From positions 1 through 26,891 of the IMG/VR virus record IMGVR_UViG_3300020202_000196: DNA of 26,891 nucleotides. One strand, 5' to 3'. The notes below the pieces were generated by a model. That model was not told the origin of the DNA and searched no databases. It was given only the letters and a program-made list of their open reading frames with translations. This DNA comes from a virus. Both the position numbers and the translations under genes were made by a program. Shown piece after piece: positions 1-26,891 of this stretch (position 1 is the stretch's first letter; every line of letters begins with the position of its first letter).

Positions 1-139
1 TGTTGAGTCGCTCGACCTCGGCCTGCAACACCTCGGCCTTGGTGCGCCATTTGTCTAGCTGGCGTAAAGTCTTAGTTAAGAACTCGGCCAACTCAGTTTT
101 CATTGATACACGACGGCCTATTATTTGGTTAACTACCAT
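1..139 (-). CDS. Small coiled-coil protein, 3' part cut by window edge
   Basis: Reading the minus strand from an ATG at 139 gives at least 46 residues without a stop, running off the left edge. The visible part starts MVVNQIIGRR and continues as a charged, heptad-like stretch (TLRQLDKWRTKAEVLQAEVE) that should form an alpha-helical coiled coil. A near-perfect ribosome site, AGGAGG on the minus strand (144-149), lies 4 bases before the ATG and overlaps the stop codon of the helicase gene just upstream, so the two are probably translationally coupled. The function is unknown. Its place after the helicase suggests a small replication accessory protein, but that is inference only. Confidence 0.6.
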   Translation of the reverse strand, partial: MVVNQIIGRRVSMKTELAEFLTKTLRQLDKWRTKAEVLQAEVERLN

Positions 140-147
140 GGTGCCTC

Positions 148-1500
148 CTATGCTGCGCTTACAAAGCGGGTAAATTCTTTTAAAAACACAAGCCCAACTT
201 TTCCTAGTGGGCCGTTACGCTGTTTTTCGACTAATAGGTTTACTTCGGGGTAAACGTCTTCAACGTTAGGATCTGCGGGTGGTGGTGTGTGTATTAGCAT
301 TACCACGTCTGCGTCGTTCTCAATATCACCCGCCTCTCGTAGGTCGCTCATTTGTGGTCTACGATCGTGGCGTTTCTCTACTTCGCGGTTGAGTTGGGCA
401 AGCTCAAGCACAGGGACATTTAGTTCTTTAGCTAATTTTTTCTTTGCTCTACTAATTTGGCCTACTTCTTGGTAGCGTTCCCGCTTGGGGTTATCTGCCT
501 TAAATAGCTGTAGATAGTCGCCAACAACAAGGTCTAAGCCATGTTCTTTTTTTATTTGTAGAGCTTTTAGTCGTAACTGGCTAGGTGTAAGGTCTGTAGT
601 ATCTTCAATGATAAGCTGTCCTGACCAATTGGCTATCTCGTTTAGGGCTTCGCCTAATTTCTCCCACTCGTCGCGGCCTAAATAACCAGAACGGTATAAA
701 TGGAGGTCTACTTTTGCGATACTGCAAAGCAAGCGGTCTGTTAACTCTTCCTTAGACATTTCGAGAGAAAAGAAGGCAACGACCTTGCCTATACTGGCAG
801 CGTGCGCGGCTATGTTTAGGGCTAACGCGCTCTTGCCCTGTCCTGGTCTAGCAGCCAGAACATACAAGCACCCTTTTTGTAAGCCGCAAGTAATGCGGTC
901 TAACTGGGAAAAGCCCGTTGGTATGCCTATTAGCTCACCTCGGCTACTAATTTCCTGTACTGCTGCTAAGCGGCTTTGTGCAATATCTACAAGTTTGGTG
1001 GCACCTACTTGCTCTGGCTTCTCTGTAGCAATGGTTAGGGTTTTGTTTATTCCGTCTACTACTTCGTTCCAGTCGGTGCCACTATCGTAAGCCAAACTTG
1101 CTATCAGGCTATTAGCCCGACCTACTTTGCGACGGCGACACGTATCTTTTATTCTTTTAATGCAATACTGGAAGTCATAGCACCAGTTTTGACCGTCTAT
1201 AAGACTAGCCAAATATGCACCTCCGCCGCTAGCTTCTAGAACGCCCTCTTTAGCCATTTCGTCGCGCACGGATAAAATATTAAAATTAGGATCTTGGTTA
1301 TAAGCTGCTACCATTCCTGCAAAGATCCTACGGTGCGAGATAATATAAAACTCTTCCTCTTTCAACTTGCTAGCAAGAACGTCCGGCATTATGCTGGTTT
1401 TCTCAAGTATATTGCCTAGTAACCGTGCTTCTGCCTCGCGGTCTTGGGGTATTTCTAAGTCTTCAAAGGTGTTTCTTTTTCGCTGTGCTTGCTTTGACAT
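148..1500 (-). CDS. dnaB: Replicative DNA helicase, DnaB family
   Basis: A 450-residue protein with the full architecture of hexameric DnaB helicases, which unwind DNA 5' to 3' at the fork. The N-terminal helical domain is at about 15-130 (DREAEARLLGNIL is the typical opening). The RecA-like motor follows, with Walker A ARPGQGKS at 217-224, Walker B ending in D328 (LVVGDYLQL), the ELAQLNREVEKR motif near 366-377 and the DLREAGDIENDADVV motif near 386-400. Length matches the family. No intein or frame break is seen. The gene follows the initiator with only 2 bases between them, a normal phage initiator-helicase pair; no separate helicase loader is visible. The start at 1500 is preceded by GGGAG at a usable distance. 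Confidence 0.95.
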   Translation of the reverse strand: MSKQAQRKRNTFEDLEIPQDREAEARLLGNILEKTSIMPDVLASKLKEEEFYIISHRRIFAGMVAAYNQDPNFNILSVRDEMAKEGVLEASGGGAYLASLIDGQNWCYDFQYCIKRIKDTCRRRKVGRANSLIASLAYDSGTDWNEVVDGINKTLTIATEKPEQVGATKLVDIAQSRLAAVQEISSRGELIGIPTGFSQLDRITCGLQKGCLYVLAARPGQGKSALALNIAAHAASIGKVVAFFSLEMSKEELTDRLLCSIAKVDLHLYRSGYLGRDEWEKLGEALNEIANWSGQLIIEDTTDLTPSQLRLKALQIKKEHGLDLVVGDYLQLFKADNPKRERYQEVGQISRAKKKLAKELNVPVLELAQLNREVEKRHDRRPQMSDLREAGDIENDADVVMLIHTPPPADPNVEDVYPEVNLLVEKQRNGPLGKVGLVFLKEFTRFVSAA

Positions 1501-1502
1501 GG

Positions 1503-2648
1503 CTATTTGCTCCCTTCAGTTTTTGCTTGTTGGCGTTGTGCGTCTATGGCGTCCATTTTTGCTAATGACCCACGCGGTTGCGGCTTTGCTGGGTTAGCAG
1601 TTGGTGTCGTTGTTGGTGGCTTTTGTTTGGGTCGAGAAGATATGTAACGACCAATGAACTCGTCTAACTTACTACTATTTCTGCAAATTAAAGTTAAGTC
1701 GTCATAGACTGTGTTAGTTGGGTTGCTTTGAGGGCTATTACCCATGTGGTGCGGCGAAGACTTACAACCGAGTATGCCATGTTGTATTTGTTCAACCGAA
1801 TAACCTTCCTGTAACCTACGTTGTATTAAACTACCACGTTCAGGGCTTAATATGGCTTGTGGGTGCCTCATTTCGGTTTTCCAAAATTCAAATATTTGGT
1901 TAACTTGTTCAGCATATTCCGGCGCGGGTTTAAAGTTTCCTTTGTTGCGTGGTTTAGTTTTAGGCTTAGTACTAGTTTCAGTCGGCTGTTTCTCTCCTGC
2001 TTTTTGCTGGTTAAGTTGGTTCGCTTCTTTTGGAATTTTTTCAGCTAAACTATCCCCGTCGAACGAAGGTTCGACATGTATATTTTCTTTCTGGGTTTCT
2101 ACTGGGTTTTGTGTGTCTGTTGAACAGACTAGGATCGGTCTGTTAGGCAGACTACCTTGGTCTGTTAGACAGACTACCTTGGTCTGTTGAACAGACTGTT
2201 TTTGTTTTCTTGCCTTATCAGTATTTTTTCTGTTTTGTTCAAGACGATCGTTGAAGCGTTTTTCTAGCCCCGCTACATCGACCTTTAACCCGTCAAATTG
2301 CAAGGTATAGCAGGCACCTAATTTTCTTTTAGCTTTTTCGCTTGTAGCAATTTCAACTATAAGGCCGTATTTCTTTAACTCGCCTAATGCTCTAACAATA
2401 GTCTCGCGACTTAACCCGGTGCCGTGGTCTAGTCTCTTGCTTCCGTCTTCTGTAGTTCGCCCGTGTTCAAACTGGCTAAGGCTGATATGGTCAACGCGCT
2501 TGTTAAAACCTACTATTAACCTAATTGTATAAAGCAATACTTTTAACTCATTGCCGTCTAGTAGGTGTAAGCAGTCGTCTACGTAGCTGTTATGTACTTG
2601 AAAAGTGTTTGGATATAAATGTAATTGTTGCTCTGCCATGTCGCTCAC
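1503..2648 (-). CDS. Phage replication initiator, lambda O-like with DnaD-like C-terminus
   Basis: About 381 residues. Residues ~15-120 form a winged-helix DNA-binding domain (ELKVLLYTIRLIVGFNKR, then TGLSRETIVRALGELKKYGL). Residues ~130-255 are a hydrophilic linker. Residues ~255-350 carry a conserved phage helicase-recruiting region, with the signatures FWKTEMRHPQAILSPERGSL, EGYSVEQIQHGILGCKSSPH and VYDDLTLICRNS. The linker DNA contains four iterons (2115-2196), the same arrangement as in lambda gene O, where the origin lies inside the initiator gene. The likely role is binding these iterons, melting the origin and delivering the DnaB encoded next door. The start could be GTG 2648 or ATG 2639; AAGG lies 3 or 12 bases upstream respectively, so this is undecided. 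Confidence 0.85.
   Translation of the reverse strand: MSDMAEQQLHLYPNTFQVHNSYVDDCLHLLDGNELKVLLYTIRLIVGFNKRVDHISLSQFEHGRTTEDGSKRLDHGTGLSRETIVRALGELKKYGLIVEIATSEKAKRKLGACYTLQFDGLKVDVAGLEKRFNDRLEQNRKNTDKARKQKQSVQQTKVVCLTDQGSLPNRPILVCSTDTQNPVETQKENIHVEPSFDGDSLAEKIPKEANQLNQQKAGEKQPTETSTKPKTKPRNKGNFKPAPEYAEQVNQIFEFWKTEMRHPQAILSPERGSLIQRRLQEGYSVEQIQHGILGCKSSPHHMGNSPQSNPTNTVYDDLTLICRNSSKLDEFIGRYISSRPKQKPPTTTPTANPAKPQPRGSLAKMDAIDAQRQQAKTEGSK
2115..2196. repeat. Four palindromic iterons, candidate replication origin
   Basis: Four copies of a 15-bp near-palindrome of the form GTCTGTTxxxCAGAC lie at 2115-2129, 2138-2152, 2160-2174 and 2182-2196. Start-to-start steps are 23, 22 and 22 bp, about two helical turns, so all copies face the same side of the DNA. 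They sit in the linker-coding part of the initiator gene. A T-rich stretch with few G or C begins at 2197, a likely melting region. The layout parallels lambda ori. Origin function is inferred. Confidence 0.75.
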
Positions 2649-2668
2649 TCGCCTTTCTCTTAATTGGG

Positions 2669-3064
2669 TTACTGGTTTGCTGTCGTGCCTTTGACTTGTG
2701 CAATTGGCGTGGGTAGGTTTTCTTGTGGTTCGGGTTCTAGTTTTGCTACTTTTAACAGCACGTTAATTTCGGTAGCTATCGTGTTAGTTACTAGGGCATA
2801 GGCTGATAATTCGTGCCCCATATCCAACCATTGGTCTAATGTGGTTCCCATTGCGTTTTTGGCTAGTCCACCGTATAGTAGTTCGTGAAAAGTTGTGTAT
2901 ACGGCTGCTTTAGCGTCGTTTGGTATTGAGGCTATTTTGTTTAAAACGTTTATTAGGTCTTTGGCTAAGCCTTCCGTTGTAACTGATATTTTGGTGAGTT
3001 TTGGAAGTGCTATATTGTCATTTTTCGCCTCTGCTGCGTCTTTTTTCTTCTTTTTCTTTCCCAT
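2669..3064 (-). CDS. Small lysine-tailed helical protein, unknown function
   Basis: 131 residues starting MGKKKKKKDAAEAKN. The first 20 residues are highly basic and probably disordered. The rest (about 25-110) is predicted helical with regular hydrophobic spacing (GLAKDLINVLNKIASIPND and LDQWLDMGHELSAYALVTN), followed by a proline-rich tail. There is no signal peptide, cysteine pair or motif I recognise. GGAAGGA lies about 10 bases before the ATG. It is the first gene before the initiator on the same strand, 20 bases upstream, so it is probably co-transcribed with the replication genes. A DNA-associated role would suit the basic head but is speculation. Confidence 0.7.
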   Translation of the reverse strand: MGKKKKKKDAAEAKNDNIALPKLTKISVTTEGLAKDLINVLNKIASIPNDAKAAVYTTFHELLYGGLAKNAMGTTLDQWLDMGHELSAYALVTNTIATEINVLLKVAKLEPEPQENLPTPIAQVKGTTANQ

Positions 3065-3203
3065 GTTGTGCTATCCTTCCGCCTGTGAAAACACTTAGGG
3101 CGTTGCGCCAGTGACGCGCACCTAATGTGTCTATTCTGTTTATGTGGTGCCCCTGCTGGCACACCCTCGGAAAGTTTGGCAACAGGGGCTTTAACTACTG
3201 CCT

Positions 3204-3354
3204 TTATACTTCTGGTAAAACCGCGCCTAGTTTATTTAAAGCGTCAGCAAACCAAAGTTTACTTGTCTGTAAATTTGTAACTGCTACAGCTATTTCTCTA
3301 CCTACTGCTGGAAACGCTTTCTTTTGTCCTTCCAGTGCTGACTCTAATTTTCAT
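3204..3354 (-). pseudogene. Frameshifted small helical protein resembling Acb2/Tad1 hairpin family
   Basis: A clearly protein-like frame (stop at 3204-3206) reads LESALEGQKKAFPAVG, then REIAVAVTNLQTSKLWFADA and LNKLGAVLPEV. It has no start codon of its own: TGA precedes it at 3351-3353. The only nearby ATG (3352-3354) is one frame away. Removing one T from the TTTT run at 3348-3351 would join them into an intact 50-residue protein beginning MKLESALEGQ. The pattern REIAVAVTNLQTSKLWFADA resembles the C-terminal helix of the Acb2/Tad1 hairpin family (typically sREkalalTkLeeavmWana), whose founding member sequesters cyclic nucleotides of CBASS defence. The break could be a real mutation, a sequencing error in a homopolymer or programmed frameshifting. 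The family call is by eye and tentative. Confidence 0.5.
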
Positions 3355-3544
3355 AACTGGTTAGCATAGTTTCTGGTTTTGGTTCGGCTGCTTGGTAGAC
3401 TATTCTTGTAGCAGCTTCCCATGCCTTCTGTATTGTTTCAGGCAAGTCCCGAAACTCTGGCATTGGTTCGCCGCGAAAGTTCTTAAAGTCGGTTACTGCG
3501 CCGTATGCTTGGTAAGCAAGTTCTGCTAGTGAAAGTGGTTCCAT
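3344..3544 (-). CDS. Small conserved-type phage protein, unknown function
   Basis: 66 residues. The core has the pattern LAELAYQAYGAVTDFKNFRG, then PMPEFRDLPETIQKAWEAAT, a layout I recognise from many short phage early proteins (a Y-x-AY helix, a GxPxPxWxxLP linker and an AW-containing helix). No function is known to me. The ribosome site AGGAG sits about 5 bases before the ATG. Its last 11 bases overlap the ATG of the frameshifted small gene downstream, so the two were probably translationally coupled. It opens the minus-strand replication cluster, so the promoter for that cluster should lie just right of 3544. Confidence 0.75.
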   Translation of the reverse strand: MEPLSLAELAYQAYGAVTDFKNFRGEPMPEFRDLPETIQKAWEAATRIVYQAAEPKPETMLTSYEN

Positions 3545-3683
3545 GTGGCTCCTATTAGAATTGTTTTAAATGCCTATTACGCTAACCTCTTGTAAATACT
3601 TAGGTTAATTTTGTGTTTTGTTTATTGGCCGTTATTATGCTAGGTTATGGATACCACAACTAAACAGATAACGGAGATAGTCT
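3545..3683. promoter_or_regulatory. Divergent intergenic region with TAGGTTA repeats
   Basis: This 139-base gap separates the leftward replication cluster from the rightward secreted-protein gene, so both promoters should be here. TAACCT at 3583-3588 pairs with AGGTTA at 3602-3607 as a 6-bp inverted repeat. The motif TAGGTTA recurs as a direct copy at 3601-3607 and 3641-3647, exactly 40 bp apart. This arrangement suits an operator bound by a dimeric repressor. I cannot fix the -35/-10 boxes with confidence. Confidence 0.4.
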
Positions 3684-4487
3684 ATGAAAAAATTGTTGAT
3701 AGTTTTTTTTATGGCCGTAGTGTGCCTTTTTGCGGCTACTACGTCCAATATTGCTAGCAATACGACTAGCACGGTTAACTTTGAGTTCGACGGCTTGCAG
3801 GCATTGTGCTTTGGCGATAGCAGCCGTGTGAGCGACGGCATTCTTGACGTTGCCCACCATACACCTAATATTGAAATTAAGCGCACCGAGCGCGGCAAAA
3901 CTACCACAGTAGCCAGTATCACCGCCGAAATGCTGAAAAACAAAACCCTTAGCATTAGTACGCCTAACACTAGCCTTAAGCCTACTCGCTACTACTCCGC
4001 CGATATGGCGAAGGACGCGACCGACTTTCGCTGGACGCTCGACCTTGAAAGCGACTTGTTTCAAAAGCAACTCTACTTGAAAGAGAGTAAGCTCTTTGCT
4101 AAGGTACACTTCCTCACAGGTACTTTCCACGCAACCAACTTGAGCAAAGAAAAATATACTTTCCAGGCTGGCACTATTCAGAGCGAATTTAACCGCCGTA
4201 TCGCCGCCCCTGCTGCACGTGTCGAGTTGCAACCAGGTGCCACGCTCACTATTAGCGGGCTTGATAAACCTATTAGCCTGCCTTATGAAAGCGGCGTGAC
4301 TTACCAAGTTGCTATTACTAATTTGCCGCCGCCCGATCATGCTGATATGAACCATTTTCTTTTCTACTATGACGCTTTTAGAACGCCTGTTACTCAGTTT
4401 GTGCCTGTTATCGTGAAGAAGGCTAATTATTTTCCGCCTCCTATGGTTTGCGGCCCAGTAGGGCTAAGCAAGTCAGTTATTAAATAA
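3684..4487 (+). CDS. Secreted protein of unknown function, candidate lysogenic-conversion gene
   Basis: 267 residues with a clear Sec signal peptide: MKKLL, a hydrophobic core to about residue 18, and small residues near 18-25 for cleavage. The mature part looks beta-rich (VNFEFDGLQALCFGD, HHTPNIEIKR, a DFRWTLDLES stretch) with no catalytic motif I recognise. GGAG lies 7 bases before the ATG, and the lysine-rich signal start confirms this frame; a long reading frame on the opposite strand is its antisense shadow. It lies alone on the plus strand between leftward genes and overlaps the next gene tail-to-tail by 15 bases. Codons look more GC-rich than in its neighbours. An independently expressed accessory gene (moron) is the best guess. 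Confidence 0.8.
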   Translation: MKKLLIVFFMAVVCLFAATTSNIASNTTSTVNFEFDGLQALCFGDSSRVSDGILDVAHHTPNIEIKRTERGKTTTVASITAEMLKNKTLSISTPNTSLKPTRYYSADMAKDATDFRWTLDLESDLFQKQLYLKESKLFAKVHFLTGTFHATNLSKEKYTFQAGTIQSEFNRRIAAPAARVELQPGATLTISGLDKPISLPYESGVTYQVAITNLPPPDHADMNHFLFYYDAFRTPVTQFVPVIVKKANYFPPPMVCGPVGLSKSVIK

Positions 4488-6182
4488 TTCGCAAGCGGAC
4501 GGCAGAAAAGACATTATGCAGTTTTGTTGTTCATTAGCGTGTCGAGCTAAAACCAAGTATTGTTCTGCGGCAACTTTGTAGCTTTTTGCTCTATCCTGCT
4601 GTCCTAAATTTTTCAAAGCTATTGCTAAACCATCGTTTAATTCTGCCATTTGAAGGTTTAGTTTTATTTCTAAGTTATCCATAAGTGCTAATGTTTCATC
4701 ATATAACCTAGCAGCATCCTGATAGTTGCCAAGAGTCAACGCGGTTTTTGCCTGCTGCCCACGTACTATCGACAAAGCATAATTTCTTGGGTTTTTGTCT
4801 TGTATTTTTAAAGCATTTTCTATAGCACTTTGATAAGCTAGACTAGCTTGATCGAAACGTTTGGCGGTAGTTTCTATTAAGCCAAGAGTAGTATAACAAC
4901 TACTTAGTAAGGCGTTATTATTAGTTGTTTCTGCGAGTCTTAGTGCTTCGCGCAAGTAGCTATAGGCAAGATCCTGATAACCAAGCTTGTATGCTGAAAG
5001 CCCCGCTGTTTGGTTAAAAGCAACGCGAAATTCTAAATTAATAATATTTTTACTTAACATGCTACTAGTTAATTCTAAATTTTTTCTGTCTTCGTTGTTG
5101 TTTTGATATGTTCCGGCAAGCGACATAGTAGCCGTAATAGTAATTTCTTCTAAGGATAATTTTTCTCCTAATGCGATAACTTCTTGTAAGGCGCTTATTG
5201 CGTTTTCGGGTTTACCTCTTAAAGTTAAAATTTTTGCCCGCCAAGTCAAAAATTCAACTTGTAATATTAAGTATTTATTAGATCTCGCAAATGCTAAACC
5301 TTCATCAATAATAATATTAGCTTTCTCGTGGTTAAATAACTTAGCTTCTAATTTTGCTATTAAGGTATTTACTTTATAAGCTTCCAACACATTGCTAGTA
5401 GATATAAAACCTGTGTGAAGTGTCCGCGCTTTTTCTAGTCTGCTGGCGTATTGATCACCGTTGGGTAAGTTAACAAGTAAATTCATTTCTTTTCTGTATT
5501 CTGCCAAGTCATTTAAAAAGTTATCTGGTGCGGTTCTGTAATACTTTACTAGACCAACGCCAAACTGATCCCCCTTGAGTGCTATTTGATATGCAACTGT
5601 GTCAGCTTGATCTAAATATTTAATATTTCGAGTAAGAAGATATTGATCAATAAAGCTATCTAATTGTTGATATAAATTTTGACTATTAATAAAAGTTGGA
5701 AGCGTATAGTTATTTACTTCCTTAGGTAAATTTAATTTATCATAAACGGCAACAGTAATAAATGCCGCGACTAACAGAGATAATACGATCATAAAAAAAG
5801 TAAGCTTATCTAAGCCTTTTACTGTTTCTTTCGATATTTGATATACTTGGTTTTGGCTTTCTTCTAGTTTGCTTACTCTTTGCTCTGTTTGTGTACATAT
5901 CTGACGAATTTCTTGTATCTCTGCGTTCAACGCTAACTGTGCTTGTTGTTTTTTATCTTCTAGTGCTTTCATACAGCTAACAAGCTCAGTTATTTTTAAC
6001 TGTTGAATTAACTCAGTTACTTCAAGCCAAAGCTGCATGCATTCATCGCACTCTTCTACGCAGTGGTGCCATAGTTTTTGTTTTTTCTTGTCGTCGAGAA
6101 GACCTAGGCAAGCACTAGCGTACACTTCCGGCTTTTTAGCTGCTGGACATGGTGTTGAAGCAGAAGGTTGTTCTAGTTTCAT
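4473..6182 (-). CDS. Membrane-anchored TPR protein with anti-sigma-like Cys/His knuckle
   Basis: About 569 residues from ATG 6182 (a TTG lies two codons earlier). Residues 41-50 read HHCVEECDEC, close to the HxxxCxxC knuckle of zf-HC2 anti-sigma factors. Residues ~65-120 are a coiled coil and ~129-150 one transmembrane helix (FFMIVLSLLVAAFITVAVY). The rest (~160-545) is a long alpha-solenoid of TPR-type repeats with typical A-x-x-Y spacing, for example LGNYQDAARLYDETLALMD. The predicted topology puts the knuckle in the cytoplasm and the TPRs outside. Such layouts occur in bacterial sensors that hold a regulator at the membrane, but no partner sigma factor is visible here. It is AT-richer than the convergent secreted gene. 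It is unusual cargo for a phage, possibly host-derived. Confidence 0.75.
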   Translation of the reverse strand: MKLEQPSASTPCPAAKKPEVYASACLGLLDDKKKQKLWHHCVEECDECMQLWLEVTELIQQLKITELVSCMKALEDKKQQAQLALNAEIQEIRQICTQTEQRVSKLEESQNQVYQISKETVKGLDKLTFFMIVLSLLVAAFITVAVYDKLNLPKEVNNYTLPTFINSQNLYQQLDSFIDQYLLTRNIKYLDQADTVAYQIALKGDQFGVGLVKYYRTAPDNFLNDLAEYRKEMNLLVNLPNGDQYASRLEKARTLHTGFISTSNVLEAYKVNTLIAKLEAKLFNHEKANIIIDEGLAFARSNKYLILQVEFLTWRAKILTLRGKPENAISALQEVIALGEKLSLEEITITATMSLAGTYQNNNEDRKNLELTSSMLSKNIINLEFRVAFNQTAGLSAYKLGYQDLAYSYLREALRLAETTNNNALLSSCYTTLGLIETTAKRFDQASLAYQSAIENALKIQDKNPRNYALSIVRGQQAKTALTLGNYQDAARLYDETLALMDNLEIKLNLQMAELNDGLAIALKNLGQQDRAKSYKVAAEQYLVLARHANEQQNCIMSFLPSACELFNN

Positions 6183-6278
6183 ATTCAATATCCGTTATTT
6201 CGTTATACAATGAGTTAAGAGAAGGGAATACAAAAAGGAGAATACTTTTTTACTTAGCGAAAAATACTAGAAAAATGC

Positions 6279-6689
6279 CTAACTCAAGCCTGGAACATCT
6301 GCTACTTCTTCTTTGAGCTTTCTTAATTTATGTCTGCAGCGAGGACACTTTGGATCATGCTTTCCTAAGTACTTTATCTTTTTATAGTCTGAGCGGCCAC
6401 ACTTTCTGCATTTTTCGGGGGGTTCTGGGTTTGTCCAGTCTTGAGTCCTCATGCTATGGCCACAATGATAACAGTGCCAAGGTTTTTTCTTTTCATCTTC
6501 GAGAATGTCCGCTATCTCGCTCTCGCTTAGGTCATCTTCTATCTCTAGTTCCTTCGGGTCAGTATCTGTTTTGTTTGACATAAAATTAACCAATTCCATT
6601 AGTTTTTCAAACAATGCCCTTTTATGTTTATGAAAAAGGTACTGTTTTGCACTACCTAGGTTATCTTGGTTATTATCACTAGTCAACAA
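6279..6689 (-). CDS. Acidic protein with C-terminal double zinc ribbon
   Basis: 136 residues. The first ~50 are helical and hydrophilic. An acidic segment follows (ELEIEDDLSESEIADILEDE), then a cysteine-rich end with three CxxC pairs: CYHC near 73-76, CRKC near 93-96 and CPRC near 114-117, plus histidines. This makes one zinc ribbon and probably a second site completed by CRH. The start is TTG at 6689, chosen because AAGGAG lies 9 bases upstream and no ATG is well placed. The gene is divergent from the small reading frame at 6777. The function is unknown; a nucleic-acid or protein-binding adaptor is plausible from the zinc ribbon alone. Confidence 0.7.
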   Translation of the reverse strand: MLTSDNNQDNLGSAKQYLFHKHKRALFEKLMELVNFMSNKTDTDPKELEIEDDLSESEIADILEDEKKKPWHCYHCGHSMRTQDWTNPEPPEKCRKCGRSDYKKIKYLGKHDPKCPRCRHKLRKLKEEVADVPGLS

Positions 6690-6776
6690 TTTTTGACACT
6701 CCTTTTGGTTATTCCATTAAAAAAAGTACTTTAATTCTTCAAAGTTGTAAAGAGAAAAACGCTATATACAGCTAAA

Positions 6777-6983
6777 ATGATCTTGACAGCCATTAAGAAA
6801 AAAAGTACTCTTTTTATACACGCTATTTTGTTCCTTTTAATGATATATCAGCACGACAGTTTGAGCTTGCTCGCTGCAACCATATGCCTATTGTCGTACT
6901 CGGCAAATGGAAGGATCGGTTTCGATAGTTATGGTAACTGTGCGTATTTATCATTAACAAGAATGCCTTTCTCGCTCTTATGA
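6777..6983 (+). CDS. Possible small membrane peptide, leaderless
   Basis: A 68-residue frame rich in Leu and Ile in its first half (FIHAILFLLMIYQHDSLSLL), compatible with one membrane segment. There is no ribosome site. A TATATA box at 6763-6768 would place transcription start at or next to the ATG, so a leaderless message is possible. The stop codon falls inside a terminator hairpin (6971-6994), so something is transcribed and terminated here. A non-coding transcript is an equally good reading. I do not recognise the sequence. Confidence 0.3.
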   Translation: MILTAIKKKSTLFIHAILFLLMIYQHDSLSLLAATICLLSYSANGRIGFDSYGNCAYLSLTRMPFSLL

Positions 6984-6994
6984 GCAAGTTTTTT
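6971..6994 (+). terminator. Rho-independent terminator
   Basis: CTCGCTC at 6971-6977 pairs with GAGCAAG at 6982-6988 (six of seven pairs, loop TTAT), directly followed by six T at 6989-6994. This is the classic stem plus U-tract for a plus-strand transcript. Confidence 0.55.
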
Positions 6995-7284
6995 GACAAC
7001 TTAATATTTTCTCTATCTCATAATTCTTTTTAGACAAAAAGGAGAGCTAACCGCAGTAAAATAGCAGCAAAAGAAGTTTAGCCCGGTTATATACTCTCGT
7101 TGGTGTTATTCGGCCTAAATACGGTTATTTTTGTAATGTTTTTAACCTATATTTGACCTTTATTTTTATATGGTAAATATAGGCGAATTACACTAGGCCG
7201 TCAAGATATTAAAAATATTTTTACGTAATTTTGCTATTTTGCCTTTTCAAAGAGCTATAAGTTAGGTATAGTGCCTAGCCAACA
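6995..7284. promoter_or_regulatory. AT-rich control region with inverted repeats and regulator promoter
   Basis: No convincing gene lies in these 290 bases. CCTATATTT at 7146-7154 and AAATATAGG at 7175-7183 form a perfect 9-bp inverted repeat. CGGCCTA at 7111-7117 and TAGGCCG at 7194-7200 form a 7-bp one around it, with a different centre. A promoter fits just before the HTH gene: TTTTCA at 7244-7249, a 17-bp spacer, then TATAGT at 7267-7272. Its predicted start is about 5 bases before the ATG at 7285. The repeats are candidate operators for the adjacent regulator. Confidence 0.45.
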
Positions 7285-7530
7285 ATGGGTAAGTTGAATT
7301 TCGACGCTGAGGTTGACCTGGCTCAGTTCTGCTTAGATATAGAGCGCGTTAGTGAGCTAACACCCAAAGAAATTGCTGAGTTATTAAAAATTAGTCTTAA
7401 GTCTTACTACACTTGGCGCAAAGGCTTAAGAGAACCAGACGCACAGGCAGCCATAAAACTAGTTCGTTTTGCTCGATACCTTGAGGCTGAAAAAGGAGTC
7501 AAACTTCCCTTTCCACTCAAGGACTACTAA
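7285..7530 (+). CDS. Small helix-turn-helix regulator, candidate repressor
   Basis: 81 residues. The middle (LTPKEIAELLKISLKSYYTW, about 25-44) is a Cro/CI-type helix-turn-helix in which the recognition helix ends in SYYTWRKG, as in many phage repressors. There is no dimerisation or protease domain, so this is DNA binding only. No ribosome site precedes the ATG. The TATAGT box at 7267-7272 would give an almost leaderless message, as known for lambda cI from its maintenance promoter. It resembles the regulator at 10412 in the HTH and in the shared ending EK-x4-(L/I)P-x-P. Lying beside inverted repeats, it may repress itself or the genes nearby. Confidence 0.7.
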   Translation: MGKLNFDAEVDLAQFCLDIERVSELTPKEIAELLKISLKSYYTWRKGLREPDAQAAIKLVRFARYLEAEKGVKLPFPLKDY

Positions 7531-7677
7531 GAACGGTCAGTTTATATTCCACAACATGAGAAATTCAAACAACCAAAGCTAGTTTTTGTTGCAATTAATT
7601 CTAATACTAGTTTTTCTACAACCCGAGAAAATGTATTTGTTATAGTACAACACGGTTTAATAAATTATTGCTGTTTT

Positions 7678-7911
7678 TTATTTTTGCTCGGGTATTCCTA
7701 GTCGTCTTCTAATAGCGTTAGCTAGTTTTTTGATACCTATATAACCAAAATGGTGTATAAGGTATGGCATAGCCGCAATAGCTCCGAATATAGGAGCAAT
7801 AATAAGCATTGCTATAGACTCTCCTAAGCTAAAGCCTTTGTAGAGCATTAAGAAGCAAAGCAAGCCAATAAGGGAAGCAATAATAGCTACTACAGTTTGT
7901 TTACGGGACAT
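7678..7911 (-). CDS. Small two-helix membrane protein
   Basis: 77 residues. Two hydrophobic segments lie at about 7-24 (TVVAIIASLIGLLCFLML) and 31-50 (ESIAMLIIAPIFGAIAAMPY), followed by a basic tail (KKLANAIRRRLGIPEQK) that should stay in the cytoplasm. AGGAG lies 6 bases before the ATG. It starts 9 bases after the secreted-protein gene stops, so the two form an operon. Holins and superinfection-exclusion proteins have this size and shape. Pairing with a secreted protein in the accessory region argues for a lysogen-expressed envelope role rather than lysis, but the sequence does not decide. Confidence 0.65.
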   Translation of the reverse strand: MSRKQTVVAIIASLIGLLCFLMLYKGFSLGESIAMLIIAPIFGAIAAMPYLIHHFGYIGIKKLANAIRRRLGIPEQK

Positions 7912-7920
7912 GTCTTACTC

Positions 7921-8859
7921 CTAAAATATAACAACTATTAGTTCGTACTCAAAACAAGCTCCGGGTCGGTCTATTCGGCCTCCAAGTTCTATGGTGTGCG
8001 CTCCTGGTTCTAAAACAAATATAACAGTGTTTCCCGACACATTTTTTCTTAAGCCGTTTATGGCAGTGGTAACTTCTTGGGGTGGCAAAGACTGTAGCGG
8101 TTGTCCGTCAAAAAATATCGTAGGAGCAATAGAATAAGTTTCTACCACAGCATTGTTAGAAGTTACCGCTAGTGTTGCAAAGACAAGACACCTGCTAGGA
8201 CGGTCTACAGTAAAAGGCAAATGTGCTTCTGGTAGACGAAACAAACCTTGTTGGTTGTTTTCATTGGGTATCGTTAAAACACAAGAAGTGCCTGACGGGG
8301 TTAACCTAAATATTTGCACTGGAGAAGTATTCAGTGCATTAGGTAAGTCAAGTGTTAGCCTTACGAATTGTTTAGGTGTATTATAAGCTAAAGAATTACT
8401 TATTACTTCAAAAGTAAAGTTTCCTGCCCCAGTCACAAGCTGCGGTACAAGGTGTAACCTTAATGAGATAGTATCACCCGGGGCAAAAACTGCTGGTCGT
8501 CCTAGATAAGTAAGTGTAAATTCCAAAGCCCCATTTTGAGTCAATTGAAAATTTCTACTAGAGAAATTGCTAGAGTTTACTATTACTCTACTATCAATAC
8601 CCATCGCCTGTATAATACGTCCGTCTCCGATAACCCGAAAAGCATCCTTTTCTTGAATAAATGAGTTTGAGTTAGGGTTCGTATTAGTAAAACTTAGAGT
8701 AGTAGTAATTGGTAAAGCCGCCGCATTGTTAGGTATAGCCGAAGGCGATATTTCAGGAGTAAGTATTATCCTGTTGTCTATTATTTCTGGCGTATCCTTT
8801 TGGGCAAACGCGCTTACACACAAACACATTATAAATAAAAGACTTATTAAAATTCGCAT
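7921..8859 (-). CDS. Secreted beta-rich protein of unknown function
   Basis: 312 residues with a textbook signal peptide (MRIL, a hydrophobic run, then CVSAFAQ with cleavage expected near residue 19-20). The mature protein is rich in Thr, Asn, Ser and Val, with alternating hydrophobic patterns suggesting several beta-sandwich domains (SLRLHLVPQ, FVRLTLDLP, GNTVIFVLEPGAHTIELGG). Three cysteines in the second half (SCVLTI, RCLVF, ACFEY) could form disulphides. GGAG lies 9 bases before the ATG. The start is only 29 bases from a gene on the other strand, so their promoters must overlap. I do not recognise the family. With the membrane protein downstream it looks like host-envelope cargo carried by a temperate phage. 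Confidence 0.75.
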   Translation of the reverse strand: MRILISLLFIMCLCVSAFAQKDTPEIIDNRIILTPEISPSAIPNNAAALPITTTLSFTNTNPNSNSFIQEKDAFRVIGDGRIIQAMGIDSRVIVNSSNFSSRNFQLTQNGALEFTLTYLGRPAVFAPGDTISLRLHLVPQLVTGAGNFTFEVISNSLAYNTPKQFVRLTLDLPNALNTSPVQIFRLTPSGTSCVLTIPNENNQQGLFRLPEAHLPFTVDRPSRCLVFATLAVTSNNAVVETYSIAPTIFFDGQPLQSLPPQEVTTAINGLRKNVSGNTVIFVLEPGAHTIELGGRIDRPGACFEYELIVVIF

Positions 8860-8888
8860 AATTCACAACTCCATTAAATGAGGTATAT

Positions 8889-9089
8889 ATGAGCGATACA
8901 CCGCAAACACAAAAAGTCATACTGCCCAGCAACTTAGAATTTTTTATCCATGCACTTAACCACAATGCTAAAGCGGTTCAGGAAATGTTTAACGCATATA
9001 CGTTTCATTCCACCGAGCGACAATTAGAAGCAATTGCGCAGGCACTACAAAACATAAAAACCGACATTGACACCGCGTTAGGTGGGTAA
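8889..9089 (+). CDS. Small helical protein, unknown function
   Basis: 66 residues (MSDTPQTQKVILPSNLEFFI onwards), mostly amphipathic helix after residue 13, with a regular end (ERQLEAIAQALQNIKTDIDT) suggesting a helical bundle or coiled coil. GAGG lies 5 bases before the ATG. It is divergent from the secreted-protein gene and overlaps the last 12 bases of the leftward gene at 9078. No motif is recognised. Composition and ribosome site make it a likely real gene. Confidence 0.65.
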   Translation: MSDTPQTQKVILPSNLEFFIHALNHNAKAVQEMFNAYTFHSTERQLEAIAQALQNIKTDIDTALGG

Positions 9090-9275
9090 CTCTTCATAGA
9101 AAACTACTACTGCACAATGTCCTACTCCATTACTGGAATAGTCAGAAAATTGCACATATTTAATTTCCTTAATGTCTTTTGCTGTGGCTAACCATTCGTT
9201 CAGTAGTTTTTCAAGACTGTTTTTGTGTTTTTCTGGGTCACCTGTAACGTTACCTGCAATAACTTTAGCTCTCAT
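9078..9275 (-). CDS. Small protein, unknown function
   Basis: 65 residues, predicted alpha then beta: a helix around ENSLEKLLNEWLATAKD-like positions 18-35, then strands IKYVQFSDYS and HCAVVVFYEE. This resembles the compact small proteins of phage and plasmid accessory regions, but I cannot name a family. There is no clear ribosome site before the ATG. A short frame upstream on the same strand ends at about 9281 (KQVLLKYDITESE then stop), so it may once have been translated by coupling to a gene now degraded. It converges with and overlaps the gene at 8889-9089. Confidence 0.5.
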   Translation of the reverse strand: MRAKVIAGNVTGDPEKHKNSLEKLLNEWLATAKDIKEIKYVQFSDYSSNGVGHCAVVVFYEELPT

Positions 9276-9464
9276 AATTTATTCGCTTTCTGTTATGTCG
9301 TACTTGAGCAGTACTTGCTTACCGCCGCTACTGCTTCTTTTTCAAGAATGGGCGGGCAGAATACCCCCTATAACATGGGACGAATTTTTTAACGCAAAAA
9401 TAACATAAACCCGGAAAAACTCGTAAATTTCCGCGAATATTAACCATTTCTTAATAACTTTTAT

Positions 9465-9677
9465 ATGAAACGCAACCGCCGCCCTATCAACCGACGCTGG
9501 ATAAGCTGCAAGCGCAAGATACGCCACGACTCGCACGAGGAAGCGCGGGCGGTGCAAGTAAGCATTATAGCTAACAAAGGCGACAAGTTGCGGGTTTACA
9601 AATGCCGCTTCTGTCACGGCTACCATTTAGGACATAGAAATAAGCGCAAGTACAGATATGGTTATAAACGGTTTTAA
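9465..9677 (+). CDS. Small basic zinc-binding protein
   Basis: 70 residues, strongly basic (about a third Lys/Arg). The C-terminal half has the pattern YKCRFCHGYHLGH, a CxxC plus two His knuckle seen in many short phage proteins of the form 'Y-x-C-x-x-C-x-x-(W/Y)-H-L-(G/T)'. The N-terminal helix has the usual Arg-rich face. It is probably nucleic-acid binding. The ATG lacks a strong ribosome site. The 189 bases before it (9276-9464) hold no gene I can support, only AT-rich promoter-like sequence and a 6-bp hairpin, CGGAAA with TTTCCG. The tRNA-like gene begins one base after its stop, so they share a transcript. Confidence 0.7.
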   Translation: MKRNRRPINRRWISCKRKIRHDSHEEARAVQVSIIANKGDKLRVYKCRFCHGYHLGHRNKRKYRYGYKRF

Positions 9678-9678
9678 C

Positions 9679-9762
9679 GCAGGGACGAGCCTCGGTAGGC
9701 TGCGAAGTCTCATAAGCTTCGGTCTTTAATGACATTGTGGTGTTCAACTCCCACCCCTGCAA
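9679..9762 (+). tRNA. tRNA-like gene, anticodon CAT, initiator-like features
   Basis: An 84-base cloverleaf. Acceptor CGCAGGG pairs with CCCTGCA (six pairs plus a C1-A72 mismatch), and A73 is the discriminator. The D arm has GGTA in its loop. The anticodon stem GAAGT/GCTTC carries loop CTCATAA, so the anticodon is CAT. The variable arm is enlarged by a small GTC/GAC hairpin. The T loop GTTCAACTC matches the consensus, on stem GTGG-G/C-CCAC with one bulged T. The C1-A72 mismatch and CTCATAA loop are marks of bacterial initiator tRNA, but the three consecutive G-C pairs of the initiator anticodon stem are absent, and position 8 is not T. CCA is not encoded. It could be functional, divergent or degenerate. 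Confidence 0.6.
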
Positions 9763-9795
9763 TTTGAGCTAAGTGCATATTTTCAGCACTTATTA

Positions 9796-9820
9796 GGGTG
9801 GTAAGTCAGCCACCCACTTT
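9796..9820 (+). terminator. Possible terminator after the tRNA
   Basis: GGGTGG at 9796-9801 and CCACCC at 9810-9815 form a perfect 6-bp stem with an 8-base loop, followed by ACTTTTC. A second hairpin (AAGTGC 9771-9776 with GCACTT 9786-9791) lies between it and the tRNA. The short T run makes this a weak terminator or a processing structure. Confidence 0.35.
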
Positions 9821-9926
9821 TCAAGTTAAGTTTGTGTCGCCGCCCTTTTCTTGTTCTCCTTAATTGTCAAATAGCAAATTAGCAAGCAGGCCGCGACGCA
9901 GACCATTTTCTAAGGAGCAATAATAC

Positions 9927-10163
9927 ATGAGCAATATGTTACGCACGTATCAAAGGCAGTATTGCCGCAACAATGGCAAGGAATTCAAGCCAAAGCACCC
10001 CGGCAAGAAACGCTTCAAAGGCGGGAAAGCCTACCACCAGCAAGAGCTAATGCGAATGTTTAGAAACCCGCTAGACGCAAATAGCTTAATATCAAGTTTC
10101 TTGATAGTCGCAGGAATGCAGCAAATTAAGCAGCGTCAGGGGTTGCACAGGAAAGCGGCTTAA
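9927..10163 (+). CDS. Small basic protein, unknown function
   Basis: 78 residues, very basic in the first half (YQRQYCRNNGKEFKPKHPGK, KKRFKGGKAYHQQE), then a hydrophobic helix (LISSFLIVAGMQQIKQRQ). AAGGAG lies 9 bases before the ATG, a good site. No family is recognised. Composition suggests a nucleic-acid-binding peptide. It stands between two structured non-coding stretches, the tRNA with its hairpins and the 10164-10405 region. Confidence 0.6.
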   Translation: MSNMLRTYQRQYCRNNGKEFKPKHPGKKRFKGGKAYHQQELMRMFRNPLDANSLISSFLIVAGMQQIKQRQGLHRKAA

Positions 10164-10405
10164 CAGTATTCAACTTAAGGACGGTTGAGTGTGTCGCAGA
10201 CACTTATTAGCCCGTTTATGAGCGAGCCGGAGAAAGACCGGCGTGGTACGTGTTCGGTCGGCGAGTAGCTATTTACTGTTAGTTGGTACTTAGCTAGTGG
10301 GTTCGAAAGCCTACCACTTATCATTGTAGAAAGTAAAGGTGTTGCTTAGCAGATCGAAAAGGAGCAATATTTAGTTGTCAAACAGCGCAACCATAAGGTT
10401 TAGAG
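10164..10405 (+). ncRNA. Structured non-coding stretch, candidate small RNA or leader
   Basis: No gene is visible in these 242 bases, but several stems can be drawn: GTGTC 10191-10195 with GACAC 10199-10203, GCCGG 10226-10230 with CCGGC 10238-10242, a TAGCTA pair around 10265-10296, and AGTGG 10296-10300 with CCACT 10314-10318 enclosing GTTCGAA. It is more G+C-rich than the regions around it. At its end lies TTGTCAAACAGC (10375-10386), which repeats TTGTCAAATAGC at 9864-9875. It could be a free RNA, a riboregulator or the leader of the HTH gene at 10412. A full cloverleaf does not fit. Confidence 0.35.
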
Positions 10406-10411
10406 GTGAAT

Positions 10412-10729
10412 ATGGAAAAAGTAAAGACAAAAGAAAAAACGTTAGACTATACTCGCACAATGCCCCAGAAAAAAGCCGACACAATGCAAACCCTGCCTAG
10501 TGTTGACGTAGTTGAGCTTTGTAAGCGTATAGAAAAGCTTAAAGGCTATAACCAACGTCAAATGTCTGAACTTTTGGGAGTCCACTTAACAACCTATCAG
10601 GCGTGGCGATACCAAGAAGACCGTGAGAAAAGCGGTGAAGCTGTTGGTAGACTTTTCCTACTAAAAGAACAAGTAGAAAAAGAATTCGCCATTAACATAC
10701 CAATACCCGTTAAGCCGAAAAACGAATAA
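10412..10729 (+). CDS. Helix-turn-helix regulator, second of a related pair
   Basis: About 105 residues from ATG 10412; AGAGG lies 5 bases before it (a GTG two codons earlier is less well placed). After a basic, probably unfolded 30-residue head, the segment VVELCKRIEKLKGYNQRQMS followed by ELLGVHLTTYQAWRYQ is a Cro/CI-type helix-turn-helix with TTYQAW in the recognition helix. It shares with the regulator at 7285 the HTH layout and the ending EK-x4-IP-x-P. The pair could act like CI and Cro, but which is which cannot be read from sequence. A sigma70-like promoter lies just downstream, at 10793-10821, where this protein might bind. Confidence 0.7.
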   Translation: MEKVKTKEKTLDYTRTMPQKKADTMQTLPSVDVVELCKRIEKLKGYNQRQMSELLGVHLTTYQAWRYQEDREKSGEAVGRLFLLKEQVEKEFAINIPIPVKPKNE

Positions 10730-10792
10730 GAGAATACAGCGCATACAAGGCACTGTCAAGTATAAAATTTATTATTTTCCTGCATTTTTGAC

Positions 10793-10821
10793 TTGTTCGT
10801 ACCGCGTCAGCACTGTATAAT
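10793..10821 (+). promoter_or_regulatory. Sigma70-like promoter
   Basis: A perfect TATAAT at 10816-10821 lies 17 bp from TTGTTC at 10793-10798 (a half-match to TTGACA). CACTGT before the -10 box repeats at 10751-10756, also followed by TATAA. It should drive the GIY-YIG gene and possibly the whole rightward operon beyond it. Confidence 0.55.
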
Positions 10822-10867
10822 ACTATTCATTAGCAAGTAAACTTTAGTTTGTTTTCGTGAGGTAGTA

Positions 10868-11242
10868 ATGGGACAACGTGCAAAAATAGTTGGAATGATC
10901 AACGGCCAAAAGGTGGTAGTTAGGCATTACCTTAACCTTCAAAAGTTTCCTAATTTCCGCGCTTATTATATTTACGTTTTATTAGATCCTACTACAAACG
11001 AAGTTAGATACGTGGGTATAACAAGCTCTATAGCCGAGCGATACATAAAACATTTAGACGATCGTTTTAAGCCAACCCCAAAAGGGCAATGGACGAAAAG
11101 TTTATCCGAGCAAGGTCTTGTTCCTAATTTAGTTATTTTAGAAAAATTAGATACTTACAAGCGTTATGCTCAGCGTCGGGAAAAACAATTAATACAGGAG
11201 TACTTAGCTCAAGGGTGCAAACTCTTTAATATTGATCAGTAA
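10868..11242 (+). CDS. GIY-YIG nuclease-family protein
   Basis: 124 residues. The core has the family's two strands with the named motif as YIYVL (about 36-40) and RYVGIT (about 48-53), then the conserved Arg in SIAERYIKHL, and RREKQLIQEYLAQG, where the Glu is in the position of the metal-binding residue. GIY-YIG domains cut DNA; stand-alone phage members include homing endonucleases and repair-like nucleases. The N-terminal 33 residues (VGMINGQKVVVRHY) look like a small extra beta unit. GAGG lies 5 bases before the ATG. It is a single gene between a promoter and a 99-base gap. A structural or regulatory use without cutting cannot be excluded. Confidence 0.8.
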   Translation: MGQRAKIVGMINGQKVVVRHYLNLQKFPNFRAYYIYVLLDPTTNEVRYVGITSSIAERYIKHLDDRFKPTPKGQWTKSLSEQGLVPNLVILEKLDTYKRYAQRREKQLIQEYLAQGCKLFNIDQ

Positions 11243-11341
11243 CTTTCTCAAAACTTATTAACTAGTCTCAATTAATACAAAGTCCAAACTCTTACCCTAC
11301 CTACCACTAGGTCTAGGATAATTTCGTCTCAAGAGGTGCTT

Positions 11342-11635
11342 ATGTCAGATACAACCGTTCCTGAGTTTCCCGGTCGTGACCTTAAATGGGCGTTGCGTTT
11401 TAACGACGCACTTTACTTTGGTAGTCGCGAAGAAGTGAAAGCAGCGTGGCAGCAGTGCCGAGTTAACAACATACCAGCCGCTATGCTTAGCCATACAGCA
11501 AACATGTGGCAATTAACTGTGCCTGTTGGTCACGTTGAACGCATTGCCAAACTACCAGCCATAACTAAGGAAGAAGCCCAAGCGCAACTTATTGCTTCAA
11601 TGGCTGACACCGAACAAGAAATTGCGACTTACTAA
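11342..11635 (+). CDS. Early-operon protein, unknown function
   Basis: About 97 residues from ATG 11342, where AGAGG lies 5 bases upstream; a GTG two codons earlier is less likely. The protein is mixed alpha/beta (LKWALRFNDALYFGSREEVK, then VPVGHVERIAKLPAITKEEA) without a known motif. It is the first gene of the long, dense rightward operon. The 99 bases before it carry a short CTAGGTCTAGG repeat and GATAAT, a possible -10 element or operator. Confidence 0.65.
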   Translation: MSDTTVPEFPGRDLKWALRFNDALYFGSREEVKAAWQQCRVNNIPAAMLSHTANMWQLTVPVGHVERIAKLPAITKEEAQAQLIASMADTEQEIATY

Positions 11636-11645
11636 GGAGCGCGTT

Positions 11646-11828
11646 ATGTCACTCAAGCAACAAGCCGACAATTTCCTCCTAGTACGCCGAGCAATAGGCG
11701 CGATAGCTGACGAAGCACGCGCCGAACTTGGCGAACCCAAGCAAGAACCCGCTCCAGTCGTGCAATTCTGGGACTTAGACGAATGGGAGCAAGACGAGCA
11801 AGAGAAACAAGAAAGTGAGGCAGCATGA
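11646..11828 (+). CDS. Small acidic-tailed protein, unknown function
   Basis: 60 residues from ATG 11646, chosen because AAGGAG lies 7 bases upstream; the longer frame before it has no ribosome site. The first half is a helix with alternating charge (FLLVRRAIGAIADEARAELG). The tail is acidic (WDLDEWEQDEQEKQE). The stop overlaps the next start (ATGA), showing tight coupling. No family is recognised. Confidence 0.65.
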   Translation: MSLKQQADNFLLVRRAIGAIADEARAELGEPKQEPAPVVQFWDLDEWEQDEQEKQESEAA

Positions 11829-12001
11829 AGCTAAAAACTAGTACCGACAAACCAAGGCTTATCGAGTTGAAGTATGACAACGCTTGCCATTTCTGCGGCT
11901 ATGACCTTGAAAAAGGCGAGCAAGGCTACTGGTTGCCAGATATTAGAAGAGTTATCTGTGTGGACTGCAAGGAAGAAGAAGAGTTAATGGGGGTTGAGTA
12001 A
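11825..12001 (+). CDS. Small zinc-ribbon protein
   Basis: 58 residues, starting in an ATGA overlap with the gene before and ending in a TAATG overlap with the gene after. Two CxxC pairs (CHFC and CVDC, about 27 residues apart) around the pattern CGYDLEKGEQGYW define a compact treble-clef or zinc-ribbon fold of the type found in many short phage proteins. It probably binds zinc for stability or nucleic-acid contact. No enzymatic motif is present. Confidence 0.75.
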   Translation: MKLKTSTDKPRLIELKYDNACHFCGYDLEKGEQGYWLPDIRRVICVDCKEEEELMGVE

Positions 12002-12309
12002 TGGCATACACAACTAAGCAGGAAGAAATTAGAGCCGCCAACGCCGAATACACCACTTTTGCGCAACTAGACGCTATCGTTTGGCTTGAGGGTGTAGAAG
12101 CTACCTTGACCCAGCTAAACAAAGTTATTGGCAAGAAAGCCGACAGTTACCGCGACTTAGCAGGCGCTACGCTTGGCAAGCCAGCCGAGTATGAGAAGCA
12201 CGACCTAGAAGCAACTAGGTTGCGTGTGTTGCAAATGGGACTAACAACAGTTCTACAAATGTATATCGACGCTAAAGGAAACAGCGTTGAAGAAAGCGAA
12301 AAACAATAA
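12001..12309 (+). CDS. Helical early protein, unknown function
   Basis: 102 residues, almost entirely helical by pattern, with the segments FAQLDAIVWLEGVEATLTQL, YEKHDLEATRLRVLQMGLTT and VLQMYIDAKG. It is acidic and has no cysteines. It is coupled to both neighbours by TAATG overlaps. I do not recognise it. A small helical bundle acting as a protein-protein adaptor would fit its composition, without further support. Confidence 0.65.
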   Translation: MAYTTKQEEIRAANAEYTTFAQLDAIVWLEGVEATLTQLNKVIGKKADSYRDLAGATLGKPAEYEKHDLEATRLRVLQMGLTTVLQMYIDAKGNSVEESEKQ

Positions 12310-12503
12310 TGAATACTAAAAAGGTTGTTTATTTAATGGTACAGAAGGGCAAGCAGGTTACACAGCGCATAGCTGAGAGCTTTACCAGCCCAACTCTACC
12401 ACCACCACAAACACAAAGCGAGATAGATAAGCGCGACCGTAACCAGCCAGCAGAGCGCGAAATAACTCGCCGCTTAGAAAAAATGGGGTACGAAAATGTC
12501 TAA
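12309..12503 (+). CDS. Small basic protein, unknown function
   Basis: 64 residues: a basic helix (KKVVYLMVQKGKQVTQRIAE), a proline-rich linker (TSPTLPPPQTQ), then a second charged helix (AEREITRRLEKMGYENV). It starts inside a TAATG and overlaps the next start by 8 bases, so translation is coupled. No domain is recognised. Confidence 0.55.
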   Translation: MNTKKVVYLMVQKGKQVTQRIAESFTSPTLPPPQTQSEIDKRDRNQPAEREITRRLEKMGYENV

Positions 12504-12723
12504 CGTAAATAACGAATTAACCACACGAGAAAAACAAGTATTAACCGAACTCGCTAATGGGCTAACCAGCAAGAAGGCAGGCGAGAAACTAGGCATTAGC
12601 CATAAAACCGTCGAAGCCCACAAGGAAAACATTTACAAGAAAACACGGCTAAGGAATATCGCCCAACTAACCAAGCTTGCTATCAACTTGGGCTTAACAA
12701 CCACCGACATAGTTTTAGCATAG
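12496..12723 (+). CDS. Stand-alone LuxR/GerE-type HTH protein
   Basis: 75 residues that are nearly all one LuxR-type DNA-binding domain: LTTREKQVLTELANGLTSKK at about 9-28, then AGEKLGISHKTVEAHKENIY as the helix-turn-helix (about 29-48), then KKTRLRNIAQLTKLAI. Key family positions (T-x-R-E, V-L, the TVExH recognition helix, N-I) are all present. There is no receiver or ligand domain, so it should bind DNA constitutively, perhaps as a dimer. Host response regulators use the same fold to bind DNA, so competition for host sites is one possibility. It overlaps the previous gene by 8 bases, and 11 bases separate it from the next. Confidence 0.85.
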   Translation: MSNVNNELTTREKQVLTELANGLTSKKAGEKLGISHKTVEAHKENIYKKTRLRNIAQLTKLAINLGLTTTDIVLA

Positions 12724-12734
12724 GAGATACACCA

Positions 12735-13295
12735 ATGCGGCTAACCAAACTCGAAAAAGCAATTTCTCAGCTAATAGACGAAGGCTTAACAGGCAAAGAA
12801 ATAGCCGCACGGCTGAATATGGGTACAAGCGAGCTATGCGACGCTATGACAGCCTTAAACCGTAAGCACCAAGAGCAAGCCGCCATAGAAGCCCGCAAGA
12901 AAGACTTGGTCTTACAGAATAGCTTACTCGCTCCAGCAATAGACGGCTGCAAATGCCAAAACCTTGACAGAGAGTCACCTGCTTATTGGCTCTACACTGG
13001 ATATGAAACAAATATACTTGACGCGGCTAAACACCTGCTTGCACTCGGTATTAATGCACGAGTCAAGAAAAATGGTAACAACGGCATATTTTGGCTACTA
13101 GTACCAAGCTGGGTCACTGGCAAACTAGTACCTTATGCACAACCAACTTGGACAACAGAGGAGGAAACAGGAAATGTCAACTACAGCACTACAAACACAG
13201 CAAAACAACCAAATAGCACAACCAGAGAAGTTTTTAACACGAGTATCAACCGCGCTATGGAAAATGAAAGAGAAATTTACGCAAGCGTTGCCTAA
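12735..13295 (+). CDS. HTH-containing early protein overlapping recT
   Basis: Up to 186 residues with a good ribosome site (TAGGAG, 8 bases). Residues 1-45 hold a helix-turn-helix (LEKAISQLIDEGLTGKEIAA then RLNMGTSELCDAMTALN) reminiscent of small sigma- or LuxR-like HTHs. Residues ~70-135 form an alpha/beta unit (YETNILDAAKHLLALGINAR, GIFWLLVPSWVTG). The final ~40 residues are read from DNA that also encodes the start of RecT in another frame. They are Asn/Thr-rich (NYSTTNTAKQPNSTT), as expected of a tail shaped by overprinting. The 122-base overlap is unusually long; a frameshift that extended the gene is possible. The function is unknown. Confidence 0.65.
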   Translation: MRLTKLEKAISQLIDEGLTGKEIAARLNMGTSELCDAMTALNRKHQEQAAIEARKKDLVLQNSLLAPAIDGCKCQNLDRESPAYWLYTGYETNILDAAKHLLALGINARVKKNGNNGIFWLLVPSWVTGKLVPYAQPTWTTEEETGNVNYSTTNTAKQPNSTTREVFNTSINRAMENEREIYASVA

Positions 13296-14190
13296 AGGTA
13301 GCGACGTTGAGCAGGCTATAAGTAGCGTAATAGCCACCGTCAGCACCACAGAAGCTTTACAAAGGTGCGCCCCTGACTCTATAGCTATGGCAGCCTACCA
13401 AGCAGCTACCGTAGGTCTGCCCGTTAATGCACTACAACTAGCCTATCTAGTACCTTACAAGGGTGAAGTTAAGTTTATGCCTAGTTATAGAGGATACGTC
13501 TATCTAGCCTTACAAACTGGCTATGTTGTTGATATTTATGCCGAAACTGTCCATAAAGGCGAGGTTTTTAAGGTACAACTTGGCAGTCGTCCCGATATTC
13601 AGCACGAGCCAAACTTTGACGATAGGCGCGGCGAAGTTATAGCCGTTTATGCTATTGCTAAACTTAGTAATGGACTCAACAAGCAAGTTGTTCTTAGCAA
13701 AGAGCAAATAGAGAAAATTCGTTCTTGCTCTCAGTCAGCTAATGGCACTACTTGGACTAAACATTATGAAGAAATGGCTAAGAAGAGTGCTATTAAACGT
13801 CTCTGTAAGCTTCTACCAATGACAGGCAATTTTCATAATATACAACGTGCTATGCAGGCTGACGATGAAGTTAACCAAGTTGTTTATCAAGGACAACCAA
13901 CACCAATACAGCTAGCACAACCAGGACTAACCAGTCCTGCTAGCTTGCGCCAACAACAAACACAACTAACAAGTGCAGATATACCCGTTGACACGGCTAT
14001 TGAAGAGTCCGAACCCGCAACGGACGAACATGAGCGCAACAAACTATGCAGCGAAATAAGGGACTTGCAAGCCGCTATCTATGAGAAAGATAAGAAGGTA
14101 CGTGCCTTGCCTCATTTGGACGACCTAACTATAGGCGACCTAGAAGAGTTACTAAAAGCGAAACAACAGCACTATGAGTTGTGCAAGTAG
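13174..14190 (+). CDS. recT: RecT-family single-strand annealing protein
   Basis: 338 residues from ATG 13174, chosen because GAGGAGG lies 9 bases upstream; an in-frame ATG at 13135 has no such site. The conserved RecT core runs from about 25 to 220, with LQRCAPDSIAMAAYQAATVG, LPVNALQLAYLVPYKGEVKF, MPSYRGYVYLALQTGYV and MAKKSAIKRLCKLLPM. RecT proteins coat single-stranded DNA and anneal it to its complement, working with a 5'-3' exonuclease. No such exonuclease of the RecE/YqaJ type is seen next to it. The C-terminal third is a disordered linker followed by a coiled coil (NKLCSEIRDLQAAIYEKDKK). Confidence 0.92.
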   Translation: MSTTALQTQQNNQIAQPEKFLTRVSTALWKMKEKFTQALPKGSDVEQAISSVIATVSTTEALQRCAPDSIAMAAYQAATVGLPVNALQLAYLVPYKGEVKFMPSYRGYVYLALQTGYVVDIYAETVHKGEVFKVQLGSRPDIQHEPNFDDRRGEVIAVYAIAKLSNGLNKQVVLSKEQIEKIRSCSQSANGTTWTKHYEEMAKKSAIKRLCKLLPMTGNFHNIQRAMQADDEVNQVVYQGQPTPIQLAQPGLTSPASLRQQQTQLTSADIPVDTAIEESEPATDEHERNKLCSEIRDLQAAIYEKDKKVRALPHLDDLTIGDLEELLKAKQQHYELCK

Positions 14191-14199
14191 GAGAAACCA

Positions 14200-14460
14200 A
14201 TGCTGTACCAAATAAAAGGGAAAAGAGAAGGCGATCAGGTAACTCACTGGAAAGAAGAGACCCCACTACAGTTTACATTACAAGAATGTTTAGAAACAAA
14301 AGGTTGCCATAGGCTAAGGCTTAATTGCCCTCTCTTCCCTTTGTTTGCTGCTAATGGCGAATTGTTAGGCAATTGTGCCGAACGCCTACAGTTCGGCCTT
14401 GAAATAGATAAAAAGGCACAAGAACTTATTTATTCAGGAGGAAAGACTAATGAGTGCTAG
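14200..14460 (+). CDS. Small early protein, unknown function
   Basis: 86 residues, predicted mainly beta with short helices (MLYQIKGKREGDQVTHWKEE, HRLRLNCPLFPLFAANGELL). The four cysteines are spread out and do not form a CxxC knuckle. AGGAG lies 6 bases before the ATG. It lies 9 bases after recT and overlaps the next gene by 11 bases. No family is recognised. Its position suggests a recombination accessory factor, but only by association. Confidence 0.65.
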   Translation: MLYQIKGKREGDQVTHWKEETPLQFTLQECLETKGCHRLRLNCPLFPLFAANGELLGNCAERLQFGLEIDKKAQELIYSGGKTNEC

Positions 14461-14824
14461 ACGTAAAAGAGAACAGAGAAATATAGAAAACCCTGTAATA
14501 GGCTTTCAGGAAATTGTTAGCAATATAGAAGTGTCCCGCAATGGCCGCGCCCAGTGGCTAAATGACGCGTTAGACGTGGCTATCAGTGAAGCCCACACTG
14601 CAACCGAGCAATATGGTAAGGAAAGCGTTCTTACCCTAACTATCTCGGTGAAGAAGCAAGAGCAAGGAAAAGCTGAAGTAACCGCCAAACTAGCCGAGAA
14701 AATGGCCAAAGGTGTTACTACAGGTGTAACCATTTACCGTAACGCTAAGGGCGAGACTTTCTTTGAAGACCCCTATCAACCCAAACTCGACGGCTTTGAC
14801 GGCGACGACAATGTAAACATGTAA
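14450..14824 (+). CDS. Phage early protein, unknown function
   Basis: 124 residues. A basic head (MSARRKREQRN) is followed by an alpha/beta core (RAQWLNDALDVAISEAHTAT, then ESVLTLTISVKKQEQGKAEV and GVTTGVTIYRNAKGETFFED) and an acidic tail. The order of a helix, a long charged strand pair and a final FFEDPYQ element looks like a family I have seen between recT-type genes and DUF2303 genes in siphophages, but I cannot name it. A GGAGG site lies 7 bases before the ATG. Confidence 0.65.
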   Translation: MSARRKREQRNIENPVIGFQEIVSNIEVSRNGRAQWLNDALDVAISEAHTATEQYGKESVLTLTISVKKQEQGKAEVTAKLAEKMAKGVTTGVTIYRNAKGETFFEDPYQPKLDGFDGDDNVNM

Positions 14825-14838
14825 GGAGATAACGACCA

Positions 14839-15636
14839 ATGTTGAAAGAGTTACTTGACCGACTATTACAGCTAAACAGAGACCCTTTAATACCAACACT
14901 TACAGACGGTCAATATATGTATTGTGACCGTGACCAACAATACAAAAAGGTGCATATTCCTATCTTTGAGCGTGAAGTGTCCAATATAGAAAGTTTTGCC
15001 ACCTATTTATTAAAAGAACAACAACGCAACAACTTAATGGACGACAACGGTTTAAGCACCACGGTAGTGTTTAGCGAAAACCGCGCAACTTGCTATCTCG
15101 AAGACGAAGCTAATAAGCAAGATAAAATTATTTATAGCCGCGAAAACTCCCCACAATGGAAGTATTTGCTTGAAAAGCTAAACAAACGACTATCTCACGC
15201 CGACCTACTTCGCGTCTTTCAAGGTTTGCGTCCTTCCTTTGCCCAGGACTATCACGAGTTTATGCGCTCTTATAGGAAGGTCACTTTTGACGAGAAAACA
15301 ACCGTTAGTAGTAGCCCTGTTTTTGAAGAAGGCAAAGCAGGTCTATCAATGGGTGTTGAATATAGCCGCGCTGGTGGTGGCACTAACAAAACCGCGTTGC
15401 CCGCTACACTCAACCTTAAAGTGCAGTTTACTAGAGATAGTTCGAGGTTTTATGAGGTCGAACTAGAAATAGACTCTTGTCTAAATACTAGTAAAGATAA
15501 GCCCGTTTTGGAATTTAGCCTTGTTTGGCCGGACAAAGACAACGTCATAGCGCAAGCCGTAAGCGACGAAATTAGTGACTTTAAGGCGTTGGTGGGCGAG
15601 AAGTTGCCGGAGTTACTCGTGGTGGTGAATTACTAG
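14839..15636 (+). CDS. Possible DUF2303 (YfdQ-like) phage protein
   Basis: 265 residues. The order of elements fits the DUF2303 family: a beta segment with an antigen-like FSENRATCYLEDE, then SPQWKYLLEKLNKRLSHADL (helix after a conserved P-x-W), FYEVELEIDSCLN in a late beta barrel, and a final acidic helix. The length is near the family's usual 260-280. DUF2303 proteins have no established activity and are commonly found near phage recombinase genes, as here, 650 bases after recT. AAGGAG lies 9 bases before the ATG. The match is by pattern only and could be wrong. Confidence 0.55.
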   Translation: MLKELLDRLLQLNRDPLIPTLTDGQYMYCDRDQQYKKVHIPIFEREVSNIESFATYLLKEQQRNNLMDDNGLSTTVVFSENRATCYLEDEANKQDKIIYSRENSPQWKYLLEKLNKRLSHADLLRVFQGLRPSFAQDYHEFMRSYRKVTFDEKTTVSSSPVFEEGKAGLSMGVEYSRAGGGTNKTALPATLNLKVQFTRDSSRFYEVELEIDSCLNTSKDKPVLEFSLVWPDKDNVIAQAVSDEISDFKALVGEKLPELLVVVNY

Positions 15637-15665
15637 GGGGCTGCGGCTCCCTTGGGGGATAAGGT

Positions 15666-16595
15666 ATGGCTACAGAAAGTAGTATTGAATGGACTAAAAG
15701 TGACGACGGTACACCGGGCGCAACGTGGAACCCAGTTGTCGGCTGTTCTAAGGTGAGTACGGGCTGTTCTCGGTGCTATGCCATTAAGGACGCTTGGCGA
15801 ATGGCACACAACCCTAACCCAAAACTATCAAACGTTTATAGTGGGTTAGTCGAAAAGAAACCAGGAGGCAATTTAGAGTGGACAGGCGAAGTAAAGTGCA
15901 TAACTAAACGACTGTACATTCCTGGTGAATGGAAAACACCAAAACGTATTTTTGTTAACAGTCAAAGCGACTTGTTTCACCCAAGCGTGCCTTTTGAATT
16001 TATTGACGACGTGTTTTACGCAATACAACGGTACAACTGGCACACATACATAATACTTACTAAAAGACCAGATAGGCTTTTAGAGTGGGCTGACTCTACC
16101 AATTGCAGACATTACGACATATTAAGCATTGTGGAAAATTGCTGGATAGGTGTAAGCGTCGAAAACCAAGAGCAAGCGGATAAGAGAATACCACCATTAT
16201 TAGACTTACTTGGGCTTGCAGATAACCCACACCTTATAGGTTTTCTTAGTTGCGAGCCACTACTACAAGAAATAAAGATAGCACGGTTTTTCTGTCACTC
16301 TATCTTTTGCAAGAGCTATCCACGAAAAGACGAGCCTATGAGTTGGGCAACAAGTACTAATTGCACTTGTCCTAAACTTCGCTGGGTTATTGCTGGTGGC
16401 GAGTCTGGCTATAAAGCACGACCTATGCAAGAGAACTGGGCTAGGTCGCTTCAACAGCAATGCCAAGCCGCAAACGTGGCTTTCTTTTACAAGCAAAAGC
16501 TAGACGAGAAGGGCAAGAAAGTTAGCTTGCCGATACTAGACGGTCAAAGGTATGCAGAATTCCCGAAGCCGTGCGCGACGGGTATGGAGGGGTAA
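15666..16595 (+). CDS. DUF5131 (phage Gp37/Gp68) family protein
   Basis: 309 residues beginning with the diagnostic block TTW-like TWNPVVGCSKVSTGCSRCYA; C27, C34 and C37 form a CX6CX2C cluster that probably binds a metal or iron-sulphur centre. Further family marks are FVNSQSDLFHPSVPFEFIDD, WHTYIILTKRPDRL, NCWIGVSVENQEQAD, LSCEPLL and WVIAGGESGYKARPM, followed by FFYKQ. All are in the expected order and the length is typical. The three-Cys cluster and TIM-barrel-like motifs resemble radical-SAM enzymes, but the reaction is unknown to me. Relatives sometimes lie beside a 'three-Cys-motif partner' gene; none is visible here. Extra cysteines near 217-236 and 241-243 may form a second site. Confidence 0.9.
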   Translation: MATESSIEWTKSDDGTPGATWNPVVGCSKVSTGCSRCYAIKDAWRMAHNPNPKLSNVYSGLVEKKPGGNLEWTGEVKCITKRLYIPGEWKTPKRIFVNSQSDLFHPSVPFEFIDDVFYAIQRYNWHTYIILTKRPDRLLEWADSTNCRHYDILSIVENCWIGVSVENQEQADKRIPPLLDLLGLADNPHLIGFLSCEPLLQEIKIARFFCHSIFCKSYPRKDEPMSWATSTNCTCPKLRWVIAGGESGYKARPMQENWARSLQQQCQAANVAFFYKQKLDEKGKKVSLPILDGQRYAEFPKPCATGMEG

Positions 16596-16599
16596 CAAA

Positions 16600-16737
16600 A
16601 TGGATATAAACAAAATTCTAGACGAAGTTAGCCTGGGTATTTACCAGCAAGACATAGTTTTGCAAAGTGCTGGTGTGTTTGGTGAGCCGTTTAGAAGCAG
16701 GTCAAATATTTATAGTTTAGATAACTGCACAGCGTAG
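16600..16737 (+). CDS. Very small early protein
   Basis: 45 residues from ATG 16600 (MDINKILDEVSLGIYQQDIV, then LQSAGVFGEPFRSRSN). GGAGGGG lies 7 bases before the ATG, a strong site, and the gene starts 4 bases after DUF5131 ends. No motif is present. It is followed by a small hairpin (AGCCT-GACT-AGGCT, about 16754-16767). The strong ribosome site and position in a gene-dense operon support it. Confidence 0.5.
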   Translation: MDINKILDEVSLGIYQQDIVLQSAGVFGEPFRSRSNIYSLDNCTA

Positions 16738-16790
16738 ATATTATCGACTCTAGCCTGACTAGGCTGGAAATTGGAGCGCTGGAGGGGTAA

Positions 16791-16931
16791 ATGTATCCAA
16801 CACACTACCATTTTTGTTTTGAATGCGCTCGTTTATGGCCGTGCTTTTCTTACGGGTGTGCTTCGTTGCACGGAAAAGCTTGCCGCGAGTGCGTTGAGAA
16901 GGCAAGGAACGAGGTAAGGCAATGGCCATAA
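16791..16931 (+). CDS. Very small cysteine-rich zinc-finger protein
   Basis: 46 residues (MYPTHYHFCFECARLWPCFS, then YGCASLHGKACRECVEKARN). Six cysteines in three groups (CFEC, CxxxxC, CREC) plus histidines indicate one or two zinc sites. GGAGGGG lies 3-6 bases before the ATG, and the end overlaps the next start by 10 bases. It is too short for most gene finders but convincing by its cysteine spacing and coupling. Confidence 0.6.
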   Translation: MYPTHYHFCFECARLWPCFSYGCASLHGKACRECVEKARNEVRQWP

Positions 16932-17200
16932 AAGATAACTGGACATACAAGGACGTGCAAGAGCTAAAGCTAGCGCAACGCAAAGACAAGAATTATTTGC
17001 CCAAGTACAAGGTTTATTGCTTTGCCGACAGCGAAGAAATAGAAGTAATTAAAGTGCGTAAGCTATCAAAACAAAACTGGTTATCGGTTAGGCATAAACT
17101 AGTAGCCAAGACGAAAGACGGTCAAATGCACTACGGGGAGGCCGACGTATTTTTGCCGCTAGATACCAAGTTTCACGTCAGGAAAGAGGTAAAGGAATGA
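16922..17200 (+). CDS. Small beta-rich protein, unknown function
   Basis: 92 residues: a basic helix (WTYKDVQELKLAQRKDKNYL) followed by alternating strands (YKVYCFADSEEIEVIKVRKL, HYGEADVFLPLDTKFHVRKE). It could be a small barrel. GAGG lies 7 bases before the ATG. Its stop overlaps the next start by 4 bases (ATGA). No family is recognised. Confidence 0.6.
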   Translation: MAIKDNWTYKDVQELKLAQRKDKNYLPKYKVYCFADSEEIEVIKVRKLSKQNWLSVRHKLVAKTKDGQMHYGEADVFLPLDTKFHVRKEVKE

Positions 17201-17646
17201 AGAACTTAGCAGATATAAATATTGACAAACTGATAGCAGGGCGTGAGCTAGACGGGTTGATAAGCAAAGAATTCTTTAATGAGTGCCCACACTGGGAAAC
17301 AATTCTAGACTTCGCACAGGAAGAAATATGCAAAGGTTGTGGCGAGGATATACGCGACTATCGCGGCGACTTCGACAAAGGCACAGTTAAATATATTGAT
17401 AGTGACGACTGGAGTTGCCCGGACTACTCGACCGACTTAAACGCGGCATTCGTGGTCGTGACAAAAGTACTAGAAGGCACAGAAACCTATTTTGACTTAA
17501 TAGCGAAAGACAAAGGCGGCTTTATGGCTTCTTTTGTTGGGACTAAAGGCGCGGCAAGCTGTAAAGACGAAAGCGCACCGCTAGCTATTTGCAAGGCTGC
17601 ACTGGCATTTCGCAAGCAATTTATTATTGAGGGCGAGGTGGGGTAA
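17197..17646 (+). CDS. Phage ABA-sandwich domain protein (DUF2591-like)
   Basis: 149 residues. The opening pattern GRELDGLISKEFFNECPHWE, the middle CPDYSTDLNAAFVVVTKVLE and the end APLAICKAALAFRKQFI match the small phage proteins known as the ABA-sandwich or DUF2591 type (start 'aGreLDalVA', then a Y-S-T-D helix start, then 'P-x-A-I-C-x-A-x-L'). No biochemical role is established. An inserted CKGCGEDI element near 45-52 may bind zinc with a later CPD. It starts in an ATGA overlap and ends in a TAATG overlap with the nuclease gene, so that junction is intact operon-style DNA. Confidence 0.65.
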   Translation: MKNLADINIDKLIAGRELDGLISKEFFNECPHWETILDFAQEEICKGCGEDIRDYRGDFDKGTVKYIDSDDWSCPDYSTDLNAAFVVVTKVLEGTETYFDLIAKDKGGFMASFVGTKGAASCKDESAPLAICKAALAFRKQFIIEGEVG

Positions 17647-18728
17647 TGAGCGAAAAAGCTTGTAAACATTGCGAGAAGGTGTTTTATGTCAAACCTAGCC
17701 ACTTTGATAAAAAAGTTTATTGTTCTATGGTTTGTTATAGGGGAACTACTCAGCACAAGCAAACTTGCCCGGGATGCTTAAAGGTTTTTAACGCAAGATG
17801 TCATAAAGGGGTTATGCGAATACATTGCTCAAGAGCATGTATGTTGGTTGTTAAGCGCAAAGGGCAAGTTATAAAGAGTTGTAGCTATTGCAGTAAAGAA
17901 ATTCGTGTTAGCGCTTCACAGGTTGGTGCTACTAATTTTTGCAATAAAACCTGTCAAGAAGCATATCAAAATGTAAATTTTCAAGGTATGAAGTTAAATT
18001 GTCGTGGATGCGGCAAGCCTTTCAAGTCTTTTAATAGCCCTAACTTTTGCTCTATGCAATGTAGGATAAAGTTTAATTACCGCGAAAAGTCTTGTTTGTT
18101 TTGTCAAAAAGTGTTCCAGATAAAACCTAGTCATTATGACATAACCTTTTACTGTAGTCGTTTATGTGCAGCAGAAGACTATAAAAACCGCCTAGTGGGA
18201 GAAAATAACCCTAATTATAGAAATGCAGGTCAGAAAATTTGCATTGGCTGTAACACGCAGTTTAAGTCTTATACACCTAACAGGTTGTATTGTTCCCCTC
18301 ATTGCTTTCAACGCAACAATATGCCGCAATTTATGGAAAAATTGACTGGCTTAAGTAGAGGTAAGGCGGGCAAACGAGCAGACCTTAATGGTTTATTTGT
18401 GCGCAGTCGATGGGAAGCTAATTATGCTAGGTATCTTAATTGGCTTATTAGTCAAAAGCAAATATTAAAATGGGAATACGAACCAGAAACCTTTGAATTT
18501 AAGACAATTAAAAAAGGAAACCGTTTTTATACTCCCGACTTCAAGGTTACTAATTTAGATGGTTCTGTTGAGTACCACGAGGTAAAAGGCTGGATGAACC
18601 CAGAAAGCGCAACGAAACTAAGACGGATGGCTAAATATTACCCAGAAATAAAAATAATTGTAATTGACCAAGTTCTATACAAAAAACTAAAAGGTCAAAT
18701 TAAGCGACTTATTCCCAATTGGGAATAA
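17646..18728 (+). CDS. Six-zinc-finger PD-(D/E)XK nuclease, homing-endonuclease-like
   Basis: 360 residues. Residues 6-230 hold six repeated treble-clef-type fingers of the form C-x2-C-x3-F/V ... (Y/F)-C-S-x2-C (first: CKHC 6-9 with CSMVC 26-30; last: CIGC with CSPHC). Between fingers five and six lies GENNPNYRN, a linker typical of phage homing endonucleases. The C-terminus is a PD-(D/E)XK nuclease: E257 in RSRWEANYARYL, D298 in YTPDF, and E312/K314 in HEVKG, so the active site is complete. The fingers should give sequence-specific DNA contact and the C-terminus double-strand cutting. It starts in TAATG, but downstream it abuts the 3' remnant of another gene, with a 20-bp palindrome over its stop codon. 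This indicates a mobile gene. Confidence 0.85.
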   Translation: MSEKACKHCEKVFYVKPSHFDKKVYCSMVCYRGTTQHKQTCPGCLKVFNARCHKGVMRIHCSRACMLVVKRKGQVIKSCSYCSKEIRVSASQVGATNFCNKTCQEAYQNVNFQGMKLNCRGCGKPFKSFNSPNFCSMQCRIKFNYREKSCLFCQKVFQIKPSHYDITFYCSRLCAAEDYKNRLVGENNPNYRNAGQKICIGCNTQFKSYTPNRLYCSPHCFQRNNMPQFMEKLTGLSRGKAGKRADLNGLFVRSRWEANYARYLNWLISQKQILKWEYEPETFEFKTIKKGNRFYTPDFKVTNLDGSVEYHEVKGWMNPESATKLRRMAKYYPEIKIIVIDQVLYKKLKGQIKRLIPNWE

Positions 18729-18868
18729 AAGACCTGTCGCAACCGCCTAGCAACCGGCAATTGACCAAGTTGGAAAAGGAATGGCACGAGGCTTGGCGGG
18801 GTCAGGTACACGTTGCCCACACGACCGAGGAAATATTAGACGTGATAAGGAAGGATAACGAGAAATGA
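18704..18868 (+). pseudogene. 3' remnant of a VRR-NUC-like nuclease gene
   Basis: An open frame with no ATG follows an in-frame TAA (18701-18703). It reads LGIKDLSQPPSNRQLTKLEK, then EWHEAWRGQVHVAHTTEEIL, then DVIRKDNEK. It looks like the last half of phage VRR-NUC-type nucleases, which typically run 'E-(V/I)-K-D-G-S-x-P-P-S-x-R-x-L-T-x-x-(E/Q)-x-x-(F/W)-H-x-x-W-(R/K)-G-x-V-x-V-V'. The catalytic front half is absent upstream, where the zinc-finger nuclease now sits. The next gene starts in an ATGA overlap with its stop, as for an original operon member. A TTG start at 18719 is possible but has no ribosome site, so translation is doubtful. Confidence 0.6.
18709..18728. repeat. 20-bp perfect palindrome at nuclease/remnant junction
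   Basis: TTATTCCCAATTGGGAATAA reads the same on both strands. It ends exactly at the stop codon of the zinc-finger nuclease gene and lies where that gene meets the VRR-NUC-like remnant. It could be a binding or cutting site, an insertion scar, or a hairpin protecting or terminating the message. No T run follows. Confidence 0.7.
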
Positions 18869-19356
18869 GCTACAAGCATAAAGGAAATAAAAACAGCGAA
18901 AAGTTAATTACTTACAACGGCAAGACTCAAAATATGCTTGCTTGGGCTAATGAACTAGGGATAACTGCGTCTACGCTTTCTCGCCGCTTTAGTAGGTCGA
19001 AAATGTCTCTAGAACAGGCAATGCAGCCGGGCAATTTATCCGGCAAGCCTATTACCTACAAAGGAAGAACGTATAAAAGCCGCGCGCAACTTGCTAAAGC
19101 GGTTAAGGTTTCTGCACAAACAATTAGGTACAGACTAGATAAGAACACAGACCCAACAAAGCGTTTACCAACCCGTAAGCCTACCGGGCGTTTCCTTTAT
19201 GGCAGTAAGGCTGTCAGCTTAAAAGAATTAGCTCGAATACACAAAATAAACTGTCAAGTATTAACCCAGAGAATTTATACGTATAAGTGGCCGTTGGAGA
19301 AAGCGTTAAAAACTCCAGTCAGGAAATATCAAAGGAAGGTGAAGAAAGCAGCATGA
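18865..19356 (+). CDS. Protein with three HTH repeats
   Basis: 163 residues made of three similar units of about 45: ITYNGKTQNMLAWANELGIT with ASTLSRRFSR (about 13-55), ITYKGRTYKSRAQLAKAVKV with SAQTIRYRLD (about 65-105), and FLYGSKAVSLKELARIHKIN with CQVLTQRIYT (about 115-155). Each is a short strand pair followed by a helix-turn-helix, a module found as the DNA-binding part of many phage homing endonucleases, here without a nuclease domain. The protein is strongly basic. AAGGA lies 9 bases before the ATG. Its position directly after the nuclease and remnant is notable: it could supply DNA targeting in trans or be an independent regulator. Confidence 0.7.
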   Translation: MSYKHKGNKNSEKLITYNGKTQNMLAWANELGITASTLSRRFSRSKMSLEQAMQPGNLSGKPITYKGRTYKSRAQLAKAVKVSAQTIRYRLDKNTDPTKRLPTRKPTGRFLYGSKAVSLKELARIHKINCQVLTQRIYTYKWPLEKALKTPVRKYQRKVKKAA

Positions 19357-19724
19357 CACCAGAAGAAATACAAAAAGCAATAGAAGATATAGCTATAAAA
19401 ATATTAGGTGAAGCCGACCTTAGTGGCAATGCTTGGCTAGCTTTAGCAGTAGCAACTAAAACAATTAATAACTATAACAAAGCACTACTCATAAAGGCAC
19501 AAGAAATAATAGATACAAAGTGGAAAAAGAATAATTGTGACTTTTGCCAAGAAAACGACACTCTTTACGCCCAAGAAGCTTTTATCCAAGGTGCGCGAGT
19601 AGACGTCTGCTGCAAAAACTGTGGCCAATTCGTGACCATTATTAAGCCGTTGGCTGCGATACAAACAAAGAAGGAAACAAGCGCTAATGAAACAAGAGAC
19701 AGTGAACCACCCCAGCCACTATAA
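19353..19724 (+). CDS. Early protein with C-terminal zinc ribbon
   Basis: 123 residues from ATG 19353, which overlaps the previous stop (ATGA) and has AAGGAAGG upstream; a longer frame beginning earlier lacks support. An N-terminal helical half (TPEEIQKAIEDIAIKILGEA) is followed by CDFC and CKNC pairs about 30 residues apart, a standard zinc ribbon with VDVCCKNCGQFV in the second knuckle. The tail is Lys/Glu-rich. The function is unknown. Its last 38 bases overlap the DUF3310 gene. Confidence 0.65.
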   Translation: MTPEEIQKAIEDIAIKILGEADLSGNAWLALAVATKTINNYNKALLIKAQEIIDTKWKKNNCDFCQENDTLYAQEAFIQGARVDVCCKNCGQFVTIIKPLAAIQTKKETSANETRDSEPPQPL

Positions 19725-19908
19725 CGCTTCGAGTTTGGAAACTATAACAGCCATTGAGGCTTGGGGTTGCAATTTCAACATAGGCAACGCTATCAAGTAC
19801 TTAGCTCGCTACAAGCACAAACATAAACGCCGAGCTAAGCAAATAGAGGACTTGAAGAAGGCCGCGTGGTATATAGCGCGAGAGATAGAGAATTTGGAGA
19901 AATTATGA
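19687..19908 (+). CDS. DUF3310 family protein
   Basis: 73 residues with all DUF3310 marks in order: NHPSHYN at 8-14, then ETITAIEAWGCNFNIGNAIK, YLARYKHK and EDLKKAAWYIAREIENL. This small family is widespread in tailed phages and forms part of T7 gp1.7, a nucleotide kinase, so a nucleotide-metabolism role is often suggested; the short form here has no recognisable kinase part. It overlaps the previous gene by 38 bases and the next by 4 (ATGA). Confidence 0.9.
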   Translation: MKQETVNHPSHYNASSLETITAIEAWGCNFNIGNAIKYLARYKHKHKRRAKQIEDLKKAAWYIAREIENLEKL

Positions 19909-20264
19909 GATACGAGCAAAAAGATAGACCGTTAACAGAGCCACATTACAGTAGCCCACTTTATAAAAATGGACGCACCCAAAATTTATTTGGCGAAGAA
20001 ACAGACGACTTAACTTACCAATATAGCGATACATTGCAATTCCAGAATTATGAGAAATGGCAGCAAGGTCAAGAACAAGCCAAAGCGCAAAACCTAGAAA
20101 GAAATAGTGTTCTTTATTTTGAGTGCGTATTGTCGTCTGTTTTGGGTAGGCCAATAGAAATAGGCTGCGTACTTGGTGGCGTAAATGTCGGTAATTGGTT
20201 TCCCTATTGGATATTTGGCTATAAGACAGCAAAGGAAGCAAGCAATGCCAGTAACAAACAGTAA
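19905..20264 (+). CDS. Early protein, unknown function
   Basis: 119 residues from ATG 19905, with GGAG 7 bases before it. The first 70 residues are polar and rich in Gln, Tyr and Asn, probably disordered. Residues ~75-110 are hydrophobic (NSVLYFECVLSSVLGRPIEI, then GGVNVGNWFPYWIFGY) and could be a membrane-associated hairpin or a buried beta unit. No family is recognised. It overlaps the next start by 20 bases. Confidence 0.6.
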   Translation: MRYEQKDRPLTEPHYSSPLYKNGRTQNLFGEETDDLTYQYSDTLQFQNYEKWQQGQEQAKAQNLERNSVLYFECVLSSVLGRPIEIGCVLGGVNVGNWFPYWIFGYKTAKEASNASNKQ

Positions 20265-21081
20265 ACCTTTTCGCCTTATTATCGAGTGTGGGTGGTTGGC
20301 CAACAGGTCTTATATCTGGGTGTTCTACCGCACCGACGAGAACGGGCGACGCTACGAAGTCGGGCGAGGTAGTTTTAACACGCTGGTCAAAATGACCGAC
20401 TACCTTATACGGAAAAATTTAATTTGCCGTATTTGTGATATATGCGGCAACCCCTATGCTCCTTATAGCGGCAAACAACGCTTTTGTAAGAGCCATAGCG
20501 GAACAGAAGTAAGAAACTATTACTATAATTTGAAAAAGGAGAAAAAGAGCAATGAAATACATGAAGAAAGACCAAATACTGAGGTGCATATCAACAGCAA
20601 CGAAACTCAAACAGATAGAAGTAGAGAAAGTGCTAGTAGCATTAGCGTCAATAGTCCAAGCAGAGACGAAGGAAAACCGACTATTCGTCTTGCCGGAAAT
20701 AGGACGCTTCAAATTAGTAACTCGTCAGGCCAAAATGGGCATAAACCCACAAACAAAACAACGGATAAGGATACCGAGCAAACAAGCGGTGAAATTTGTC
20801 GCAGCAAAACAACTCCGCGAAGCAGTGAAGTAAAGCACGTCAACGGTATTTATAAATGTGTGCGTTGTGCTACCAAATGCCATTACAAAGGGCAGTCACC
20901 TTTTCCAAAGCACTGCCCTAGCTGCCGCAGAGACTTAGAGCGGGCTGAGCAAGGGGTAGAGGAGAAGCCGCGCACATTCAAAATGCTGCAAAACTTAAGG
21001 AATAGCGAGTATAGGGTCAAAGAAATTGTCGAGCCAAAGGTGCTGGGGAAAGTACTTGGCGGTGGCAAGAAATTTTTGTAG
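20245..21081 (+). CDS. Zinc-finger protein frame that contains the HU gene
   Basis: 278 residues from ATG 20245 (AAGGA upstream). Residues 1-100 look like a complete small protein: a beta-rich part (FRLIIECGWLANRSYIWVFY), then a zinc knuckle CDICGNPYAPYSGKQRFCKS and a basic end. Residues ~103-196 are Ser/Thr/Asn/Lys-rich with no fold and coincide exactly with the HU gene in another frame. Residues ~200-278 resume a folded pattern with CVRC and CPSC, a zinc ribbon. The C-terminal part has no good start of its own, so either the whole frame is translated with HU nested inside, or it is two zinc-finger genes fused by the chance lack of stops. Part of it is certainly real; its full length is uncertain. 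Confidence 0.55.
   Translation: MPVTNSKPFRLIIECGWLANRSYIWVFYRTDENGRRYEVGRGSFNTLVKMTDYLIRKNLICRICDICGNPYAPYSGKQRFCKSHSGTEVRNYYYNLKKEKKSNEIHEERPNTEVHINSNETQTDRSRESASSISVNSPSRDEGKPTIRLAGNRTLQISNSSGQNGHKPTNKTTDKDTEQTSGEICRSKTTPRSSEVKHVNGIYKCVRCATKCHYKGQSPFPKHCPSCRRDLERAEQGVEEKPRTFKMLQNLRNSEYRVKEIVEPKVLGKVLGGGKKFL
20552..20833 (+). CDS. hup: HU/IHF-family DNA-bending protein
   Basis: 93 residues covering a full HU fold: helices at 4-45 (MKKDQILRCISTATKLKQIE with VEKVLVALASIVQ), then the beta arm with the family signature GRFKLVTRQAKMGINPQT, in which the NP at the arm tip that intercalates DNA is present, then IRIPSKQAVKFVAAKQLREA. HU bends and compacts DNA and assists replication, recombination and integrase complexes. 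AAGGAG lies 10 bases before the ATG, the best ribosome site in this stretch. The entire gene lies inside another open frame (20245-21081), which is unusual. A dimer is the expected working form. Confidence 0.92.
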   Translation: MKYMKKDQILRCISTATKLKQIEVEKVLVALASIVQAETKENRLFVLPEIGRFKLVTRQAKMGINPQTKQRIRIPSKQAVKFVAAKQLREAVK

Positions 21082-21092
21082 GAGGGTAGGTT

Positions 21093-21353
21093 ATGGCAGA
21101 AACACGAACAGAACTAAATATTGACGGTGAAGGAATGAGCCTTCGTTTTAACCTAAGCGAAGTAATACGAGAAGGCTATAACGAAGCGTGTGCGCCTGAA
21201 AGCGGCAAGCAGTGGCACGAATTAACACCAATGGAGCGCAAACACTTTTTCGTAATAGCAAATGGCTGTATCAATTTTGTTATGGACGCATTAAATGACG
21301 AAGATAGCCCAATTGAAGCAAAAGGCGAGTTGATACTGAAGGAGAAAGCATGA
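21093..21353 (+). CDS. Early protein, unknown function
   Basis: 86 residues, acidic, with a beta start (TELNIDGEGMSLRFNLSEVI) and a helical second half (ELTPMERKHFFVIANGCINF). AGGAGGG lies 7 bases before the ATG. It overlaps the next gene by 4 bases. No domain is recognised. Confidence 0.65.
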   Translation: MAETRTELNIDGEGMSLRFNLSEVIREGYNEACAPESGKQWHELTPMERKHFFVIANGCINFVMDALNDEDSPIEAKGELILKEKA

Positions 21354-21598
21354 TACGCACTTTACTTCGCTTCTTCCACTGTTTCGGCTTCCACGACCTA
21401 GCATTTGTCAAAAAGTATAACGGCTTGCAAACCTGGAAAGTGCTGTGTGTTAGGTGCAACCGCTTCTACGCTTACAAGGCAAGCGGCGAGTACCAAGGGG
21501 CGATAGTGCCGTGGAATAGGGACGCAGAAGACTACTTTGAGGGAATGCAAAAGGATATAGACATGCTAATTGCAAGAGAACAAAAACGTATCATTTAA
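21350..21598 (+). CDS. Small zinc-knuckle phage protein, DUF1660-like pattern
   Basis: 82 residues, last gene of the rightward operon. The head (RTLLRFFHCFGFHDLAFVKK) with an H/C pair and the later WKVLCVRCNRFYAYK give a C/H...CxxC zinc knuckle like that of small prophage proteins that start 'lfGHkw...W-x-V-x-C-x-R-C-x-x-x-Y'. The DUF1660 resemblance is weak. It starts in an ATGA overlap and ends only 21 bases from the convergent integrase gene; no terminator is visible between them, so the transcripts may run into each other. Confidence 0.55.
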   Translation: MIRTLLRFFHCFGFHDLAFVKKYNGLQTWKVLCVRCNRFYAYKASGEYQGAIVPWNRDAEDYFEGMQKDIDMLIAREQKRII

Positions 21599-21619
21599 AT
21601 AATAGTGTGCAAACGGCAA

Positions 21620-22753
21620 CTAATTAACCAACTCACGCTTCTCTTCTTCCTTTTTATCTTTTTCCTGCCAATTATCCAAAGCTTGTGCTACTTGCTTTGC
21701 CGTGTCAGCGTTCGCGTTGACATAGCGGTAAGTAGTATTTGCTTGAGTGTGTCCCAATATCCGCCCGACTTGCTGCAAGGGAATGCCCGCCTCTATCATA
21801 CGCGTTGCTGCGGTGTGGCGTAGGTCGTGGAAACGGAGGTCTTGCAGGCCGCAATTAGTGCGAAGTGTGCCAAATGCTTTCTTGCAGTTATCTATCCCAA
21901 ATACCTTACTATCTAGCACGCCTTTACTCTTCAACCACATAACCCACAACTCATTATAGAGCCGTGTCGTCATTGCGGCTTGTCGCTCTGTTAGCGTTTT
22001 TGTATTAAACGCCCGAATATTAATAAGCCTAGTAGCCCAATTAATGTCACGCCACACCAACTTAAATATTTCACCTTGTCGCATTCCAGTATCTAAAGCA
22101 CATACTAATATTGGTTTTAGGTGACTAGATCTGCCTGTACAGCCTTCTAATAATAATGTCTCTTCTTCACGGCTTAGTATTCTTTGCCTTTTCTTCTCGT
22201 CGGCGACAGATATTAAAGAGTCACCTTGGGTAAACGGGTTCTGTTTTATCCAGCCTTCTTGCTTGGCTATTTGTAAAGCACGACGTAAATAATTTAGTTC
22301 CCTGTTAACAGTAGCTATTGATCTTTGCTTTTTATCTTTAGTAGGTGTTTTTAGTCTTGTTACCCTATAAGCCGCTATGTCACTCCATTTAATGCTTTTG
22401 ACTAGTCTATTGCCAAAATATTCTTGTGCTGGCTTAAATTGAAACCGGGCAGTTTCGTAAGAACGCAACCCGGCAACTTTACGGCCTTCTAGATATTCAG
22501 GTTTTTGTAGGTAATTATCAATGTAGTAATTGGCTAGTTGGTTAAAAGTGATCTTGTCGCCTTCTAGTATATCAACACCGTGATCGTCTAATTCGCGGAG
22601 TATTTGTTTTTTAAGTTCTTTAGCGTGGGTTCTATTTTCGGCTATTCGTTGTATTTGTTTTCGCTTGCCTGTTATTTCGTCTACCCAAGTAACTCGTGCA
22701 TAAACTTTGCCGTCTTTGGTTATGCGCACTGACCCTGTTCTTTCCCGCCCCAT
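21620..22753 (-). CDS. int: Tyrosine integrase
   Basis: 377 residues from ATG 22753, chosen for AGGTGG upstream; a longer frame begins inside the tRNA fragment and reads GVRVPPGALLF, the usual false start over a tRNA end. The N-terminus (residues 1-60, GSVRITKDGKVYARVTWVDE) is an AP2-like arm-binding domain, ~65-165 is the core-binding domain, and ~180-360 is catalytic: Arg in DTGMRQGEIFKL, Lys in AFNTKT, HDLRHTAATRM (His and Arg), LGH and the Tyr nucleophile in TTYRYVN. All six active residues are present. It would integrate the phage at the tRNA-Arg site 85 bases upstream. Arm-type repeats overlap its ribosome site, so it may repress itself. Confidence 0.95.
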   Translation of the reverse strand: MGRERTGSVRITKDGKVYARVTWVDEITGKRKQIQRIAENRTHAKELKKQILRELDDHGVDILEGDKITFNQLANYYIDNYLQKPEYLEGRKVAGLRSYETARFQFKPAQEYFGNRLVKSIKWSDIAAYRVTRLKTPTKDKKQRSIATVNRELNYLRRALQIAKQEGWIKQNPFTQGDSLISVADEKKRQRILSREEETLLLEGCTGRSSHLKPILVCALDTGMRQGEIFKLVWRDINWATRLINIRAFNTKTLTERQAAMTTRLYNELWVMWLKSKGVLDSKVFGIDNCKKAFGTLRTNCGLQDLRFHDLRHTAATRMIEAGIPLQQVGRILGHTQANTTYRYVNANADTAKQVAQALDNWQEKDKKEEEKRELVN

Positions 22754-22757
22754 GTTC

Positions 22758-22984
22758 TTACCACCTATCTTGCCACTTTTACCACTTATTTTGTGGTTGT
22801 GAGTTAAGTTGTAAGTGCTTTGCGGGAAAAAGAGTAACGCACCCGGAGGGACTCGAACCCCCAACACCTAGATCCGAAGTCTAGTGAAAATTAAAAACAC
22901 TGTTGCTGTTAAGCCAATAAATATTATCACTTACACCAGATCAATTTACGCGTACTATTATTTTTACCACTTACGTTGCCACTT
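22758..22984. repeat. Integrase arm-type sites (consensus TTRCCACTT)
   Basis: Nonamers in the same orientation flank the tRNA core. Left side: TTACCACCT 22758-22766, TTGCCACTT 22770-22778 and TTACCACTT 22779-22787. Right side: TTATCACTT 22924-22932, TTACCACTT 22964-22972 and TTGCCACTT 22976-22984; a weaker AACCCACTT is at 23077-23085. Pairs of short direct repeats on both sides of the crossover core are the hallmark of attP sites bound by two-domain integrases. Confidence 0.7.
22838..22884 (-). other. attP core: 3' part of tRNA-Arg (anticodon TCG)
   Basis: Read on the minus strand, these 47 bases are tRNA positions 27-73: anticodon stem CTAGA/TCTAG with loop CTTCGGA (anticodon TCG), variable loop GTGTT, T arm GGGGG-TTCGAGT-CCCTC, acceptor strand CGGGTGC and discriminator G. 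The acceptor 5' strand and D arm are absent, and AT-rich sequence follows at 22885, so this is not a complete tRNA. It is the identity segment that restores a host tRNA gene on integration. Phage-type genes on both sides suggest an intact attP rather than a prophage end. Confidence 0.85.
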
Positions 22985-23140
22985 TCCCTGCAAAACACCC
23001 ATTGCGGCTATATATTATTACCTAGTTTTCTAGGTGTCTACTATTTTTATAAAATTCTATCGACGGGCTTTGTAAAAACCCACTTATATTATAAGTAACT
23101 ATTTTACACTCGGCTTACAATTAACAATATTACATATTAC
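22885..23140. other. Right arm of attP, non-coding
   Basis: This AT-rich stretch carries the right-hand arm-type sites and no open frame I can support. A run of short AT motifs (22986-23140) could hold IHF- or HU-type bending sites, but none is strong enough to call. Confidence 0.5.
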
Positions 23141-23172
23141 AAAAAACAAAAAGCCCACCGCGTTGGTGGGCT
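23141..23172 (-). terminator. Strong Rho-independent terminator, leftward
   Basis: AGCCCACC at 23152-23159 pairs perfectly with GGTGGGCT at 23165-23172 (loop of five). On the minus strand the stem is followed by TTTTTGTTTTTT (23141-23152). It ends the leftward transcript of the small gene at 23235 and the giant gene before it, shielding attP from read-through. Confidence 0.85.
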
Positions 23173-23234
23173 ACAATTCGGGCTGTGTTGTTTTTACAGG
23201 GGAGTGAAAGAGAATTACAGGAAACGAAATTACA

Positions 23235-23501
23235 CTATTTCTTAAATACTCCACTTACATTTAACAGTTTTACGGTTAAGTCAATTACGCTGTTAACAAA
23301 GTTAGCCACTTTATCGCCGCCTATCAACTTACGCACTTCGTCTGGTAGCAACTCGAAGGCGGCTTTGACGATACCTAACACGGTGGCGGCTTTTTCTGCA
23401 CCGTTGCCAGGCATTTCTACGGTTTTAATTATTTGGATAATTTGGGGAATAATTCCTAAAGCTATACTTAAGATAAGCATAGGGGTTTCTAATATTTTCA
23501 T
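23235..23501 (-). CDS. Small phage protein with hydrophobic N-terminus
   Basis: 88 residues. Residues 5-25 are hydrophobic (ETPMLILSIALGIIPQIIQI). The rest is amphipathic helix (AEKAATVLGIVKAAFELLPD, VANFVNSVIDLTVKLLNVSG) ending in VFKK. AAGGAG lies 5 bases before the ATG. It is 43 bases after the giant protein gene and just before the terminator, i.e. the last gene of a leftward virion/lysis operon. Small late proteins with this shape include holin-like and virion-associated proteins; the sequence does not distinguish them. Confidence 0.65.
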   Translation of the reverse strand: MKILETPMLILSIALGIIPQIIQIIKTVEMPGNGAEKAATVLGIVKAAFELLPDEVRKLIGGDKVANFVNSVIDLTVKLLNVSGVFKK

Positions 23502-23544
23502 AACTGCTCCTTATTATTAATAGTTGAGATAACTCGCTAATTGT

Positions 23545-26500
23545 TTATTTCCGAAAAGCTTTTGTCTTTCCTATTAAGGCTATCAAGTATTTTTCAATGT
23601 TTGGCAACTTTGCTTGGGCTTTATCAAGCTTAGCTTTTTGCACACCGTCAAGGTCGCTTGGGTCTTCCTTGACCAATGCTTCTTCGTAAGCGGCTTTAAT
23701 ATTCTTCATAGCTTGCTCTTTTTGAGACTCGTTTAGTTGGTCGTATAGTTTTTTTAGTGCGGGGTTAGACTCGACGCTAGCAAGTGCTTTTTCTTCTGCT
23801 ACTTTAACGCTTATGTTGTGTTCTAAAACCTCGTTATTCTTAGGCAAAATACTAGCTAATTTTCTTTGTTGGGACGGTTTTAGCTTAGTATCTAATACTT
23901 GGTTTTTAGCTTTTTGGGCTATTTGTTCAAGATAGCCGTTGATAAACTTGCCCTTACCGTCTGCTGATAATTTCTCGAAGTTTTTACTGGCCATAACGCG
24001 CTGGTAGAGTTCTTTTGCACTAGTACCAACTAACTCAGCATATTGACCGCGTTGGAAAGCTGTAAGAGGGACTTTTTTCTTATCTACTTCTAGTTCACGA
24101 GGTGCGCTTGGGATATGGCTATCACGGTCTTTTTTATCTGCTCGTGCGTTGAATAGGTCAATAGCGTACTTAATTTCGGGACTGCCTTTGTAAGTTGTTA
24201 CTTTGCCGCCCGTAATAAATGAACTGATAAAACCACTACCACCCGTAACCTTTTCTTTATCCTCACCAAAAGCGCCCTTAGAGGCAGGCAAGTTACGAGA
24301 CAAGCCTGGTATAGAGTCTTGCCATTTATCTAGCACACCGTCTGTTTCTCGTTTGGTGTTATCCGTATAGTTTCTAGCTTGACGTAGTAAAGCGGGCGTT
24401 GGCCGAGTAGCTAGACCTGTTAAAAACCTTTCTGCTGTGCTGTCGCCTTTAGTTTTGTCTAACAAGTCACCTAATGCGCCAGCCTTTTGCAAGCTTTGTA
24501 TTACTGAAGCATCACTTAAGGTTTCTACGCCGCTACGTGTTACGGCTTTGGCTATATCCCAACCAGTGCCTTTTTCTGCTTTAGCAGCTTTGTTTAGGTT
24601 TTCGTTTAGGTTCGCTCCTAAGTTCATGAGAAAGGCGTAGGGTTGCAAGAAATTGTAGTTAACTAGTCTATCGCCTTCTCTAAAATTAGTTGCTGCTTTT
24701 TCTTTTAACCCACTAGCCGCCCACCGTCCCAAAGCATCAACGTTTAGCTTGTAACCTGTTAAGCCTTCTTCAGCTTGCAACCGTTTAACTTTATTTTCGT
24801 CTTTATCGTCAGCTTGTTTAACCAGTACGCCAGCACTGGCAAGTAAAAAGGCAGATCCTAACGTTGCCGCCGTCCCTAAAGTTGCTCGCGCTATAGAACG
24901 CACAAAAGCGCGTTGGTCGAATTCTTTGCCTTTAGCACCGCCGGAGTTTTTATATCTCCAAGCCTGCAAGCCCTGTAAGGCTACTTTGCCAAAACCTGCG
25001 GGTGAGTACTCCACGCCTTTTTTAACAATGTTGCCGGGTACTTTAGTGTATGTAATAGTAGCTGTACCAACACCGAAGTCTTTGCCGAAGTTTAGAAGGT
25101 CTTTAGCTCCTTCTAAACTGCTAGTTACCCAGTTCTTATCTGTAAAAGTTCTTTCCTCGGCTTCTCGTGTTGCCCTTTCTATCATTTCCTCTGTAGGTTC
25201 CGCTAACTGTTTGCCGTTTTTCTCGGCGGCTTTCATTTGGTTATTGATAGAGTCATCAAAAGTAGTACGATATGAAGCGTTTTGTGTTAGACCGTATAAT
25301 TTCCTTATACTTCTATCAACGAATTTTGCCCACTTGCCCTTAAATGGTACTGTTGAGTCAAGACCCAGTGCATTTTCTGTTGTGCCTGTGGTATCTATGC
25401 CTTGTTGAATTTCGTTGTAAGAAATTTTCAGGTTTTTACCGAATTCTTTTACTTGTTTGCCTATTTGGGGTCTTACCAAAGCGCGTTCTTGAAATATCCC
25501 TGCTTTGGTGCCTAGATAGTCAATGCCACTTGCCACTTGGTCTGTTAGTCCTTCTAGGCCAATAGGTGAGCTAAAAGCAAGATCGGACAGCGTGTTAGCT
25601 AGACCGCCGCCCGGGTTAAATAGGTCAAAAGCACGTAGCAGAAAACTAGCTTTTTTGCCTAAACTTTGGGGTAGTTGCTCGCCCATGTACTTTTTAAGTA
25701 GTTCTATTTTGACTTTGCGATCATAGCCAGTTGTCCTTTGTAGGTCTTTCGCCATTTCATAAATTTTCTGTGAGGCTTCGGCGCTTAATGTGGGTACACC
25801 GTAACGCTTACCGACAAACTCTCGAATAACCTGCTCTCTGTCAAGCGGTGTTTTGGCTTGGTTAAGCTTATCGGCTAACTTATCAACCATTGTTTTAGGT
25901 GCGCCTGTTTGCTTTTGGAAGAGCAAGCTTAATTGTTCGGGAGTATCATTTGTTTTTTCGAGTAACGCGCTATTTACTTCTTCAACCTTCTTGCGCGTCT
26001 GATCAGATACTTTTTCGGCTAACTTGGTAAACTGAGCGTCTACGTACCTTGCTACGCCTTCAGGAGATATACGGCTAATATTGCTTAATATTTGGGCGGC
26101 TTGTCCTGCCTCCGTGCCTCGTGCAGCTAATGCCCTAATAATGCGTTGTGCCTTGCCTACTTCCCCGTTTGCTTGGGCTTGCCTAAGTAACTCAAGAGAA
26201 AGCGCGTTTTGGATAGCCCCTTTCCCTTTCTCTATTTGTGGGTGGGTAGCTAGGAATAGGGCTTCGTTTGGGTCTTCTTGAATAAGTTTATTAGCTTCTT
26301 CAAAAGCCTTCTTATTAGTAAGTTTCGTGTATTCCTGGGGTTCAAGGGTTTGTAGCACCGTTTTTTCGGTAAATGGCTTGGCTGACTCGTAGGTTTGGCG
26401 GGTTAGTGTCTCGCCTTCGCCGGGTTGTTTTGGTCTTGCTGCTTGGTCTGCCTCAAGGAGTTTTCCGCCTTTTACTAGTCGCTCTTTAAATATATTCGCG

Positions 26501-26891
26501 CTTGGTTCGTCGAATTTGACCTCATTGAAGAACTTTTTAATTTTGCCTGAAATGGGGATAGGGCTATTTTCTACAAGCTTGTAAATATTACCCATCCATT
26601 CTTTTACTTTATAGAAAGCATTTTGTAAGCGAGTTGGTGCGTTTGCTGGTAGTTCGCCCGTCGTGAGGAAGTTTTCAAAAGCACGCGCTGTGTACTCTTC
26701 TTGTAGCCTATTCCATTTAGTGCCCTCTGGTTTACCTGCCCCAGCTTTTTCTAACCAATTATTTAATATAGCGTGTTCGTCGCCTGTTAGTTGGCGGCGT
26801 AGTATATGGAACATTTCATGGTTAAACGTGCTAACGTCGGCCTTGTCAAATAAGCGCAATACTGCTTGGCCATTATCTAAAAACTGGGTTG
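23545..26891 (-). CDS. Giant polyvalent virion-type protein with HExxH site, 5' end outside window
   Basis: At least 1115 residues; the frame stays open to the window edge, so the TTG at 26859 is probably not the true start. Near the visible N-terminus lies ADVSTFNHEMFHILRR, an HExxH zinc-metallopeptidase motif (26806-26820) in a context typical of phage large polyvalent proteins ('G-x-A-x-L-x-L-F-x-x-A-D-x-S-T-x-x-H-E'). Long charged helices follow. A hydrophobic helix (GTAATLGSAFLLASAGVLVK) sits two thirds along, and a Lys/Glu-rich helical end completes it. Such proteins are packaged in the capsid and thought to be ejected with DNA or processed into several parts. A small gene and a terminator follow it. 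Confidence 0.75.
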   Translation of the reverse strand, partial: TQFLDNGQAVLRLFDKADVSTFNHEMFHILRRQLTGDEHAILNNWLEKAGAGKPEGTKWNRLQEEYTARAFENFLTTGELPANAPTRLQNAFYKVKEWMGNIYKLVENSPIPISGKIKKFFNEVKFDEPSANIFKERLVKGGKLLEADQAARPKQPGEGETLTRQTYESAKPFTEKTVLQTLEPQEYTKLTNKKAFEEANKLIQEDPNEALFLATHPQIEKGKGAIQNALSLELLRQAQANGEVGKAQRIIRALAARGTEAGQAAQILSNISRISPEGVARYVDAQFTKLAEKVSDQTRKKVEEVNSALLEKTNDTPEQLSLLFQKQTGAPKTMVDKLADKLNQAKTPLDREQVIREFVGKRYGVPTLSAEASQKIYEMAKDLQRTTGYDRKVKIELLKKYMGEQLPQSLGKKASFLLRAFDLFNPGGGLANTLSDLAFSSPIGLEGLTDQVASGIDYLGTKAGIFQERALVRPQIGKQVKEFGKNLKISYNEIQQGIDTTGTTENALGLDSTVPFKGKWAKFVDRSIRKLYGLTQNASYRTTFDDSINNQMKAAEKNGKQLAEPTEEMIERATREAEERTFTDKNWVTSSLEGAKDLLNFGKDFGVGTATITYTKVPGNIVKKGVEYSPAGFGKVALQGLQAWRYKNSGGAKGKEFDQRAFVRSIARATLGTAATLGSAFLLASAGVLVKQADDKDENKVKRLQAEEGLTGYKLNVDALGRWAASGLKEKAATNFREGDRLVNYNFLQPYAFLMNLGANLNENLNKAAKAEKGTGWDIAKAVTRSGVETLSDASVIQSLQKAGALGDLLDKTKGDSTAERFLTGLATRPTPALLRQARNYTDNTKRETDGVLDKWQDSIPGLSRNLPASKGAFGEDKEKVTGGSGFISSFITGGKVTTYKGSPEIKYAIDLFNARADKKDRDSHIPSAPRELEVDKKKVPLTAFQRGQYAELVGTSAKELYQRVMASKNFEKLSADGKGKFINGYLEQIAQKAKNQVLDTKLKPSQQRKLASILPKNNEVLEHNISVKVAEEKALASVESNPALKKLYDQLNESQKEQAMKNIKAAYEEALVKEDPSDLDGVQKAKLDKAQAKLPNIEKYLIALIGKTKAFRK

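Follow-up and report, generated by a model that had tools for sequence, protein, structure and literature searches.

Modular exchange is known among lambdoid phages, of which lambda, P22 and phage L each carry iterons of their own within their own initiator gene (PMC8022706). How opening of the strands is directed in the lambda origin remains under debate, and a 2024 review (PMC10797057) cites sequence repeats in the unwinding region of lambda. Three classic mutations, namely the origin point mutant ti12 (C39122 to A) and the deletions r99 (39120-39131) and r95 (39123-39134; PMC6022878), are placed by the authors in the interval of the fourth iteron or in the AT-rich arm (PMC6022878, PMC4488673). 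Since O from ti12 or r95 alleles complements in trans (PMC6022878), the defect lies in the DNA and not in O. In ti12 and r99, phage growth is down at least ten-fold, O binding amounts to 49% and 35%, and S1 sensitivity runs parallel (PMC4488673). No statement of cross-phage conservation of the mutated sequence was found in these two papers.

Here, a locus is described in a linear viral contig of 26,891 bases (the window), which in all likelihood is where a temperate phage starts theta replication and which would belong, as a divergent member, to the lambda/P22 family of origins, judging from its sequence and by analogy with both systems. The locus widens the known family by a further iteron/initiator pair; the greater interest lies in the comparison of a short box among about 40 relatives rather than in the locus itself.

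An iteron array within the linker segment of an O-like initiator gene

The initiator (Table 1) comprises a winged-helix N-domain (aa ~10-120), an iteron-bearing linker and an O-like C-domain (aa ~240-335). Four perfect palindromes of the form GTCTG-N5-CAGAC (5-5-5), at steps of 23, 22 and 22 bp, occupy codons 151-178 of the 381-codon gene; the four 15-bp repeats reported in a first-pass annotation were recovered with the same spacing and coordinates. The pattern has no site beyond these four in the whole contig, and the array is the foremost iteron-like array of the window, with a score of 10 vs 6 for the runner-up. Dyads are found at 0/22/44/67 bp, vs 0/20/44/67 bp in lambda, both spans thus being 67 bp; at 10.5 bp per turn, this corresponds to 0, 2.10, 4.19 and 6.38 turns in the window and 0, 1.90, 4.19 and 6.38 turns in lambda. 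Hence, the helical phasing previously ascribed to the sites holds approximately.

Table 1. Coordinates of the features at the locus, in positions of the window
Feature	Position	Strand	Remarks
DnaB-type replicative helicase	148..1500	-	Pfam DnaB_C 1.4e-85, DnaB N 1e-16
O-like replication initiator gene, 381 aa	1503..2648	-	GTG start 2648; alternative ATG start 2639
Putative DNA-unwinding element	2075..2114	-	65% AT, AAACCCAG x2 (direct repeat); position inferred by analogy with lambda
Junction box ACACAAAA	2107..2114	-	abuts last iteron; ACAAAA starts 10 nt past dyad
Iteron 4 (last)	2115..2129	-	GTCTGTTCAACAGAC on gene strand
Iteron 3	2138..2152	-	GTCTGCCTAACAGAC on gene strand
Iteron 2	2160..2174	-	GTCTGTCTAACAGAC on gene strand
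Iteron 1 (first, gene direction)	2182..2196	-	GTCTGTTCAACAGAC on gene strand

Because the four iterons fall into codon frames 2, 0, 1 and 0, thereby using all three, and because 3,000 synonymous-codon shuffles of the initiator gene yielded at most two copies of the motif and never four, the constraint acts on the DNA and not on the peptide. The opposite explanation, which derives the DNA repeats from a peptide motif recurring in a disordered linker, draws on the similarity of VCLTD and VCSTD. The peptide type CLTDQ/VCSTD noted earlier applies to the two iterons encoding these, but not to the other two, which yield QSVQQT and SLPNRP. The differing peptides and frames, the shuffles and a relative (L005, see below) that keeps its DNA repeat in rotating frames refute this explanation for the four copies, and its overall probability is vanishingly small.

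Both flanks of the array are rich in AT, in line with the T-rich DNA already noted beside it: the 40 bp past the last iteron in gene direction contain 65% AT and the 40 bp ahead of the first 75%, vs 58% in the gene. The putative unwinding element, with its 65% AT, ranks in instability at the 84th percentile of the gene, compared to the 99th percentile and 77.5% AT in lambda, whereas the T-rich stretch across the array from the box is less stable and more AT-rich. Hence, the side of opening is uncertain in the window phage. The cumulative GC skew of the window has its minimum at ~10,050 and its maximum at ~21,550, with no extreme at 2150; a turn of the skew at the array, proposed earlier as a check, is not seen, and skew lends the origin no support. 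Since the window is a linear fragment, further origins may lie elsewhere.

Other features of the window include a weak tRNA-like match (Rfam tRNA, 29.9 bits) at 22838-22906 (-), at the start of an integrase gene (21620-22867), which looks like a tRNA end serving as attachment site and marking a temperate phage. At 9679-9761 (+), a tRNA-Met (anticodon CAT) was found by ARAGORN, while it is not listed by Rfam at gathering score. The rightward region encodes an HU-type DNA-binding protein (20552-20833, +) and a LuxR-type HTH protein (12496-12723, +).

Relatives of the initiator, its neighbour and its array

Several profiles connect the initiator to the O-type proteins. PHROG 18020 'replication initiation O-like' matches at 5e-28, its best stretch being the C-half, and phrog_678 (1e-12) extends across most of the protein. 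The score for Pfam Phage_rep_O, 18.2 bits, stays under the cut-off of 28.7, apparently owing to an insertion in the N-domain that is common to the window and L005, whereas other relatives reach 38-47 bits. The N-domain is 40-41% identical to O proteins of Acinetobacter phages, whose group has members passing this cut-off, and the C-domain is up to 48% identical to those of several marine and Acinetobacter phages. Moreover, the invariant R and G of the motif RxxxG(W/F)NK are common to the N-domain group of the window and lambda O. An AlphaFold2 model of the N-domain, based on an alignment of 32 relatives, predicts a winged helix (pLDDT 89, pTM 0.81), and among the viral structures it matches best are models labelled lambda GpO N-terminal. 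On the other hand, a single-protein search of viral contigs with the whole initiator gave no close relatives, a PDB sequence search returned no match and the profile only generic winged helices. Foldseek and VIA-align likewise retrieved only generic winged helices from the PDB, with no row clearly best, and no lambda-O entry occurs among the PDB structure matches, an absence that is no evidence either way. An iteron plasmid of the RepA/Rep_3 type was rejected as a candidate because the iterons lie inside the gene and the initiator has no Rep_3/RepA match in Pfam.

Judged by sequence and predicted fold, the N-domain is a distant relative of lambda O. The first-pass annotation had regarded both protein and iterons as seemingly unrelated in sequence to those of lambda, implying an independent design in which an unrelated initiator converged on the lambda layout. 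It is true that the iterons have no sequence match to those of lambda and that Phage_rep_O remains under its cut-off; however, unlike iterons are no proof of independent design, since iteron sequence varies from phage to phage throughout the O family. With regard to the protein, the claim is contradicted by the PHROG assignment, by homology via intermediates (L005 at 49%, Acinetobacter O at up to 41%), by the R and G shared with lambda O and by the predicted fold, which renders convergence very improbable.

L005 emerged from a pattern scan for two adjacent GTCTGTTNNNCAGAC sites in 2.9 million viral contigs as the one contig found, with the match inside an initiator gene. Its N-domain is 49% identical to that of the window, and its six iterons follow each other in 23-bp steps, the codon frame rotating at each. 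Past the linker, the two initiators have no convincing alignment, and the gene downstream encodes a Toprim/DnaB_C primase-helicase unrelated to the window helicase. The pair constitutes a natural experiment, in which the iteron accompanies the N-domain and the C-half and helicase have been exchanged, a pattern consistent with the modular exchange known in lambdoid phages; by sequence comparison, iteron and N-domain appear to stay paired and C-half and helicase to be exchangeable. A looser iteron pattern gave one more match, L035, in a DUF1376-type initiator gene, which was rejected as a true relative and taken as chance or convergent on account of an N-domain resembling that of a different family. 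L035 possesses direct repeats of its own in the initiator linker (944-995; GTCTGTTGAACGGAC-like, in 22-bp steps), which contain GTTGAACGTC. Both iteron-sharing contigs also carry a DUF5131 gene (window 15666-16595, +; L005 1578-2624, -), and a sequence partly homologous to Gad1, an anti-defence protein against Gabija, is located just upstream of the initiator in L005 (8677-9303, -).

The gene directly downstream of the window initiator encodes a DnaB-type helicase, which is likely the partner of the initiator, in the same order as in P22 gp12 and HK97, while a P-type loader gene is absent at this place. Because of this adjoining helicase gene, the layout is P22-like (gp18 + gp12) and not that of lambda O/P. 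The lambda-style origin within the initiator gene proposed at the outset is strongly supported by comparison with relatives, with a neighbourhood closer to P22. Relatives of the helicase are 26-39% identical, and sequence searches starting from them reached no closely related initiator.

For a survey of the family, N-domain alignment scans and named phages were combined into a set of 114 O-type genes in 48 clusters (70% N-domain identity); once O proteins of greater divergence were included, the alignment became too variable to serve for searching. An iteron array follows the N-domain in 43 of the 48 clusters, with 3-6 sites whose steps peak at 22-24 bp. Each cluster features its own iteron sequence, with arms such as GTAAA/TTTAC, GTCGG/CCGAC, GTGAA/TTCAC, GTTACC/GGTAAC and TCCC/GGGA among others, and a four-iteron span of 66-68 bp recurs in the window, lambda, P22, HK97 and several others. 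Thus, homologues that retain the linker while losing the repeats, which would speak against the origin, are not the rule; on the contrary, arrays are kept despite changing codons and sequence. Four initiators (L006, L012, L016, L017) combine the same C-domain with a different N-domain and exhibit 21-bp linker repeats; as this length is a codon multiple, protein and DNA repeat are indistinguishable there.

Alternatively, the palindromes might serve as operators for the helicase operon, bound by the initiator or a phage regulator, with the origin located elsewhere. Perfect palindromes resemble operators, the helicase gene lies downstream of the sites, and autoregulation could coexist with origin function. 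Nevertheless, the sites sit in the middle of the initiator gene, 0.6 kb away from where the helicase gene starts, and this part of the initiator gene holds the proven origin of lambda and the annotated one of P22. Moreover, arrays of 3-6 sites at 22-24 bp persist in 43 of 48 clusters although their sequence changes, and are mostly followed by a conserved box (32/43). A purely operator role is therefore quite improbable.

A conserved box beside the last iteron

Adjacent to the last iteron lies a box (Table 1) that had been missed in the first-pass annotation. At the corresponding position, this box recurs in lambda, P22, HK97 and some 30 further clusters, its carriers including the window, L005, a Mannheimia phage and prophages of Acinetobacter and Pasteurellaceae. 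In these, ACACAAA or a near variant, often ACACAAAAGACA, directly follows the last iteron, with further ACAAAAGACA-like repeats beyond. With array registers set automatically, ACAA[AT] starts 9-12.5 nt past the last dyad in 33/43 clusters, with a mode of 10 and codon frames of 19/4/10, and under a stricter rule the box is present in 32/43 clusters vs 5/146 inner iterons (Fisher 1e-21). The position matrix reads ACAA, which is invariant by construction, followed by A/t, A and a majority of G A C A A. In initiators that share only the C-domain and have another N-domain, the box is absent at that place. The lambda box extends over ~39119-39130 (coordinates checked on L013), where ti12 changes the invariant C of ACAAAA and the r99 and r95 deletions fall in the box. 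Phages with otherwise unrelated iterons have in common a box that is hit by these classic mutations.

The box could also be non-specific, reflecting preferred codons (peptides of the DTK/TQN type) or A-rich melting DNA of a generic kind. Protein composition alone produces it in 22% of synonymous shuffles, it sits in A-rich DNA, and the relatives are not independent. In addition, in a second sample drawn from whole genomes, the strict rule held in just 3 of 10 new arrays, while visual inspection revealed the box or a close variant in three more, e.g. ACTCAAAAGAAAG. These points are opposed by the 32/43 clusters observed against an expected 0.22 (binomial 6e-13, for clusters related by descent), by the fixed distance of 10-11 nt from the dyad in all three frames, by the absence of the box where the N-domain is a different one, and by the lambda mutant, in which a single C-to-A exchange at the invariant C impairs the origin without lowering its AT content. 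On balance, an unspecific box is somewhat unlikely, though it is to be taken seriously.

Tentatively, and with a confidence somewhat below even, ACACAAAA(GACA) at its fixed distance may be regarded as a second, so far unrecognised element of lambda-family origins, which would be conserved as DNA although iterons, C-domains and helicases differ, and be read by the N-domain of O or a host factor where strand opening starts, as DnaA-trios are at oriC. Because the window and L005 share the box but neither C-half nor helicase, candidates for any reader are the N-domain, a host factor or the melting behaviour of the DNA itself. Judging from the anatomy, the box would most likely melt first and/or be contacted by the N-domain (or a host factor) at the border of the unwinding element; as to the debated question of how opening is directed, a position-fixed box would provide a definite sequence for the first bases opened or contacted. 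A search of the literature on the box sequence and lambdoid origins, which left the founding papers of 1977-1983 outside, turned up no account that treats it as conserved, and priority is not claimable.

Modelled on lambda and P22, initiator dimers would bind the four iterons in their own gene via the winged-helix N-domain and wrap the DNA, which in turn would open the A-rich stretch beginning at the box (2114-2107). Subsequently, the C-domain would bring the DnaB-type helicase, encoded by the phage next to the initiator, onto the opened strand.

Comparison with described systems

A distant analogy to the box is offered by the DnaA-trio and the DnaD recognition element of bacterial oriC (PMC10797057, PMC10201434), which are short single-strand motifs at the unwinding region, beside the double-strand sites of the initiator; proteins and sequence differ, and strand binding at the phage box is putative. 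The O origins of Stx phages comprise six iterons in the O gene, a number comparable to the six of L005, but feature lambda-type iteron sequence and a P loader (PMC7466680). In replication protein O of Acinetobacter prophages (e.g. L117, vB_AbaSI_1), ~40% N-domain identity is accompanied by palindromes at 22-23 bp and the ACACAAA box, whereas the iteron arms are GTAAA/TTTAC and the C-domain is unrelated to that of the window.

Lambda O and ori-lambda share with the locus four inverted-repeat iterons in the O linker, an O-type winged-helix N-domain and an adjoining A-rich stretch, in the window a putative unwinding element, that starts with ACACAAAA. They differ in iteron sequence, in the AT bias beside the array, which is weaker in the window (65% vs 77.5%), and in the use of the loader P with host DnaB instead of a phage DnaB-type helicase. 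P22 gene 18/gene 12 and the O/DnaB-like pair of HK97 are distinguished by iteron sequence, by the N-domain insertion of the window initiator and its C-domain of another subgroup, and by the operon of the window running on the opposite strand, in a genome fragment that is mosaic. In common with the window, they have the origin within an O-like initiator gene, four iterons over 67 bp, ACACAAAAGACA abutting the last iteron and a DnaB-type helicase gene immediately downstream.
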